A stretch of DNA of 64,000 bases from NCBI RefSeq assembly GCF_007858975.2, contig NZ_CP042220.2:2604001-2668000 (forward strand), given 5' to 3'. The position numbers and the translations under genes were made by a program. Under the pieces are notes generated by a model. It was not told the DNA's origin, searched no databases, and saw nothing but the letters and a program-made list of their open reading frames with translations. Shown here in pieces: positions 1-64,000 of this stretch; position 1 is the first letter of the stretch; each line of letters begins with the position of its first letter. Origin of the DNA: Dickeya poaceiphila (lineage in GTDB: Bacteria; Pseudomonadota; Gammaproteobacteria; Enterobacterales; Enterobacteriaceae).

Positions 1-369
1 GCACGCTGCTATCAGGATGCGCAGAATTACACCATCACCAACTATCAGCGATTGCATCAGGACCTGTCACATCTACAAGGTTGTCTGGCCTGCGGTTTCC
101 CATTCGTGTTCGGTTTTATGGTGTATTCCAGTTGGATGACGTTGGGCGACCCGCCGACAGTAGTTCCGATGCCCTCCGGCAATGACAAACTCGAAGGTGG
201 TCATGCGGTAATGTGTGTGGGCTATGACAACGCCACACAGCTATTTAAATTCCGTAACTCGTGGGGGAAAGATGTCGGTGAAAATGGCTATTTCTATATG
301 CCATACGCCTACATGCTTGAGCGTCGGCTGGTAACGGATATTTGGGCGATTAATACTGTTAAAAATTAA
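1..369 (+). CDS. C1A (papain-like) cysteine peptidase, C-terminal part
   Basis: Open from the first base of the window, so the N-terminus and catalytic Cys are missing; 122 codons remain. The visible part carries the two C-terminal papain-clan landmarks: the His of the motif GGHAVMCVGYD and the Asn of FRNSWG, spaced as in C1A peptidases. The segment ends in a short hydrophilic tail (NTVKN). C1A peptidases are common in eukaryotes but sparse in enterobacteria, where some act as secreted or surface enzymes. Whether this one has a signal peptide or an intact catalytic Cys cannot be seen. A strong terminator follows about 70 bp downstream. Confident of the family, not of the role. Confidence 0.8.
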   Translation, partial: ARCYQDAQNYTITNYQRLHQDLSHLQGCLACGFPFVFGFMVYSSWMTLGDPPTVVPMPSGNDKLEGGHAVMCVGYDNATQLFKFRNSWGKDVGENGYFYMPYAYMLERRLVTDIWAINTVKN

Positions 370-441
370 TCGCACTGTCCGCGTAGTACTACCAGACAGA
401 ACACATTAATTGCAAAAATCAGCTAAGGTCGGCCTGATTAA

Positions 442-477
442 GGTCGGCCTAATAGGGCATGGCCGACCCAGATTTTT
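442..477 (+). terminator. Rho-independent terminator after the C1A peptidase
   Basis: An 8-bp GC-rich stem (GGTCGGCC / GGCCGACC, at 442-449 and 461-468) is followed by GATTTTTTC. A second copy of AAGGTCGGCCT just upstream (from 425) can pair with the same right arm, so on the minus strand it may also serve the end of rafB. Confidence 0.75.
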
Positions 478-494
478 TCAGGGTAGTCGTTTAG

Positions 495-1775
495 TCAGGA
501 CAAGGTCGTACGATACGCAGGTTGCGTAATGGCACGCGCACCGGATAGCGTGAAGGCAGAGATAATCGTCACCGTCAGAGCGATAGCACCGAGGATCAGA
601 TACGTATCCTGAAAGCCGATACGGTCATACAGATTTCCCGCCACTGCCGACAGGAAGATAGCCGCCGATTGTTTGGCGAACTGAAAACCAATCAGATAGA
701 TAGTGGCGGATAGCCGGGTATCAAACGTGGTGGTGATGTACTTGAACGCCCCTACCAGCAGGAACGGTACTTCCAGCGCGTGTAGCATCTTCAGGGCTAT
801 CACTTCCGCCGCGGTGGTAGCGAATGCTGACCCACCAATGCGCACGGTCATGATGGTTCCTGCCACCAGCAACGTGTTTTTAGCGCCGATACGATTAATG
901 ATCCACGGCGAGCAGAACATGATGACGGCGTTAGCCAGTTCACCCAACGTGGTGGCAAAACCAAATACCTGATTCCCCTGCTGCGGCGTCGCAAAAAACG
1001 ATTTGAAGAAGTTGGCGAACTGCTGATCGAACACATCGTACACGCAGGCTACGCCAATCACGTACAACACAAACATCCACAGTTTGCGATCACCGAATAC
1101 CCTTGTCGCCATTTTCAGCGTCACCTGCGGCTGATTAGCCCCCAGCGCATCCATCACCTGCGCCGTCGGGTGATGATCAGGACGGGCAATCAACAACAAT
1201 GCCAGCAGGATAACCGCCGCACCCGACCCCATCCAGAATACCAGCGCCGGATTAACGTTAAACAGTATCCCTGCGGTAGATGCACACAGCCCCCAACCAA
1301 GGCAGCCGAACATACGTGCTTTACCATACTCGAAACCGCTCTGGCGACTGACGCGCTCGATATAAGCCTCCACGGCACCGGAACCGGCGGAAAACACCAG
1401 CCCGATATAAATACCGCCGGTCATCGCCCCCAACACGCTATTCACCTTAAGCAGCGGCGCAAACACATACAAAAAGAACGGTGCGAACAAAAACAGCAAG
1501 ATGGCAATCACCCACAACAGGTGTTTTTTCAGGCCCAGCCGGTCTGACAATACCCCCATCATCGGCTGAAACAGAATGGCGAACAGCGAAATGGCGGAAA
1601 ATACCAGTCCGGTCTGCGTTTTGTTCAGACCAATGACTTCCGCCAACCAGACCGGCAGAAACGGAAAACAGGTCGCCATGATGAAGAAGTACAAAAAGAA
1701 AAACAGACCGAAAATCCAGAAATTACGGTTTTGCCTGTGCGTTGTGGTACGCATGGTCGGTTGGCTGATGTCCAT
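495..1775 (-). CDS. rafB: Raffinose/melibiose-type alpha-galactoside:H+ symporter (LacY family)
   Basis: Inner-membrane sugar/proton symporter of the oligosaccharide:H+ (LacY) branch of the major facilitator superfamily; 426 residues against 417 in E. coli LacY, with a roughly 12-residue longer N-terminus before the characteristic NRNFWIFGLFFFLYFF. Residues that carry sugar and proton in LacY are kept: the Glu of VEAYIERVS (LacY E126), the Arg of GKARMFG (R144), the Glu of TTLGELANA (E269), the Arg of MTVRIGG (R302) and the His and Glu of LHALEVP (H322, E325). It lies 55 bp behind rafA with its own AAGGA ribosome site. The neighbouring alpha-galactosidase points to raffinose or melibiose rather than lactose; the exact substrate is inferred. 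Confidence 0.85.
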   Translation of the reverse strand: MDISQPTMRTTTHRQNRNFWIFGLFFFLYFFIMATCFPFLPVWLAEVIGLNKTQTGLVFSAISLFAILFQPMMGVLSDRLGLKKHLLWVIAILLFLFAPFFLYVFAPLLKVNSVLGAMTGGIYIGLVFSAGSGAVEAYIERVSRQSGFEYGKARMFGCLGWGLCASTAGILFNVNPALVFWMGSGAAVILLALLLIARPDHHPTAQVMDALGANQPQVTLKMATRVFGDRKLWMFVLYVIGVACVYDVFDQQFANFFKSFFATPQQGNQVFGFATTLGELANAVIMFCSPWIINRIGAKNTLLVAGTIMTVRIGGSAFATTAAEVIALKMLHALEVPFLLVGAFKYITTTFDTRLSATIYLIGFQFAKQSAAIFLSAVAGNLYDRIGFQDTYLILGAIALTVTIISAFTLSGARAITQPAYRTTLS

Positions 1776-1830
1776 ATGTGTATCCTTAAGGGTTCCAGAG
1801 TGGAGAAAGGCGTCACCCTCTCCCGCTGAA

Positions 1831-3960
1831 TTACAGACGTTCTAATTCCAGCAATAGCGCTGTTTCCGGGTTGAGAATCGGCAGGCGTAACCCGGCTTTC
1901 ATCAACCATTCGCCGCTATATTGCGCCGGTGCCGCCATCCACGTCGGCAACTGGCGCATAGTGCTTCCGCCCTCAATCACCGGCTTCAGATCGGGGTGTT
2001 CCACCACCGTTAACCGATAGCGGGCTTGCGGTTCCAGACCGGGGAAACGCAGCACCCCCGCCAGCGCGTAATCCGGCATTGCCAGTTGCGCCACCAGAAA
2101 CAGCGCCTGACGCTGATCAGTACTGACCACCCCTTGTACCTGCGTCGAGGCATCCGGCATGTCAACCCGCCACAGGCAACCGGTATGCAACAGCGTGCGA
2201 TAACGCCGATGCAACGCCACGTAATGGCGAAAACCAGCCTGTTCCTGTGCGTCGGCACGTACCGGGTCCAGCTCAATGCCCATATGGCCGAACAGCGCCG
2301 TCAGGCCACGAAAGGCAATACTGTGCTGGCGTCCCGTGGCGTGACAGCGATGATGACCGATATGTGCGCCCATCACTTCAGGCGGAAAGAAATAGCTCAT
2401 GCCGCGCTGAATGGTCTGGCGCTCCAACGCATCGTTATTGTCGGAAGCCCAGAAACGGTGACTACGTCGCAACACCTCATAGTCGATACGCCCACCGCCA
2501 GACGCGCAAGACTCAAACTCAACCTGCGGAAAGCGTTCGCCCAACACATCGAGCAGGCGATAAAACGCCCGTGTCTGACCGTCTGCCGCCGCCCGTCCCT
2601 GATGGGCCGGCTGCACTAATTCGCGGTTCATATCCCATTTCACGTAATCAATCGGATGCTCACCCAGCAGCCAGCTCAGGCGCGCCAGCAGATACTCGAA
2701 CACCTCAGGATTAGACAGGTCGAGCGCATACTGATAGCGGCCAGTCGGTTGCTCGTAACCGGGCAGCGCCAGCAACCAGTCCGGATGCGCACGGCAGAGG
2801 TCAGAATTCGGGTTGATCATTTCCGGTTCCACCCAGATACCAAACTCCATGCCCAGCTCCCGCACATGGTTTATCACCGGCATCAGTCCCTGCGGATACT
2901 TGCGTTGATCTACATACCAGTCGCCGAGTGCGGCACGATCATGGTCGCGCCCGCGAAACCAGCCGTCATCAATGATAAAACGCTCGACGCCCAACGCCGC
3001 CGCCTGCGTCGCCATCTGCATGATGTAGTCCGGGTCGTGTTCAAAATAGATGCCTTCCCAGGTATTGAGATGCACCGGGCGCGGCAAGGCACGTGGGAAT
3101 CGGATAACCTCCTGGCGCAAAAACTGGTGAAACTGCTGGCTCATGCCATTTAGCCCTTCATCAGAACAGGCGGCGTACAGCCACGGCGTGGTCAGCGATT
3201 CGTCCTGCGCCAGAACGATTTCGCCGGGCAGGTAGAGCGCTTCGGCCTGTAACAGCCGCCGACCATCGGTTTTCACTTCCGTGCGTAACCGATGATTACC
3301 ACTCCAGCCGAGGTGCGCGCCCCACACCCGCCCTCGCTGCTCGGCAAATCCCGGTTCGCCGCTTACCATCGCCGGGAAATATTCGTGTGAAGTACGTCCA
3401 CGGCGGTTTTCCTGCACCAGACTGCCGTGCGACAGCATTGTGCGGTGCGGCTGAAACTCCCGCACCCAGCGTCCGTGAAACGCCATGACCTCGGCGGCTG
3501 ATTCCGGCAGCGGTAGCGTGACCGCCAGCCGCTGCACCTGCCAGTCGCCCGGATGCAGGTTGGTCAGGCAATGGCGCAGTTGCAGTACCCCACTGTCGGC
3601 GTGCAACTTGAATTCGCTGGTCAGGCGCAAACCAGCCTGACGGTCTTCCGTCTCAATAATCAGTTGCTGCGGGTCTGGCTGATGCACCGCCACGGTAGTC
3701 AGCACCGCAAAGGCATCAAGACCGTTGCGATGCCCCTCAATCCCCGGCGAGCCAAACAGCCCGCGTCCGGTTTCCGCCGCCAGCGTCACCGGCACGTCCA
3801 CATCCAGCCGGCCATTCGCCACTGGCCGCGCCAGACTTTCCACATCCTGTGGTGAGAAATCCGCCAGATGCGGTCCCCAATACACTATTTCCGCCGCCGG
3901 CTGGCAGCGCACAATCACGTCGGTCACCGGGCTGGTGAGTCGAATCAACGTCGTTTCCAT
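1831..3960 (-). CDS. rafA: Alpha-galactosidase, GH36 family
   Basis: Cytoplasmic GH36 alpha-galactosidase of 709 residues, about the length of plasmid-borne RafA. It would cleave galactose from raffinose, melibiose or stachyose imported by the adjacent symporter. GH36 landmarks are visible: the FIIDDGWF region, the catalytic nucleophile Asp in YVKWDMNRE, and the acid/base Asp in FWASDNNDA. An upstream ATG at 3966 sits directly against the Shine-Dalgarno, so the ATG at 3960, seven bases after AGGAG, is preferred. Two LacI-type operators lie about 40-75 bp upstream, between this gene and rafR. No sucrose hydrolase gene is present, so the sucrose released from raffinose must be handled elsewhere. 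Confidence 0.9.
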   Translation of the reverse strand: METTLIRLTSPVTDVIVRCQPAAEIVYWGPHLADFSPQDVESLARPVANGRLDVDVPVTLAAETGRGLFGSPGIEGHRNGLDAFAVLTTVAVHQPDPQQLIIETEDRQAGLRLTSEFKLHADSGVLQLRHCLTNLHPGDWQVQRLAVTLPLPESAAEVMAFHGRWVREFQPHRTMLSHGSLVQENRRGRTSHEYFPAMVSGEPGFAEQRGRVWGAHLGWSGNHRLRTEVKTDGRRLLQAEALYLPGEIVLAQDESLTTPWLYAACSDEGLNGMSQQFHQFLRQEVIRFPRALPRPVHLNTWEGIYFEHDPDYIMQMATQAAALGVERFIIDDGWFRGRDHDRAALGDWYVDQRKYPQGLMPVINHVRELGMEFGIWVEPEMINPNSDLCRAHPDWLLALPGYEQPTGRYQYALDLSNPEVFEYLLARLSWLLGEHPIDYVKWDMNRELVQPAHQGRAAADGQTRAFYRLLDVLGERFPQVEFESCASGGGRIDYEVLRRSHRFWASDNNDALERQTIQRGMSYFFPPEVMGAHIGHHRCHATGRQHSIAFRGLTALFGHMGIELDPVRADAQEQAGFRHYVALHRRYRTLLHTGCLWRVDMPDASTQVQGVVSTDQRQALFLVAQLAMPDYALAGVLRFPGLEPQARYRLTVVEHPDLKPVIEGGSTMRQLPTWMAAPAQYSGEWLMKAGLRLPILNPETALLLELERL

Positions 3961-3998
3961 CCTCATTCTCCTGAATGGTTGATGCAGTTAGTTGTATT

Positions 3999-4037
3999 CC
4001 GAAACGTTTTGGATAAAAACCGAAACGTTTCGGTTTT
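3999..4037. promoter_or_regulatory. Tandem LacI-family operators in front of rafA
   Basis: Two palindromes with the GAAACGTTTC core typical of LacI/GalR operators: an imperfect one at 3999-4012 (CCGAAACGTTTTGG) and a perfect 22-bp one at 4016-4037 centred on AAACGTTT. Their centres are 21 bp apart, two helical turns, which would put two repressor dimers on the same DNA face. RafR is the obvious ligand (inference). Confidence 0.8.
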
Positions 4038-4097
4038 GTGACCGGGTTAAAAACCGAACGATAAAATCAATGACATCAGCGTACTGACGAAGGGGGG

Positions 4098-5120
4098 TTA
4101 TTCAGTTTGCGGTGGCGGGTTATCCGTTTGTCCGGCACGCAATTGCGGCTGCCACAGCACCTGCAACGACGACAGCGTATCGCCCGCCAGCAGACGAAAC
4201 AGCATGAGGGCGATCTGCTGCCCTACCTGCGAACGGGTACCTTGGGTAATGGCAGTGACAGGAATGTCCAACAGCGAGTCGGCAGGCAACCCGTCATAGA
4301 CGATCAGTGATACGGCCTGCTCACCGTACAGACGACCACTGTCGCGCAACGCCAGCGCCACCCCTTCACCCTGCGTACTGCCGTCAATGACAATAGCCGT
4401 CGGCGGCTGCGGCAGCGCCAGCCATTGCAACGTCGCCTGATACCCTTCCCGGCGTGATGGCGCCACCTGACGCAACAATTCATCGCGCCGCGCAATGCCG
4501 GCGGCAGCCAGAGCCTCCAGATAACCGGCACGGCGCTGGGCGATAAATGACTGAGGGTGATGCTCGCCCAGAAAGGCGATATGACGATGACCAAGAGCAA
4601 TCAAATGCCGGGTGGCGAGTGCAGCACCGGCCTGATTATCAAAATCAAACCAGGCATAGGGCAACGGCAGGTCGCTGCGGCCAAGCGCCAGAAATGGAAA
4701 GCCTATCGATTGCAGGTATTGCAGCCGGGGGTCCTGTTGCAGCGTATGCGCGACAATCAGCGCATCCACCCGACGGCTTTCAATCATGCGTAAAAACGCA
4801 TGATGATCCGCCTGCTCCTTGTCAGCAATCAACAGCAGATCAATCTCCTGCTTCGCCAGCTCGTGGCTGATTTCCGCCACCATATCCATAAAGGTGGTGT
4901 TACTGAGTGGTGCTGGCTGCATCGGAAACACCAGCCCCACCGCATCAATGCGGCCCATTTTCAGGCGACGGGCAAACGTATTGGGTCGATAGCCGAGGCG
5001 CCGTGCTTCTTCTTCCACCCGCAGGCGCGTTTGCGCTGCCACGTCATCGTAGCCGTTCAGCGCCCGGCTAACGGTGGTGACCGATAACCCCAGCGTTTTT
5101 GCAATCTGTTTCAGTGACAT
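4098..5120 (-). CDS. rafR: LacI/GalR-family repressor of the alpha-galactoside operon
   Basis: 340 residues: an N-terminal LacI helix-turn-helix (MSLKQIAKTLGLSVTTVSRA, residues 1-20), the hinge helix up to about residue 58 with the usual RRLKMGR segment, then a periplasmic-binding-protein-like effector domain. It lies directly upstream of rafA on the same strand, with the two GAAACGTTTC operators in the gap. It is therefore the likely local repressor, relieved by an alpha-galactoside. The start is the first ATG of the conserved HTH. The effector (melibiose, raffinose or a metabolite) cannot be read from sequence. Confidence 0.82.
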   Translation of the reverse strand: MSLKQIAKTLGLSVTTVSRALNGYDDVAAQTRLRVEEEARRLGYRPNTFARRLKMGRIDAVGLVFPMQPAPLSNTTFMDMVAEISHELAKQEIDLLLIADKEQADHHAFLRMIESRRVDALIVAHTLQQDPRLQYLQSIGFPFLALGRSDLPLPYAWFDFDNQAGAALATRHLIALGHRHIAFLGEHHPQSFIAQRRAGYLEALAAAGIARRDELLRQVAPSRREGYQATLQWLALPQPPTAIVIDGSTQGEGVALALRDSGRLYGEQAVSLIVYDGLPADSLLDIPVTAITQGTRSQVGQQIALMLFRLLAGDTLSSLQVLWQPQLRAGQTDNPPPQTE

Positions 5121-5250
5121 GGCGCATCTTCACCCTGAATTCTGTTACGGGTCAGACTATCACAAATCACGGCAAGGGGGGATGCGAGAGGCTGTTGACA
5201 AAAAGCTGGATGTTTTGCGAACAGTAATATCTGTCTGGGTTGTGGATGAT

Positions 5251-5505
5251 TTCGTGCGAGGTAAAGCCAATCTTTCCTTTGTAGCATTATCTCTCGCACG
5301 ACAAGGAGAGGCTCAAACGCCGCCTCTCCTTGACCACTGGCTGGTGGCTAAACGGTGCCGCTTCGCGGTTCCTTCGGCGTTCGCCTTCGCTGTTCGGGCC
5401 GCCTGTGACGCGTTCCTGACGCGGCACAGGCTTTCGCCGCATCCATGCGGCTCACCCGGCGAAGTCGTGCGCCTCAGCACCATTTTTAACGCCGGAGAAC
5501 CCTTC
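5251..5505 (+). repeat. Dispersed repeat, copy A
   Basis: A GC-rich non-coding element, also present inverted at 29440-29769. Shared blocks include a hairpin AAGGAGAGG...CCTCTCCTT, then TTGACCACTGGCTGGTGGC, TTCGCTGTTCGGGCCGCC and GCGGCTCACCCGGCGAA. Spurious ORFs run through both copies and share an LLDHWLVAK-like peptide. This copy fills the gap between rafR and fdnI; its strong hairpin could end transcription coming from fdnI. No transposase or clear terminal repeats are seen. Confidence 0.8.
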
Positions 5506-5532
5506 GCCTGCCTGTCATGAAGGGTAGCACGC

Positions 5533-6174
5533 TTATTTCTTATCTTTATTGGCTTTGCCGATCACATCACGCGCCCAGCGCGGGTGGTGTTTCAGCGCCC
5601 ACTTCTCCGAGACCTTGCCTTCGATCATGCCTTTAATCGAGCCGCGTACCCAGAACGCCATGTACATATGAATCAGAATGGCGTGGATCAGCACGATAGC
5701 TGCCGTGGCGTGGAGCAGAATGGCGTAGCGCACCACATCGATAGGGAACAACTGGGCGAAATATGGCCGCCACATGATGACGCCGGTAATCAGCAGCACC
5801 AGCGTTAACCCCATAATGCTCCAGAACATCAGTTTCTGACCGGGGTTGTATTTACCCACATCGGCCACTTCATGCTCATTGCCCTTCAATACTTCGACAA
5901 TATTGAGGAACCACGGCAGATCGCGCCATTTAGGGATATTGTGGCCGACAAAACGGATAAACATCGGCACCAGACACACCACAATCAGAATACCGAAGAA
6001 CGGGTGCATAATGCGCCCCATCTGCGGTGTACCGAAGGTCTGCGTCAGCCATTGCAGCGTCGGGAAAAACAGCGCAATGCCGGACAGCGCCACCATAAAG
6101 AAACTGATCACCACAATCCAGTGGCAAACACGGTCAATAAATTTGGTGCGCACAATCATTTTCGGGTTACTCAT
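5533..6174 (-). CDS. fdnI: Formate dehydrogenase-N gamma subunit, cytochrome b556
   Basis: Inner-membrane di-haem cytochrome b that takes electrons from the FdnH iron-sulfur chain and reduces menaquinone on the cytoplasmic side. 213 residues from the ATG at 6174, close to 217 in E. coli FdnI, and matching it from [10 protein letters not shown] onward. Four membrane segments and His ligand candidates (e.g. [19 protein letters not shown] near residue 150) are visible. A longer in-frame start at 6222 is not supported because it would run deep into fdnH. The start overlaps the fdnH stop by 8 bp, which indicates translational coupling. Confidence 0.93.
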
Positions 6175-7090
6175 GCTTATCGTCTCCTTCATGCGCCTGT
6201 TCTTTATCCGAATGTCCCTCATCCGAATGTGCTATCTCTTCCGTGTTCGGCCCGATGCCGATGTAGTGGAACATCAACCCGGCGAAGGTGGCGACAAAAC
6301 CCAGCGTTGACAGCGGCTTGAGAATGCCTTTCCACAGATTGACCGGCGTCGAGATTTTCGGGTTATCCGGCAGGTGGTGGTACAGCGACGGTTTATCAGC
6401 ATGATGCAACACATACATCACGTGGGTGCCGCCAACGCCCAGCGGGTCATACAGACCGGCATTCGCATAACCGCGTTTTTTCAGATGCGCGATACGCTCG
6501 GCGGCGACGTTCTTCATCTCTTCTTTGGTGCCGAAATGAATAGCGCCGGTCGGGCAGGTTTTCACGCAAGCCGGTTCCTGACCGGTGCTGACGCGATCCA
6601 CACACAGCGTACATTTGTAGACGCGGTTATCCTGCTTGTTTAAGCGCGGAATATTGAACGGACACCCGGCGATGCAGTAACCACAGCCGATGCAGTGTTC
6701 GGACTGAAAATCGACGATACCGTTGACGTACTGAATGATGGCACCCGCCGACGGACAGGCTTTCAGACAGCCCGGCTCGGCGCAATGCATACAGCCGTCT
6801 TTACGAATTAGCCATTCCAGACGGTCTTCGCTCTCCACTTCGGAAAAACGCATCACCGTCCAGGACTTCGCGCTTAGATCGATAGGGTTGTCATACACCC
6901 CCACATTGTGACCGACTTCATCACGGATGTCGTTCCACTCCGAACAGGCCGCCTGACAGGCTTTACAGCCGATACAGGTGGTGACGTCGATAAGCTTGGC
7001 GACTTCGCTTTTATCATCCCGAACCTGTGGCGGCGGCGTCAGGCTACTGGTGGCCGAACGCTGGATAATATCCTGAGATTGCATTGACAT
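6167..7090 (-). CDS. fdnH: Formate dehydrogenase-N beta subunit (4x[4Fe-4S])
   Basis: Electron-transfer subunit of the periplasm-facing formate dehydrogenase-N. Four Cys clusters are visible: [11 protein letters not shown] near residue 40, [13 protein letters not shown] near 100, [11 protein letters not shown] near 133, and [20 protein letters not shown] near 160. A single C-terminal transmembrane helix (about residues 255-280, [17 protein letters not shown]) anchors it. It has 307 residues, about 13 more than E. coli FdnH, the extra being a charged His/Glu/Asp-rich C-terminal tail ([20 protein letters not shown]). It lies 12 bp after fdnG. Confidence 0.95.
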
Positions 7091-7102
7091 AACGTTTTAC
7101 CC

Positions 7103-10100
7103 TTACACCTTTTCCACATTGACCAGGAACGCCTTGTATTCCGGCGTTTGCGAGTTGGCATCGCCGACGCTGGGCGTCAGGGTATTCGCCAGGAATCCCT
7201 TGCGCGTCGTGCCCTCAAATCCCCAGTGACAGGGAATACCGACGGTTTCAATCGCTTTTCCGGCCACGGTCAGCGTTCTGATACGCTTGGTCACCACTGC
7301 TTTCGCTTTGATGTAACCGCGCTGGCAGGAGACTTTCACCATATCGCCGGCCTGGATACCTTTGCTTTTCGCCAGGTTTTCGCCGATTTCGACAAACTGC
7401 TCTGGCTGGATGATCGCGTTCAGCCGTGCGTGTTTGGTCCAGTGGCGGAACAGCTCGGTAATGGAATAGGTAGTAGCGACATACGGGAAATCGCTCGCCT
7501 TGCCCATGGTTTTTGCATCACGCGCGAACAGGCGCGCCGCCGGGTTGGACACCACTGCCGGGTGCAGCGGGTTGGTGCCAATCGGGGTTTCTATCGGTTC
7601 GTAGTGTTCCGGGAACGGGCCATCCGCCAGCTTATCCAGCGAGAACAGACGCGCCACCCCTTCAGGCAGCATGATGAACGGCATGGTGTCTTTGCCCGGC
7701 GGTACTGTGGCGGCAAAATCCGGCACGTCGATGCCTTTCCATTTCTGGCCGGTCCATTCCAGCAGCTTGCGTTTGCTGTCCCAGGGTTTGCCCTGCAAAT
7801 CCGCCGAGGCGCGGTTGTACAGAATGCGGCGGTTCTGCGGCCAGCACCAGGCCCAGCCCGGCGTACAGCCCAGACCCACATCGGTATTGTCGCGGTTCGC
7901 CATCTGGTTGCCGGCTTCAGTCCAGCTACCGGCGTAAATCCAGCAGAAGCTGGCGGTGGTGCCGTCGTCACGCAGTTGCGAGAAGTCCGCCAGCTGCTGG
8001 CCTTTTTTCAGCAGTAGATTGCCTTTGTCGTCGAACACGTCCGCCAGCGCCATACCATTGGATTCGCGGGCGATCTCTTCCGGCGTCGGGTCTTCCGGGT
8101 CCTGATAATTCCAGTTGATGTTCAGCACCGGTTCCGGGCAGACGCCGCCCTCTTCACGGTACAGTTCGCGCAGGCGCATCATCAGGCGGCCAAGAATTTT
8201 ACCGTCGTGCAGCGCTTCTCCTGGCGGCTCAGCCGCAGCCCAGTGCCATTGCAGCCAGCGACCGGAATTGGCGATGGAGCCGTTTTCTTCAGCAAAACAG
8301 CTGGACGGCAGGCGGAACACCTCGGTCTGAATCTCAGCCGAATTCACGTCATTAAACTCGCCGTGGTTCTGCCAGAAGGTGGAGGTTTCGGTCGCCAGCG
8401 GGTCGATCACTACCATGTATTTCAGCTTCGACAGCGCAGCCGTGGCCTTGTTTTTGTTGGAGAACGCCGCCAGCGGGTTGAAGCCCTGAACGATGTAGCC
8501 GTTCATTTTGCCGTCCAGCATCAGTTCGGTCTGGACCATCACGTCATAGCTGCGGTCCCACTTCGGCAGCCAGTCATAGCCCCAGTTGTTGGAGGCCTGC
8601 GCGTTATCGCCCCAGAAGCTCTTCATCATGCTGATGAAAAACTTCGGCGTATTCTTCCAGTAGTTGACCTGATCCGGCAGCAGTGCGTCCGGCGTTATCT
8701 GGCTGAGATAAGTTTTCAGATCACCCTGCTTTTCAGACGGCAGCGGCATGTAACCCGGCAGGTTAAGGCTCAGCAGCCCCAGGTCGGTATAGCCCTGAAT
8801 GTTGGAGTGACCACGCAGCGCATTGATGCCGCCGCCCGCCATACCGATGTTGCCGAGCAACAACTGAATGATTGCCGCCGTGCGGATAATCTGCGCACCG
8901 TTGGTATGGTGAGTCCAGCCCAGCGCGTACATGAAGGTCGCGGTTTTATTGGGTACGCTGGTACTCGCCAGCGACTGGCAGATCTCTTCATACGCTTTCG
9001 CTGGTGTACCGCACAGCGAGGTCACCATCTCCGGCGTATAGCGGGAAACATGTTTTTTCAGCAGGTTCCACACGCAGCGCGGATGAGTCAGGGTCATGTC
9101 CCGTTTGGCGAAACCGTCAGCTCCCAGCTCGTACTGCCAGCTGCTCTTGTCATACTGATGCGTCTGGCTGTTATAACCGCTGAACAAGCCTTCATCAAAG
9201 CTGAAATCTTCACGCACGATCAGGCTGGCGCTGGTGTAAGACTTCACATACTCGTGGTGAATTTTGTCATGGGTAATCAGATAATTGACGATACCGAGCA
9301 GGAAAGCGGCGTCAGAACCGGCGCGGATCGGCGCGTACAGATCGGCGACGGCAGCAGAACGGTTAAAGCGCGGGTCAACCACAATCAGTTTGGCATCGTT
9401 ATGGGTTTTAGCTTCCACCGCCCATTTGAAGCCAACCGGATGCGCTTCCGCCGCGTTACCGCCCATCACGATAATCACATTGGCGTTTTTGATGTCCACC
9501 CAGTTGTTGGTCATCGCCCCGCGGCCAAAAGTCGGCCCTAACGCTGCCACGGTCGGGCCATGGCACAGGCGCGCCTGACAATCAATGGCGATCATCCCCA
9601 GCGAGCGGGCGAATTTCTGGTCGAGAATGCCGGTTTCATTACTGGCAGCGGAGGAACACAACATCCCGGTGGTCAGCCAGCGGTTGACCAATGCGCCTTT
9701 GGCGTTGACGCGCTCGAAATTGGCGTCACGGTCTTTTTTCATCAAGCGGGCGATACGGTCAATCGCGTCGTCCCAACTGATACGCTGCCATTTGTCCGAG
9801 CCGGGCGCACGGTATTGCGGGTATTTCAGGCGACCTTCGCTGTGGATGTAGTCCACCAGACCAGCGCCCTTCGGACATAACGAACCGCGGCTAACCGGGT
9901 GATCCGGGTCGCCCTCGATGTGAAAAATAGCGGGTTTAGCGTTTTTAGCGCCATCGCCCAGGCTGTACATCAACAGCCCACACCCCACAGAGCAATAAGT
10001 ACAGTTATTGCGGGTTTCTTTTGACCGCAACAGCTTGTACTGACGGACAGAAGCCATTGCTTCCGTGGGTGCAAATCCTAAAACAGCGAGTGTAGTCCCT

Positions 10101-10150
10101 GCCATTCCCCCGGCGCAGACTTTAAAAAAGCCTCTTCGATTAACTTGCAT
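7103..10150 (-). CDS. fdnG: Formate dehydrogenase-N alpha subunit, molybdopterin enzyme with Cys in place of Sec
   Basis: Catalytic bis-MGD subunit oxidising formate in the periplasm. From the ATG at 10150 (AGGGAAAG ribosome site) it has 1015 residues, equal to E. coli FdnG, and starts with a Tat signal peptide (NRRGFFKVCAGG followed by a hydrophobic stretch to ALA-like EAMA). A longer frame to 10258 is not used. The [4Fe-4S] cluster motif CTYCSVGCG is present. At residue 196, where E. coli has UGA-encoded selenocysteine (RVUHGP), the codon at 9563-9565 reads TGC, giving RLCHGP. The gene can therefore be translated without the selenocysteine machinery, probably with a lower turnover number. 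Confidence 0.95.
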   Translation of the reverse strand: MQVNRRGFFKVCAGGMAGTTLAVLGFAPTEAMASVRQYKLLRSKETRNNCTYCSVGCGLLMYSLGDGAKNAKPAIFHIEGDPDHPVSRGSLCPKGAGLVDYIHSEGRLKYPQYRAPGSDKWQRISWDDAIDRIARLMKKDRDANFERVNAKGALVNRWLTTGMLCSSAASNETGILDQKFARSLGMIAIDCQARLCHGPTVAALGPTFGRGAMTNNWVDIKNANVIIVMGGNAAEAHPVGFKWAVEAKTHNDAKLIVVDPRFNRSAAVADLYAPIRAGSDAAFLLGIVNYLITHDKIHHEYVKSYTSASLIVREDFSFDEGLFSGYNSQTHQYDKSSWQYELGADGFAKRDMTLTHPRCVWNLLKKHVSRYTPEMVTSLCGTPAKAYEEICQSLASTSVPNKTATFMYALGWTHHTNGAQIIRTAAIIQLLLGNIGMAGGGINALRGHSNIQGYTDLGLLSLNLPGYMPLPSEKQGDLKTYLSQITPDALLPDQVNYWKNTPKFFISMMKSFWGDNAQASNNWGYDWLPKWDRSYDVMVQTELMLDGKMNGYIVQGFNPLAAFSNKNKATAALSKLKYMVVIDPLATETSTFWQNHGEFNDVNSAEIQTEVFRLPSSCFAEENGSIANSGRWLQWHWAAAEPPGEALHDGKILGRLMMRLRELYREEGGVCPEPVLNINWNYQDPEDPTPEEIARESNGMALADVFDDKGNLLLKKGQQLADFSQLRDDGTTASFCWIYAGSWTEAGNQMANRDNTDVGLGCTPGWAWCWPQNRRILYNRASADLQGKPWDSKRKLLEWTGQKWKGIDVPDFAATVPPGKDTMPFIMLPEGVARLFSLDKLADGPFPEHYEPIETPIGTNPLHPAVVSNPAARLFARDAKTMGKASDFPYVATTYSITELFRHWTKHARLNAIIQPEQFVEIGENLAKSKGIQAGDMVKVSCQRGYIKAKAVVTKRIRTLTVAGKAIETVGIPCHWGFEGTTRKGFLANTLTPSVGDANSQTPEYKAFLVNVEKV

Positions 10151-10217
10151 GTCTTTCCCTATCATTTTGTGTGTCTTTTTTGTTGCGGGAAATCTAACAA
10201 CACGCCGCGAGGAGATT

Positions 10218-10231
10218 TTGAGCAAAATCAA
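10218..10231 (-). promoter_or_regulatory. FNR-like box in the fdnG promoter
   Basis: On the minus strand TTGATTTTGCTCAA matches the FNR consensus TTGAT-N4-ATCAA at nine of ten defined positions. A possible -10 (TTAGAT) follows at the distance expected for a class II FNR promoter. About 35 bp further upstream a TACCCAT heptamer (10266-10272, minus strand) fits the NarL/NarP half-site TACYYMT. Anaerobic and nitrate control is known for fdnGHI in E. coli; here it is inferred. Confidence 0.6.
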
Positions 10232-10551
10232 TAATTGCAGTTTTAATAGTATATTCACCCCCTTTATGGGTATTTGCAGATGAAATTACGCTATGCAACT
10301 CAATACACAACGATAACTGTGTCTATTTAATAGACATTCCGCCACTATATTTGCCCGCGCCCTTTTCGGCATTAACGCGTCATCACTTCATGTCACTTAC
10401 CGGCCTTCACCTTAACCGGCAACACATCTGCACGAAAAATTTAACAACGCAAGGCCGCTGACGAGGGGAACGAAGAAATAACCGGATTGATGTTGCAACA
10501 TATCGACAACATCCAACAGGCGGGTAGGCAGGATATCGTGGTTAAAAGAAT

Positions 10552-10578
10552 GGGCAGGCTGAAAGACTCAGCCTGCCC
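10552..10578 (-). terminator. Rho-independent terminator after acnB
   Basis: A perfect 11-bp stem (GGGCAGGCTGA / TCAGCCTGCCC) with a 5-base loop is followed on the minus strand by ATTCTTTTAAC. It lies 65 bp beyond the stop codon of the aconitase gene and probably ends the tricarboxylate operon. Confidence 0.75.
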
Positions 10579-10642
10579 ACGAAACAACAGCGAAAATGTG
10601 CAGTCAGGACTGACCCGCATCAACAGATACGGGCCTGAAGCC

Positions 10643-13243
10643 TTAGACGGCTTGTACCGGAATTCGCTTTGTTGCCGCCGGGTCTGACGGTGCGGCAAAA
10701 TTCAAATAACGGTAAATATCCGGTGCAGACTGGGACAATATCGCCACCTGTTGCAGGTATTCCGCCGCCGTGGGCAAGCGACCCAACATAGCCGCGACCG
10801 TACTCAACTCCGCCGATGCCAGATAGACATTGGCATCAGTACCAAGACGGTGCGGGAAATTGCGGGTAGAAGTGGAGACGACATGGCTGCCTGCCTTCAC
10901 TCTGGCCTGATTACCCATGCATAACGAGCACCCGGCAGGCTCAATACGTACGCCTGACTTGATAAACTGGCTGAAATAACCCTCGTCGCTGAGTTGACGG
11001 GCATCCATACGCGTTGGCGGGGCCAGCCACAACCGGGCGGAGATATCCCCCTGATGTTGCGACATCAGCTTACCTGCGGCACGGAAATGCCCGATGTTGG
11101 TCATGCATGAACCGATAAATACCTCATCAATGCGGTTTCCTGCCACGTCGGAGAGGGTTTTCACATCATCAGGATCATTCGGGACACACAAAATCGGCTC
11201 GTTGATGGTCGCCAGATCTATCTCGATTACCGCGGCATACTCCGCATCAGCATCGGCAGTCAGTAACTGCGGGTCATCCAGCCACTGCTCCATGCGATTA
11301 ATACGGCGTTCCAGCGTTGGCGCATCCTGATATCCCTCGTCTATCATGGTACGCAGCAACGCCACATTCGAGCGCAGATAGGTTTCCACTTCTTCCTGCT
11401 CAAGCTTAATGGTACAAGCCGCCGCCGAGCGCTCTGCCGAAGCATCCGACAGTTCAAACGCCTGCTCCACGCTCAAGCCGCTCAGACCTTCAATTTCCAG
11501 AATGCGGCCAGAGAAGATGTTTTTCTTGCCCTGCTTCGCTACCGTCAGCAGCCCCTGCTGAATGGCAAAATACGGGATGGCATGGACCAGATCACGCAAC
11601 GTGATGCCTGGTTGCATTTGCCCCTTAAAGCGCACCAGCACCGACTCCGGCATATCCAGCGGCATGATGCCGGTTGCCGCAGCAAACGCCACCAGACCGG
11701 AACCGCCGGGGAAAGACAGCCCAATCGGGAAACGGGTGTGGGAGTCTGCACCTGTACCAACGGTATCCGGCACCAGCATCCGGTTGAGCCAGGAATGGAT
11801 GATGCCATCGCCTGGACGCAGCGATACCCCATTACGCTGGGTAATGAAATCCGGCAAGGTTTTGTGCAGGTTAACATCGACCGGTTTCGGGTAAGCCGAG
11901 GTATGGCAGAACGACTGCATCACCAGATCGGCGGAAAATTGCAGACAAGCCAAATCTTTCAGCTCGTCACGCGTCATGCCGCCGGTGGTATCCTGAGAAC
12001 CAACCGTCGTCATGCGCGGTTCACAGTACTGGCCCGGACGCACGCCAGCCACGCCGCACGCCTTACCCACGATTTTCTGTGCCAGCGTATAGCCGCGCGA
12101 CGACTCGGCTGGCGCTTTGGGCAGACGAAATGCCGTGCTTGCCGCCAACCCCAGTGACTGACGAGCACGCGCAGTCAGGCTGCGGCCAATAATCAGCGCA
12201 ATACGCCCACCTGCGTGCACTTCATCAAGCAGCACGTCAGTTTTCAGGGTAAAGCGGGTGATCAGGGCATTATCATCATGGCGACGCACTTCACCCTGAT
12301 AGGGATAAATATCAATCACATCGCCGGTTGCCAGTGCGGTCACATCCATTTCAATCGGCAGCGCCCCGGAGTCTTCCAGTGTATTGAAGAAAATTGGCGC
12401 GATTTTACCGGCCAGCACCACCCCGCCAGCACGCTTATTCGGTACAAACGGAATGTCCTGACCGATGTGCCACAGAATCGAGTTAGTGGCTGATTTACGC
12501 GACGAACCGGTTCCCACCACATCGCCCACATACACCAGCGGATAGCCTTGTTCTTTCAGTGCCAGCATCTGCGCCACCGGCCCAATACTGCCCGGTTTAT
12601 CCGGCGTAACACCATCGCGGGGCACGCTCAACATGCACAGTGCATGTAGCGGAATATCCGGACGCGACCAGGCTTCCGGTGCCGGTGACAGGTCATCGGT
12701 GTTGGTTTCACCCAACACTTTGAACACCGTCAGCGTGATTTTTTCCGCCAGTGCCGGACGTGAGTTAAACCACTCGGCATCAGCCCAGGATTGTAATACC
12801 CGCCGTGCAGCGGCATTTCCCTGCCCGGCTTTCTTTTCAATCTCACCAAAATAATCAAATATCAGCAGCGTATGGCTGAGCGCTTTTACCGCTTCTTCTG
12901 CTAATACATCGCTATCGAGCGCATCAATTAATGGCTGAATATTATAGCCACCCTGCATAGTCGCTAATAAACGCACAGCGGCAATCGGAGAAATTGCCGC
13001 AATAGTTATCTCGCCACGTACAACTTTCCCTAAAAATGCCGCTTTAACCTGTGCTGCATCATCCACTCCGGGGGAAATATGGTATGTCAGCAGCTCAAGC
13101 CACGCCGGAATATCAGCGGATGACTGATTTTCTGCAGCAGATAATTGTGCTACCAGCTCTGTAGCCTGCTGTGCAGTTAACGGCTTGGGCGGAATACCCA
13201 TTTCACGTCGTTCAGCAATATGGGCATTATAATTTTCTAACAT
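10643..13243 (-). CDS. Aconitate hydratase B-type, in the citrate lyase locus
   Basis: 866 residues, collinear with E. coli AcnB (865) over the whole length: N-terminal HEAT-like domain, then the swivelling domain ([20 protein letters not shown]), then the catalytic domains. The [4Fe-4S] ligands are in place (Cys in [10 protein letters not shown]; two Cys in [10 protein letters not shown]). It interconverts citrate, cis-aconitate and isocitrate. Its C-terminus and N-terminal 200 residues diverge clearly from E. coli AcnB, and it sits at the end of the citrate lyase gene string instead of beside the usual housekeeping acnB neighbours. I therefore read it as a pathway-dedicated paralogue. The start ATG has AAGGAG six bases upstream. 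Whether the genome also has a standard acnB cannot be seen. Confidence 0.9.
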
Positions 13244-13565
13244 GACAACTCCTTACCATGGCAATGGTAATCAATGCGTAATTAACGCCAAAATAAAAAC
13301 AGGTTTTAGCTCAGAGTATTGAAATAACAATTGGCGATATCATTTTTATAATTCTCAGTCAGAGAATGCGTCCTAACCCTGGAAAATAAATAACGATCAA
13401 GCGGAGAAAGTCAGCGCCGCGATACTGGCCTGAAATAACGGCGCCTCCCTATTACGGGTGAACACCTATTACGAGTATTACGGGTTCACCCAGCCAACCA
13501 GACCCGGTTTCGGCGTCAGCCTTACCACCAAAGCCGACACCACCCGATGGTGAAGAACTTGCTGC
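13244..13565 (-). other. Gap between citX and the aconitase gene
   Basis: 322 bp without a gene. It holds an inverted repeat GGGTGAAC...GTTCACCC (13456-13463 and 13484-13491) without a T-tract, and a small palindrome TTACCAT/ATGGTAA (13253-13270) just before the aconitase ribosome site. It may hold a separate aconitase promoter or a processing site; neither is proven. Confidence 0.4.
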
Positions 13566-14096
13566 TTAGTGACCATCAAACCAGTCACGCAGCATCTCCT
13601 CGATGCGCCCGGTCACCGCCGTCAGCGTATGGCGCTGCCCACGGGAACACATATGAGCCGGCTCATCACACAGCAGACACCGCCGCGGCTCGTGCGCCAG
13701 CAACGTTCTGCTTATCGAGCCTTCCTGTGGGCAAAATACGTCAAAATCCCACAACCGGCCCAGCGGATGCTGCTCTTCCAGCGCAATCGCCGCCGCCTTC
13801 ACGCTCAGCGCATCCTTGCTCATCACCCAGAACGCTTCCGCTCCCGTCTCCTGCCAGGTCACCTCCCGCTCCAGCACCGGCCAGCCGCGGGCCACACACA
13901 GCGCATCAAACGCCCCGACGGCGACCTCCATCGCGCCACGGTAACCCGGCGCATCCTTCACCGCTCCCGGCGTCACCAGCGTCAGCGACACCAGCGTCGA
14001 CCGGTGCCGCGCCAGCAGCTGCTGCTGCCGCGCATGGCGGCGATCTTTCGCCGCCAGCACCTGCTCCAGAGTCACCGTGACCGACACCTCGCTCAC
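13566..14096 (-). CDS. citX: Apo-citrate lyase phosphoribosyl-dephospho-CoA transferase
   Basis: 176 residues, close to E. coli CitX (183). CitX transfers the 2-(5''-phosphoribosyl)-3'-dephospho-CoA prosthetic group from its triphosphate precursor onto the acyl carrier CitD. Family features are visible: the N-terminal LEQVLAAKDRRHARQQ segment and a C-terminal Cys-rich stretch RRCLLCDEPAHMCSR. The start overlaps the citF stop by 4 bp (ATGA). The partner gene citG, which makes the triphosphate precursor in E. coli and Klebsiella, is not found anywhere in this window. Confidence 0.9.
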   Translation of the reverse strand: MSEVSVTVTLEQVLAAKDRRHARQQQLLARHRSTLVSLTLVTPGAVKDAPGYRGAMEVAVGAFDALCVARGWPVLEREVTWQETGAEAFWVMSKDALSVKAAAIALEEQHPLGRLWDFDVFCPQEGSISRTLLAHEPRRCLLCDEPAHMCSRGQRHTLTAVTGRIEEMLRDWFDGH

Positions 14097-15622
14097 GCGT
14101 TGTCCTCTTTCACCTGACGCACCACGTCAATCACCGTGCCGTCCCGGTAGCGGATCACCCCAACAATCCGGTCGTGGAACTCGATCGCCTTCGGCTCGCC
14201 CACCAGCTGGATGGCCCGCTCATACAGCGCCTCCACCGGCATCACGTTCAGCCCCGCCTGCGTCAGACGCGCCGCCACCTCCGGGCGCGCCGGGTTCACC
14301 GCGATACCGTGGTCCGTCACCAGCACGTCGATGGCGCTCCCCGGCGTCACGCAGGTCGTGACCTGACGCACCACCGTCGGGATGCGGCTGCGGATCAGCG
14401 GCGCCACCACGATGGTCAGGTTCGCCGCCGTCGCCACGTCGCAGTGACCGCCCGACGCCCCGCGCATCACCCCGTCCGACCCGGTTATCACGTTCACGTT
14501 GAACTGCGTGTCGATTTCCAGCGCACTCAAAATCACCACGTCCAGCTGGTCACAGCACGCCGCCTTGGCGCTGGGGTTCGCGTACACGTTGGTCGAGATT
14601 TCCACATGCCGCGGGTTCTTCGCCAGCGACGCCGCCGCATTCGCGTCAAAGCACTGGGTGTCCAGCAGCGTCTCTATCAGCCCCTTCTCATGCAGGTCGA
14701 CGATGCTCCCGGTGATGCCCCCCAGCGCAAAGCGTGCCACCACGCCCTGCTGCTGCATCCGGTCTTCCAGAAAACGGGTGCACGCCGTCGAGGCCGCGCC
14801 CGACCCGGTCTGGATCGAAAAGCCCGCCCTGAAATACCCGGAGTGCTCGATCACGTCCGCCGCCGTCCGCGCTATCAGCAGTTCACGCGGGTTGCTGGTC
14901 ACGCGCGCCGCCCCCACGCTGATTTTCGCCGGGTCGCCCACTTCCTCCACCGGCACCACGAAATCCACCTGGTCCTGCACGATGCTCGCCGGCATGTTCG
15001 GGAACGGCACCAGACTTTCCGTCAGCAGCACCACCTTTTTCGCGTAGTGCGCATCCACCATCGCGTAACCCAGCGACCCGCAGCGCGATTTCCCCGACGT
15101 CCCGTTGGCGTTGCCGAATTCGTCGCTGCTCGGCACACCGAGAAACGCCACGTCTATCGCCAGCTCGCCGCTCTGCAGCAGGTGCACCCGCCCCCCGTGC
15201 GAGTGGATCTGCACCGGCTCGTCCATCAGCCCGTGCGAAATCGCGTCCGCCAGCTTGCCGCGCATCCCCGACGTGTAGATGCGGGTTATCACCCCGTTGC
15301 GGATATGCTCTATCAGCGGCGCGTTGCAGGTCATCAGCGAACTCGACGCCAGCGTCAGGTTTTTGAACCCCAGCCGCGCCAGCGTCTCCACCACATGGTT
15401 GATCACCTTGTCCCCTTCACGGAACGCGTGGTGGAACGATATCGTCATCCCGTCCTGCAGCCCGCTCTTGCGGATGGCCTCTTCCAGGTCGGCGCACAGC
15501 TTGCGACGGTGTTTTTCGGTGACGTCATCCAGCCACGGCGTGCGCTGGTTGGCGCTCACGAACGGCTGCAGATGACTTTTTTCCGGGTATTGCTGCTGCA
15601 ATGCTTCAATAATATTACTCAT
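14093..15622 (-). CDS. citF: Citrate lyase alpha subunit (citrate:acetyl-ACP transferase)
   Basis: 509 residues, against 510 in E. coli CitF. It exchanges the acetyl group on CitD for citrate, forming citryl-ACP. Conserved CoA-transferase-like segments are visible, e.g. GMTISFHHAFREGDKVIN near residue 60, and glycine-rich SGGHCDVATAANLTIV in the C-terminal half. It follows citE after 82 bp, the largest gap within the cit genes, and overlaps citX by 4 bp. The codon use is strongly GC-rich, producing long antisense open frames that are not genes. Confidence 0.95.
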   Translation of the reverse strand: MSNIIEALQQQYPEKSHLQPFVSANQRTPWLDDVTEKHRRKLCADLEEAIRKSGLQDGMTISFHHAFREGDKVINHVVETLARLGFKNLTLASSSLMTCNAPLIEHIRNGVITRIYTSGMRGKLADAISHGLMDEPVQIHSHGGRVHLLQSGELAIDVAFLGVPSSDEFGNANGTSGKSRCGSLGYAMVDAHYAKKVVLLTESLVPFPNMPASIVQDQVDFVVPVEEVGDPAKISVGAARVTSNPRELLIARTAADVIEHSGYFRAGFSIQTGSGAASTACTRFLEDRMQQQGVVARFALGGITGSIVDLHEKGLIETLLDTQCFDANAAASLAKNPRHVEISTNVYANPSAKAACCDQLDVVILSALEIDTQFNVNVITGSDGVMRGASGGHCDVATAANLTIVVAPLIRSRIPTVVRQVTTCVTPGSAIDVLVTDHGIAVNPARPEVAARLTQAGLNVMPVEALYERAIQLVGEPKAIEFHDRIVGVIRYRDGTVIDVVRQVKEDNA

Positions 15623-15704
15623 GTTCCAGTCCTGTCATGGCGACGGCCCGGCGTGCGTTCACGCCGCCGGCCCGCGCGGAAAACGTGCTTTACCCTGCGG
15701 CGAC

Positions 15705-16598
15705 CTACCGGCGTACGCCCGACGCCAGCGCGCGCTCCACCACCCGACGGGCGTGGTCGATTATCGGGCTGTCGATCATTTTTCCGTTCAGCGAAATCAC
15801 CCCCAGCCCGGCGCGCTCGCCCTCTTCCGCCGCCTTGATCACCAGATGGGCGTAGTCCACCTCGTCCTGGGTCGGCGCGTAGGCGTTGTGCAGCAGTTCA
15901 ATCTGCCGCGGGTTGATCAGCGACTTGCCGTTAAAGCCCAGTCCGCGGATCAGCTCCACTTCCTTCAGGAAGCCCGCCTCGTCGTTGACGTTGGAGTACA
16001 CCACGTCAAACGCATCGATACCTGCGGCGCGCGCCGCGTGCAGCACCGCGCAGCGGGCGTAGAACAGCTCGGTACCGTCACCGCGCTCGGTCTGCATGTC
16101 CATCACGTAGTCGAAGGCCGCCAGCGCAATCCCGATCATCCGCCCGGACGAACGGGCGATGGACACCGCGTTGATCACCCCGATCGCCGACTCGATGGCC
16201 GCCATGATGCGGGTGGAGCCGACTTCACGCCCGCACGCCTTTTCGATGCGCACCAGGTGGTGCTCCAGTTCATCGACATCCGCGGTGGAATCGGTTTTCG
16301 GCAGACGAATCACATCCACCCCGCCCCGCACCGCCGCTTCCAGATCCTTCAGACCGAACGGGGTGTTGAGCTGGTTGATGCGCACCACGGTTTCAATGTC
16401 CCGGTACATCGGGTGCTGCAGCGCATGGTACACCAGCAGCCGCGCGGTATCTTTCTCGCGCAGCGACACCGCATCCTCCAGGTCGAACATGATGGAGTCA
16501 GGCCGGTAGATAAAGGCGTTGGACAGCATGGCGGCATTCGCGCCCGGCAGGAACAACATGCTGCGGCGCAGTTTTTTCGGCTGAGTCGTGGCGCTCAT
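15705..16598 (-). CDS. citE: Citrate lyase beta subunit (citryl-ACP lyase)
   Basis: 297 residues (E. coli CitE 302). TIM-barrel lyase splitting citryl-ACP into acetyl-ACP and oxaloacetate. HpcH/CitE family motifs are visible: [14 protein letters not shown] at the start, [13 protein letters not shown] with the acidic metal ligand, and [13 protein letters not shown] near residue 135. The ATG overlaps the last base of the citD stop codon (TAATG), a sign of coupled translation of the lyase subunits. Confidence 0.95.
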
Positions 16599-16888
16599 TA
16601 CAGTTTCTCCCAGTCAATCTCGTCAACACCGGCGGCCCGCAGCACCGCACTCTGTACCCGCGCGCGGATCACGCAGTCCAGCGCGCCCTTGTCGTCCACC
16701 ACGATGGTGCCGGCCTTCACCCCCAGCGCCGCCAGGGTGTCGTTCACCACCTGGGTGATTTGGGCGCCGAACTGTTTGATGACCTCGCTGTTGATCACCA
16801 CGGTCAGCTGGCCTTCCGCCGGCGCCACCTTGACCAGCAGATCACTGGATTCAAAGGTGCCCGCCAGGGCCTCCTTGATTATTTTCAT
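16598..16888 (-). CDS. citD: Citrate lyase gamma subunit (acyl carrier protein)
   Basis: 96 residues (E. coli 98). It carries the phosphoribosyl-dephospho-CoA prosthetic group on a serine; Ser14 in GTFESSDLL corresponds to the modified Ser14 of Klebsiella CitD. The conserved [17 protein letters not shown] segment near residue 65 is present. It lies between citC (32 bp upstream) and citE (1-bp overlap). Together with CitE and CitF it forms the soluble citrate lyase complex. Confidence 0.95.
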
Positions 16889-16920
16889 GTTGTTTACCTG
16901 CCTAATACATTAAATACACA

Positions 16921-17970
16921 TCACGCGCAGGCGAGTTCGCCATAGCGCTGTAGATGCACGAACGTGGTTGCCGGGACAATCTCGCGGATGGGGTCGAACT
17001 GGCGCTGCTTCAGTAACCGGCGCACCTCGGAGGCGGAAATCGCCAGGCCGGAATGCTGACGAGTGCGCTCAATTTCCACCACCTCCAGCGCCGGGGCGGC
17101 CACCTGCGTGGCCTGCTCCAGCCAGTGGTGCATATCCTGGTTGTACCGGTTGGTCACCGGGCAGAACGGCTCGGTGCCGACAAAGCGCCGGGTGATGCCG
17201 AGCGCCGGGGCGATATACTGGCGAAAGATGATCAGATCCAGCGCCGCATGGGCCTGGGTCACCAGTGTCTCTTCCTTCAGGAAATAGCCCGGAAAGGTGG
17301 CCCTGGAGATCATGTACTCCGACCCGGCGTGCACCGTCAGGTTCGGGATATGGGCCACGCCCTGACGCACCATCTCCAGGCGCTCGGTGAACGGGAAAAA
17401 GGAGACGTCCTCCCGCACCACGAAGATATGCAGCCAGTCACAGGCGCCGGCGGCCTGCTCGGCCAGATAGCGGTGCCCCAGCGTAAACGGGTTGGCGTTC
17501 ATCACGATGGCGCCGATGTCCCGGCCCGGTCTGGCCTCGGCTGCCAGCGACTGGCAATACTGCCGGATGCCGATGGGGGTGTTCTCCATCAGCACCGCCT
17601 GGTCGTCATAGCAGGCCAGCGGGTAGAAGCCGCAGCCGCGGAACACCGCGGTGTTGCCAGGACGGGTGTAGAGAAACAGATGGAACTGGCCGCGGGCGGC
17701 GGCAAACTGCACCACCTCGTTCACCACCTTTACCCCCAGGTTCAGCTCGCGGTAGTCGGGCGCCACCGCCACACACTTGATGGTAGTGGCGCACAGCCCG
17801 GCACAGGCCACCAGCCTGCCGTTATGCCTGCCTGCCACAAAAAATTCGACATCCCTGTCCATGCCCAGCTGGCACACCGCCAGCAGGTCGGTAATCTCAG
17901 TCAGTTCAGAGGAAGGAAGGCGAACATCCAGCGTGGCAAACGTAACACTCTCATCGTCATCGGCGTACAT
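16921..17970 (-). CDS. citC: Citrate lyase acetyl-ligase
   Basis: 349 residues (E. coli CitC 352). It acetylates the thiol of the CitD prosthetic group using acetate and ATP, switching citrate lyase on. An N-terminal GNAT-like domain (roughly residues 1-140) is followed by a nucleotidyltransferase domain with the adenylate-binding motif MNANPFTLGHRYL near residue 160. Its position ahead of citDEFX matches enterobacterial cit operons. No citAB sensor-kinase genes accompany it, unlike E. coli and Klebsiella. Confidence 0.93.
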   Translation of the reverse strand: MYADDDESVTFATLDVRLPSSELTEITDLLAVCQLGMDRDVEFFVAGRHNGRLVACAGLCATTIKCVAVAPDYRELNLGVKVVNEVVQFAAARGQFHLFLYTRPGNTAVFRGCGFYPLACYDDQAVLMENTPIGIRQYCQSLAAEARPGRDIGAIVMNANPFTLGHRYLAEQAAGACDWLHIFVVREDVSFFPFTERLEMVRQGVAHIPNLTVHAGSEYMISRATFPGYFLKEETLVTQAHAALDLIIFRQYIAPALGITRRFVGTEPFCPVTNRYNQDMHHWLEQATQVAAPALEVVEIERTRQHSGLAISASEVRRLLKQRQFDPIREIVPATTFVHLQRYGELACA

Positions 17971-18032
17971 AACGGTTATCCTGCTTTTTGCTGTACCACA
18001 TCACACCTCCGGCGTACCGGAGGAGATACCCG

Positions 18033-18917
18033 TCAGTGTTCCACGGCGGCAGGAACCGCACGTGATGCTTTCACCGGCTGGGCGGCTTCACCAATGGTGT
18101 TGCGCAGGTGGCCCACGTTTTCGATTTCCACTTCAATGCTGTCGCCCGGCTTCATAAACAGCGGCGGCGTGCGTTTCTTGCCCACGCCCCCCGGCGACCC
18201 GGTAATGATGACGTCACCGGCGCTCAGCGCGGTGAAGGTGCTGATGTATTCGATCAGGTCCGCCACCTTGTGGATCATGCTGGCGGTGTTGTCGTCCTGC
18301 ACCATGTGACCGTTCAGGTAGGTGCGGATGGCCAGGGCGTGCGGGTCCGGAATTTCGTCACGGGTGGTGAGGTACGGCCCGAATGCGCCGGTCTTCTGCC
18401 AGTTCTTGCCGGCGGTAAACCAGCTGTGCTGCCAGTCACGGGCGGAGCCGTCCATGTAGCAGCTGTAACCGGCGACAAACGACAGCGCCTCGTCACGGCT
18501 GATGTTCTGACCGCTTTTGCCGATGATGACCGCCAGTTCGCCTTCATAGTCAAACTCGCTGGAGTAGTGCGGCTTGAGCACCTGGGTGCCGTGACCGGTC
18601 TGCGAGTCGGCGAAGCGCACAAACAGCGTCGGGGCCGGGTTCTGTTCATTGAATTCCTTGCGTTTGTCGGCATAGTTCATGCCGACGCACAGGATTTTGG
18701 ATGGCGCCACAATCACCGGCAGGAAGGTCACGTCGGCCACGGCCACATCCGGGGTTTCGTTCTGGAAGGCGGCGGCGTCATGGAGCGCATCGCCCGCCAG
18801 CAACGCCTTCAGGTCCGGGTAACGGTTGCCGAGGCGGCTGCCCAAATCAATCAGACCCGCAGGCGTGTGGATCCCGTAGCTGTTTTTACCGTTATAGCGG
18901 TAACTTGCAAGTTTCAT
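18033..18917 (-). CDS. Fumarylacetoacetase-fold protein, candidate oxaloacetate decarboxylase or tautomerase
   Basis: 294 residues: a short N-terminal domain, then the FAH catalytic domain with the metal ligands in FDYEGELAVII (E-x-E) and the Asp of CYMDGSARDWQ, plus the GKNWQKTGAFGPYL loop and TGSPGGVG near the C-terminus. The family includes hydrolases, 2-oxoacid decarboxylases and tautomerases; ~300-residue members such as Bacillus YisK and mitochondrial FAHD1 decarboxylate oxaloacetate. Because the gene lies immediately before citC, and citrate lyase makes oxaloacetate, decarboxylation of oxaloacetate to pyruvate is the most economical guess. AGGTG six bases before the ATG. Family sure, reaction inferred. 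Confidence 0.8.
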   Translation of the reverse strand: MKLASYRYNGKNSYGIHTPAGLIDLGSRLGNRYPDLKALLAGDALHDAAAFQNETPDVAVADVTFLPVIVAPSKILCVGMNYADKRKEFNEQNPAPTLFVRFADSQTGHGTQVLKPHYSSEFDYEGELAVIIGKSGQNISRDEALSFVAGYSCYMDGSARDWQHSWFTAGKNWQKTGAFGPYLTTRDEIPDPHALAIRTYLNGHMVQDDNTASMIHKVADLIEYISTFTALSAGDVIITGSPGGVGKKRTPPLFMKPGDSIEVEIENVGHLRNTIGEAAQPVKASRAVPAAVEH

Positions 18918-19013
18918 AACGACACCTGGTGTGAGTTCAAAACATGTTTTGTACCGGCTGAATAATCATATTCAGCGCGGTATCCCTTATTTATTTTTCA
19001 GATGTTTCATCTT

Positions 19014-19036
19014 ATCGGGTATTTTATTTACCCGAT
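19014..19036. other. Intergenic hairpin between the MFS and FAH genes
   Basis: Perfect 8-bp arms ATCGGGTA / TACCCGAT with a 7-base loop lie 13 bp after the MFS stop codon inside the operon. There is no adjacent T-tract on the minus strand, so an mRNA processing or stability element, or partial attenuator, is more likely than a full terminator. Confidence 0.5.
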
Positions 19037-19048
19037 TTATTCATCCGA

Positions 19049-20293
19049 TTATTTATTATTTTCTGCCGCAACCAGGCTGACACGCTGAATACCGTTCAGA
19101 TATGTCGCTACTACAATACCGCTGACCAGCAAGGTAATAATAAACGCCGTCATGCCCATCCAACCAGCTGAAGAGAAGATAAGGCCGTTGCAGTAACCCA
19201 CTACCGAGCCACCCATGTAGTAGAAGAACAAATACAGTGCGGTTGCCTGCCCACGGGCATGGGTAGCATTTTTACTGACCCAGCTCAACCCGATGGAGTG
19301 GCAGCCAAAGAAACAACCGGTAAACAGAATGGCACCGATAATAAAGATGGTCAGATTAGCGGTTAATGTCATCAGCATACCGACAATCATTAACGTAAAT
19401 AATGCGGACAATACTTTCAGCGCACCATATTTCTGTGATAAACGACCTGCCTGTGGCGCGGTAAAAAAGCTCATGATGAAACTGAAGGAAATCAACCCGG
19501 CATTGGCATGGGAAACATTGAACGGTTCACGTGCCAGATAAAAAGCCAGATAGTTGTACAACGAGGTAAACACACCAAAGATAATGAAACTGACCACATA
19601 CATCAGAGACAGTTTCTTGTTTTTAAAATGCGCCATAGCGCCTTTGATGATGTGACTAAAGTTCAGGCTGCTGCTGGCCTTGAAGTTTTTCGATGCGGGT
19701 AGTACTAACGACACCAGCAATGCTGCAAACATCAACGTAAAGGCAAAGCAGTAGAAGATAAAATCAATAGATACATGACCAATCAACTGGCTGGCGATAA
19801 CACGACCTGACATACCGCCAATCGAGTTGCCAAACACGAAATAACCCGTCACGACGCCTGCCACCACCGGTGCAACTTCTTCACTGATATAGGCTGTGGC
19901 TGCTGCGGCAATACCACTTAATGACAGACCGATTATACCGCGCAGTATCACCAGCAATGTCCAGGATTTTACCAGCGGGCAAATCAGCGTCAGCAAACCG
20001 CCCAGCAATAGCGATACCACAATCAGCCGTTTGCGCCCGTAACGGTCAGCCAGTGTACCGGTAAACAGCAACCCGATTGCCAGCAACGCCGTTTCCGCCG
20101 ACAGAATAATACTGACCTGGCTAACGGGAATATCATACTCTTTAGCCAACACCGGTAATAACGGTTGAATAAAAAACAGCGATGCCAGTTCAGCCAGGCC
20201 AGAAAACGCCAGAGCAAAAATGACACGCAAGTATTGAGAAACATTAACCTGCTTTTCCTGGCGATCAGGCGTCGGAGTCTGAATTGCACTCAT
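19049..20293 (-). CDS. MFS transporter, YnfM-like, candidate tricarboxylate uptake system
   Basis: 414 residues with 12 predicted membrane segments and the MFS loop 2-3 motif GTLADRYGRKRLIV near residue 80; the RGIIGLSLSGIAAAATAYISEE region and SIGGMSGR match the E. coli YnfM/CynX-like branch, usually annotated as inner-membrane transport protein. It replaces the citrate carriers (CitS, CitT) that usually accompany citrate lyase. Its place between the PrpF-like isomerase and FAH genes suggests that it imports the pathway substrate, but direction and substrate cannot be read from sequence. Ribosome site GAGG six bases before ATG. Confidence 0.85.
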   Translation of the reverse strand: MSAIQTPTPDRQEKQVNVSQYLRVIFALAFSGLAELASLFFIQPLLPVLAKEYDIPVSQVSIILSAETALLAIGLLFTGTLADRYGRKRLIVVSLLLGGLLTLICPLVKSWTLLVILRGIIGLSLSGIAAAATAYISEEVAPVVAGVVTGYFVFGNSIGGMSGRVIASQLIGHVSIDFIFYCFAFTLMFAALLVSLVLPASKNFKASSSLNFSHIIKGAMAHFKNKKLSLMYVVSFIIFGVFTSLYNYLAFYLAREPFNVSHANAGLISFSFIMSFFTAPQAGRLSQKYGALKVLSALFTLMIVGMLMTLTANLTIFIIGAILFTGCFFGCHSIGLSWVSKNATHARGQATALYLFFYYMGGSVVGYCNGLIFSSAGWMGMTAFIITLLVSGIVVATYLNGIQRVSLVAAENNK

Positions 20294-20362
20294 GATAACC
20301 TCACAATATTTTTTGTAGAGATACTGGGGAAATATAAAAACACTTATTGCATTAATTATTTT

Positions 20363-21454
20363 TTAAATATTTTCGGCGTCCAACGCGTATGACGGAACAA
20401 ACACATTTCCATCAAATAATTTTCTTGCCGTTCGGATCACTGATGCACGAATATCTTCATGACGTTCGCCGTTTTTCATTAATGATACGGCAATTTTTCC
20501 ACTGGGGTGTTCAATACGGACGGATTCTAAAAAGCCGTTGCGGTATTCGGCTGGCAACACATCTTGCGCCACACTGCCTTCAACCACACAGGCGGTGGAA
20601 ATACCAATAGACCCAGTAATTGCCAGCGAACGATGACAGTTATGCGGCATAAAATAACGTACCTGAATAGTACCACCTGCATTCGGCGAGCTGAGTAATA
20701 CCGGTTTAGGGATCACTTTATTGCTGACATCACCCAGGCCCATCGCCTGCCCGGCTTGTAACCGAATATGCTCCAGTCGCTGCATAAATGCGCTGTCTGC
20801 ATCCAGATCTTGTGGCAACTCGCTGCCGGTCTTGTCCAGTGAACGCGCATCAATCAATACCATCGGCATTGCCATATCGATACAGGTCACATCTACGCCA
20901 TCAAACACATCGCGCACGTTGCCGGTAGGAAACAGTTTGCCGGTTTTGCTGCCAGCTGAATTCAGGAATGTCAGCCCGACCGGGGCTGCGCGACCAGGTA
21001 CGCCATCGATTTCAGTTTCGCCATCGTACTCTACGCGCTGCTGCGGCGTATTAATATCCGCGTCCACCATCGTACCGGTATTCAGATTACGAATACGCAC
21101 GCGTGTGGTAGGATGAGTGGCGGTCACCAGGCCATGCTCAATGGCGAACGGACCCACGGCACACAGCATATTGCCGCAGTTTGGTGTGGTATCCACCCGA
21201 CGTTCTTTCACCATCACCTGTGCAAACAGGTAGTCCACATCTGCATCCGGATGGGTGGATTTGCTGACAATGGCTACTTTGCTGGTTTGCGGCGCGCCGC
21301 CGCCAATGCCATCGATTTCCAGCTCGTGACCTGAACCCATCAACCCCAGCAATACTTCATCACGCTGCTGGCTATCTTGCGGCAAATCACTGGCTAAAAT
21401 CACCGGGCCTTTTGATGTGCCGCCGCGCATTAATACACAGGGAATCTTTACCAT
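20363..21454 (-). CDS. PrpF/YbhH-family isomerase, candidate aconitate isomerase
   Basis: 363 residues from the ATG at 21454 (a GTG one codon earlier is possible). Strong match to E. coli YbhH, including IPCVLMRGGTSKGPVILA at the start, DGIGGGAPQTSKVAI, VDTTPNCGNMLCAVGPFA with the Cys predicted as catalytic in the family, and VRYFMPHNCHRSLAITG. PrpF isomerises trans- to cis-2-methylaconitate; GalD is a 4-oxalomesaconate tautomerase. In E. coli ybhH sits beside a LysR gene (ybhD), a carboxylate transporter (ybhI) and an aconitase-like gene (ybhJ), the same ingredients as here. With aconitase and citrate lyase in the same operon, trans-aconitate to cis-aconitate is a plausible reaction (inference). 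Confidence 0.85.
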   Translation of the reverse strand: MVKIPCVLMRGGTSKGPVILASDLPQDSQQRDEVLLGLMGSGHELEIDGIGGGAPQTSKVAIVSKSTHPDADVDYLFAQVMVKERRVDTTPNCGNMLCAVGPFAIEHGLVTATHPTTRVRIRNLNTGTMVDADINTPQQRVEYDGETEIDGVPGRAAPVGLTFLNSAGSKTGKLFPTGNVRDVFDGVDVTCIDMAMPMVLIDARSLDKTGSELPQDLDADSAFMQRLEHIRLQAGQAMGLGDVSNKVIPKPVLLSSPNAGGTIQVRYFMPHNCHRSLAITGSIGISTACVVEGSVAQDVLPAEYRNGFLESVRIEHPSGKIAVSLMKNGERHEDIRASVIRTARKLFDGNVFVPSYALDAENI

Positions 21455-21614
21455 CACGTTCTCTCACGCTTTCACTACTTTTGATGGCATAAGCATCCCA
21501 TAGCGCGATCAATGACTCTAATGTCAAAAAAATAGCGATTAATTTGTTTCTTGCATTAATGATACGCTGATTACAGATTAGCGAGTCACCACCATCGGCA
21601 GGAGGGAAAAAACG
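21455..21614. promoter_or_regulatory. Divergent promoter region between the PrpF-like and LysR genes
   Basis: 160-bp AT-rich gap with the arrangement typical of a LysR regulator controlling a divergent operon. On the minus strand a TTGACA -35 box (21522-21527) has a weak -10 candidate (GCTATG, 21499-21504) 17 bp away. The exact LysR T-N11-A site could not be singled out. Confidence 0.45.
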
Positions 21615-22541
21615 ATGCAGCATGAGCTTCAGGGCATCAAAGCATTTGTCAAAATTGCGGATACAGGTTGTTTTACTAAGGCCTCAGAACTGTTACATAT
21701 TTCTCAGCCTGCATTAACACGGCGGATAAAAAAACTGGAAGAGAGCCTGGGTGCGACACTGTTTGAACGCTCGACGCGTCGGGTTAGTCTGACCGCCGTT
21801 GGCAAAAGCTTTCTGCCAAATGCACGAAATCTGCTTGATTTTTATGAAAATGCCATCCTGAACATTCAGGAAATGGCCTCGCATCAGACAGGTTTTGTTA
21901 CGTTATCGTGTATTCCAACTGCGGCCTTCTACTTTCTGCCCGCTGTGATTCGTAATTACAACGAACACTACCCGAATATCCGCATTCGCATACTGGAACA
22001 CAGTGCAAGCGACTGTCTGGATGCCGTTCTCAATGGTGATGCGGATTTTGGTATTAATATGATCAACGTCACACACTTCAATGTGGAGTTCACACCGCTG
22101 GTCAACGAGCCTTTTGTACTGGCCTGCCGACGCGACCATCCGCTGGCAAAAAATTCGCTGGTGATGTGGGAAGAACTGTCGGATTACCCGTTGATTGGTG
22201 TGAGACGCTCCAGTGGCAACCGCTTGTTGATCGAGCAGGCGCTGGAAAACAGCGCCTGGAAACCCAACTGGTTTTATGAAGTACGCCACCTGTCCACATC
22301 TCTTGGCATGGTGGAGGCGGGGTTGGGGATCGCAGCGGTTCCCAGCCTGGCGATGCCGCGTGACGAGCACCATGTGTTAGTCAGTAAACCATTGATAGAA
22401 CCGGTTGTACGCAGAACGCTCGGCGTAGTGCAACGTAAAGACTCCACGCTAAGCCCGGCGGCAGAACGCTTTAAAGATATGCTGATGCATCTGTGGTCCA
22501 ACGAGAAGAACAGTCCCTGGATAGGCAAATTCAATCTCTGA
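21615..22541 (+). CDS. LysR-family regulator of the tricarboxylate locus
   Basis: 308 residues: N-terminal winged helix-turn-helix (residues 1-62, with ISQPALTRRIKKLEESLG), then the effector-binding domain from about residue 90 (GFVTLSCIPTAAFYFLP). GGAGGG lies seven bases before the ATG. It is transcribed away from the PrpF-like gene, in the position that E. coli ybhD holds relative to ybhHIJ. It probably activates the long minus-strand operon in the presence of the imported acid. No two-component citrate sensor is present nearby, so this is the only local regulator. Confidence 0.88.
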   Translation: MQHELQGIKAFVKIADTGCFTKASELLHISQPALTRRIKKLEESLGATLFERSTRRVSLTAVGKSFLPNARNLLDFYENAILNIQEMASHQTGFVTLSCIPTAAFYFLPAVIRNYNEHYPNIRIRILEHSASDCLDAVLNGDADFGINMINVTHFNVEFTPLVNEPFVLACRRDHPLAKNSLVMWEELSDYPLIGVRRSSGNRLLIEQALENSAWKPNWFYEVRHLSTSLGMVEAGLGIAAVPSLAMPRDEHHVLVSKPLIEPVVRRTLGVVQRKDSTLSPAAERFKDMLMHLWSNEKNSPWIGKFNL

Positions 22542-22730
22542 CAAATTCAATCACTGAATAGTCGCCACACATCCATGACCGGACATCAAAACACATCATG
22601 TCAATATGCATACCGCATCATATGCACTGACAGATATGGCCATGACGTGCTATGGCTACTCATGGCGAAATTGATAGCCTCATCACATTTTGACGCACTA
22701 CTCAGCTTACCCAACCTATCAGGAAGACCT

Positions 22731-23786
22731 ATGCCAGATCACATCAGGCCGCACTACAATCTGCAAACCGGACGATTTTTCAATCTGCGTCCGTCGAATA
22801 CATCGCGGATGGGTCTGTGGCAAACGTTGTCGCTGCTATGGCGGCTTGGTTTTCAGCGCCGGGGTCGCGTACCACCCAAACGGCTACCGGAGATATCCCC
22901 CGATCTCACGGCCTTCCTGGCTGCTGACGAACGTCTCAAATTCATTTGGTTCGGGCATTCCACCCTGCTGCTCAATCTGGACGATACCCGTATTCTGATA
23001 GACCCGGTGTTTTCCGCCAGCGTATCGCCGTTTAGCTTTATGTTCCGCCGTTTTCAGCCGCCAGTGTTGCCGCGCGCAGCGCTGCCGGATATCGACATCA
23101 TTCTGCTGTCGCACGACCACTACGACCATCTGGATGAACAGACGATTCGCGCCTTTCGCAACACCGCAACCCGCTTTATCGTTCCGCTAAAAGTAGGCCA
23201 GCACCTGCAAAAATGGGGGATTGCAGCGGATCGGATTCAGGAACTGGACTGGTATCAATCTCATACGCTCAACGGCATCAGGTTCACCGCCACGCCGTCA
23301 CACCATTTTTCTGGCCGCAGTTTGTCGGGCCGCAACACAACGTTGTGGGCCTCCTGGGTGATTGAAGGACAACGGGACCGACTCTTTTTCAGCGGCGATT
23401 CCGGTTACGGCGAGCACTTTCGTGAGATCGGCGAACGCTTCGGTCCGTTCTCTCTGGCGTTTATGGAAAACGGACAGTACAACGAACGCTGGCCGGATTC
23501 GCACATGCACCCGGAGCAGACCATACAGGCGGTACAGGACGTGCGCGCCCGCCTGTTTATGCCGATCCACTGGGGCATGTTTGCGCTGGCGTTTCACGAC
23601 TGGGCCGACCCGGTGCGCAGCAGCAGCCGGTTGGCTCAGGAGCGACAGATACCGATGCTGACACCGATGCTGGGTGAAGTGGTCACGCTGGGGATACCCA
23701 TTACCACGCCGCTGTGGTGGGAGAAAGACGTTGATGCGCTACCGTCACGACCTATCGCCAGAAACGCGGTCCAGGATGTGGAATAG
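22731..23786 (+). CDS. Metallo-beta-lactamase-fold hydrolase, NAPE-PLD/RomA-like
   Basis: 351 residues from the ATG at 22731, chosen because AGGAAG lies just upstream; the open frame extends 52 codons further without support. The binuclear zinc motif is visible as LLSHDHYDHLD near residue 125, with later ligands in TPSHHFSGR, FSGDSGYG and FMPIHWGMF. FIWFGHSTLLLNLDDTRILIDP is typical of the NAPE-hydrolysing phospholipase D-like branch, which includes bacterial proteins named RomA or YfbG-like. The natural substrate is unknown. No signal peptide. It stands alone between the LysR gene and hicAB. Confidence 0.8.
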   Translation: MPDHIRPHYNLQTGRFFNLRPSNTSRMGLWQTLSLLWRLGFQRRGRVPPKRLPEISPDLTAFLAADERLKFIWFGHSTLLLNLDDTRILIDPVFSASVSPFSFMFRRFQPPVLPRAALPDIDIILLSHDHYDHLDEQTIRAFRNTATRFIVPLKVGQHLQKWGIAADRIQELDWYQSHTLNGIRFTATPSHHFSGRSLSGRNTTLWASWVIEGQRDRLFFSGDSGYGEHFREIGERFGPFSLAFMENGQYNERWPDSHMHPEQTIQAVQDVRARLFMPIHWGMFALAFHDWADPVRSSSRLAQERQIPMLTPMLGEVVTLGIPITTPLWWEKDVDALPSRPIARNAVQDVE

Positions 23787-23878
23787 CTGAGAGTGGGGGA
23801 TGAAAAATCGGGCGAATGACGCGTTAGTATTGTCATAGGAAGGATGGTAAATTCGCCTACGCAGTGCGACTTCACATC

Positions 23879-23907
23879 TTGACTTCATTTATGATGAATT
23901 TGATAAT
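23879..23907 (+). promoter_or_regulatory. Sigma-70 promoter of hicAB
   Basis: TTGACT (-35) and GATAAT (-10) are separated by 17 bp and end 32 bp before the hicA ATG. The spacer contains the inverted repeat TTCAT-N5-ATGAA (23884-23898), a possible operator for HicB or the HicAB complex. Confidence 0.65.
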
Positions 23908-23939
23908 GACTTCATAAGGTGACGTCGTGAGGCAAGGGA

Positions 23940-24215
23940 ATGAAAGAACACGTCTCATCATTACGCAAGAGGCAAAAAAACACGCTTGAACAGGTGTTTA
24001 AATCTCCTGTTCAGTCAGGTATCAAATGGGTGGATATCGAGTCACTGATAAAAGCGCTGGGAGGGGAAGTCAAAGAGGGCCGAGGTTCGCGTTGTAAGTT
24101 TCTCCTTAATGGCAGTATCGCCAACTTTCATCGCCCACACCCTTCACCAGATACGGATAAAGGCGCAGTAGCCAACCTGCGCGACTGGCTTGAAAGCATA
24201 GGAGTGAAGCCATGA
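23940..24215 (+). CDS. hicA: HicA-family mRNA interferase toxin
   Basis: 91 residues. It has the HicA double-stranded RNA-binding-like fold signature: IKWVDIESLIKALGGEVKEG, then GSRCKFLLNG and NFHRPHPSPD with the catalytic His, then VANLRDWLESIG at the end. It carries about 25 extra N-terminal residues relative to minimal HicA toxins, as in the longer HicA subgroup. It overlaps the antitoxin gene by 4 bp (ATGA). A promoter with a candidate operator lies immediately upstream. Toxicity is inferred from the family. Confidence 0.85.
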   Translation: MKEHVSSLRKRQKNTLEQVFKSPVQSGIKWVDIESLIKALGGEVKEGRGSRCKFLLNGSIANFHRPHPSPDTDKGAVANLRDWLESIGVKP

Positions 24216-24571
24216 GCAAACTATCTGCACCAAACACGATTGAAATAGCTGGACAACCGGCTGTTATCAGCTATGTGCCGGAACTTGGCGCATTTCGTGG
24301 CAAGTTTCTTGGTCTGACTGGCTATTGTGATTTTGTATCGGACAGCATTCAAGGGCTGAAAAAAGAAGGTGAGATTTCACTACATGAATATCTGGATGAC
24401 TGTAGTGCATCAGGTATCGAGCCTTACACTCGGCAAGAAAAAATTAAGACGTTCACACTGCGTTATCCTGAATCATTTGGCGAACGTTTAAATCAGGCCG
24501 CCGCTGAGCATGACGTTTCTGTGAACTCATTCATTATTGAGACACTTAATGAGAGAATAAAACACGCGTAA
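24212..24571 (+). CDS. hicB: HicB-family antitoxin
   Basis: 119 residues in two parts: an N-terminal HicB-like partial RNase-H-fold domain (about residues 1-60: SYVPELGAFRGKFLGLTG, DSIQGLKKEG) and a C-terminal ribbon-helix-helix/Arc-like DNA-binding segment (TFTLRYPESFGERLNQAA... SVNSFIIETLNERIK). This is the toxin-first arrangement in which HicB neutralises HicA and represses its promoter. The start codon overlaps the hicA stop. Confidence 0.87.
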   Translation: MSKLSAPNTIEIAGQPAVISYVPELGAFRGKFLGLTGYCDFVSDSIQGLKKEGEISLHEYLDDCSASGIEPYTRQEKIKTFTLRYPESFGERLNQAAAEHDVSVNSFIIETLNERIKHA

Positions 24572-24659
24572 CGTTCACTTCAAATATTGATATCCAGCCT
24601 GCCAATTCCGGTGGGCTTTCTCTTGAGTCATAAAATTCAATGAGTGAAAAGGCTGAATG

Positions 24660-24795
24660 ATGTTTTATCCAATTGCAATTGAAGCAGGCGACAATACTCA
24701 TGCATACGGCGTGATAGTGCCAGATCTGTCGGGCTGTTCCTCCGCAGGTGATAATCACCAAGGCCAAAGACGCGATTACCGATCACATTGAGTAG
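24660..24795 (+). pseudogene. Decayed second hicB antitoxin gene
   Basis: An intact AAGG ribosome site and ATG open a frame starting MFYPIAIEAGDNTHAYGVIV, a textbook HicB N-terminus, followed by PDLSGCSSAGDN. The frame then ends as a 43-residue ORF (stop 24789-24791), but the next reading frame continues the family sequence as KAKDAITDHIE and stops at 24795. A frameshift with loss of about 8 codons (normally TLDEAIAN-like), plus truncation of the C-terminal half, explains this. Too short for standard ORF calling. It lies directly behind an intact hicAB, but is of a different HicB subtype. Confidence 0.75.
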
Positions 24796-24836
24796 CGTTA
24801 GCGCAGATTTCATCAATTCGCTAACCTTTATTCTGA

Positions 24837-24860
24837 AACCTGCCTCGGCAGGTTTTTTGT
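24837..24860 (+). terminator. Rho-independent terminator
   Basis: AACCTGC / GCAGGTT around a CTCG tetraloop, followed by TTTTGTTT on the plus strand. It closes the hicAB region 12 bp before the convergent end of the RraA-like gene. Confidence 0.8.
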
Positions 24861-24871
24861 TTACATCGATA

Positions 24872-25495
24872 TCAGAAAGCCTCCGGTAATTTCCGCCACA
24901 GCGCGTCCCGACGTTCCGCATCCGCGAGTTCCTTATGTTGCGCTTTCTCCAGCCACTCGCGGGCGGCAGAGGGACTCAGGATAAACACGCCGTCGTCATC
25001 GCCTATCGCCACATCGCCGGGATGCACCGTCACCCCGGCGACCGTCACCGGCACATTAACCGCACCAGCGGTTCCCAGCGTGCGGGTGGTAATCGCACTG
25101 ATGCCTTTGCAAAACACCGGCAGCCCCAGTTGACGCAGCGCGCGTGAATCCGTCACCGCGCCAGCTACGACAACCCCCGCCAGCCCTTTCACTTTCGCCG
25201 CCAGCGTACGCAGTTCGCCCCAGCAGGCGCGCGTTTCCTCATCCGAAGCATCGATAACCAGTACATCGCCAGGCTGGCTCAGCAACAGCGCTTCACGCAG
25301 TACACCGCCGTCCGGCGGGCACAGTTTCACCGTCACTACGTTGCCGACCATCCGCACATCCGGCACGAGTGGCTGGATGCCGTATAAATAGCCGCTTTCC
25401 ATCAAATGCCCCAGCGTGGAGGTACTGATGTGGCGGTAGTCTGCCAGCAGGTCATCACTAACCGGCGACACACGGGGAATGATTTGATAATTCAT
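24872..25495 (-). CDS. RraA-fold protein (HMG-aldolase/RraA family) with altered active-site motif
   Basis: 207 residues of the RraA/4-hydroxy-4-methyl-2-oxoglutarate aldolase family: GDVLVIDASDEE near residue 78, GELRTLAAKVKGLAGVVV near 93-110, and GAVNVPVTVAGVTVHPGDV, IGDDDGVFI near the end. In divalent-metal aldolases and in E. coli RraA the segment after the last Val reads like DG-x-V-RD; here it is AGAVTDSR, so the Arg that binds substrate (Arg123 in the aldolase) is Thr115, while Asp116 is kept. It lies 94 bp behind cbrD on the same strand, so it may belong to the achromobactin-uptake transcript. Family fairly sure; activity open. Confidence 0.75.
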   Translation of the reverse strand: MNYQIIPRVSPVSDDLLADYRHISTSTLGHLMESGYLYGIQPLVPDVRMVGNVVTVKLCPPDGGVLREALLLSQPGDVLVIDASDEETRACWGELRTLAAKVKGLAGVVVAGAVTDSRALRQLGLPVFCKGISAITTRTLGTAGAVNVPVTVAGVTVHPGDVAIGDDDGVFILSPSAAREWLEKAQHKELADAERRDALWRKLPEAF

Positions 25496-25589
25496 CCTGT
25501 TTCCTGAAATGGTGGATACGTCATCAACGAGGCGTTATACCCGTCATACTTCACGCTGCCGATGCGTTGGTTCTCTTACCCGGCCACAT

Positions 25590-26402
25590 TTATGCCACCG
25601 CCGCCCCCGACTGCGGTTTCTCGCGCCCGAACGGAATACACAATGGCGTATGGAAAAATGGATCGGAGATAATGCGGCAGTCCAGATTGAACACCGTTTT
25701 AACCAGCGCTTCGTCCAGAATGCTAGCCGGCGAACCCTGTGCAAACGCGGTACGGTTATGTACCGCTACCATATGATCGGCGTAGCGACAGGCCAGATTA
25801 AGGTCATGCAATACCATGATGATGGTTTTGCCATGCTGACGATTCAGTTCACGCAGCAAATCCAGCACTTCGATCTGGTGCGCCAGATCGAGAAAGGTGG
25901 TGGGTTCATCCAGCAGCACCACTTCGGTATCCTGCGCCAGCGTCATGGCAATCCACACCCGCTGGCGCTGACCGCCGGATAAGGCATCCACCGGTCTGTC
26001 TGCCAGCATATCAGTGCCGGTTTGCACCAACGCGAGGTTCACCATCCGTTCGTCTTCCTGCGACCACTGCTGCAACCAGTTCTGATACGGATAACGCCCC
26101 AAGCTGACCAGCTGTTTTACGGTAATGCCTTCCGGCGCGTCCGGCATCTGCGGCAAAATCGCCAGTTCTCGCGCCACCTCGGCGGTGGACTTGCGGTGGA
26201 TGTCCTCGCCATTGAGGATTACCGTACCGCTCAGCGGCTTGAGCAACCGGGCGAAAGATTTAAGCAGTGTGCTTTTGCCGCACCCGTTGCTACCAATCAG
26301 CACCGATACCCTGCCCTTCGGTAATTGAATATCCAGATTGTCGATAATGGTCTGATTGGCATAACCGAGGGTCAGCGCCCGGCTGGTAATGGCAGTCATC
26401 AT
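25590..26402 (-). CDS. cbrD: Ferric achromobactin ABC transporter, ATPase
   Basis: 270 residues, FecE/FepC type. Walker A GSNGCGKST near residue 38, signature LSGGQRQR near 142, Walker B EVVLLDEPT near 162 and the H-loop His in MVLHDLNLA are all present. It would energise import of ferric achromobactin through CbrB/CbrC from the periplasmic protein CbrA. It follows cbrC by 8 bp. The order cbrA-B-C-D and the neighbouring acs genes match the known Dickeya dadantii locus. Confidence 0.93.
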   Translation of the reverse strand: MMTAITSRALTLGYANQTIIDNLDIQLPKGRVSVLIGSNGCGKSTLLKSFARLLKPLSGTVILNGEDIHRKSTAEVARELAILPQMPDAPEGITVKQLVSLGRYPYQNWLQQWSQEDERMVNLALVQTGTDMLADRPVDALSGGQRQRVWIAMTLAQDTEVVLLDEPTTFLDLAHQIEVLDLLRELNRQHGKTIIMVLHDLNLACRYADHMVAVHNRTAFAQGSPASILDEALVKTVFNLDCRIISDPFFHTPLCIPFGREKPQSGAAVA

Positions 26403-26410
26403 CCGTTTCC

Positions 26411-27460
26411 TTAATGACGTTGTTTAATCAGCAAATACAGAAAGAACGGCGTACCCAGTGCCGATACAAAAATCCCGGCGGGCAGGTCCAGCGGCAAAAA
26501 CAGCGTTCGGCCACACAGGTCTGCTACCATCACCAACCCGCCGCCACAGAGAAATGCCATCACCGCCTGCCCGGCAAAGGTTGGCGCTACCAGCCGTTTG
26601 GCAATGTGCGGCGCGATCAACCCGACGAACGCCATCGCGCCACCCCAGGCAATCGCTGCGCCTGCCAGCGCCACGCTGAGCAGCAGCAGCGCCAGACGCA
26701 GCCACTGTACCCGCACGCCAATGCCCTGCGCCAGCCCATCGTCCAGTTGCTGTACCCGTACCTGACGCTCCAGCCACACCAGCCACGGCACACTCAGCAG
26801 CAGCCAACCGCCCAGCTCACGGGTTTCACGCCAGCTGGCGCCGTAGACGCTGCCGGTCAGCCAGACATAGGCCGACAATGTGGTGGTAAGCGGGCTGAAC
26901 ACCAGCATGAAGGTAGTTGCCGCGGTCAGCAACGCCGACACGCCGACGCCCGTCAGCACCAGCCGTTGCGGCGACACGCCCGACTGCCACGCCAGCCAAT
27001 ACACCGCCAGCGCCGCCACCGCTGCCCCAGTCATCGCCGCCAGCGGCAGGTAGTGCGTCCCCACGGTGGCGGCAAGAAACGACAGGTATAACACCGCCGC
27101 CGCGCTGGCACCGCTGGTAATCCCCAGAATATCCGGCGACGCCAGAGGGTTTCGGATCATTGACTGCAAAATCAACCCGGATACCGCCAGCGCGCCGCCG
27201 ACCAGAATAGCCAACACCACCCGCGGCAACCGTAATTGCTGTACGATCAGCGTCGCGCCTTCTGACTGCGACGAGACCAACGCCCGCAGCACCTCCCACG
27301 GCGACAGCATCAGCTTGCCGACGCCAAGCGACGCCACCATCACCGCCAGCACCAGCAGTAGAGCCAACACGACCCGGCCAACAGTAGTCAGGTCAATCTG
27401 ACGGGAAAAGCCCCCCTGCCGCCACACCAGTACCCGTTCCATCCCCTCGCGCTTATCCAT
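26411..27460 (-). CDS. cbrC: Ferric achromobactin ABC transporter, permease
   Basis: 349 residues, FecCD-family permease with about ten membrane segments. Family motifs are visible: [19 protein letters not shown] near residue 75, the [15 protein letters not shown] turn near 110 and [14 protein letters not shown] near 290, which contacts the ATPase. It overlaps the end of cbrB by 8 bp, typical of a coupled two-permease unit. Confidence 0.92.
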
Positions 27461-28475
27461 GACGGCCTCCGCGACGCAGCAGGAAAATGAAGAACGGCGC
27501 GCCGAACAGCGCGGTCATCACACCGACCGGCACTTCCTGCGGCACAATCACCACCCGCGCCATAATATCCGCCAGCAACAGCAACGCAGCACCCAGCAGC
27601 GCACAGCCGGGCAACAACCAGCGATGATCAGCAGGCAACAGTTTTCGCACCATATGCGGCACAACCAGCCCGACAAAACCAATACTGCCCGCCATCGCCA
27701 CCGCACCACCAGCCAGTACGATAACAAGCAGGCTCATCAACAGTCGGATGTGTCCGGTGCGCTGCCCTAATCCACGGGCGATAACGTCACCAGCATTCAG
27801 CACGTTAACCTGCCCCGACAACAGCAGCGCACCGATCAGCCCCGTCAGACAGTAACCCATCAGCGGCAACACCGTCGCCAGCTCGCGGTCAGCTACCGAA
27901 CCCGCCAGCCAGAACAACACCGTATCCAGCCCTTCCTGATTCACCACCAGCATGGCCTGACTAAACGCAGCGAACATGGCGGTGATGGCCGCGCCCGCCA
28001 GTACCATACGCAGCGGGTTCAGGCTGCCTTTGCCCATGGTGCCGATAAGCCATACCAGACACCCGGCCACGGCTGCACCGGCAAACGCCGACCACAGCCA
28101 CACCGACATCGCCACCTTGGGAAACAGCGACACACAGACAATCAGGAAAAACATCGCCCCGGCGTTAATACCAAACAGCCCCGGCGACGCCAGCGGGTTA
28201 CGGGTCAGCACCTGCATCAATGCGCCTGCCACCGCCAGACTGGCACCCACCACAATGGCTATCAGCGTGCGCGACAGGCGCGTCGAGGTGACCAGAATAT
28301 GGCTGACGTTAAGTGGGTCCGGATGCCACAACGCCCCCAGCACCTGTGCCGGTGTAATCCTTATCGGCCCAACCATCAGGCTGAGAAACGCCAACGCCAG
28401 CAGGCAGATACCACCGATCACCAGCACCAGACCGGGCGCTTTCCGTTTACCGGTCGCTATCACCACATGACTCAT
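27453..28475 (-). CDS. cbrB: Ferric achromobactin ABC transporter, permease
   Basis: 340 residues from the ATG at 28475, which overlaps the cbrA stop as ATGA; an in-frame extension to 28616 lies inside cbrA and is rejected. FecCD-family permease with [20 protein letters not shown], the [15 protein letters not shown] turn and [15 protein letters not shown]. It pairs with CbrC to form the inner-membrane channel. Confidence 0.92.
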
Positions 28476-29389
28476 GACGCACCTCCGGCGAGGCCGGTGA
28501 CGCGGGCGATATCGTCCAGCATCATGTTGGCGCCCAGAATACCGCCGGACAAACTCCAGGTGACGCCATTGACCACCCATACCTGATTGCGCCGCGGGGC
28601 GCGCAGTTGCTGCCACAGCGGGTGACGAATCAGCGATTCATAGTTGCGTTGCACAGAGGGACTCTCGGATCGCAGAAAAATAAAAAAGATATCGGCATCC
28701 ACCACCGGGATGCTCTCTTTGTTGGTCAGTTTGAGGGAGACACCCGGCTGGGCGCGGCTGGCGTCGCTCCAGCCAAACCCCAGTTCACTCAACACCGAAC
28801 CGGGAAAACTACCGGGCAAATAGCTGCGGATATGGTCTTCGCGGATATCCAGTATCGACACGGTCGGCGGCCAGTCGCCGCCAAACTTGCGTTGCAACTG
28901 TTCACGCAACCCATTTACTCGCTGCTGCCAGTGTTGCAGTAACGTGTCGGCCACCGCCTGACGCCCAAGCGCCTGCCCCATCACCTGCACCGTTTTCTTG
29001 AACTGGTAGATTTCATCCAGCATCACCACCGGCGCGATCTGCGACAGCAGTGGCTCCAGTCGCTGGTGACGAAAACGCGAAGCGACGATGGTATCGGGCT
29101 TTAACAGCACAATGTCTTCCAGGCTGGGTTGGGTTTCCAGCCCTACATGCGGCACCCCGGCCAGCGCCGGACGCAGGTAGCGGTACATCGGCTTCTCGCT
29201 CCACGAATCCACCACCCCGGCAGGCGTGACGCCGAGCGCCACAGCGGTATCCGTCGCGCCCTGAAACAAGGTGATAACCCGTTGCGGCATCACCAACGAC
29301 TGAGCCAGAACAGGCCGGGAAAGTCCCAGCGGCAACAGGCTTAACGACCACCGCAGCAATCGGCGGCGCGAAACTAAATACTCATTCAC
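28472..29389 (-). CDS. cbrA: Periplasmic ferric achromobactin-binding protein
   Basis: 305 residues, FecB/FhuD-type binding protein. The N-terminus [20 protein letters not shown] followed by VLAQS is a signal peptide with a twin-arginine-like start and likely cleavage after VLA. The body has the expected [19 protein letters not shown] and [16 protein letters not shown] segments. The start is a GTG with no good ribosome site; its GTGA overlaps the end of a small frame that runs out of the dispersed repeat just upstream. It is separated from acsA by 436 bp containing that repeat, so it may have its own promoter. An alternative start was not found. Confidence 0.88.
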
Positions 29390-29439
29390 GGTTTTGTGTG
29401 ATCTGCCTTTTCCATAGTGATGACCACCCCGTTACGTTC

Positions 29440-29769
29440 AAAGGGGAGATCCCTGGCGTCAAAAACTGTGCTGAGGTGTTCGTTTTCGCCGGGTGAGCCG
29501 CATGGACGCGGCGAAAGCCCGTGCCGCTCCGGACAAAAACGTCGGGAACGTTTTTGAACAGCGTTTACGCTGGCCCGAAGGGCAAGCCCCATGGATGGGG
29601 CGAGTAACCGCGTCACGGGCGGCCCGAACAGCGAAGACGAACGCCGAAGGTACCGCGTAGCGGCACAGTTTAGCCACCAGCCAGTGGTCAAGGAGAGGTG
29701 GCGCTGAACCTCTCCTTGTCGTGCGTGCGATGAAGTAGCAAAGAAGCAATGCAGTCTATCCCGCACGAA
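29440..29769 (-). repeat. Dispersed repeat, copy B, between acsA and cbrA
   Basis: Inverted relative to copy A at 5251-5505, and longer by an internal block of about 80-95 bp that itself contains small hairpins (CCCCATCCATGGGG; AAAAACGT...ACGTTTTT). It starts with the AAGGAGAGG...CCTCTCCTT hairpin on the minus strand. It fills most of the 436-bp gap, and the strong hairpin could reduce read-through from acsA into cbrA. Short ORFs crossing it are artefacts. Confidence 0.8.
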
Positions 29770-29825
29770 ATATCTCTCTGTCTTTACATGAACCCGATAA
29801 CGACGCTCTATTGTTCGTTAACAAT

Positions 29826-31718
29826 CTATTTACCAATAATGGCCTGAAACGGGTTAATCACCTCTCCCTTGCCGAACGGCATACTCCCCGGTCCGCCGGC
29901 GCGGGCGATCATCGGGGTGATCAGCAGTTTCTGCGGCCAGTTCGGTGCCTCGAACAAGTGGGTTTTCAGCATTGTCTGCGTGTCGGCGGCAAAACCGGCA
30001 CGGTCAATCGCACCGTTGATTTCATTACGCATCACGCCCCACAGCGTCGCCGCATCCAGATCATAGGTCTGCGACAGCGTTTCGATAATCGCCCGCATGT
30101 TGACCTGAATCCCCAACGTTTGCAGCCAGAATAGCAGGTCATCCAGACGCTCATGGTAAAGCGTGTTGGCATGGCCTTGCTTGATACGGTACACCGGGTC
30201 TTGCATACCGTTCTGTTCCAGTGTCGGCACATGAATTCGCAGCGAGTCGTGGTCTCGCAGCAGCAGGCCGTGGGCCTGACCAGCTTTCCACACCAATACC
30301 GCGTTCTGCCCGTGGATCTCACCCAACATCCCTAACCGGAACATACGGAAATTAATGTCGAAGAAACAATGGCAAAGCTCGGCAAACAACGTCAAAACGG
30401 AATCCGCGTTTGTTGGCAAACCACGATAGGCCAGCCAGTCGTCAAAGAAGTGACGACGGCTGCCCGGCAACGGCGTACCCAGCGCCGCCATCGGCAGCAG
30501 CCGGTAGTCGGTATCCTCGAACAGCTCGCCCGGATAACTGCGCACCATCGCCGACAGGTGGCGCGGCGCTTCATCGAACAACGTGGCCTGCGGCGGCATA
30601 AACGCCCACCATTTGCTTTCATCGCACAGATACAACCGTTGCTGCAACACGGCGTCTTTTTCACGTGCCTGGCGCAACAGCACTTCACTTAATCCGCCGT
30701 TGATCATTTTCACTGCCGGCAAATAGCGTGACGCACCCAGCGAATACACCGCCATCGGCAGCTTGAGGTAGTCAGCGCTGGCGAAACACGGCGTCATGGA
30801 ACGCAATGACGAGGTCGGCAGATAACGCGCGGCGCTGAAATCCAGCCTCTGGCAGTCGCCGTTGCGAAAGGCGTCGCCCAGTTGGGTTTCCAGAATATGA
30901 TCGAACTGCCACGGATGCACCGGCAAGGCGATGTGGGTGTCAGCGATACCTCGCGCGGCCAATTCTTGTTGCAATACAACCTGTTCCGCCTGCGGTAATA
31001 GGTAATGCGCCGGGTACTGGTCAGCCGTGTCGCTGATGCCATCGCCGCATTGCAGCCGGTCTTTCGCCACCGCTACCCAGTTCAGCGCTACCGGTACAGC
31101 AAACTCCGCCACGTAACGGCGATATTCTTCAGCATTCAGCCCCTGTTTAGCCTTGGCGGTCGGATGAAACGGACGGTCGCGCAACGAGGCCCACTGCTCC
31201 ATCACATGAAAGAAATCGGCATTGCTACGTGCGAGCAACTCATCGGTGTCGATACGGTGCTCACGCGACAGCGCGGTCTGCTCAACGCTGGTGTTAAGCA
31301 CATCCAGAAACAGCGCCTGACCTTTGGCATTATCTTCTTCACTGTGCTGACCGGCGAACACCAGCTTCATGAAGCTTTCCGGCTCCAGCTCGCGCCAGTC
31401 ATTACCGCCCTGCTGCCAGGCGTAAACCGTGGTGCCCGGTACCTTTTCCCAGCGCTGGGTAATACCAGGGCGCAACGCCGCCACCAGATGACGCTGTTCT
31501 CGTTCATCGCTACACCAGCGCCACAGGCGGACGGTGCTATCCAGCACGCCAAACGGCGTCGCTTGTCCATATTGTTGTTGCCATTCGTCGGCAGTGCACA
31601 GCGCCAGCGGCTGTGGGCCGAAAAATTCTTCGGCCAGCAGGCAATCCACCAGATCCTGCATCACGCTGTGGCTGGCATCCCTGTAGTGAGACGTATTTTT
31701 CATCACATGACTTTCCAT
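29826..31718 (-). CDS. acsA: Achromobactin biosynthesis NIS synthetase AcsA
   Basis: 630 residues, IucA/IucC-type NRPS-independent siderophore synthetase. The central ATP-binding part contains HPWQFDHILETQLG near residue 275, LRSMTPCF... LKLPMAVYSLGASRYLP near 320, and the FhuF-like C-terminal half includes GEIHGQNAVLVW and LLLRDHDSLRIH. In achromobactin assembly AcsA is thought to attach the second citryl-ethanolamine arm. The ATG at 31718 follows acsB directly with AAGGA somewhat far upstream; an ATG at 31703 is an alternative. The frame to 31838 lies inside acsB. Confidence 0.92.
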   Translation of the reverse strand: MESHVMKNTSHYRDASHSVMQDLVDCLLAEEFFGPQPLALCTADEWQQQYGQATPFGVLDSTVRLWRWCSDEREQRHLVAALRPGITQRWEKVPGTTVYAWQQGGNDWRELEPESFMKLVFAGQHSEEDNAKGQALFLDVLNTSVEQTALSREHRIDTDELLARSNADFFHVMEQWASLRDRPFHPTAKAKQGLNAEEYRRYVAEFAVPVALNWVAVAKDRLQCGDGISDTADQYPAHYLLPQAEQVVLQQELAARGIADTHIALPVHPWQFDHILETQLGDAFRNGDCQRLDFSAARYLPTSSLRSMTPCFASADYLKLPMAVYSLGASRYLPAVKMINGGLSEVLLRQAREKDAVLQQRLYLCDESKWWAFMPPQATLFDEAPRHLSAMVRSYPGELFEDTDYRLLPMAALGTPLPGSRRHFFDDWLAYRGLPTNADSVLTLFAELCHCFFDINFRMFRLGMLGEIHGQNAVLVWKAGQAHGLLLRDHDSLRIHVPTLEQNGMQDPVYRIKQGHANTLYHERLDDLLFWLQTLGIQVNMRAIIETLSQTYDLDAATLWGVMRNEINGAIDRAGFAADTQTMLKTHLFEAPNWPQKLLITPMIARAGGPGSMPFGKGEVINPFQAIIGK

Positions 31719-31722
31719 TGGA

Positions 31723-32499
31723 TTACTGTCCTTCTGCTGAAATCGTTGTGGCCAGTCTGGCCTGTAAAGCACGAAACGCGATGCCGCGCTCGTCGCCCAA
31801 AACAAATGCGCGCACGCCTTGCTCGCGCCAGTGGGCATGGTCGTCGGGCTGGCGGGGAATAGCGCAATAGGTCACGCCATGTACCTTCGCAGCACGCCGC
31901 ACTTCGGCCAATGCGTCCTGCACCGGCGGTGCCGCGGTCTGCCACGGCAAACCCAGCGATTGGGAAAGATCCGCCGCGCCCTCCAGAATCATGTCCAGCC
32001 CCGCCACCGCGGCGATTGCCTCAGCCTGACGCACGCCCTCAGCGCTTTCGATCATCGCCACCAGCATGATTTCCCGGTTCGCCAGCGCGACGTATTCCGC
32101 CAGGCTGTGCTTGCCGAAGGCGCCGGGGCGGCCACTGTTAAGGCTGCGCTCGCCCTGTGGGTAGTAATGGCAGGCGCGTACCGCTGCCTGCACCTGCTCA
32201 GCCTGTTCTACCATCGGCAGCACAATGCCTTGCGCGCCGCCATCCAACAGGCGCAGCATGGTTTTGGGGTTAGCATCCGCCACCCGCACCAGTGGCGTTA
32301 GTGCGTAGCTTTCCGCCACCCGGATCATGTTCTCCACCGTTTCCGGGTTAATCAGCACATGTTCGCTATCGATAATCACAAAATCGAACCCGGCTTCGGC
32401 GATTAACTCCACCGATACCGGCGAGGGAATCGAGGCAATCAACCCGTAGACCGACGTGCCTGCCGCCAGCTTGCGCTTGAGTTGGTTAGTTCTTAGCAC
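31723..32499 (-). CDS. acsB: Achromobactin locus HpcH/HpaI-family aldolase
   Basis: 258 residues, HpcH/HpaI aldolase fold. Metal and substrate motifs are visible: GFDFVIIDSEHVLIN near residue 38, GGAQGIVLPMVEQAEQV near 88 and VAMIESAEGVRQAE near 145. The product feeds or tailors an achromobactin building block; its exact reaction is not settled in my knowledge. The start overlaps the acsC stop by 7 bp. Confidence 0.9.
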   Translation of the reverse strand: MLRTNQLKRKLAAGTSVYGLIASIPSPVSVELIAEAGFDFVIIDSEHVLINPETVENMIRVAESYALTPLVRVADANPKTMLRLLDGGAQGIVLPMVEQAEQVQAAVRACHYYPQGERSLNSGRPGAFGKHSLAEYVALANREIMLVAMIESAEGVRQAEAIAAVAGLDMILEGAADLSQSLGLPWQTAAPPVQDALAEVRRAAKVHGVTYCAIPRQPDDHAHWREQGVRAFVLGDERGIAFRALQARLATTISAEGQ

Positions 32500-34349
32500 G
32501 ACGATGGCCTGAACGGGTGCAGCGGATTCGGCACCGATTTAAAGCGGCGCTCGCCATCGCCCAGCAACCGGCGTTTGGTCAGTTCTTCCACCTCGTAAGT
32601 CGGCGCAAACACATCAAACAGTGCATAGCGCGAACGGTGTTGCGGGTGCTCAGCCTGATAACGCAGCACCACCTCCGCGGTCATTTCCCAAAAGCGCATC
32701 TCCGGCAGGTGGTAATGCTGACGCAGGAAAACCGCCATTTCCGCCAGACAAATGAAGAAGAACGAATCGCAGGTGAAGTCGCGCACCGCGTTGACGTCGT
32801 CAGTAAAAATAAACGAGTTGCGGTTGATTTTGGCGTGGCTGGCAGGCAACGGCACCAGATCCGGGCGCATCGCCGGGCGCGCCAGATGGTCCGGAGAATA
32901 GCGCACGCCGTCATGAAAATCTTTGAGCGCGATGCGCTGCGGCCAGCCGTCACGCACGATCAGTACGATATTCTGACCGTGCGACTCCATGCCGATACCC
33001 TCGGCATACAGCATGTGGATGACCGGCGACACGGTGACGTCCAGCAGCTGGCGGGTCCAGGCCTCCAGCCCGTACTGACGAATCCAGGCATCGATAAACG
33101 GTGCCTGCTCGCCGCCGTCGTAACGGTGTTCGACATGGCTCAGCCCGTTGAACGGCACTGCCTGCTCATCCGGTTGCAGATACTGATGGATGCTTTCGCG
33201 CCAGATAGCGCCCATCACGCCATAGGCTTGCGCCATGCGAGTGGCTGGCAGCGGTTGAGTGTCGAAACTTACCCCGGCGACTTCGCCGAGAATCACGAAT
33301 TTCAGGTTGCGGGCAGTCTGATCGGTGTCGATCAACTGTTGCAGCCAGTCGGTAATAATCGGCCCGTTCATCACGGTGTGCCGCGCCAGAATACGGGTGC
33401 TGGAGGTGTTGGTCATGCTCATCGCCAGCTTGACGTAAGGACGCGTTTTTTCCGTCACGTTCGCCAGCGTACGAATCGACTGCTGCGCCTGCCAGCGATC
33501 ATCGGACTCACCGAGGTAAATCAGCTCGCCGCTGACCAGTTCCGGATAAAACACCGGCGCAATCACATTTTTCCACTGCCACGGGTGCACCGGTATCAGT
33601 TGGTAGTCCTGCGCCTTGCGCCCCTGACTCGCCAACTGCTCGCCAAACGCCTGCCAGCGCGCTTCGCCAAATTCGGCTTGCAAAAAATCATCCAGATTCA
33701 GTTTGGCCGAATGGTTGGCAGACGCCCGCTGCTTCGCCAGCGCCAGCCAGACGATAGCAAAAGACTGGCCGAATTCCGGTCCCCACTGAACATTATCCTG
33801 CAGGCTGAAGCCGATGCGCGACTTGTAGCAGGGATGGTAGCTATGCGCATCCATAAAATGGCGCTCCAGCTCGTCAACACTGAGCTGATGCGCCGGTTTG
33901 CCGGGTTGATAATCCTGCGCACGCGACTGCAAATCCTTCAGTTGAGTCTGTTCCAGTTCCTGCACGAAACGCGTCAGGAACGGATTGTTCTCCTGCTCGC
34001 CCAGCAGTTCCTCCAACATCTGGTGCAGGTTGGGCGACTGCGCGTCACCATCCGGGCCGATACGTTTCACGCTGGCGTAATCGAGGCGGATTAGACAAAA
34101 GCTGTCGCTCAACAACCCGTTGCAACGGTATTCCACCGGTGCCTGCTGCGCATCACGCCCGGTTATCACAAACTGACTGTTGCCATCGCTGAGCGGCGTG
34201 CGGCGATAAGGCAGCACATCCTCATACAGCAACGTTTGTAGCAACTGCCCGACCACACGCTGCTCTACCCGTTGATAACGTTGCGCATCCATCTGCAACA
34301 ACCAGTCGCAGGCGATATCCTGCAATACAGCGGGGGATAATGTTTCCAT
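32493..34349 (-). CDS. acsC: Achromobactin biosynthesis NIS synthetase AcsC
   Basis: 618 residues, IucA/IucC family. Typical features are AHQLSVDELERHFMDAHSYHPCYKSRIGFS near residues 158-187, the HPWQWKNVIAPVFYPEL motif near 258, KLAMSMTNTSSTRILARHTV near 312 and the C-terminal MESHGQNIVLIVRDGWP with DFHDGVRYS. It is thought to couple 2,4-diaminobutyrate to the citryl intermediate. It sits 54 bp after yhcA and overlaps acsB. Confidence 0.93.
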   Translation of the reverse strand: METLSPAVLQDIACDWLLQMDAQRYQRVEQRVVGQLLQTLLYEDVLPYRRTPLSDGNSQFVITGRDAQQAPVEYRCNGLLSDSFCLIRLDYASVKRIGPDGDAQSPNLHQMLEELLGEQENNPFLTRFVQELEQTQLKDLQSRAQDYQPGKPAHQLSVDELERHFMDAHSYHPCYKSRIGFSLQDNVQWGPEFGQSFAIVWLALAKQRASANHSAKLNLDDFLQAEFGEARWQAFGEQLASQGRKAQDYQLIPVHPWQWKNVIAPVFYPELVSGELIYLGESDDRWQAQQSIRTLANVTEKTRPYVKLAMSMTNTSSTRILARHTVMNGPIITDWLQQLIDTDQTARNLKFVILGEVAGVSFDTQPLPATRMAQAYGVMGAIWRESIHQYLQPDEQAVPFNGLSHVEHRYDGGEQAPFIDAWIRQYGLEAWTRQLLDVTVSPVIHMLYAEGIGMESHGQNIVLIVRDGWPQRIALKDFHDGVRYSPDHLARPAMRPDLVPLPASHAKINRNSFIFTDDVNAVRDFTCDSFFFICLAEMAVFLRQHYHLPEMRFWEMTAEVVLRYQAEHPQHRSRYALFDVFAPTYEVEELTKRRLLGDGERRFKSVPNPLHPFRPSSC

Positions 34350-34403
34350 ACGATCTCTTAACCTTATTCAGTAAAAAATAACGTTGCAGTCATCAACCAC
34401 GCC

Positions 34404-35852
34404 TTAGCGCGGTTCCCGCATACCCACCTGCGATGCTGATGCGCCAGCCAACAGGGCATTCGCTGCGGCATCATCGCTCACCGAGGGAAAACGCAAGGCG
34501 CACGGCAGCGCCAGCATGATCAACACACCAGTGGCGATAAAGGTTTCGCTGATGGCCGAAGCGCGCACCACGTCGTACGCTAGCCCACTGTCCGCCAGCC
34601 GGAATTCGAGGTACAGCGAGGCCACCACGATCGCCAGCGATGACACCAGACGCCGTGAAATGTTGTTCATCGCCGCCCCCTGCGTGACCAGCGTTTCCGG
34701 CAGTACATTCAACCCGGCGGTGGTCACCGGCATGTAGGACAACCCCAGCCCGATGCCACGCAGTATCATCCAGCCGCACACCACGCCAATGGATGACTGC
34801 GCCCCCACCATGCCTAAACCGATGGTCGCCAGCGCGGTCAGCAACACGCCGCACCCCACTACCCGCGCCGGACCGTGGCGATCAAGCAGGTTGCCGCCAA
34901 CTTTGCCGAACAGGCTGGCAAACAACGCCGTGCACAATAGCGCCAGCCCGGTCCAGAGCGCGCTGTAACCCATTACCATCTGCACCAGCATCGGCAACAG
35001 CACCAGACATTCGAACATCCCGACCGACTGCACTACCGCAATCACCACGCTCAACCGATAGCCGTGCAGTTGAAAAATACGCAGATTGAGCAGCGGCTCG
35101 CGCTTGCGCAGTTCGACACGGACAAATGCCGCCAGGCACACCACGGCTACCAGCAGCATCAGCAGGTTGAGCGGATTCACCAGTGCGGCGGCATGGTGCA
35201 ATCGCCCGGTTGCCACCATCAGCAAACCAATACCGGCGGACACCAGTAGATAGCCGGTCAGATCGAACGGTTTAGGCCCACCCGGTGCGGTTTTCGGCAA
35301 TACCACCAGCCCCATCAACAGCGCCAGCGCACCAACAGGAATGTTCATGGCGAACAGCGCCCGCCAGCTAAACCACTCCAGCATAATGCCGCCGCACAGC
35401 GGTCCCAGCGCTGGAGCCAGCATCACGATGGCGCCCCAGACGCCGGTAATGCCGCCGCGTTCCTGTTTGGGGTACACCGAAAAAATCAGCGTCAGCGACA
35501 GCGGGATCATCAACCCACTGGCGATGCCCTGCACCGTACGGGCGGCGATCACCAGCGAGATGGAATCCGCCAGCGCGCCCAGCAGCGAACCGGTGATAAA
35601 CAGCGCCACACCCAGCAGGTAGAGCGGTTTATTGCCCAGCCGGTGACCGAGATACCCCGTCAGCGGCATGGTCATCCCCATGCTGACCATGAACGCCGCG
35701 ACGATCCAGGTAGCCAGCAACGGCCCGATGTGAAACACCTCAATAAATGCAGGCAACGCCGGATTCAGCGAACTGTTATTCAGGCTGACGGTAGTCGTGC
35801 CGAGCAGCACATTCACCACCACCAGCCAGCGGGGTACGACGCTATGAGACAC
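34404..35852 (-). CDS. yhcA: MFS exporter of the achromobactin operon (DHA2 family)
   Basis: 482 residues with about 14 membrane segments, EmrB/QacA-type drug:H+ antiporter. The motif C of antiporters is visible near residue 150 (APALGPLCGGIMLEWFSWRALF), and GYLGHRLGNKPLYLLG near residue 66 is the loop 2-3 motif. It lies inside the biosynthetic operon, overlapping acsE by 11 bp, so achromobactin secretion across the inner membrane is the likely role. The name follows the Dickeya locus. Confidence 0.88.
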   Translation of the reverse strand: MSHSVVPRWLVVVNVLLGTTTVSLNNSSLNPALPAFIEVFHIGPLLATWIVAAFMVSMGMTMPLTGYLGHRLGNKPLYLLGVALFITGSLLGALADSISLVIAARTVQGIASGLMIPLSLTLIFSVYPKQERGGITGVWGAIVMLAPALGPLCGGIMLEWFSWRALFAMNIPVGALALLMGLVVLPKTAPGGPKPFDLTGYLLVSAGIGLLMVATGRLHHAAALVNPLNLLMLLVAVVCLAAFVRVELRKREPLLNLRIFQLHGYRLSVVIAVVQSVGMFECLVLLPMLVQMVMGYSALWTGLALLCTALFASLFGKVGGNLLDRHGPARVVGCGVLLTALATIGLGMVGAQSSIGVVCGWMILRGIGLGLSYMPVTTAGLNVLPETLVTQGAAMNNISRRLVSSLAIVVASLYLEFRLADSGLAYDVVRASAISETFIATGVLIMLALPCALRFPSVSDDAAANALLAGASASQVGMREPR

Positions 35853-37095
35853 GGCACACCGCTCCGGTTACATCCATGCTGGTGCCGTTCGCCGTGATAA
35901 CGCCTTCGTCAGTGATGAAATATTGCACAGGGCGCGGATGACACAGGAAATCAGCATGAGAAATGTTGTAGCCGTAGGCGCCTGCCAGCGGCAGCACCAG
36001 CAGATCCCCGATGTTGACGTCGGTCAGACGCTGATCGCGGCTGAGCACATCTTTCGGCGTGCACAATTGGCCGACCACCGTCCAGTCGCACGTCTCCCCC
36101 GTTGCCAGCGCTGACCCCAGTGGCAGGTGAATAATCGGATGGTCGTGACCTTGCGCTACCGGCAGGCGGAACTGATGGGTACCGCCGCGGCAAACCAGAA
36201 AATGTTTACCGTGGCTGCGCTTTTTATCCAGCACCTCGATGGCGTAATAACCACAGTAGGCGCTGATGAAACGCCCCGGTTCAAAACGGACTACCGGCGC
36301 ATCGGGTTGTTGCGCCAGCCACGTCTGCAGGTAATCGCACAGTGCCGGCCAGTCGAAACGCGATGGCGTCAGGTACGGCACGCCGATGCCGCCGCCTACG
36401 TTCATATGGGTAATATGCTGTGGATACGCGGACAACGCTTTCCATTGCGGCCAGCGTGTCAGATACAGATCCAGCAGTTGTTGATGGCGATCCACGCTCA
36501 TCTGGTGTGACATGGCATGGACATGGAACCCTTTCAGTTGCAGATGACTGGCGTTATCCACATCGCGCACCGCGTCCGCCAGGTCGGCTTCGTCGATACC
36601 GAACGGCGTCGGCGTGCCAGCCATCGCCAGTTTACTGGTCAGCGACGAGGCCAGTTCCGGATTGATGCGGATGAACACCGGCTGGAGCACGCCATGCTGC
36701 TTCGCCCGCTGTTGCAGGCGGGCAATCTCATGGCGGCTTTCTACATGCATGGCTTCCACGCCCTGTTGCAGCGCCAGATCGAAATCCGAGTCCAGTTTGC
36801 CCGGCCCGGAGAACACGAAAGGTTTGCGCGTGGCACAACCGGCCACGCGGTCGATTTCGCCACCCGACGAAATTTCAAACCCGTGCACCAGCGGTGCAAT
36901 CGCATCCAGAATCGGTTTTTCGCTGTTGGCTTTGATGGCGTAATAGAGTTCGACACCCGGCGGCAATGCCGCCATCACCTCGCTGACGTGCTGGCGCAGC
37001 GCAGTCAGGTCATACACAAATGCGGCCAGCGGGTCGGCCTGTTGCTGTTGCAGGTGGACAATCACCTCGTGAACGTGCTGGGGCAACTTAGCCAT
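35842..37095 (-). CDS. acsE: PLP-dependent decarboxylase of achromobactin biosynthesis
   Basis: 417 residues from the ATG at 37095 (GAGG six bases upstream), which overlaps the acsD stop by 8 bp; an in-frame extension to 37155 runs back through the acsD repeat tail and is rejected. Fold-type III PLP decarboxylase (DAP/ornithine/arginine family): PLP Lys in YYAIKANSEKP near residue 51, HFLV..GGTHQF and the C-terminal substrate loop with LAGAYGYNISHADFLCHPRP. It is proposed to decarboxylate the serine arm of O-citryl-serine to the ethanolamine arm found in achromobactin. Confidence 0.92.
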   Translation of the reverse strand: MAKLPQHVHEVIVHLQQQQADPLAAFVYDLTALRQHVSEVMAALPPGVELYYAIKANSEKPILDAIAPLVHGFEISSGGEIDRVAGCATRKPFVFSGPGKLDSDFDLALQQGVEAMHVESRHEIARLQQRAKQHGVLQPVFIRINPELASSLTSKLAMAGTPTPFGIDEADLADAVRDVDNASHLQLKGFHVHAMSHQMSVDRHQQLLDLYLTRWPQWKALSAYPQHITHMNVGGGIGVPYLTPSRFDWPALCDYLQTWLAQQPDAPVVRFEPGRFISAYCGYYAIEVLDKKRSHGKHFLVCRGGTHQFRLPVAQGHDHPIIHLPLGSALATGETCDWTVVGQLCTPKDVLSRDQRLTDVNIGDLLVLPLAGAYGYNISHADFLCHPRPVQYFITDEGVITANGTSMDVTGAVCRVS

Positions 37096-39022
37096 GCTGC
37101 ACCTCGCTATGTTGCACCTCACTATGCCGTACCGCGTGCTGCCGAACCTCGCCATGCGCTATGCCGCTGCTGTGCGCGAGCGTGCTGCTGTTCTGGACCG
37201 CGCTGCTATGCTGAACCGTACTGTTATGCTGAACCGTACTGTTATGCTGAGCCGCGCTGCCCCAGGGAGACGGCAAGCGAACATAGCTGGCCTGACGATC
37301 AGCTTCTGCCGCCAGTCGGACCTTGAGATTGGTTTTACACGCCACCGGCTGACCGGCGATCAACGCCTCCAGTTCCGGCGCAGGTTGTTTCAGTTCAGCC
37401 TGAATAGCACGCAGTTGCTGCTGCACCCGTTGCCACATCAACGGCGCCAGATGCGCACGTCTGTGGCTCAAGGCCAGAATGGCTTCAGACAGGTGGTTAA
37501 TAAACAGGCAGTACATGATGCGATTCCAGCCCTGCTCACGCGAGTACAACAACGACTGACGCACGCGTGGGTGCACCTCGTCGCCGATATGGCGGATGCC
37601 GAGGTCGTCGGTCAGCTTCACGCCTTCAAAATCACGCAACAACACCTGCTGCGGCAGCCCGTGTTGATGCACCAGCACACTGTTTTGCAGATGGGGTTCC
37701 ATCACCACGCCGTGATTGAAGAACAGCGACAGCACCGGGCGCAGCAGCCGCGTCTGATACTCATCAAACCAGCACAGCAACGCAGCGTCATCCAGCACCT
37801 CACCATAGTGTGTGCGCAGGAAGGTTTGGATCATCGGCTGTAAATCCACGCCGCGGGCAAACAATGTACCGGCCATGATGCTGCATTCTGCACCGGTGCG
37901 GCGACAGAAATTCTCACGCAGGATGCCGCCGGTCTGCTCGCGGAACCAGTGCTGGTCCGACTCGCTGGCATTGGCCGGACTCCAGCTCACCACGCCGGGT
38001 TCAGCCGCCGCCGCCAACCCGCCCAGCGTGTCGGCGTGATGCGTTAGCAACTGCCGGAACAGGAGGTCGATCAGCACCGTGCTTTCCAGTTCATACCAGG
38101 CGTTTTTACGCACGCAGTTGGTAATGCGAACATTCAGCGAGCCTTTAATAAAGTAATCGTGACCATCGATAAACCAGGTGCGAATAGAGGCCGTCGGGCT
38201 GGCGACGCGTCCGTTTTGCCCCAAATCACGGATGATGCTATCGCTCAGTAATTGCTGTACGCGCGCATCTTGCATAAATAGCTGCGCCTGTACCGGATGC
38301 ATACAGATGATGGCGTGCCCAGGCGATGCTGAATGCTGGTCGGCAAACCCCTCCAGCACCTGTTGCGGCGTCAGGCCGTTGGCACCGATATGCAACCCGT
38401 CAAGCGGAACTTCGAACAGGTGCAACGCCGCGCGAGCCTGAAACTCCGGCGCCCACTGCGTCTGGCCGAGATGCGCCGGCCACAAACGCGCCTTCGGCGC
38501 AGGATGGCTGGGGTGGCCAAACCACAATCCCTGTTCGCTGTGCAAATAGTGCTGCAGCGGCATGTCAGTACACGTACTGCCATTGTGGCTGACAATGGCG
38601 CTAACCAGTTGCTGGCTCTGGAGAATCTGTTCGTACAGCTCCGGGTTTTTTCTCCCGGCGATGTGCTCGCACGCCGCCAGCAAACGTGCAACCAGACTGC
38701 CGAAACCGGGGCATTGCCAGTCATCCTGCGCCTGACGCAGATAGACATCAGACAGGTAATGCTGGCTGCCGAAGGTGTCGCAGCGGTCCACCATGACAAA
38801 CAGTTGCAGTTGATTGGGCAAACCAATAACCATCGGAATGCCCTTCCAGTCTGCACCATCAAAATAGGCCCCCGGCGGAATCCCTTTCATTTCGTCTGGC
38901 CATTCATATCGCAAATACCCTTCCGGTATGGCGAATTCTTTGATAAGACAATTCAGTAACCCATGCAGGGCTGCTTTTTCGCTTATCATTCTGGACAAAA
39001 CATCATGATTTCGGTTGTTCAT
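37088..39022 (-). CDS. acsD: Achromobactin biosynthesis NIS synthetase AcsD, with repetitive C-terminal tail
   Basis: 644 residues, IucA/IucC family; in Dickeya, AcsD is the ATP-dependent enzyme that esterifies citrate with L-serine. The core shows GLWFGHPSHPAPKARLWPAH near residue 170, CMHPVQAQLFMQDARV near 245, ASPTASIRTWFIDGHDYFIKGSLNVRITNC near 280-310, and the C-terminal HNGV-like FFNHGVVMEPHLQNSVLV. Beyond about residue 585 the protein runs into a low-complexity tail of hexapeptides (QHNSTV, QHNSTV, QHSSAV, QNSSTL, AHSSGI) and SEVQH units. The tail is encoded by DNA tandem repeats and looks like a recent expansion. First gene after acr, separated by 110 bp with a hairpin. Confidence 0.93.
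   Translation of the reverse strand: MNNRNHDVLSRMISEKAALHGLLNCLIKEFAIPEGYLRYEWPDEMKGIPPGAYFDGADWKGIPMVIGLPNQLQLFVMVDRCDTFGSQHYLSDVYLRQAQDDWQCPGFGSLVARLLAACEHIAGRKNPELYEQILQSQQLVSAIVSHNGSTCTDMPLQHYLHSEQGLWFGHPSHPAPKARLWPAHLGQTQWAPEFQARAALHLFEVPLDGLHIGANGLTPQQVLEGFADQHSASPGHAIICMHPVQAQLFMQDARVQQLLSDSIIRDLGQNGRVASPTASIRTWFIDGHDYFIKGSLNVRITNCVRKNAWYELESTVLIDLLFRQLLTHHADTLGGLAAAAEPGVVSWSPANASESDQHWFREQTGGILRENFCRRTGAECSIMAGTLFARGVDLQPMIQTFLRTHYGEVLDDAALLCWFDEYQTRLLRPVLSLFFNHGVVMEPHLQNSVLVHQHGLPQQVLLRDFEGVKLTDDLGIRHIGDEVHPRVRQSLLYSREQGWNRIMYCLFINHLSEAILALSHRRAHLAPLMWQRVQQQLRAIQAELKQPAPELEALIAGQPVACKTNLKVRLAAEADRQASYVRLPSPWGSAAQHNSTVQHNSTVQHSSAVQNSSTLAHSSGIAHGEVRQHAVRHSEVQHSEVQHG
37090..37260. repeat. 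Degenerate 18-bp tandem repeats at the 3' end of acsD
   Basis: On the plus strand TATGCTGAACCGTACTGT occurs twice in perfect tandem (37207-37224, 37225-37242), with a diverged third unit at 37243-37260 and further degenerate units down to the acsE start, ending in 15-bp TGCACCTCACTATGT-like units. They encode the His/Gln/Ser-rich tail of AcsD. Copy number is likely to vary between strains. Confidence 0.85.
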
Positions 39023-39109
39023 CTCTGCTCCGTAAGAATAACTATCGACCGGTGGAGGGTTATATACGTGGTGAAGGTTACTTATCCTGGTTAAATAATT
39101 GAAAATAGC

Positions 39110-39125
39110 CCCGCCTTTCGGCGGG
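39110..39125 (-). terminator. Hairpin between acr and acsD
   Basis: CCCGCC-GAAA-GGCGGG on the minus strand, 8 bp after the acr stop, followed by GCTATTTTC. The short T-tract suggests partial termination, which would set receptor expression above that of the biosynthetic genes downstream. Confidence 0.55.
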
Positions 39126-39132
39126 ACAGTAA

Positions 39133-41250
39133 TCAGAAGTCAACGCTATAGCCTAATGTCACGGTTCTTCCCCGACCGGAGAAATAACGCAGGGAATTCA
39201 CAATCGCGCTTTGCGAATAATAAGTGATGTATTCCCGGTCAAACAGATTGGAGACAGCCAGATTAACTTTACCCTTCGGTAACTTATAACCGACGGCGGC
39301 ATCCACCAGTAAATAACCGTTAAAGTCCTGCTGACGCTTATCCATAATTCTGTCGAAGGCGTAATTGGCCTGAATAAAGGAAGACCACTGCGGCGTCCAA
39401 TTCGCAGACCAACTGGCGGTCAGGCGATCCGGCGGAATATTCAACCCGTCCAGCTTGCCATCGAGACTGCCGTTGCCATCGCTGTCGAACCACCCCTGAA
39501 TATGGGAATAACCGACTTTCAGGCGGTGATCGTCATTCACTTTGTAACCCAATGAGGTTTCGATACCGTCGATACGGGTTTTCTGACGCTTGCTCTGGAA
39601 GGTACCGTTCACATCCTCTACGCGTTCGCCCAGCTTGGATGTCGAGCGATAGTAACTCAGTTCAAACTCCACCGGGTCTTTCTGGATACGGAAGCCGGTT
39701 TCAACGTTATCCGTCACAATCGGTTCCAGCAGCAACATGTTGACCGACTGATTTGGGATTTTAATCTCGCGCAAGGTGCGACCCACATCGGGAATGCCGA
39801 AGCCCTGCGAGTAGTTGGCAAACAGACTTAGCGGCTGATACGGCGTGGTCCACACCGCACCGACGTTATACAGCGTCTTGTTGAAACTCAAGCGACCGCC
39901 CTGCACATCCGCGCTGTTATTAGATTTTTCTACGGTACTGGCCGCCACGGTACGGAAGCTGTCGATATCCAGACGCGCATACTCATAACGTACTCCGGTG
40001 GTGATTTTCAACGAATCCACCGGTTTAATGTCCCACTGCATAAACGGCGACAGATCGGTGTACTTCATCTCAGGCGCATAGATGCGCTGAGTCAACCATA
40101 AATCCTGCTTGCCGGTATCAAACAGGGTATCGAAGCCCACGGTCGCTTTCAGGTAATCGTCCCAGATATCGTCTTTGGTCAACGTTACTTTTGTGCCGTA
40201 ACGGCTGGACGTTACGCGAGACTGGTCATACAGACGCTTGAGCGGAGCGAGGCTAACATCCTGAAAAGAATCGGAAGTATCTGCACCAAATAACGACTCA
40301 TAATTCTGGTAGTAAGCCAGTGAACTGAACTTCATACCCGCCAGATTGTAGTTATCGTAGGTGGCGCTGGTGGTCCAGACGCTGTTCATCGGCGCATCGC
40401 CAACCGGGCGCCCGGATACTGAGGTAGTCGGGATGCCGTTATTGCGGTCGCCTGCGATCCCCAGATAGTCCATTTTGCCCTTGATCTGATAACGGTTAAG
40501 GCTCAACTGTACCCGCTGGTCGTTATCCAGCCAGTACCCGACTTTCGCCATCACATCATAGGCACGGGAATCCATCAGATCGCCCTGAGTATTATCAACC
40601 CCGATAGGCCGATTTTTCCCATCAAGAAACAGCCCCTGATCTTCATAACTGACTGAAAACAGATAATCCAGATACTCTTCACGGCCACTGAACCCATAGG
40701 TGGTTTTATAGCTCATGGTATCGCCATCCAGTCTGGAGGTTGGCGATGTCGCCTCGACGCTGAAATGCTGATTAAACGAGCCTGGCTCCGGGCGACGGGT
40801 AATAATATTGATAACGCCGCCGGTCGCACCGATGCCATTACTGGCGCTGGCACCGTGAATCACTTCGATGTGGTCCACCATAGCAAAATCAATGGTGTGC
40901 ATTTCGCGCCCGGTGGGGCGCAATGGGTTAGATTGTGGAATACCATCCACCAGAATCAACGGCGCGCGACCACGGAAAGTTTCACCGCTGCCACTCATTT
41001 TCTGACGGCTCGGCGCCATTGCCGGCAATAAATTACTTAATATCTGGGAAGAATCACTGGTAATTTGTCGCTGCTGGTCGATCTGTTCTTTGGTAATAAT
41101 CGTCACGACCTGAGGCGAATCTTTCTTTTCAGTATCCGTTCGGGATGCCGTCACTACTATTTCGTTTTCATTTTTGTTTGTATTATCTGCTGCGTCAGCC
41201 TGTGCAAATAAAAACAATGGCGTCAACGCATATAATGCCCGCACTTTCAT
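39133..41250 (-). CDS. acr: TonB-dependent outer-membrane ferric achromobactin receptor
   Basis: 705 residues from the ATG at 41250 (GAGG eight bases upstream); the frame to 41295 is not needed. N-terminal signal peptide MKVRALYALTPLFLFAQADA. TonB-box-like ENEIVVTASRTD follows, then the plug domain (LSNLLPAMAP, APLILVDGIP, DHIEVIHGASASNGIGATGG) and a C-terminal beta-barrel ending in a terminal aromatic (GYSVDF). It is the second gene of the operon, between acsF and acsD, as in D. dadantii. Confidence 0.93.
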   Translation of the reverse strand: MKVRALYALTPLFLFAQADAADNTNKNENEIVVTASRTDTEKKDSPQVVTIITKEQIDQQRQITSDSSQILSNLLPAMAPSRQKMSGSGETFRGRAPLILVDGIPQSNPLRPTGREMHTIDFAMVDHIEVIHGASASNGIGATGGVINIITRRPEPGSFNQHFSVEATSPTSRLDGDTMSYKTTYGFSGREEYLDYLFSVSYEDQGLFLDGKNRPIGVDNTQGDLMDSRAYDVMAKVGYWLDNDQRVQLSLNRYQIKGKMDYLGIAGDRNNGIPTTSVSGRPVGDAPMNSVWTTSATYDNYNLAGMKFSSLAYYQNYESLFGADTSDSFQDVSLAPLKRLYDQSRVTSSRYGTKVTLTKDDIWDDYLKATVGFDTLFDTGKQDLWLTQRIYAPEMKYTDLSPFMQWDIKPVDSLKITTGVRYEYARLDIDSFRTVAASTVEKSNNSADVQGGRLSFNKTLYNVGAVWTTPYQPLSLFANYSQGFGIPDVGRTLREIKIPNQSVNMLLLEPIVTDNVETGFRIQKDPVEFELSYYRSTSKLGERVEDVNGTFQSKRQKTRIDGIETSLGYKVNDDHRLKVGYSHIQGWFDSDGNGSLDGKLDGLNIPPDRLTASWSANWTPQWSSFIQANYAFDRIMDKRQQDFNGYLLVDAAVGYKLPKGKVNLAVSNLFDREYITYYSQSAIVNSLRYFSGRGRTVTLGYSVDF

Positions 41251-41420
41251 TCCTGCAACCTCATTATTATTTTCCCAGAAAATAGACACTGGCATTCTCC
41301 GCCAGCACAGATCATTAATGTTATTTTTTCCGTTTTGAGTGATAGCCGTAATTACGCCGATAACCGGTTGCTGTTATTTTTATTCGCTATCAAGACGATT
41401 ACGGGAAACACATCGCCTGC

Positions 41421-42800
41421 TTACCGACGTCGGAATTTTGGCACTGCTTCAATTAGCGCCTGTTCGAATCGCATCACTACGCTGCGGCATTGCTCCTCGG
41501 TGATAATCAACGGTGGCAACAACCTGATCACGTTGCCTTGTCGTCCGCCTCGTTCCAGCAGCAGTCCCTGACGGAAACAGTGTTGTTGGATAGCCATCGC
41601 CAGTTCGGCATCCAGCGGATAACCGCCGCCCGCCTGTATTGGCTGACGCTCATCCACGATTTCAATGCCGAGCATCAGACCACGACCGCGCACCTGCCCC
41701 AGACAAGGAAAACGCGTCTGCAGTTGCGTAAACTGTTGCTTTAGCCAGTCACCACGGACCGCTGCCTGCTCAGCCAGCTTGTCACGCAGCAGAATATCGA
41801 TGGTGGTCTTGCCGGTAGCCATGGCCATTTGGTTGCCGCGGAAAGTGCCGGTGTGAGTGCCCGGCTTCCAGACATCAAATTCGCGCCGAATGCCCAGCAC
41901 CGCCATGGGCAAGCCGCCGCCTACCGCTTTCGACATTACGACGATGTCCGGCTCAATGCCAGCCTGTTCGAAAGCGAACATGCTGCCGGTACGGGCGAAC
42001 CCTGCCTGCACCTCGTCAAGAATCAGCAAAATGCCATGGCGACGCGTCACTTCACGCAACGTTTGCAACCAGCTAGCAGGTGCCGGGTTGACGCCGCCCT
42101 CGCCTTGCACCGCTTCGACAATCACCGCAGCCGGCAGCGACATACCGCGCTCAACATCTTCAATAAACGCGGTGAAATAATGACTCAACGCTGCTACCCC
42201 TGCGTCACCGCCAAGCCCCAGCGGGCAGCGGTATTCATGGGGATAAGGCAGGAACTGGACGCCGGGCATCAGATTCTGCACCGCATCTTTAGGGCCGGTA
42301 TTGCCAGTCACAGCCAACGCGCCGTGGGTCATGCCGTGGTAACCGCCGGAGAAGCTGATAATGCCGCCACGACCGGTATAGGTTTTCGCCAGCTTCAACG
42401 CGGCTTCAACCGCATCCGCCCCCGACGGGCCGCAAAACTGCAGGCAATATCGGTTCTCGCCGCCAGGCAGTTGCGCCAGCAGGGTTTCGCAGAAAGCATC
42501 TTTCAACGGCGTAGTGAGATCCAGCGTATGCATCGGCAGTCCAGATGCCAGAAACGCCTGAATACTGGCAACCACCTCTGGATGGTTATGCCCCAGCGCC
42601 AACGTGCCTGCACCTGCCAGACAATCCAGATATGCGTTGCCGTCTACGTCTGTTACCCACACGCCTTGCGCTTGCTGAATCACCAGCGGCAGTTTGCGCG
42701 GATAACTGCGCACGTTGGATTCAAACCATTCCTGTCGTTCGAGATAATCCGCATTGGTTCTCTGCACCAGCTCCCTAACCACCAATTGTGTTTCTACCAT
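41421..42800 (-). CDS. acsF: Diaminobutyrate--2-oxoglutarate aminotransferase of achromobactin biosynthesis
   Basis: 459 residues from the ATG at 42800 with AGGAG upstream; the frame extends 20 codons through the promoter and Fur box, so that start is rejected. Class III aminotransferase: [20 protein letters not shown] near residue 105, [11 protein letters not shown] near 242 and PLP Lys in [11 protein letters not shown] near 270. It would make L-2,4-diaminobutyrate from aspartate semialdehyde, a building block of achromobactin. First gene of the Fur-controlled operon. Confidence 0.93.
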
Positions 42801-42820
42801 CGCCTCACTCCTGTGATATT

Positions 42821-42839
42821 GATAATAGCAATGATTATC
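42821..42839 (-). promoter_or_regulatory. Fur box at the acsF promoter
   Basis: GATAATAGCAATGATTATC matches the 19-bp Fur consensus at 15 positions and lies 21 bp before the acsF start codon. A -35 candidate TTGAGC (minus strand, near 42856) with TAATCA 17 bp away overlaps the box, so Fe-Fur would block RNA polymerase. Confidence 0.85.
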
Positions 42840-43160
42840 ATTAACGGTGATGATGCTCAAGTGTTATTTAAATGACGTTTTTTATAACCAAATCCTTACA
42901 TTTACTGAAAGAATGCTAATTAACTATCGGCGGCAAGAGGACTTTTAGCGTTGTCTGGCATAAAAAAGCGGGAAAAGTTATGACAGGATGAAAATTCATT
43001 TTTGTGATAAAGGTCACAAAAAACCATCAGGCAAAATTCATCATTTACTACACAAAGCGATCTCAGCGCAATTCAGGCAATATATTGCTGTTAAAATTTG
43101 TAAAAATACCGCCAACTATCACTTTTCATTACTAAAACCCCACATTTTTCTGATCATAAA
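42840..43160. other. Upstream region of the achromobactin operon
   Basis: About 320 bp of AT-rich non-coding DNA. Apart from the -35 of acsF and the CRP site at 43003-43018, no further motif was recognised. A short plus-strand frame starting at 42988 overlaps the phnE end antisense and has no coding character. Confidence 0.5.
43003..43018. promoter_or_regulatory. Perfect CRP (cAMP receptor protein) box
   Basis: TGTGATAAAGGTCACA: both TGTGA and TCACA half-sites are perfect with the correct 6-bp spacer, extended by flanking T/A. It lies about 200 bp upstream of the acsF start and about 165 bp from the Fur box. The only downstream promoter it could serve on the minus strand is that of acsF. Confidence 0.75.
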
Positions 43161-43192
43161 AAAGCCAATCCCCCCGCAGGAAAATCGGCTTT
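43161..43192 (-). terminator. Rho-independent terminator of the phnCDE unit
   Basis: On the minus strand AAAGCCGAT and ATTGGCTTT form a stem (one G-T pair) around a G-rich loop, followed by a run of T. It lies 24 bp after the last phnE. Confidence 0.75.
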
Positions 43193-43215
43193 ATAGCAAA
43201 CTAACAGGGATTATT

Positions 43216-44112
43216 TCAGCGTGTTGGCGATTCCGGCTCAAACAGCGGCAACGGCTTACCGATGATATAACGCCGGCGCAAATGGGCAGACAGCACATCC
43301 ATCAGCATCACCACCACCACCAGAATCAGGGTGATAAACATCACCACGTCCCAGTTCCATAATCGCATATTTTCCGCGTACACCAGCCCGATCCCCCCTG
43401 CACCCACAAACCCCAGCACCGCGGCTGAGCGCACGTTCGACTCCATTTGGTACAGGCTGAGCGCCAGAAAGGTCGGGAACGACTGAGTAAAAATGCCGAA
43501 ACGGTGCTTTTGCAGGCTGTTGGCGCCAACGGCGTCAAGCCCGCGGCTGGGTGATCGTTCCACCGCTTCGTGCCCTTCAGCATAGAGCTTGCCGAGCAGG
43601 CCGGCGTCCTGCATCAGGATCGCCAGCGCGCCGGACAGCGGTCCCATCCCCACCGCACGTACAAAGATCAACCCCCAAATCGCCATGTCGATGCCACGCA
43701 AAATATCCAGCAAACGGCGCACCAGCAACGCGACAGGCCGCAACAGTGGCGCGTGCATCACGTTGCGCGCCGCCAGAAATGACAACGGCAATGCCACCAG
43801 CGTGGCGGTCAGCGTACCGGCAAACACAATAGCGATGGTGATAAACACCTGCGACAGGTAATAACCCAATGGCCAGTTGAGAAAATCGTGCCATACGAAC
43901 ATACGCAGAAAATAGCGTCCCAGTTCACCAAAACCGTGTAGCCACTGGTCAATGCGGATACCAAAAAACATCAGAAATGCCAGATAGTAAAACAGCACCG
44001 CAGCCGCTATCAGCCCGATGCGCCATACATAGCGACGTTGCTGGCTGAACAACACCGGGTATTGTTGTTTCATGGTGGCGACATCCACGGCCAAAAGCGA
44101 ATTGATGTTCAT
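43216..44112 (-). CDS. phnE: Phosphonate ABC transporter permease (second PhnE)
   Basis: 298 residues from the ATG at 44112, which overlaps the stop of the upstream phnE as ATGA and has GGAGGG six bases before it. PhnE-type permease with about six membrane segments and the EAA-loop region (EAVERSPSRGLDAVGANSLQ near residue 190, then VLGFVGAGGIGLVYAENM). It forms the heteromeric channel with the other PhnE for phosphonate uptake. Two adjacent phnE genes are known in many bacteria, while E. coli K-12 has one. Confidence 0.9.
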   Translation of the reverse strand: MNINSLLAVDVATMKQQYPVLFSQQRRYVWRIGLIAAAVLFYYLAFLMFFGIRIDQWLHGFGELGRYFLRMFVWHDFLNWPLGYYLSQVFITIAIVFAGTLTATLVALPLSFLAARNVMHAPLLRPVALLVRRLLDILRGIDMAIWGLIFVRAVGMGPLSGALAILMQDAGLLGKLYAEGHEAVERSPSRGLDAVGANSLQKHRFGIFTQSFPTFLALSLYQMESNVRSAAVLGFVGAGGIGLVYAENMRLWNWDVVMFITLILVVVVMLMDVLSAHLRRRYIIGKPLPLFEPESPTR

Positions 44113-44975
44113 TTGCTGCCCTCCACAACCCGCTGCCGCAGCCAACCAGACAGCGCATCCAGAATCGACACTACCACGATGATTAGCAACATGGTGATAC
44201 TGACCTGATCGTAGCGATCCAGCTTGATATTGGTCATCAGTTCCTGCCCGATTCCCCCGGCACCCACCAGCCCAAGAATGGTGGATTGGCGAAAATTAAT
44301 TTCCAGCCGCATAAAGCTGTAAGACAGCACGACAGGCTTGACCTGCGGCCACAGCCCGAAACGCATACGCTGCAACACACTGGCACCACAGGCGGCCAGC
44401 CCACGTACTGGCCGTTCCGATGCGGTTTCGATAGCTTCATAAAACAGTTTGGTCAGGCTGCCGATGGTGTGCAGCGCCAGCGCCAGAAAGCCAGGAATCA
44501 CACCGATGCCGAAGGCCATCACAAACATCACCGCCCACGCCAGCTCCGGCATGGTGCGCAAAAACGCCACCAGCGCACGAATGGCGAAGCGGACGCCCGG
44601 TGGACTGAGCGTATTGTCTGCCGCCAGAAAGCCCAGCACCACCGATGCAGCTACTGACAACACCGTTGCCGCCAGCGCCAGATTGAGCGTTTCCCAAATC
44701 AACGGTAGCTGAATAGACAAACGATAACCCCAATATGCCAGCGACCCTTCGGTATGACCGTCAGCAAGTAGCAACCGCCAGTGCAGCACCGGCAGCGTCT
44801 CGGCCAGATAGTCGAAGAAATGAGGGAATGACGTCCACAGGGTATGCAGATTGAATTCGGACAGTTTACCTGCACCGATGTACAGCACCACCAGCGCCAG
44901 CGTCCATATCAGCGACTCGCGCTTTTGCTGCGTGCGTATGTGCCGGTAATAGCGTTCAAAATCAGGGTTCAGCAT
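44109..44975 (-). CDS. phnE: Phosphonate ABC transporter permease (first PhnE)
   Basis: 288 residues from the ATG at 44975 (MLNPDFERYY); a TTG 16 codons upstream is possible, and neither has a good ribosome site. BPD-type permease with the ATPase-contact loop ETASERPVRGLAACGASVLQ near residue 185 and ILGLVGAGGIGQELMTNI near 235. It overlaps the second phnE by 4 bp. About 155 bp separate it from phnD. Confidence 0.88.
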   Translation of the reverse strand: MLNPDFERYYRHIRTQQKRESLIWTLALVVLYIGAGKLSEFNLHTLWTSFPHFFDYLAETLPVLHWRLLLADGHTEGSLAYWGYRLSIQLPLIWETLNLALAATVLSVAASVVLGFLAADNTLSPPGVRFAIRALVAFLRTMPELAWAVMFVMAFGIGVIPGFLALALHTIGSLTKLFYEAIETASERPVRGLAACGASVLQRMRFGLWPQVKPVVLSYSFMRLEINFRQSTILGLVGAGGIGQELMTNIKLDRYDQVSITMLLIIVVVSILDALSGWLRQRVVEGSK

Positions 44976-45129
44976 GAGTTTGGTCTGGATGGTGGAAAAA
45001 CGATGAGTCGGCTGGCGACGCAACGAAGCGAAAAAGAGGCATCCTGCCTGTGTTGCCGTCCGTCAAGGTTACGCCGTTATGCACCGCCATTTCAGGCAAG
45101 GCCGGGGTTGATGACCCGGCGCAATAGCC

Positions 45130-46062
45130 TTAGCGGTTGCCTTTGGTCAGTTCACGCTTCATAGCGATAATGGTTTTATAGTCATCCACACTGGCCGGGC
45201 CGATGTGCTGTTTACCTCCCACCGCCTTGATAAAGCACGCGTGGTCTTCTGTATCCAGCTTCTTCACTGCACTAATCAATTTCGCTTTAAAATCAGCCGG
45301 CAAAGCATTACTCACCAGAATCGGACCGTTCGGGATCAACGATGATTGCCAGATGATGCGAATCTGCTTCATCAGGTCCGGGTGGTCCATTCGAATCAAA
45401 CGACCAAACGCGCCGCTGGTGTAGCCGGTATTGTAGTCGCCAATCATCGACGCCCAGGTCACCGCGCCGTCAAACTGACCGTTCAGCACGCCGAGGATGT
45501 CCTGTTCATGCCCGCCGGAGAAGGTGACGCTGGAGAAGAAGTTGTTGTACTTGTTATCAACGCTGCCGCCGAATTGCTGTTTAAACGCCTGATTAGGAAT
45601 CAGGTAACCGGAGGTGGAATCCGGGTCGGCGAAACCGAACGCTTTGCCTTTCAGATCTTCCAGCTTTTGGTACGGGCTATCGGCCTTGACCACCACCACC
45701 GAGTGATAACCGCGCGACTGATCAGCGTCATCCACCACGATGCCGACCACATCCACCGCGTTGGGGTCCTTGATATATACCGAGGCATACGACGACGGCG
45801 ACATGCTCAGTACCAGATCAATCTTCTTACCCAGCAGCCCCTGAATCACACCGGCGTAATCGGAGGAGTTGCGCAGTTGAGTATCGACATTCAGTTCTTT
45901 ATCGAAAAATTGTTTGACGCACTGGTTATCGCCAATTTGTTGGGTGGCGTTCTGCCCACCAAGAATGCCCAGGTTTAGCGTTTTCGGGGTTTGTGCGGCG
46001 AATACGCTGGCGGACACTACCGCACTTGCCAGCAACGTGGTCAACGTAAAGGTTTTCTTCAT
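45130..46062 (-). CDS. phnD: Periplasmic phosphonate-binding protein
   Basis: 310 residues. Signal peptide MKKTFTLTTLLASAVVSASVFAA, then a PhnD-type binding protein: LNLGILGGQNATQQIGDNQC at the start of the mature part, DLVLSMSPSSYASVYIKDP near residue 80, LKGKAFGFADPDSTSGYLIP near 140 and VTWASMIGDYNTGY near 205. It delivers phosphonates to PhnE/PhnC. Confidence 0.93.
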   Translation of the reverse strand: MKKTFTLTTLLASAVVSASVFAAQTPKTLNLGILGGQNATQQIGDNQCVKQFFDKELNVDTQLRNSSDYAGVIQGLLGKKIDLVLSMSPSSYASVYIKDPNAVDVVGIVVDDADQSRGYHSVVVVKADSPYQKLEDLKGKAFGFADPDSTSGYLIPNQAFKQQFGGSVDNKYNNFFSSVTFSGGHEQDILGVLNGQFDGAVTWASMIGDYNTGYTSGAFGRLIRMDHPDLMKQIRIIWQSSLIPNGPILVSNALPADFKAKLISAVKKLDTEDHACFIKAVGGKQHIGPASVDDYKTIIAMKRELTKGNR

Positions 46063-46130
46063 CAGTTTTGCCTATTTTCTCGTCATGCCAGGGTGGTGTG
46101 ATATGTAGTAATGCGATGTCAAACAGGGGA

Positions 46131-47000
46131 TTAATGAACCGGTTGCAGATCGTCGCCATACAGGGTGCGCAGCAAACCGTCGGTCAAGGCTGACGGCGGA
46201 CCGTCAAACACAATGCGCCCCTGGGCGATGCCAATGGCTCTGGAGCAGTATTCTTTTACCAATTCGACCGAATGCAGGTTCACTACCACGGTGATACCGT
46301 TGTCGCTCACCTGTCGCAATACATCCATGATGCGGCGGGTATTTTTCGGGTCGAGCGAGGCGACCGGCTCGTCGGCCAGCAGGATTTTGGGGTTCTGCAT
46401 CAGCGCGCGACAGATAGCAACACGCTGCATCTGACCGCCGGACAGGTTTTCCGCCCGCTGCAAGGCATGTGGCAACAGATTCATCCATTGCAGCAAACCA
46501 ATGGCGTGCGCACGATCTTCATCGGAAAACAGCCTGAAAAACGATTTCAGAGTAGACATCTGACTCAGGCGCCCCAGCAGTACGTTGGTCAGCACATCCA
46601 GCCGCGGTACCAGACAAAAATCCTGAAAGATCATGCCGCATTCACTGCGCCACCGGCGCATCTGCCGACAACTGAATTGCAGCACATCCTGTGCCGCGCC
46701 TTGCTCACCATTATGCTGGTCAAGATAGTGGACTATCTGCCCTTCGCTGGCAGGAATAGTGCCGTTCATGACGTGCAACAAGGTAGATTTACCCGCTCCG
46801 GAACGGCCAATTACCGCCACCATCTCACCAGCGTGCAAATCAAAACTGATGTTCTCCAGTACCCGTTGCTGCTGGCCTGCATATGCCTTACACAGTTGCC
46901 GCACTGACAAAACAGGAAGCCGTGATTGCGTCTGGGGTTGATAAGCTTGATAAGCGCGCAGTTGAATAGCGCTTTCGGATGCCAACAATGCCTGTGCCAT
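46131..47000 (-). CDS. phnC: Phosphonate ABC transporter ATPase
   Basis: 289 residues, with about 28 residues before the ABC domain proper. Walker [10 protein letters not shown] near residue 65, signature LSGGQMQR near 185, Walker [10 protein letters not shown] near 205 and [11 protein letters not shown] with the switch His. First gene of phnC-D-E-E; a Pho-box-like promoter lies about 55 bp upstream. Confidence 0.93.
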
Positions 47001-47052
47001 GGGTTCATCATCGTTTTAGTCAACACTATGGGCATTATTAAGCGCAGTGCAG

Positions 47053-47070
47053 ATGAAGACTTGATGACAG
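47053..47070 (-). promoter_or_regulatory. Pho-box-like site before phnC
   Basis: On the minus strand CTGTCAT-CAAG-TCTTCAT: the first 7-mer is a perfect PhoB half-site and the second is degenerate, with the correct 4-bp spacing. A TTAATAAT -10 candidate follows after 11 bp, the usual layout of PhoB-dependent promoters. Confidence 0.55.
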
Positions 47071-47225
47071 CCTTGTGATTAGAAAATGAACATCGTGGTG
47101 GATTTGTCAGCAAATATTCCCATTGCTTTAGGCAGCCTTCCCCTTGCAGGCCAACGCCAACACGGTTCAGGCTGGATGACAGGCAGCCATGCCAACAGCC
47201 GCACTGACAATTTATGTAACAATCC

Positions 47226-47289
47226 ACCTATATAATGATTCACCCATATAACAACCCACCTATATAACAATCCACCTATATAACAATCC
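47226..47289. repeat. 16-bp tandem array at the 3' end of phnP
   Basis: Four units of 16 bp (plus strand ACCTATATAACAATCC) at 47226, 47242, 47258 and 47274; the last two are identical and the first two diverged, with a further degenerate unit before them. The last unit contains the final WIVI codons and the stop of phnP, so the array looks like serial duplication of that gene end into the phnP-phnC gap. Confidence 0.88.
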
Positions 47290-48025
47290 ACGCCCCATCG
47301 ACTGCGGCGCACACGCCGTTCGGCAGGGTGTTTTGCATCAGCCAGGCATCGGTTTCGTGGCTGATATGGGTCAGCCAGGTTTGTGTTGGCTGCAACCATT
47401 CACGCACCTGCAACACCGTGTTGAGGTCACTGTGATTGAGCGGCGGCTTGTCGCGTGGCGGCTGGGTGCAGTCCATCACCATATGGTCGAGCCGTTGGCC
47501 GCGCAGAAAATCCAGCGTGTCATCCGGCAGGCCGCAGGTATCCGTCAGGTAAGCCACGGTGTGACTGCCTTGTTCCAGCAGGTAACCAAAGGTAGGTTTG
47601 GAATGATTAAGCGGCAACGCCGTCACCCATAACGCCCCCATCGCTACCGCCTGAAACGGCGTCATCGCCGGCTGAAAATCCAGTCGACGCGGATGCTTGT
47701 ACAGATCGTCGCAGCCCTGTTCATCCGGCGGACCGAATACCGGAATGCGATCACCAATGCCCCAGCGCAGCGAAAACAACCCCTGCACATGGTCAACATG
47801 ATAGTGCGTCAGCAGGATGCGTCGAATCTCGTTGACACCAAAGCGCTGTTCCAGTTGCGTGACGCCCGCGTCCAGCAGCGTCGTCTCGCCATCGCATCGT
47901 ATCAACAGGCTACTCGGCCCGCGGCGAAAGCGTGGGTCCAGCCGCGCACGTTCGCAGGCCATGCACTCGCAACCGGTCAACGGCACTTGCTGCGCATCGC
48001 CGGTACCCATAAACATCAGTTCCAT
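47276..48025 (-). CDS. phnP: Cyclic ribose phosphate phosphodiesterase of the C-P lyase pathway
   Basis: 249 residues from the ATG at 48025 with GGAG eight bases before it; a much longer open frame to 48424 runs through phnN and is rejected. Metallo-beta-lactamase fold: zinc motif LLTHYHVDHVQG near residue 76 and the PhnP structural-zinc Cys cluster GCECMACERARLD near residue 18. It opens 5-phosphoribosyl-1,2-cyclic phosphate to ribose 1,5-bisphosphate for PhnN. The last codons and the stop lie in the 16-bp tandem array. Confidence 0.92.
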   Translation of the reverse strand: MELMFMGTGDAQQVPLTGCECMACERARLDPRFRRGPSSLLIRCDGETTLLDAGVTQLEQRFGVNEIRRILLTHYHVDHVQGLFSLRWGIGDRIPVFGPPDEQGCDDLYKHPRRLDFQPAMTPFQAVAMGALWVTALPLNHSKPTFGYLLEQGSHTVAYLTDTCGLPDDTLDFLRGQRLDHMVMDCTQPPRDKPPLNHSDLNTVLQVREWLQPTQTWLTHISHETDAWLMQNTLPNGVCAAVDGAWIVI

Positions 48026-48029
48026 ACCA

Positions 48030-48590
48030 TTAGCTCCGCCTTTCATGCTCTCGTTTTTCAGCCGCCAGCAGGGCGTGGAACGCCTGTAGCGTCTGCGCCA
48101 GCGGTCCATCGTTATCCAGCCGTCGGCACGTCGCCGGAACCGGCATCGCACCGGCACGTTGTAACCGCTGCGCGATTTGTGCCTCATCTTCCCGTCCACG
48201 CTGGCGTAACCGCTGCGCCAGCACCGCAGGAGACACCTGCAAACACACCGGTAATAACCGACTGCCATAACGCTGCTGTGCCTGCGGGTGGTGAGCGCGG
48301 GAACCGTTGACCACCACATCCAGTCCGGCAGATAACCACAGGTCGATTTCAATACCGACGCCGTACTGATACTGGTGCGCCTGCCAGTGCAAGGCGAACA
48401 AACCGCACTCGCGCCGACAGGCAAACTCCTGGTCGCTCAGCGCAATGTGATTTTCGCCACCGGCTTGTATTGGCCGGGTAATGTAACGGTGCGCCACCAA
48501 CAGACGGGCTGGATGCGTCTGTCGCAGCGCATCCAGCAACGTGTCTTTACCGGAGCCGGACGCACCGGTCAGCCAGATTACGCGCGCCAT
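48030..48590 (-). CDS. phnN: Ribose 1,5-bisphosphate phosphokinase
   Basis: 186 residues. P-loop GASGSGKDTLL near residue 9, guanylate-kinase-like HRYITRP near 33 and LDVVVNGSR near 90. It converts ribose 1,5-bisphosphate to PRPP, the last step of phosphonate ribose recycling. Start overlaps the phnM stop by 1 bp. Confidence 0.93.
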   Translation of the reverse strand: MARVIWLTGASGSGKDTLLDALRQTHPARLLVAHRYITRPIQAGGENHIALSDQEFACRRECGLFALHWQAHQYQYGVGIEIDLWLSAGLDVVVNGSRAHHPQAQQRYGSRLLPVCLQVSPAVLAQRLRQRGREDEAQIAQRLQRAGAMPVPATCRRLDNDGPLAQTLQAFHALLAAEKREHERRS

Positions 48591-49741
48591 CAGAACACCT
48601 GCCGCCCCTGTGCCCAGACATGACTAATCCGCACCTGACCGTGGGAGCGATGTGCCAGCACCAGATCGGCGCGCCGCCCAGCGGCAATCCGCCCCCGGTC
48701 AGTTAACCCGACCGCCTGCGCCGGATTATCACTCACCATCGCCACCGTCTGCGGCAAGGTCAACGTATTGCGTTCATCCATAGCGAGGCGAAACGCTGCA
48801 TCCAGCAGGCTGGCGGGATAATAGTCGGATGACAGAATATCCAGCAGCCCCTGCTCCGCCAGACGAGACGCCGCCACGTTGCCGGAATGGGAGCCGCCGC
48901 GCACGATATTGGGGGCGCCCATCAGCACTTTCATGCCGTGGGTGTGAGATACCTGCGCGGCTATCTCGGTGGTAGGAAATTCGGCAATCACGCAGCCTTG
49001 CGCCAGCGATTCATGCACATGCGCAGCAGTAGCGTCGTCATGACTGGCCAGCGCGATGCCGCGCTTGCGGCAGTGGGCGGCAATCGCCAGCCGGTTCGGC
49101 GTTGACCACTGTTCAGACAGTTTGCGCTGTTCGGTTTCAAACGCATCCATCTCGGCATCGTTCAGATGATATTTGCCCTGATAATACTCACGGTATTTTT
49201 CCGGCGTGGCGAACTGCCGTTGCCCCGGCGAATGGTCCATCAGCGATACCAGCGCCACTTGCGGTAGCGCCATCAACGCCTCAAATAATGGCAAGGTGGT
49301 GTCGTGCGGCAATTCACAACGTAGATGCAGCAGATGCTGCGCCCGGTTCACCCCTTGTTGCTGACTGTGAATAACCGCGTCAATCATGCGTTTCAGGTTA
49401 TCAAGCCGGTGACCGCCGTCGCGTACATCGCCTATCGCCACCGCATCCAGCACCGTGGTGATGCCGCTGGAGACAATCAGCGCATCATGGCTGCTCATTG
49501 CCGAATGCGCTGGCCACTCCACCTTCGGGCGCGGCATGAAGAACTTGTCCAGATTGTCGGTGTGCAGCTCTACCAGCCCCGGCAACAGCCAGCCCCCTTC
49601 GCCATCCAGCGCCTGCGGCAGTTGACTGGGCGAGGAGGAAAATGCCTCGATCACGCCGTCGCGCCAGGCCAGTGACCCGCTAATCACTTCATCCTGTAAC
49701 ACCAGTTGCACATTATTGATGATCTGGGTCGTCGCGCTCAT
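48590..49741 (-). CDS. phnM: Alpha-D-ribose 1-methylphosphonate 5-triphosphate diphosphatase
   Basis: 383 residues, amidohydrolase superfamily: [17 protein letters not shown] with the first metal-binding His/Asp near residue 55, [19 protein letters not shown] near 220 and a C-terminal [13 protein letters not shown] near 350. It removes pyrophosphate from the ribosyl triphosphate intermediate before PhnJ cleavage. Overlaps phnL by 4 bp. Confidence 0.93.
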
Positions 49742-50439
49742 GCCGTGAGTTCCTGCGTTGCGGGTGCCATGTGATGCAAGCGGTCCGCCACGCGGGCGCG
49801 TACCTCTGCATCGTGAAAAATACCGACGACTGCCGCGCCGCGGGCGCGCGCGTCTTCAATCAACCCGACGACGGCCTCACGGTTGGCGGCGTCCAGAGAA
49901 GCGGTGGGTTCGTCCAGCAGCAGCAACGGATAGTCGGCGATAAACCCGCGGGCGATGTTGACGCGCTGCTGCTCGCCGCCGGAAAAAGTCGCGGGAGCCA
50001 GCGTCCATAACCGGCGCGGAACGTTGAGCCGGGTCAACAACTCGCTGGCACGCGCCTCACATATCGCCCGGTCTTCGCCGCGCTCCAGCAGCGGTTGCAT
50101 CACCACTTCCAGCGTCGAAATACGCGGGATCACCCGCAGAAACTGGCTGACCCAGCCGATAGTGTCGCGCCGCACCGCCAGCACCTGCCGGGCCGGCGCG
50201 GTCACCAGATCCACCCAGGTATGACGATGTCGCACCCACACCTGGCCGCTATCCGGCTGGTAGTTGGCGTACAGCGAGCGCAACAACGTGGACTTGCCGC
50301 TGCCGGAGTGACCATGCAGCACCACGCATTCACCCGCCGCTACCGTCAGACTGGCCTGATGCAACACCGGCAGCCGGGCGGCGTGCTGGTTATGCAGCAC
50401 AAAAGTTTTACTCAGATTTTCCACGCGCAGAATGGTCAT
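49738..50439 (-). CDS. phnL: C-P lyase complex ABC-type subunit PhnL
   Basis: 233 residues from the ATG at 50439 (GAAGG eight bases upstream); an in-frame ATG at 50460 has no ribosome site. ABC ATPase with Walker [10 protein letters not shown] near residue 40, [15 protein letters not shown] near 145 and [13 protein letters not shown]. Highly similar to E. coli PhnL over its whole length. It acts with the PhnGHIJK core in forming ribose 1-phosphonate triphosphate, not in transport. Confidence 0.92.
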
Positions 50440-50484
50440 GGATGTGCCTTCGGTTGTCATAGTTCATCTCATCGCCAGTTGCGT

Positions 50485-51336
50485 TTATCCCAATACCGAC
50501 GACACCAGTAACTGGGTATAAGGATGATGCGGATCATCCAGCACCCGGTCGGTCAGGCCGCTTTCCACGACCTTGCCTTCGCGCATCACCAACAGCCGGT
50601 GCGCCAGCAGACGCGCCACGCCGAGGTCATGGGTCACAATCACCACCGCCAGCCCCAGATCACGCACCAGCGTGCGCAGCAGGTCCAGCAACCGCGCCTG
50701 CACCGATACATCCAGCCCGCCGGTCGGTTCATCCATGAACACCAGCTTCGGATGAGTGACCAGATTGCGGGCTATCTGCAACCGCTGTTGCATCCCGCCG
50801 GAAAAGGTGGTGGGCAGGTCATCGAGCCGCGACAGCGGGATTTCCACATCCTGCAACCACTGCCCGGCCTGACGACGAATATCGCCGTAATGGCGAGCAC
50901 CGACCGCCATCAGCCGTTCGCCGATGTTGCCGCCCGCCGATACGCTGGGGCGCAGCCCATCCAACGGATGCTGATGCACCACTCCCCACTCGGTGCGCAG
51001 CAGGCGGCGGCGATCACTTTCGCTCATGGCGTACAGCGAGCGGCCCTGATAATCAATCTGCCCAGCCTGCGGCGTCAGTCGGGCGGAAATCGCCCGCAAC
51101 AGCGTGGTTTTGCCTGAGCCGGACTCGCCGACAATACCCAGCACCTCGCCGGGATACAGGTCGAACGACACCTCGCTGAACCCCTTGCCGGGCGCATACA
51201 GGTGGGTCAGATTGCGCACCTGCAACAGCGGTATTTCATCGTCACCGCCAGCGCCCGTGACCAGCACGCCCGTCTTATCCACGCAAGCCTGATCCACGAA
51301 AGCCTGATCCACGAAAGCCTGATCAATGTGATTCAT
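50485..51336 (-). CDS. phnK: C-P lyase complex ABC-type subunit PhnK, with repetitive N-terminal extension
   Basis: 283 residues against 252 in E. coli. After MNHIDQAF come repeats of a pentapeptide (VDQAF, VDQAC, VDKTG) and a Gly/Asp linker, before the conserved PLLQVRNLTHLYAPGKGF start at about residue 36. The rest is canonical: Walker A GESGSGKTT, FSGGMQQRLQIARNL, KLVFMDEPTGGLD. PhnK docks onto the PhnJ dimer of the core complex. The extension comes from a 15-bp DNA repeat and overlaps the phnJ end by 14 bp. Confidence 0.92.
   Translation of the reverse strand: MNHIDQAFVDQAFVDQACVDKTGVLVTGAGGDDEIPLLQVRNLTHLYAPGKGFSEVSFDLYPGEVLGIVGESGSGKTTLLRAISARLTPQAGQIDYQGRSLYAMSESDRRRLLRTEWGVVHQHPLDGLRPSVSAGGNIGERLMAVGARHYGDIRRQAGQWLQDVEIPLSRLDDLPTTFSGGMQQRLQIARNLVTHPKLVFMDEPTGGLDVSVQARLLDLLRTLVRDLGLAVVIVTHDLGVARLLAHRLLVMREGKVVESGLTDRVLDDPHHPYTQLLVSSVLG
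51278..51322. repeat. Three 15-bp tandem units at the 5' end of phnK
   Basis: TCCACGAAAGCCTGA (plus strand) repeats at 51278, 51293 and 51308, with one mismatch in the first copy. In frame, it adds five residues per unit to the PhnK N-terminus. Confidence 0.88.
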
Positions 51337-52177
51337 GGTGCCCGGCCTCCTGACGCTCGCGGCAATAATCGGTATCGGAACAGACGAACAATCGGGTTCC
51401 CTGATCGTCCATCACCACCTCGTCGAGATAGCTGTCGCGCGACCCGCACAGCGCACAGGGCTGATCCCAGCGCTGAACGCTGAACGGATGGTCGTCAAAA
51501 TCGAGGCTTTCTACATTGGTGTAAGGCGGCAGTGCATAAATGCGCTTCTCGCGCCCGGCGCCAAACAGTTGCAGCGCCGGCATCTGATGCATCTTCGGGT
51601 TGTCGAACTTGGGAATGGGTGACGGGTCCATAATGTAGCGACCGTTCACTTTCACGGGGTACGCGTAGGTGGTGGCGATATGCCCGAAGCGGGTGATATC
51701 CTCATACAGTTTCACCTGCATGATGCCGTACTCCTCCAGCGCGTGCATTTTGCGCGTTTCCGTTTCCCGTGGTTCGATAAAGCGCAGTGGTTCGGGGATC
51801 GGCACCTGATAAATCAGGATCTGGTCTTCGCGTAGCGGCGTTTCCGGGATGCGGTGGCGGGTCTGAATCAGTGTCGCCTCGACGGTACGCTCGGTAGTCG
51901 CCGCCCCACTAACCCGCTGAAAGAAGCGGCGAATCGACACCGCGTTGGTGGTGTCGTCAGCGCCTTGATCAATCACTTTCAGCACATCGTCATCACCAAT
52001 CAGGCTGGCGGTAAGCTGGATACCGCCGGTGCCCCAGCCGTAAGGCATCGGCATCTCCCGTCCGCCAAATGGCACCTGATAACCGGGGATCGCCACCGCT
52101 TTGAGAATGGCGCGCCGAATCGTGCGTTTACTTTGTTCATCCAGATAACCGGGGTTATATCCGTTCAGCGTGTTCAT
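51323..52177 (-). CDS. phnJ: Carbon-phosphorus lyase, radical SAM subunit PhnJ
   Basis: 284 residues from the ATG at 52177 with GGAGG upstream; the frame to 52270 lies inside phnI. The unusual radical-SAM cluster C-x2-C-x21-C-x5-C is exact near the C-terminus (CALC ... CSDTDYC). It cleaves the C-P bond of ribose 1-methylphosphonate 5-phosphate to methane and the cyclic phosphate. The start overlaps phnI by 23 bp. Confidence 0.95.
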   Translation of the reverse strand: MNTLNGYNPGYLDEQSKRTIRRAILKAVAIPGYQVPFGGREMPMPYGWGTGGIQLTASLIGDDDVLKVIDQGADDTTNAVSIRRFFQRVSGAATTERTVEATLIQTRHRIPETPLREDQILIYQVPIPEPLRFIEPRETETRKMHALEEYGIMQVKLYEDITRFGHIATTYAYPVKVNGRYIMDPSPIPKFDNPKMHQMPALQLFGAGREKRIYALPPYTNVESLDFDDHPFSVQRWDQPCALCGSRDSYLDEVVMDDQGTRLFVCSDTDYCRERQEAGHHESH

Positions 52178-53246
52178 CGCACTCCTCCTGCGGTGGCTGG
52201 CGTAACTGGCGCAGCAAGGCCAGTTCGGCCTGAAAATCGACGTAATGCGGTAACTTGAGGTGAGAAACAAAACCCGCCGCCTCTACGTTGTCGGCGTGCG
52301 ACAGCACAAACTCTTCGTCCTGCGCCGGGCTGCCGACCGGCTCCTGATAGTCCGACGCTTGCAACGCCCGGTCCACCAGCGCCATCGCCATCGCCTTACG
52401 TTCGGCCCGGCCAAACACCAACCCGTAGCCACGAGTAAAATGCGGCGGTTCCGCCTCCGGCACGGTAAAGCCGTTGACCATTTCACATTCGGTCAGCAGG
52501 ATGTCGCCAATCTCCAGCGTAAACCCCAGTTCTTCCGGCTCAATTTCCACCGTGACGTAACCGGTACGAATCTCACCGGCAAACGGATGGGTGCGGCCAT
52601 AACCACGCTGGGTGGAATAGCCCAGCGCCAGCAGGAAGCCTTCATCACCACGCGCCAGTTGCTGCAACCGGGCGCTGCGCGGCATCGGGTACACAGGCGG
52701 ATCACGGGTGATATCCAATGGCTCGCAGCCGTCGTCCTGCTCAGTCGCCGCCAACCCCTCCGCCGTCATCATGGCGAACATGTGCGGACAGTGCGCCGCC
52801 AGTGGTTTCTCAGCCGTTGGCGCGACTGGCTGCTCGCCTTCCGCCAGCAGCGCAAAATCCAGCAACCGGTGGGTATAGTCATAGGTCGGGCCGAGCACCT
52901 GCCCGCCGGGCAGATCCTTGTACACAGCTGAAATACGCCGCTCCAGTTGCATCCGCCCGGTATCCAGCGGCAGGCTGTCCGCCAGCCGGGGCAGCGTGGT
53001 ACGATAGGCCCGCAGCAAAAAAATCGCCTCCACCAGGTCGCCGCTGGCTTGCTTTATCGCCAGCGCCGCCAGTTCCCGGTCATAAATACCGCCTTCGGTC
53101 ATCACCCGGTCTACCGCCAACCCCAGTTGCTGTTCAATCTGCTCTGCCTTCACCTCCGCCAGCCGGGTATCGCCGCGCCGCAGATTGGCCTGTAACTGAT
53201 GGGCCGCCTCAATGGCTTTCTCCCCCCCTTTCACTGCGACATACAT
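52155..53246 (-). CDS. phnI: C-P lyase core subunit, nucleosidase PhnI
   Basis: 363 residues (E. coli 354). MYVAVKGGEKAIEAAHQL at the start, RAYRTTLPRLADSLPLDT near 130, SARLQQLARGDEGFLLALGY near 195 and TRGYGLVFGRAERKAMAMAL near 285 match the family. PhnI with PhnGHL swaps adenine of ATP for the phosphonate. ATG at 53246 with GGAGG eight bases upstream overlaps the phnH stop (TGATG). Confidence 0.94.
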   Translation of the reverse strand: MYVAVKGGEKAIEAAHQLQANLRRGDTRLAEVKAEQIEQQLGLAVDRVMTEGGIYDRELAALAIKQASGDLVEAIFLLRAYRTTLPRLADSLPLDTGRMQLERRISAVYKDLPGGQVLGPTYDYTHRLLDFALLAEGEQPVAPTAEKPLAAHCPHMFAMMTAEGLAATEQDDGCEPLDITRDPPVYPMPRSARLQQLARGDEGFLLALGYSTQRGYGRTHPFAGEIRTGYVTVEIEPEELGFTLEIGDILLTECEMVNGFTVPEAEPPHFTRGYGLVFGRAERKAMAMALVDRALQASDYQEPVGSPAQDEEFVLSHADNVEAAGFVSHLKLPHYVDFQAELALLRQLRQPPQEECDEHAERI

Positions 53247-53821
53247 CAGCACACCTCCACATGGGTGGTACGCGGCAGCGCCATCAGCGTGCTGCCGCAG
53301 GTAAACATGAAATCCAGCCCGGCGGGAAACGGATGCGGGCGATGTTCCAGATAATTCAGCACGCTGTCGGGTAACTGCGGCGCAATCATACGCGCTTCGG
53401 CAATACCCGGCCCGGTCAGGCGCAATGCGCGACCACCGCCCAGTGTGGGCACTTCCAGCACCAGCGTCGTGCTGTTTTCCGGCGCGATGTCGTCGCCAGC
53501 GGCAAATCCTTCCAGCGACAGCTCCCGGCTGACCGGCAACAAGGCGAATGCCGCCGCCTCACGCGCCACCAGCTTCACACCAGTGTGAAAACGCAGGTTG
53601 GACAACAACGTTTCCTGCGACAAAGCCGGGTCGAGCCATAACGGCGTTTCACGGTCCATCAGCGTTAACACCACGGCAGTAGCGGAAGACGATAAACCGT
53701 CCCAGCCATTGCCATGGTCCAGCGATACCACCACACCCGGCTCGCTCATCGCTTTCAGAATGCGGCGAAAAGCGTACTGCGCATCACGCCACGGATGGGA
53801 AAATCCGGCCAGTAACGTCAT
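53246..53821 (-). CDS. phnH: C-P lyase core subunit PhnH
   Basis: 191 residues. MTLLAGFSHPWRDAQYAFRR and IL-x-AMSEPG at the start, and PFPAGLDFMFTCGSTLMALPRTT near the end, are diagnostic of PhnH. Structural member of the PhnG2H2I2J2 core; it has a PLP-transferase-like fold without the cofactor. Overlaps phnG by 4 bp. Confidence 0.94.
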   Translation of the reverse strand: MTLLAGFSHPWRDAQYAFRRILKAMSEPGVVVSLDHGNGWDGLSSSATAVVLTLMDRETPLWLDPALSQETLLSNLRFHTGVKLVAREAAAFALLPVSRELSLEGFAAGDDIAPENSTTLVLEVPTLGGGRALRLTGPGIAEARMIAPQLPDSVLNYLEHRPHPFPAGLDFMFTCGSTLMALPRTTHVEVC

Positions 53822-54267
53822 GCGTTATCTCCCCGCACCAGCGTAAAGAAATCGACCTTGCTACTGGCTATCTCACACGCCCGTTGCTGACGCAATTCAT
53901 CACGGGTCGCGGCCAGCGGCACGATCAGTTGTTGGTAGACAGCGCTTTGCACACCTTGTTGTTGCAGCAAAGCGTCGATCAGCGCACACAGTTCGGCGTG
54001 AGACTTGTTGCGACCGGTGATGTAGCTGTAGCCGCAGGTGCCATCGTCCAGCCGAACTACTGCACGGGTGACGGTCACATCGCCCAGTACAAAGCGATTA
54101 CCGGTCGCACCCATGCGCGCCTGTAAGCGGGCCAACCCGATTTCCGGGGCGCGTAGCAACTGCCAGGACGGCTGCAACTCCAGCGACAGCCAGTGACGCC
54201 GCAGTTGCTCTGCATCGCTATGCGCCAGTACCGACAGCCAGTACTGCCGTGGGGTGTGGGTTGTCAT
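53818..54267 (-). CDS. phnG: C-P lyase core subunit PhnG
   Basis: 149 residues. Family segments ARQ-like RQYWLSVLAHSDAEQL, GLARLQARMGATGNRF and GTCGYSYITGRNKSHAELCA are visible. It binds PhnI in the core complex. It starts immediately after the phnF stop codon. Confidence 0.93.
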   Translation of the reverse strand: MTTHTPRQYWLSVLAHSDAEQLRRHWLSLELQPSWQLLRAPEIGLARLQARMGATGNRFVLGDVTVTRAVVRLDDGTCGYSYITGRNKSHAELCALIDALLQQQGVQSAVYQQLIVPLAATRDELRQQRACEIASSKVDFFTLVRGDNA

Positions 54268-54987
54268 TCAGTGCTCCATGGTCAGTTCGATCATGTCGGC
54301 CCGCGCCAGACTGACGGAGTACTCCGCCACCCGGTCGCTGCCGTTACAGGTATTGAGCGTGCGGATACACATCAACGGGGTTTGCCGCGCCACTTCCAGC
54401 AGTTGCGCTTCTTTCGCCTGCGATGCACGGGCGCTGATGCGGGTCTGGCGGCGGGTCAACGCTTGCTGTAGCTCACGCGACAGAAAATCATGCAGCGACC
54501 CGCTGGTGAAACGCTGCAACGCCGGCCACCAGTTGAGTTCCGGCAGGTAGTGATCGATTAGCGACACCGGCACGCCGTTAACCCGGCGCAGCGTGCGCAG
54601 ATGAATCACCTCGTCGCCCTCTTTCCGCCCCAATGCCGCCGCGACCCCGGCGTTAGCCGGGCGCAGCACCGCCAGCAAGCGCTCGCTGGTGGGGTGACTG
54701 CCCTGTTCCAGCAGGTTCTGACTGAAACGCGCCTGTGCATGTAGCGGGTAATCATAAGGTCGCATCAACACCAGAATGCCGACACCGTGCCGACGCTGTA
54801 CCAACCCTTTATTCACTAACTCGTCCACCGCCCGGCGCAGCGTATGGCGATTGACGTCATAACGCGCCGCGAGTTGCTGTTCAGACGGCAGGTAATCGCC
54901 ACAGCGATACACCGTGCGCAGCTCTTCTTCCAACCGGGCAGCGATAACCTGATACACAGTGGTAGGATGTCTAGATAACCTGTCCAT
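54268..54987 (-). CDS. phnF: GntR/HutC-family phosphonate regulator
   Basis: 239 residues: winged helix N-terminus (LPSEQQLAARYDVNRHTLRRAVDELVNKGLVQRRHG, residues about 33-68) and a UTRA ligand-binding domain (KEGDEVIHLRTLRRVNGVPVSLIDHYLPE). It heads the C-P lyase gene string; in E. coli phnF sits within it after phnE. It probably represses the operon. A TGTCTAGATA sequence inside its own first codons (54966-54975) resembles a short palindromic operator, low confidence. Confidence 0.9.
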   Translation of the reverse strand: MDRLSRHPTTVYQVIAARLEEELRTVYRCGDYLPSEQQLAARYDVNRHTLRRAVDELVNKGLVQRRHGVGILVLMRPYDYPLHAQARFSQNLLEQGSHPTSERLLAVLRPANAGVAAALGRKEGDEVIHLRTLRRVNGVPVSLIDHYLPELNWWPALQRFTSGSLHDFLSRELQQALTRRQTRISARASQAKEAQLLEVARQTPLMCIRTLNTCNGSDRVAEYSVSLARADMIELTMEH

Positions 54988-55404
54988 AAAAAACTCCTGC
55001 TCGCAGGTTCAACTCCGCATCCCAACTGGCACACGGATTTTGCTTAACCCCGACACGCAACCAGACAATGCATCGATTCAGTCAGGGGAATAGCGGCTAT
55101 GTTGACAGGACGGTGTGACAAACTGGCGAAGCGTGGATGACGAAATAGTGAAGAAAAAAGGACAGGCAGTGAGGCGGGTTGAGTTAATATTTTAGATCTT
55201 TTTTTGATTTCAATAGTAACGGGAAGGCAATAATAAAAATGAATAATATTGTGAGTAGTCAAATTGACATGACTGATCTCAGTATAAACAGAAAAATATA
55301 AAACACCCCTATAATATAAAGAGTAAAAAAAACCTTTTCATTAAACAGGAATACCAACACAGTGCTTCTGGTAAAATCCTGCAGGAATAATTAATTTACA
55401 ACCT
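54988..55404. other. AT-rich gap upstream of phnF
   Basis: About 420 bp without a gene; GC falls sharply beyond 55140. On the minus strand TTGTCAC-N6-CTGTCAA (plus coordinates 55102-55121) looks like two PhoB half-sites, but start-to-start spacing is 13 bp instead of 11, so it is a weak Pho box candidate for phnF. Nothing else was recognised. Confidence 0.4.
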
Positions 55405-55439
55405 GTTTATTCACCCCTTTTGACAAGGGGTGAATAAAC
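55405..55439. terminator. Long perfect hairpin after ridA
   Basis: 15-bp perfect arms GTTTATTCACCCCTT / AAGGGGTGAATAAAC with a 5-base loop, starting 10 bp after the ridA stop. No long T-tract follows on the minus strand, so it may act as a terminator or as a 3' stabiliser. Confidence 0.6.
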
Positions 55440-55449
55440 GATTTATCAA

Positions 55450-55842
55450 TCAGGATTTATTTTCAATATACGCAACGACCTCCACTTCAACTAAAGCTCC
55501 CATTGGCAGTTTTGCGGCTTGAATACAGGAGCGGGCTGGTGCAGTGTCCGTACCAAAAAAATCTTCATAGATCTTATTAAAATCTGAAAAATGAGCCATA
55601 TCCGACAAGAAACAGGTGGTTTTAATCACATTACCCATCGTCGAGCCACACTTCTCAAGGATTGACTGAACGTTTTTGAGTGATTGTGCAGTCTGCTCTT
55701 TAATTCCTCCATCTGGAAATTTCATTGTTACCGGGTCCAGAGGAAGTTGGCCGGAAGTGAAAATAAGATCCCCAAACTGGATAGCCTGAGAGTAAGGGCC
55801 GATTGCTGCGGGGGCCAGCTCAGTATTAATTTTTGATTTCAT
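55450..55842 (-). CDS. RidA/YjgF-family enamine/imine deaminase
   Basis: 130 residues, the usual Rid length. Family motifs: APAAIGPYSQAI near residue 10, FTSGQLPLDP near 30, NVIKTTCFLSDMAHFSDFNKIY near 80, and the Arg of PARSCIQAAKLPMGALVEVEVVA (R105-equivalent), which binds the substrate carboxylate in active RidA. It would hydrolyse reactive 2-aminoacrylate-type enamines released by PLP enzymes. The PLP lyase upstream in the same string is a likely source. AT-rich codon use, unlike the flanking phn and pat genes. Confidence 0.88.
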   Translation of the reverse strand: MKSKINTELAPAAIGPYSQAIQFGDLIFTSGQLPLDPVTMKFPDGGIKEQTAQSLKNVQSILEKCGSTMGNVIKTTCFLSDMAHFSDFNKIYEDFFGTDTAPARSCIQAAKLPMGALVEVEVVAYIENKS

Positions 55843-56026
55843 AGAGACACCTATCTGTTACTTTGTTTTTTACAAAAAATGTCTATGCCTGATGTATTCA
55901 GATAAATAGTTATCATCATTAAAGATGAATCGATATAATATAGAACGATATTATCGCCCATTAAAAACCGTTATTATCATCACGTTGTAAAGAAAAGAGT
56001 CGTTATATAAGTATGATGCGCTGCAA

Positions 56027-57313
56027 TCAGAACAAATGTTTAATGATATTCAAAACACCTGCAAATAAAGCACAGATACCTGTCAGGATCACGAACCAGT
56101 TCATAAAGCCACCTTTTAAATGACTCAGTTTTGGTACCTTGTGAAATGCATACTGAGGTAAGAAAAAAACAATAAACACACTGATAGGCACCATGAAATA
56201 TTTAATAATATTAATAACATCCAGATTTGCAACTGTAGGTATCAACGTAATAATGAAGACGACGCCAACAGATATAAGACGCATACCCAGTCCGTTAGAG
56301 AACGAATTTCCGCATTTAAATATATTAAGAGCCATGCCAATCAAACTTTCTCGTGTGGCTATAAATGTACCGAGGAAAGCTTTCATTGCCGCAAAGAAAA
56401 TAATCACCTGGGAACAAATAGCAAGCCAAGGCGCATCAAATTTTCTCGCCAGAATAGATAAAGAAGTAAGATTCTCAATTCGTGCTTCTTTAATTTCTGC
56501 TGGCGTTAAAGAAAAAATACAACCTAATGCGAAGAATACCACTGTTGAAATAATGATGATTAAAGAGAGAATCAAAATCTGATCAATTTTTCTAAATGCC
56601 TGTTCCCCGTGAGACTGCTTGTAATGAGCAACCAGACTGGAAACAATTGGGGTGAAGCTGAACGCAAAGATCAGAACTGGCAGATTATTAAATGTTGATT
56701 TGACAATTTCAGGAATGGAATTTGTATTTTCTTCTGCTGTCAGAAAAGACATACTCCAGTGAGGTACTGACATTACACCAAAGAAAATGAGTGAAAGTAT
56801 GAAAGGGAAGACTATTACGCCAACAACCTTCAGTATTGTTTCTGTTTTTCCAAGAGAAATTAATGACATAGCAAGGATTATTCCAAAAACGGTAGCATTT
56901 CTGTTTAAAGGAGGAAACCCAAGCTGTGTTTTAAAAAAATCCAGAAAAGTATTACTCATTGTAATGGCATAAACAGCCAATGATGGAATCATGATAAGGA
57001 AATAAGCAACTGTCAAGTACTTCACCGCTTTATTCCCCAGCAATTCATTCGTAGTATCAATAAGGTTGCTCTTGGATGTTTGCGAAACTGTTCCTACGGC
57101 AATATATTGTGAAAGGACCCGGTAAGTGAAATATGTTACCGGGAATGCTAAGGCAATGAGTATAACCATTGACCAGAGGCCAGCGCTGCCGAGACTTATA
57201 GGCCAGAAAAGTGAACCGCTACCCACAGCACAGCCATAAATAGCTAAAATCCATAGTACATCTGTTTTGAAACTGTTTCCTATCATATTGGACGTAAGGA
57301 TACTGGAAGACAT
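56027..57313 (-). CDS. Amino acid:H+ or Na+ symporter, SdaC/TdcC (HAAAP) family
   Basis: 428 residues with about 11 membrane segments; AIYGCAVGSGSLFWPISLGSAGLW near residue 30 and FAFSFTPIVSSLVAHYKQ near 215 are typical of hydroxy/aromatic amino acid permeases of the SdaC/TdcC/YhaO type. AAGGAG lies seven bases before the ATG. Between the PLP lyase and RidA genes, so it probably imports the amino acid the lyase degrades. The substrate is unknown; serine, threonine or a sulfur amino acid are candidates. Base composition near 38% GC suggests acquisition. Confidence 0.85.
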   Translation of the reverse strand: MSSSILTSNMIGNSFKTDVLWILAIYGCAVGSGSLFWPISLGSAGLWSMVILIALAFPVTYFTYRVLSQYIAVGTVSQTSKSNLIDTTNELLGNKAVKYLTVAYFLIMIPSLAVYAITMSNTFLDFFKTQLGFPPLNRNATVFGIILAMSLISLGKTETILKVVGVIVFPFILSLIFFGVMSVPHWSMSFLTAEENTNSIPEIVKSTFNNLPVLIFAFSFTPIVSSLVAHYKQSHGEQAFRKIDQILILSLIIIISTVVFFALGCIFSLTPAEIKEARIENLTSLSILARKFDAPWLAICSQVIIFFAAMKAFLGTFIATRESLIGMALNIFKCGNSFSNGLGMRLISVGVVFIITLIPTVANLDVINIIKYFMVPISVFIVFFLPQYAFHKVPKLSHLKGGFMNWFVILTGICALFAGVLNIIKHLF

Positions 57314-57357
57314 ATAAATCTCCTTAATTGAGGAACTATTATATTTTATATTGTTAC

Positions 57358-58488
57358 TTACAGAGTCTTTTTGAGGGCGTAATCCAGGTCGTCAATGAGC
57401 TTCTGACTGTCTTCAAGGCCAATGGAGACTCTGATTAACGATGAATGCCCTTTAAAAAATGAACGTGACTGCAACGATTCAACCGAATAGTAAGCGATAA
57501 GGCTTACGGTTCCGCCATAACTGGCACCAATCCTAAACCGGGATAACGCATTAAAAAAATCATCCAGGCGTTTTTCGTTTTTAAGGGTGAAGGAAAATAC
57601 AGAACCATATCCTTCGAAATATTTATTATACAGTGCATTATCTTCTGATGAGGCCAGCCCCGGATGCAATACCGAGGAAATTGCAGGGTGATTTTCCAGC
57701 CACTGCGAAATAATCCTCGCTGAGTGGGAATGTTTTTCCTGACGTAACGGATAGGTTTCAATCCCTCTCAGGGCAAGGTAACAGTCATCCGGGCTAACAT
57801 ACATTCCCATGACATCCTGCAGATTCCTGAGTTTCGTATGCCATCCGATATCTTTTGTGCTGATACTTCCCAGCAGTACGTCAGAATGCCCATTCAACAT
57901 TTTTGAAACAGCTTCAACCACAAAGTCCGCCCCAAATTTCATTGGTTTGAACAGTAAAGGACCAGACCATGAGTTATCCATTACCGTCAGAATATTTTTC
58001 TGCTGTGCAATTCTGACAATCTCTTCTGTATCCTGAACCTCCATTGTCAGGGAACACGGCGATTCCAGCATGATCAGTCTGGTATTATCCTGAATAACTT
58101 CACGTAAAAAACTGGTTTCTCTCGGTGGTACGAAAGTCACGTCAATCCCCAGCGCAGTTAAATTTTCTGTCAGGAAATTTCTTACCGGACCGTAGCATGA
58201 ATCAGGGACCACAACATGATCGCCATTCTTTAATGTTGCCATTAATACCAGTACCAGCGCAGATTGCCCGGAAGGGAGCACAATAGTATGTTTAGCGCAT
58301 TCAAGTTCTGAAATTACATTTTCTAACTCCCTGTGAGTAGGGGAACCTGTAATCCCGTAACTGAATCCATCTGGCTGACGTTTTCTTCGTTCTTCAAAAC
58401 TCTTAAAGTTATTAAAGACGATTGTAGATCCTCGGTATATCGGTGTGGCTAAAGAGTTAAATGAATTTTCGCAATTATCATTATTCAT
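57358..58488 (-). CDS. Cys/Met-metabolism PLP-dependent lyase (MetB/MetC family)
   Basis: 376 residues, fold-type I trans-sulfuration family (cystathionine gamma-synthase, beta-lyase, methionine gamma-lyase). The family Tyr-containing start YRGSTIVFNNFKSFEERR, GQSALVLVLMATLKNGDHVVVPDSCYG near residue 75, TVMDNSWSGPLLFKPMKFGAD near 168 and the PLP lysine motif VSKMLNGHSD near 193 are visible. The usual Ser-x-Thr-Lys-Tyr is here E-A-V-S-K-M. The LENPCSLTMEV-like element reads ESPCSLTMEV. It could cleave cystathionine or another beta- or gamma-substituted amino acid; the transporter and RidA next to it favour catabolism. Confidence 0.85.
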   Translation of the reverse strand: MNNDNCENSFNSLATPIYRGSTIVFNNFKSFEERRKRQPDGFSYGITGSPTHRELENVISELECAKHTIVLPSGQSALVLVLMATLKNGDHVVVPDSCYGPVRNFLTENLTALGIDVTFVPPRETSFLREVIQDNTRLIMLESPCSLTMEVQDTEEIVRIAQQKNILTVMDNSWSGPLLFKPMKFGADFVVEAVSKMLNGHSDVLLGSISTKDIGWHTKLRNLQDVMGMYVSPDDCYLALRGIETYPLRQEKHSHSARIISQWLENHPAISSVLHPGLASSEDNALYNKYFEGYGSVFSFTLKNEKRLDDFFNALSRFRIGASYGGTVSLIAYYSVESLQSRSFFKGHSSLIRVSIGLEDSQKLIDDLDYALKKTL

Positions 58489-58593
58489 TCCAGTTACCTG
58501 CTTTGGTTGCTATCACAGGCTTCACTATTGCGCTTCAAATTGTATATTTCTATACTTCCAGCTAATGACTTCATAAGTGCAGGTAATATATTT

Positions 58594-59529
58594 ATGTACC
58601 GGGAAATTGAGACCTTCAGGGCGGTGATGCTTACAGGCAGTGCCACGAAAGCAGCTGAAATGCTTGGTATTTCTCAGTCGGCTGTCAGTCAAAAATTAAA
58701 AATTTTTGAAAATGATTACGGAATTGAGCTTTTCAGACGTGAGAGAGGCAGATTGGAAGCAACCGAAAATGCTCACATACTTATGGCAGAAGTGGAGAAG
58801 CATTTCAGGGGTATTGAACTCATTGAACACAAGATGAAATCCCTTAGAAATCGAATAGATACAACCATTCATCTGGCCGCCCATCCCGTATTCGGACAAA
58901 AGCTGACTCCGAAAGTCATTGCAAGCTATGTAAAATCATCCGTGACGCAAGTCAAATTTTCAATTAACAGTTCACGCGATATCTATGAGACGGTTGACTC
59001 AGGTGAATTTGATTTTGGGCTTGTAGCCAATGAAATATATGGAAATAGTTGCGTGTTTTATAGTTTTTGTGCGGTAAATGGCGTTGTCATTGCTCCCAGG
59101 AACACCATCAAAGGGAACAACAAGATGATTAGCCTGTCTGACATGGCAAAGCACAATTTCATCTCCCTAAACGCTGAGGATACGACACGGATAGCGCTTG
59201 AAAAGGAATGCAGAACAAAAAAAATAAATTTAAACGTCATTGTTGAAACACCTTTTTGTCATACTGTCATGGAAATAGTTAAGGCTGGCTCAGGTATCGG
59301 CATTGTTCATCCGTTAACACTTATAGATATTGGTCCGGATGAACTTGATGTATTCAATCTCGATGAAAAAATCACATTTGGAACAAATTTAATATTCAGA
59401 AAAGATAAAATTCTCAAGGATAGTGCAAAAGAGCTCATTAAAAAGTTAAGAATTCAAACCGCAAGAGAACTGAAGGATATTTCACAGAATCACCATATTG
59501 ATATAAAAACAAAACAATTTAATATTTGA
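58594..59529 (+). CDS. LysR-family regulator, divergent from the PLP lyase gene
   Basis: 311 residues from the ATG at 58594 (MYREIETFRAVMLTGSATKA), with AGGT upstream; the frame opens 29 codons earlier but without LysR similarity there. HTH residues 1-60 (EMLGISQSAVSQKLKIFEND), effector domain from about residue 90. A 105-bp gap separates it from the minus-strand lyase gene, the standard layout for control of a divergent operon. Lys/Asn/Ile-rich, in line with the AT-rich island. Confidence 0.85.
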   Translation: MYREIETFRAVMLTGSATKAAEMLGISQSAVSQKLKIFENDYGIELFRRERGRLEATENAHILMAEVEKHFRGIELIEHKMKSLRNRIDTTIHLAAHPVFGQKLTPKVIASYVKSSVTQVKFSINSSRDIYETVDSGEFDFGLVANEIYGNSCVFYSFCAVNGVVIAPRNTIKGNNKMISLSDMAKHNFISLNAEDTTRIALEKECRTKKINLNVIVETPFCHTVMEIVKAGSGIGIVHPLTLIDIGPDELDVFNLDEKITFGTNLIFRKDKILKDSAKELIKKLRIQTARELKDISQNHHIDIKTKQFNI

Positions 59530-59589
59530 ATAGTAAGAATATTTATTCGCTGCCTTATGGCCCAATAAATGTGTATATAAGGTAGTACA

Positions 59590-59730
59590 ATGCCTAAATC
59601 ACGCCAGCGGGAAATTGAGCGAGAAGCAAATAAGTACTGTAAAGCGGCGAAAAAACAGCAGGATGAACTCAGATACAAATATAAAGGAAACCAGCCGATA
59701 GAGGATAAACTCAGCGAATATAATTTTTAA
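59590..59730 (+). CDS. Small basic/charged protein of 46 residues, function unknown
   Basis: ATG preceded by AAGG with a 7-base spacer; it starts MPKSRQREIEREANKYCKAA and ends LSEYNF, too short for the usual ORF cut-off. Nearly half the residues are charged (Lys, Arg, Glu, Asp), with a helical heptad-like pattern in residues 5-30 and no membrane segment. It lies between the LysR gene and the convergent patA terminator. No family recognised; resembles small uncharacterised enterobacterial proteins. Coding status is supported only by ribosome site and composition. Confidence 0.5.
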   Translation: MPKSRQREIEREANKYCKAAKKQQDELRYKYKGNQPIEDKLSEYNF

Positions 59731-59760
59731 TTTCTCTTCGATACCGACCGTTTACCCCCT

Positions 59761-61453
<1,693 letters not shown>

Positions 61454-61492
61454 AAAAAACAAGGCGAGCGCACCGTTATTGTGCAGCTCGCC
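61454..61492 (-). terminator. Rho-independent terminator of patD
   Basis: On the minus strand GGCGAGC-TGCAC pairs with GTGC-GCTCGCC around a short loop, followed by TTGTTTTTTGAG. It lies about 50 bp after the patD stop. Confidence 0.88.
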
Positions 61493-61539
61493 CTACTGTT
61501 GGGCATTTTTTCACCGCCCGCCGGTTGTCACTCGTACCG

Positions 61540-62976
61540 TCAGTGACGAATCATAACGTGCCGCACTACGGTGTAATCCTCCAGACCGTAGACAGACATG
61601 TCCTTGCCGTAACCAGACAGTTTCTGGCCGCCGTGCGGCATCTCGCTCACCAGCATAAAGTGGGTGTTGACCCAGGTGCAGCCGTATTCCAGACAGGCGG
61701 CGACACGATGCGCGCGGCCTATATCTCGCGTCCACACCGAAGAAGCCAGCCCATAGCGAGAATCGTTAGCCCACGCCACCACCTGCGCTTCATCGTCAAA
61801 TGGCGTGATGGATATCACCGGACCAAATACCTCACGCTGCACGATTTCATCTTCCTGCCGGGCATCCGCCAGTACGGTGGGTTGAAAATAGTAACCCCCG
61901 CCAGGCACCCGCTCCCCGCCGGTAATCAGCCGGATATGCGGTTGTGCACGGGCGCGCTCGACAAAACCGGCAACCCGCTCCAACTGTTCAGCAGTGATCA
62001 AGGGACCCAACTCGGTGGACGGATCGTCGGGCGTGCCGATTTTGAGCGTAGCAACCGCTTTGCCGAGCTTTTCCACTAGTTGTTCATAGATGGGGCGCTG
62101 CACGTAGAGACGGCAGGCCGCAGTGCAGTCTTGCCCGGCGTTGTAGAAACCGAAACTACGAATACCATCTACCACTTGATCCAGGTCGGCATCGTCAAAC
62201 ACGATCACCGGCGCCTTGCCACCCAGTTCCATATGGGTGCGTTTCACGCTGGGTGCCGCATGACCAATAATATGCGAACCGGTAGCGATAGAACCGGTCA
62301 GCGATACCATGCGCACCCGTTCGTGGCCGGTCAGCGCATCGCCGATTTCCCGTCCCTGTCCGAACAAGATATTGACGACGCCCGGTGGGAACAGATCGGC
62401 CAGCAAGCTGGCCAGATACAGCGCCGTCAGCGGCGTCTGCTCCGCCGGCTTCAGCACCACGCAGTTACCTGCCGCCAGCGCCGGCGCCAGCTTCCACGCC
62501 GCCATCATCAGCGGATAATTCCAGGGGGCGATAGACGCAACAACGCCCACCGGATCGCGGCGGATCATCGAGGTATGCCCTTCCAGATACTCACCCGCCG
62601 CCGAGCCGTTCAGGCAACGCGCCGCACCGGCAAAGAAGCGAAACACATCCGCCACCGCAGGCATCTCGTCATTCAACGCTGCATGATAAGGTTTACCGCA
62701 ATTCAGCGACTCCAGCCGGGCCAGCGTTTCGCTGTGTTCTTCAATCAAGTCCGCCAGTTTCAGTAACAGCGTGGCACGTGTTTTCGGCGTGGTCTGTCCC
62801 CAGTGGGCAAACGCTGCATCCGCCGCCATCACGGCGGCATTCACTTGTGCCAGATCCGCCTGCGCCATCGTGATAATGGCGTCTCCCGTCGCCGGGTTGT
62901 ACACCGTATAAGGCGCTCCGCTACCTAACACCCGCTTTCCGTCAATCAACATGTCAATCAGCAAATTGTCGTGCAT
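61540..62976 (-). CDS. patD: Gamma-aminobutyraldehyde dehydrogenase
   Basis: 478 residues, aldehyde dehydrogenase superfamily, similar to E. coli PatD/YdcW (474). [21 protein letters not shown] near residue 148 binds NAD, the general base Glu is in [14 protein letters not shown] near 250 and the nucleophile Cys in [11 protein letters not shown] near 285. It oxidises the 4-aminobutanal made by PatA to 4-aminobutyrate. It has its own terminator, so it is transcribed separately from patA although collinear. Confidence 0.9.
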
Positions 62977-63301
62977 ACCCCGCTCCCTTGAAACGATAGC
63001 TGTAGACGTACCCTATAGCGTTCATCTAGCAAAATACCTGCCATCTTCTGCAGTCGCTCACCGATAAAAACGGTACTTGCTGCCTCTCAAGCGTAGCTGA
63101 GCCATAACCACAAGAGAGCCGGAGGGAAATGACGCCGCTCACATAACGCAGAGATAACCGGAGTATCGCCTGGCGTTACTCTGCACCCCATAATGAATGA
63201 CGGTGTTTTTCAGACAGAGGGAGTTTATGTCGCCGGGTTCTCCACACAGAGGTTTTCCTCGCAACGGTCCGCCAGGAAACCGGCCAGTGGGGGTTTTGTC
63301 A
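62977..63301. other. Gap between the racemase gene and patD
   Basis: 325 bp without a gene. An imperfect inverted repeat GCAGAGATAACC...GGCGTTACTCTGC (63148-63184) is the only structure noted; it may end the racemase transcript. GAGCCGGAGGGAAATG-like sequence around 63116 is not followed by a convincing frame. Confidence 0.4.
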
Positions 63302-64000
63302 CTATCCGCCCATGTGCTGGCGCCATAACGCGACACAGTGCCGGGCCAGTGCTTCGGTACTGTCGATACTACGCGCCAACCAGTGTGACTGCACGGCGGC
63401 CAATCCAGGAGCAACTTCGGTGCAGGCCAGGATCAGATGAGTGGCGCCACGCGCAGCCAGCCGTTCGGCCAGTTGCTCGAAGCGTTGTCCGCCTGCCGCA
63501 GCCTCACCACGCTTGACGGCGTAACAGCCCGGCACAAACAGGTTATCCATCTCCTGTTCATCGGGCAGTACCATTTCGACATCCAGTGCCGCCAACCGCT
63601 GTTGATACCACCCCGCCGCCAACGTGCCGTGAGTAGCGATCACCCCCAACCGTAGGGACGGAGTGCCGTCCAGGGCAAACCGCACCTGCGCCAGCGTGGC
63701 ATCGGCGATATGCAGCACCGGTGCACGGCTGGCCGCTCGCAGTTCATCAAACCAGTGATGCGCAGTATTACAGGGAATAATCAGGTGACTAATATCCAGC
63801 CGGTTGAGGTGTTCAACGCCATCCAACAACGCAGGCAACGGTGATGCGCCAATCCCCGCCAGCGCCCGCTGGCGATCCGGAACCTGCGGCACATTCCACA
63901 CTGCGAGCGGCACATGTTGCTGGTCACGCTCAGCGGGCGTAGCGGCGATGATCTTCTGCAACAGATCTACGGTGGCGAGCGGCCCCATGCCGCCCAGCAC
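63302..64000 (-). CDS. Aspartate/glutamate racemase family protein, N-terminus cut by window edge
   Basis: 233 codons are visible and the frame is still open at the last base, where VLGGMGPLATVDLLQKII begins; only about 4-6 residues should be missing. The two catalytic Cys are present in HLIIPCNTAHHWF near residue 75 and LILACTEVAPGL near 190, typical of cofactor-independent Asp/Glu racemases (RacD/YgeA branch). Cytoplasmic. The substrate, D-Asp or D-Glu or another amino acid, cannot be decided. Confidence 0.88.
   Translation of the reverse strand: MLGGMGPLATVDLLQKIIAATPAERDQQHVPLAVWNVPQVPDRQRALAGIGASPLPALLDGVEHLNRLDISHLIIPCNTAHHWFDELRAASRAPVLHIADATLAQVRFALDGTPSLRLGVIATHGTLAAGWYQQRLAALDVEMVLPDEQEMDNLFVPGCYAVKRGEAAAGGQRFEQLAERLAARGATHLILACTEVAPGLAAVQSHWLARSIDSTEALARHCVALWRQHMGG

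Follow-up and report, generated by a model that had tools for sequence, protein, structure and literature searches.

An operon of Dickeya, a plant-associated bacterium, is likely to be, taken as a whole, an inducible catabolic unit for trans-aconitate. The window (the whole 64-kb stretch of DNA that was analysed) carries a LysR gene divergent from a one-strand run of PrpF, MFS, FAH, citCDEFX and AcnB genes, with all reading frames intact. The gene order, strands and families had been given by an earlier sequence-only reading, and the open reading frames and the Pfam and NCBIfam matches bear them out. What the sequence itself shows is the gene families, their order and conservation, a lyase identical to the one in a second (CitS) operon, and the conserved catalytic motifs.

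10550..10580, minus strand: terminator-like hairpin 3' of AcnB (14 pairs, 8 GC)
10643..13243, minus strand: AcnB-type aconitase, the genome's second AcnB (TIGR00117, 1405.3 bits, cut-off 1287.2)
13410..13554, minus strand: citG remnant, about 145 bp (DNA match to L125, a locus whose citG region is intact)
13566..14096, minus strand: CitX, apo-citrate lyase prosthetic-group transferase (TIGR03124, 189.6 bits)
13568..18919, minus strand: tract near-identical to the CitS operon, from FAH start to CitX end (97.7% over 5395 bp)
14093..15622, minus strand: CitF, citrate lyase alpha subunit (TIGR01584, 753.2 bits, cut-off 501.45)
15705..16598, minus strand: CitE, citrate lyase beta subunit (TIGR01588, 466.2 bits, cut-off 443.4)
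16598..16888, minus strand: CitD, citrate lyase acyl carrier protein (TIGR01608, 109 bits, cut-off 63.5)
16921..17970, minus strand: CitC, citrate lyase ligase (TIGR00124, 392.9 bits)
18033..18917, minus strand: FAH-fold protein of a citrate-lyase-linked subfamily, proposed oxaloacetate decarboxylase (PF01557)
19049..20293, minus strand: MFS transporter, proposed trans-aconitate importer (PF07690, 161.5 bits)
20363..21457, minus strand: PrpF-family isomerase of YbhH type, proposed aconitate isomerase (PF04303)
21458..21614: LysR-PrpF intergenic region (alignment of 26 loci), with a putative LysR operator ATTAAT-N11-ATTAAT at 21538-21560
21615..22541, plus strand: LysR-type regulator, divergent from the operon

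Terminator-like hairpins as a class number 10 against a mean of 13.7 in shuffles, and the hairpin after AcnB is supporting evidence only.

In the proposed route, the LysR protein would sense the substrate or a product and act at ATTAAT-N11-ATTAAT. The MFS protein would bring in trans-aconitate, from which PrpF (Lys60/Cys94) would make cis-aconitate, and the AcnB encoded in the operon would hydrate this to citrate. CitC and CitX, together with CitG from the second operon, would activate the citrate lyase CitDEF, which would yield acetate and oxaloacetate, and the FAH-fold protein would turn oxaloacetate into pyruvate and CO2. The oxidative TCA cycle would not be needed by this route, which should therefore work without oxygen. 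We infer every enzymatic activity, the substrate and direction of the transporter and the inducer from sequence. The route is that of the sequence-only reading; it is the best reading and most of its steps are strengthened by new evidence, but this does not extend to the transporter substrate.

Citrate lyase, FAH-fold protein and second aconitase

CitD, CitE and CitF all score above their equivalog cut-offs and belong to citrate lyase. The same genome has a second citrate operon, CitS-FAH-citCDEFXG, with a 2HCT (CitS-type) transporter, a two-component pair and an intact citG. The CitD, CitE and CitF proteins of the two operons are 100% identical, and because of this identity citrate is very probably the substrate that the window's lyase cleaves. 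Gene by gene, the DNA identity of the shared tract is 98.4% for FAH, 99.3% for CitC, 100% for CitD and CitE, 99.9% for CitF and 90.1% for CitX; the short sequences on either side drop to 31% and 62%. Homogenisation of the two lyase copies within a genome is seen in four Dickeya genomes. The near-identical lyase in two operons is clear evidence that gene conversion has acted between these metabolic operons. CitG is needed for the prosthetic group of citrate lyase. The window's operon encodes CitC and CitX for activation, while the genome's only CitG match is in the second operon; the citG remnant matches the L125 citG region at 75% over 64 bp (E 2e-7) and 79% over 43 bp (E 3e-5).

The FAH-fold protein is a probable oxaloacetate decarboxylase. 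Its nearest PDB sequences are HpaG 1gtt and 8sky. The segments DYEGEL, ARDWQ and AGK are present and, except for the A of ARDWQ, invariant in 20/20 sequences; we take them to hold the metal site and the base. The lid motif GMNYxxKRxEF, found in 30/30 copies, has Lys in place of the lid His, which presumably has a role in hydrolase-type members of the family and occurs in all 5 aligned PDB homologues examined, of 25 PDB matches. The window's protein thus lacks the hydrolase-type lid His. In a survey of 129 Enterobacteriaceae genomes, citF is close to 27 of the 29 FAH copies that have 66% identity or more. The CitS operon also has its FAH gene between the 2HCT gene and citC. No PF02436 match, and so no biotin OadA, was found in the Dickeya genome. 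If the decarboxylase proposal is true, it gives a function to an FAH subfamily that stands beside 28/54 surveyed citF matches, and it suggests why OadA is so rare (4/129 Enterobacteriaceae genomes).

Should the route hold, there is a smaller but real chance that the FAH protein is instead an oxaloacetate keto-enol tautomerase with a repair or assisting role, and that oxaloacetate leaves via reduction to malate and succinate or via other decarboxylases. The FAHD enzymes that have been measured are far stronger oxaloacetate tautomerases than decarboxylases, with very low decarboxylase activity (PMC10825186). One variant of the operon (L131) is without FAH, and neither FAH nor OadA lies within 12 kb of citF in 24/54 citF matches. 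Against this, both citrate operons carry an FAH gene in the place of the decarboxylase, in a genome that has no PF02436 match, and the change of lid His to Lys marks a specialised subfamily. An AcnB-cit cluster (G093) has OadAB, though an FAH of 60% identity adjoins it.

The operon's AcnB passes TIGR00117, and its GSCMTN at 711 and GCSLCMGNQ at 771, whose cysteines we take to hold the FeS cluster, align to E. coli AcnB 1l5j. The other AcnB of the genome (G000:729843-732380) is 71% identical. PrpF-linked AcnBs have Ser at 449 and other AcnBs have Ala. Among the 129 genomes, 8/8 second AcnBs are near citF and 7/8 near PrpF; in G004, a Dickeya genome without PrpF, there is also a second AcnB, which is not near citF. 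Trans-aconitate, abundant in maize and sugarcane, inhibits ordinary aconitase, so growth on it calls for a way of tolerating the inhibition. A more ambitious reading, which we put forward tentatively and hold to be doubtful, is an anaerobic pathway for trans-aconitate that stands alone and has two specialised, hitherto undescribed components, an FAH decarboxylase subfamily and a second AcnB, and in which the lyase half is kept identical in Dickeya by gene conversion. Jointly, and with the same reserve, the biotin-free FAH subfamily (lid His to Lys) would stand in for the sodium pump OadGAB in many citrate operons of enterobacteria, and a fast-evolving second AcnB, with Ser449 beside the active-site motif, would work despite trans-aconitate.

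Conservation of the operon and the transported acid

Every gene is present in the same order in 14/80 named loci, from nine named genera besides Dickeya, and 3 further loci (L002, L009, L011) are interrupted by a contig end. All 14 same-order loci have citG before acnB, where the Dickeya window has only a remnant. The available sequence holds no cit gene at three enterobacterial loci (L012, L015, L017) and 60 Pseudomonas loci, with less than 8.5 kb of sequence beyond PrpF in L017, L039 and L060. Across the 129 Enterobacteriaceae genomes, citF is found no more than 12 kb from 9/13 of the PrpF copies that reach 59% identity and from 0/11 of those that fall below it. Random placement puts a mean of 0.085 such copies near citF against the 9 observed, and the arrangement is far beyond chance. 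The co-occurrence of PrpF, AcnB and CitDEF, suggested by the sequence-only reading as a check, is therefore not unique to this locus. PrpF is joined to cit operons in other arrangements in G122 and G159, and in G011 with a 34%-identical PrpF. Several of the approximately ten enterobacterial genera with the operon are plant-associated. The whole operon is present in P. anthophila LMG 2558 (L016), and a Pantoea anthophila isolate was obtained from a trans-aconitate growth screen (PMC13188880). The operon could explain growth on trans-aconitate of Pantoea, Enterobacter and Citrobacter isolates (PMC13188880).

The MFS protein matches 35 NCBIfam models, and for each of the 25 that were listed its score falls short of the cut-off. 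This leaves room for another tricarboxylate (citrate, cis-aconitate or aconitate derived from tricarballylate) as the operon's substrate, with PrpF merely clearing by-product trans-aconitate, and citrate lyase and AcnB suit any of these acids. Such a substrate is unlikely, however. Citrate is already served by the genome's CitS-type operon, whose lyase is the same, and needs no second AcnB, and the constant core consists of LysR and PrpF rather than of the transporter or the lyase. A LysR homologue adjoins PrpF in 80/80 named loci, and in 76 of them this gene and the matched PrpF diverge. Of the 60 Pseudomonas loci, two were scanned with Pfam, and the pair was found with SDF, CitMHS and OprD genes in L024 and with OprD and TctC genes in L022. 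DASS permeases accompany it in L131 and L134 by Pfam, and in L017 by resemblance.

The LysR-PrpF pair

The conserved ATTAAT-N11-ATTAAT between the two genes is a probable LysR operator. The pattern is found in 18/21 enterobacterial loci against 0/5 Pseudomonas loci (shuffle rate 0.0008), and the site at 21538-21560 is the sole perfect ATTAAT-N11/12-ATTAAT match within the window. PrpF belongs to its superfamily by PF04303 (428.6 bits, curated cut-off 27). K60 and C94 are invariant in 18/18 aligned sequences and were equated, by the motifs TSK and NCGN, with K73 and C107, the catalytic residues of S. oneidensis PrpF (PMC5690661).

The same protein could be read as a GalD/LigU-like 4-oxalomesaconate tautomerase of a gallate/protocatechuate-type pathway. 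It passes NF033377, the equivalog of that enzyme (535.6 bits, cut-off 440), LigU 6p3h-k are close PDB matches, and an RraA-like gene, of the family to which we take the last aldolase of the pathway to belong, lies at 24872-25495, 2.3 kb beyond LysR. We regard this pathway as very improbable: no gallate/protocatechuate neighbour, dioxygenase or hydratase is found among the operon genes, and PrpFs directly beside an RraA-like gene form a separate group, 46-53% identical. The nearest PDB entry is YbhH (6otv), a protein of unproven function that is also named 4-oxalomesaconate tautomerase in RefSeq annotation of E. coli.

It is equally hard to credit that AcnB and PrpF serve to make trans-aconitate from citrate for export by the MFS protein, like tbrAB of Bacillus thuringiensis. 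Enterobacteria including Pantoea anthophila excrete trans-aconitate (PMC13188880) and the isomerases favour it in vitro (PMC11495376), but the precursor would be destroyed by citrate lyase and FAH, which the operon also encodes, and the same PrpF is paired elsewhere with uptake-type systems. An accessory role of PrpF and AcnB on 2-methylaconitate can practically be dismissed: both families act in the 2-methylcitrate cycle (PMC5690661), but PrpF fails TIGR02334, the 2-methylaconitate isomerase equivalog (190.5 bits, cut-off 440.55), no PrpB or PrpC is encoded among the operon genes, and citrate lyase does not fit.

Catabolism of trans-aconitate is the preferred function, and some observations count against it. 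A Providencia LysR-PrpF pair is 71-73% identical to the window's pair, and AI-79, a PrpF homologue of Providencia rettgeri, had just 0.7%/0.4% isomerase activity (PMC11495376); AI-79 may be of the same type as the Dickeya PrpF. Strains of Pantoea agglomerans and Serratia marcescens grow on trans-aconitate without a TarA homologue by the authors' search (PMC11495376). This growth and the weak AI-79 stand against the route together with the NF033377 name, the decay of citG, the FAH tautomerase data, L131, the citF matches without FAH or OadA, and G004. A literature search found no report of Dickeya growth on trans-aconitate.

Comparison with known systems

Klebsiella-type CitS/CitAB citrate-fermentation operons and E. 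coli citCDEFXG are known citrate lyase operons. They share CitCDEFX(G) with the Dickeya operon, but have a citrate transporter and two-component control, and no PrpF or AcnB. The likeness to E. coli ybhD-ybhHIJ seen by the sequence-only reading holds, with a LysR gene divergent from a 64.0% identical PrpF, genes annotated as anion permease and hydratase, and no citrate lyase; that locus also lacks FAH. In a similar locus (L134) the permease is of the DASS family and the hydratase of the Aconitase family. If the proposed route is true, it hints at a role for E. coli YbhH. AcnD is a different aconitase type from AcnB. The AcnD-PrpF pair of the 2-methylcitrate cycle, like the Dickeya operon, combines a PrpF isomerase with a dedicated aconitase-family enzyme (PMC5690661), but differs in PrpF subfamily (by score) and in substrate.

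The tarR-tarAB system for trans-aconitate assimilation in Bacillus velezensis FZB42 also has a LysR-type regulator, a PrpF-superfamily isomerase and an MFS importer (PMC11495376). Encoded together in the Dickeya operon, these make a tar-type arrangement as judged by protein family. As described, the tar operon has tarA and tarB only, without aconitase, citrate lyase or FAH, its product enters the TCA cycle, and its recognition motif is TTATAA and not ATTAAT-N11-ATTAAT (PMC11495376). Acidaminococcus fermentans ferments trans-aconitate (Haertel and Buckel, 1996, via PMC3035267) by the same route through citrate and oxaloacetate to pyruvate (PMC3035267). Its genes are scattered, to judge by their locus tags (citrate lyase 0408-0410; aconitase 0096, 0631, 1971 and 1973; oxaloacetate decarboxylase 1362; PMC3035267, Table 6), and the part of its gene list considered here has neither PrpF nor FAH (PMC3035267). 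The sequence-only reading knew of no description of the combined route. This stands for the single all-in-one operon, of which no description was found in open-access full text, but not for the reaction sequence, which is known from A. fermentans. What is new is the operon, with an aconitase dedicated to it and an FAH protein that is probably a decarboxylase; the reaction sequence and the regulator-isomerase-MFS module were already known.

Layout and recurrence of the PrpF operon

Breakdown of trans-aconitate through cis-aconitate, citrate and oxaloacetate to pyruvate, the route that the sequence-only reading had assigned to one operon, is the best explanation of the locus overall, and we regard the route as probable. 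The FAH-fold protein is its least certain enzyme, and the substrate of the MFS transporter its least certain part. The genome is a single contig of 4,317,154 bases, in which the window occupies 2604001-2668000. The nine minus-strand genes that follow the LysR gene are, by Pfam and NCBIfam, PrpF, MFS, FAH, CitC, CitD, CitE, CitF, CitX and AcnB. The NCBIfam equivalog cut-off is passed by CitC, CitD, CitE, CitF and AcnB, and the equivalog-domain cut-off by CitX. The borders are as follows.

21615-22541, plus strand: LysR gene (Pfam, NCBIfam), divergent from the nine genes
10643-13243, minus strand: AcnB
10580-10550, minus strand: terminator-like hairpin of 14 pairs, 3' of AcnB

Formate dehydrogenase-like genes, named by eye, lie past the hairpin on the same strand. 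Two neighbors were set aside as pathway members. The gene for an MBL-fold protein (22575-23786) is confined to Dickeya among the loci compared, and that for an RraA-like protein (24872-25495) occurs elsewhere only beside distant PrpFs (L138-L141, with L091 a short form of L138). The RraA-like family includes oxaloacetate decarboxylase members. This gene lies on the minus strand, 2.3 kb past LysR, and is also present in the Dickeya loci L002/L130 (one genome), L126 and L128.

A scan of named genomes returned 186 PrpF relatives, and the analysis covers the best 80 of them. The nearest named PrpF, from Dickeya oryzae, is 92% identical, in a scan that may leave out records very near the window. 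The co-occurrence of PrpF, AcnB and CitDEF, which had been put forward as a check, is borne out: the full order LysR, PrpF, MFS, FAH, CitC, D, E, F, X, AcnB is found in 14 of these best 80 of 186 loci, and a pathway confined to this strain is thereby rejected. The 14 loci belong to Kosakonia, Phytobacter, Enterobacter, Citrobacter, Enterobacillus, Pantoea, Raoultella, Mixta, Prodigiosinella and one further Enterobacteriaceae. Among the same best 80 of 186, a contig end truncates three loci, and no cit gene was found in the DNA examined around PrpF in three enterobacterial and 60 Pseudomonas loci. LysR adjoins PrpF in all 80. In 76 of them its divergent partner is the matched PrpF, and in the other four, all Pseudomonas, this partner is a second PrpF. 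Every one of the 14 complete operons has citG between citX and acnB, and 13 also have a serine-hydrolase gene (families by Pfam for L003). In the window, the citX-acnB interval is 322 bp long, and because only two citG-like stretches remain in it (75% over 64 bp and 79% over 43 bp), citG has been lost from this operon.

Among the 26 loci aligned, the LysR-PrpF gap is 150-158 bp long in the 21 that are enterobacterial. A conserved ATTAAT-N11-ATTAAT element is present in 18 of these 21 (missing in L003, L005 and L017) and in none of the five Pseudomonas loci checked. It is retained as a putative LysR site.

A survey of 129 Enterobacteriaceae genomes from 128 genera used FAH, CitF, PrpF, PF02436 and AcnB as queries. 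Genes within 12 kb of each other, or 14 kb in the case of AcnB and PrpF, were counted as co-located. The survey overlaps with the named-locus set in genomes, and hence in counts. Two of three citF fragments of one genome (G060, 49% complete) were dropped before counting. PrpF of at least 59% identity is near citF in 9 of 13 cases, against a mean of 0.085 and a highest value of 3 in 10,000 under random placement on one 4.6-Mb sequence per genome, and PrpF below 59% in 0 of 11. Two AcnBs (E <= 1e-200) occur in eight surveyed genomes, with the second near citF in 8/8 and near PrpF in 7/8. FAH of at least 66% identity is near citF in 27/29 cases, and FAH below 66% in 1/18. Viewed from the 54 citF matches, this FAH lies within 12 kb of 28, the biotin-type decarboxylase subunit OadA within 12 kb of three (one also with FAH), and neither within 12 kb of 24. 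CitF was found in 4 of 299 phylum genomes, all four Enterobacteriaceae.

Other arrangements also occur, with families assigned by Pfam for L131, L157 and L158 and by resemblance for the others.

G010: LysR/PrpF-citX-DASS-citCDEF-citG-AcnB, without FAH
G122 and G159: citCDEF(X)G-DASS-PrpF, divergent from an apparent two-component pair
G011: citCDEFXG-PrpF-DASS-like permease, PrpF only 34% identical
G093 (L157, G093:C2:78000-97500): citC...X-AcnB-OadAB with a MatC/CitMHS-type permease, FAH of 60%, no close PrpF

The PrpF of G011 appears to be an independent recruitment to a cit operon, and the L157 cluster is perhaps another tricarboxylate pathway. G031 and E. coli have the ybhD/ybhHIJ-type arrangement, and the PrpF-MFS stretch was found at 80% coverage in none of 5426 E. 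coli genomes. Providencia carries LysR-PrpF without cit genes, also on a plasmid, and a Rhizobium plasmid carries LysR-PrpF with ABC transporter genes. The pair on a plasmid of Providencia sp. R33 (L166) has no annotated transporter adjoining, and a similar PrpF is found on a P. rettgeri plasmid.

Enzymes of the proposed route

The solved structure nearest to PrpF is YbhH (6otv), followed by LigU, 3-methylitaconate isomerase and S. oneidensis PrpF. Lys60 and Cys94 correspond by motif to K73 and C107 of the S. oneidensis enzyme, where changes at either residue abolish growth on propionate alone and C107 variants keep some activity in vivo (PMC5690661). That enzyme is reported to isomerise trans-aconitate and was crystallised with it (PMC5690661).

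The cluster cysteine motifs of AcnB are intact. PrpF-linked AcnBs form a group separate from housekeeping AcnBs (support 0.98), with a mean identity among seven genera of 70.9% vs 91.3% for the housekeeping enzymes. By the rule applied, only six positions are fixed differently between the two groups, and one of these, the start residue, is an artefact because the frames were not trimmed. Residue 449 of the window AcnB falls in the motif SFCHTxAYPKP, which we take to line the active site; it is Ser in 10/10 PrpF-linked AcnBs and Ala in 14/14 others, as well as in G093 and E. coli 1l5j. Since trans-aconitate inhibits aconitase (PMC13188880), it is a natural hypothesis that the PrpF-linked AcnB would be tolerant of it; no description on point of an inhibitor-tolerant second aconitase was found in the open-access literature. 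A Dickeya genome without PrpF, outside the 129-genome sample, also has a second AcnB (L109, G004:C1:3486145-3488682), far from its citS-type operon and with Ala at 449.

The FAH segments DYEGEL, RDWQ and AGK are invariant and align to relatives of the decarboxylase/tautomerase type. The lid His, which serves hydrolysis in hydrolase-type FAH members, is replaced by Lys in 30/30 copies (both copies of some genomes included). In human FAHD1, K123 and Q109 have roles (PMC12176266). The MFS transporter has no significant similarity to a Pseudomonas CitMHS.

A second citrate operon and gene conversion in Dickeya

The only CitG match in the genome lies in a CitS-type operon, 2HCT-FAH-citCDEFXG (L125), which is divergent from a sensor kinase and a response regulator. 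The ATTAAT-N11-ATTAAT element is absent from its CitS-kinase gap.

2333655-2334434 of the genome: CitG
L125:13031-13915: FAH gene of the CitS-type operon
Window 13568-18919 and G000:C1 2334500-2339920 (in L125): shared tract, DNA 97.7% identical over 5395 bp

Between the two operons, DNA identity is 98.4% for FAH, 99.3% for CitC, 100% for CitD and CitE, 99.9% for CitF and 90.1% for CitX, and the short flanks of the tract are 31% and 62% identical. Because the CitD, CitE and CitF proteins of the two operons are 100% identical, the lyase of the proposed trans-aconitate operon is that of a citrate-type operon, and its substrate is settled as far as sequence can settle it. The same identity led us to set aside action on citramalate.

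PrpF is present in five of nine Dickeya genomes, and the same five have a second AcnB, 89-100% identical to that of the window. Both operons are readable in four Dickeya genomes, and within each of them the two citF copies are nearest relatives (support 1.000, 0.986, 0.944 and 0.993). Identity of citF is 98.2-100% within a genome and 87.2-90.8% between genomes, except for the close pair G001/G006 at 98.3%; PrpF identity between genomes is 80.7-83.6% (G001/G006, 96.3%). We infer that the operon pair is under concerted evolution, with repeated gene conversion separately in the four genomes. A fresh operon copy arising separately in each genome is a possible but less economical alternative to conversion. 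The presence of both operons in all four genomes speaks against one recent duplication. The two operons also appear to share accessory genes, because citX was not found in the PrpF operon of G001 and G006. The PrpF operon of G001 (L126) has interrupted reading frames for CitC and CitE, which could be sequencing error; CitC has a longer frame in the CitS copy. A shared citC deletion in both copies of G005 was rejected, because a stretch of N fills this region in each of them, leaving part of each copy unread. The available text on D. zeae EC1 lists citD as one of the few genes that, among rice strains, only EC1 has (PMC4522980); this may be an assembly effect, given two near-identical copies per genome.

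Relation to known systems

Growth on trans-aconitate is recorded in enterobacteria. A screen for it gave enterobacterial isolates, P. anthophila among them (PMC13188880), and Franconibacter is positive for its use and Siccibacter negative (PMC4179279). The part of an E. coli ybhD/ybhH study available to us links ybhHI with L-malate use, not aconitate (PMC9068703). No description of the combined operon was found in the open-access literature. The route is already known in A. fermentans (PMC3035267), and the regulator-isomerase-MFS module is known as tar (PMC11495376). The reactions and this module are established, and what is new is their placement in a single operon with a dedicated aconitase and an FAH protein of a distinct subfamily.
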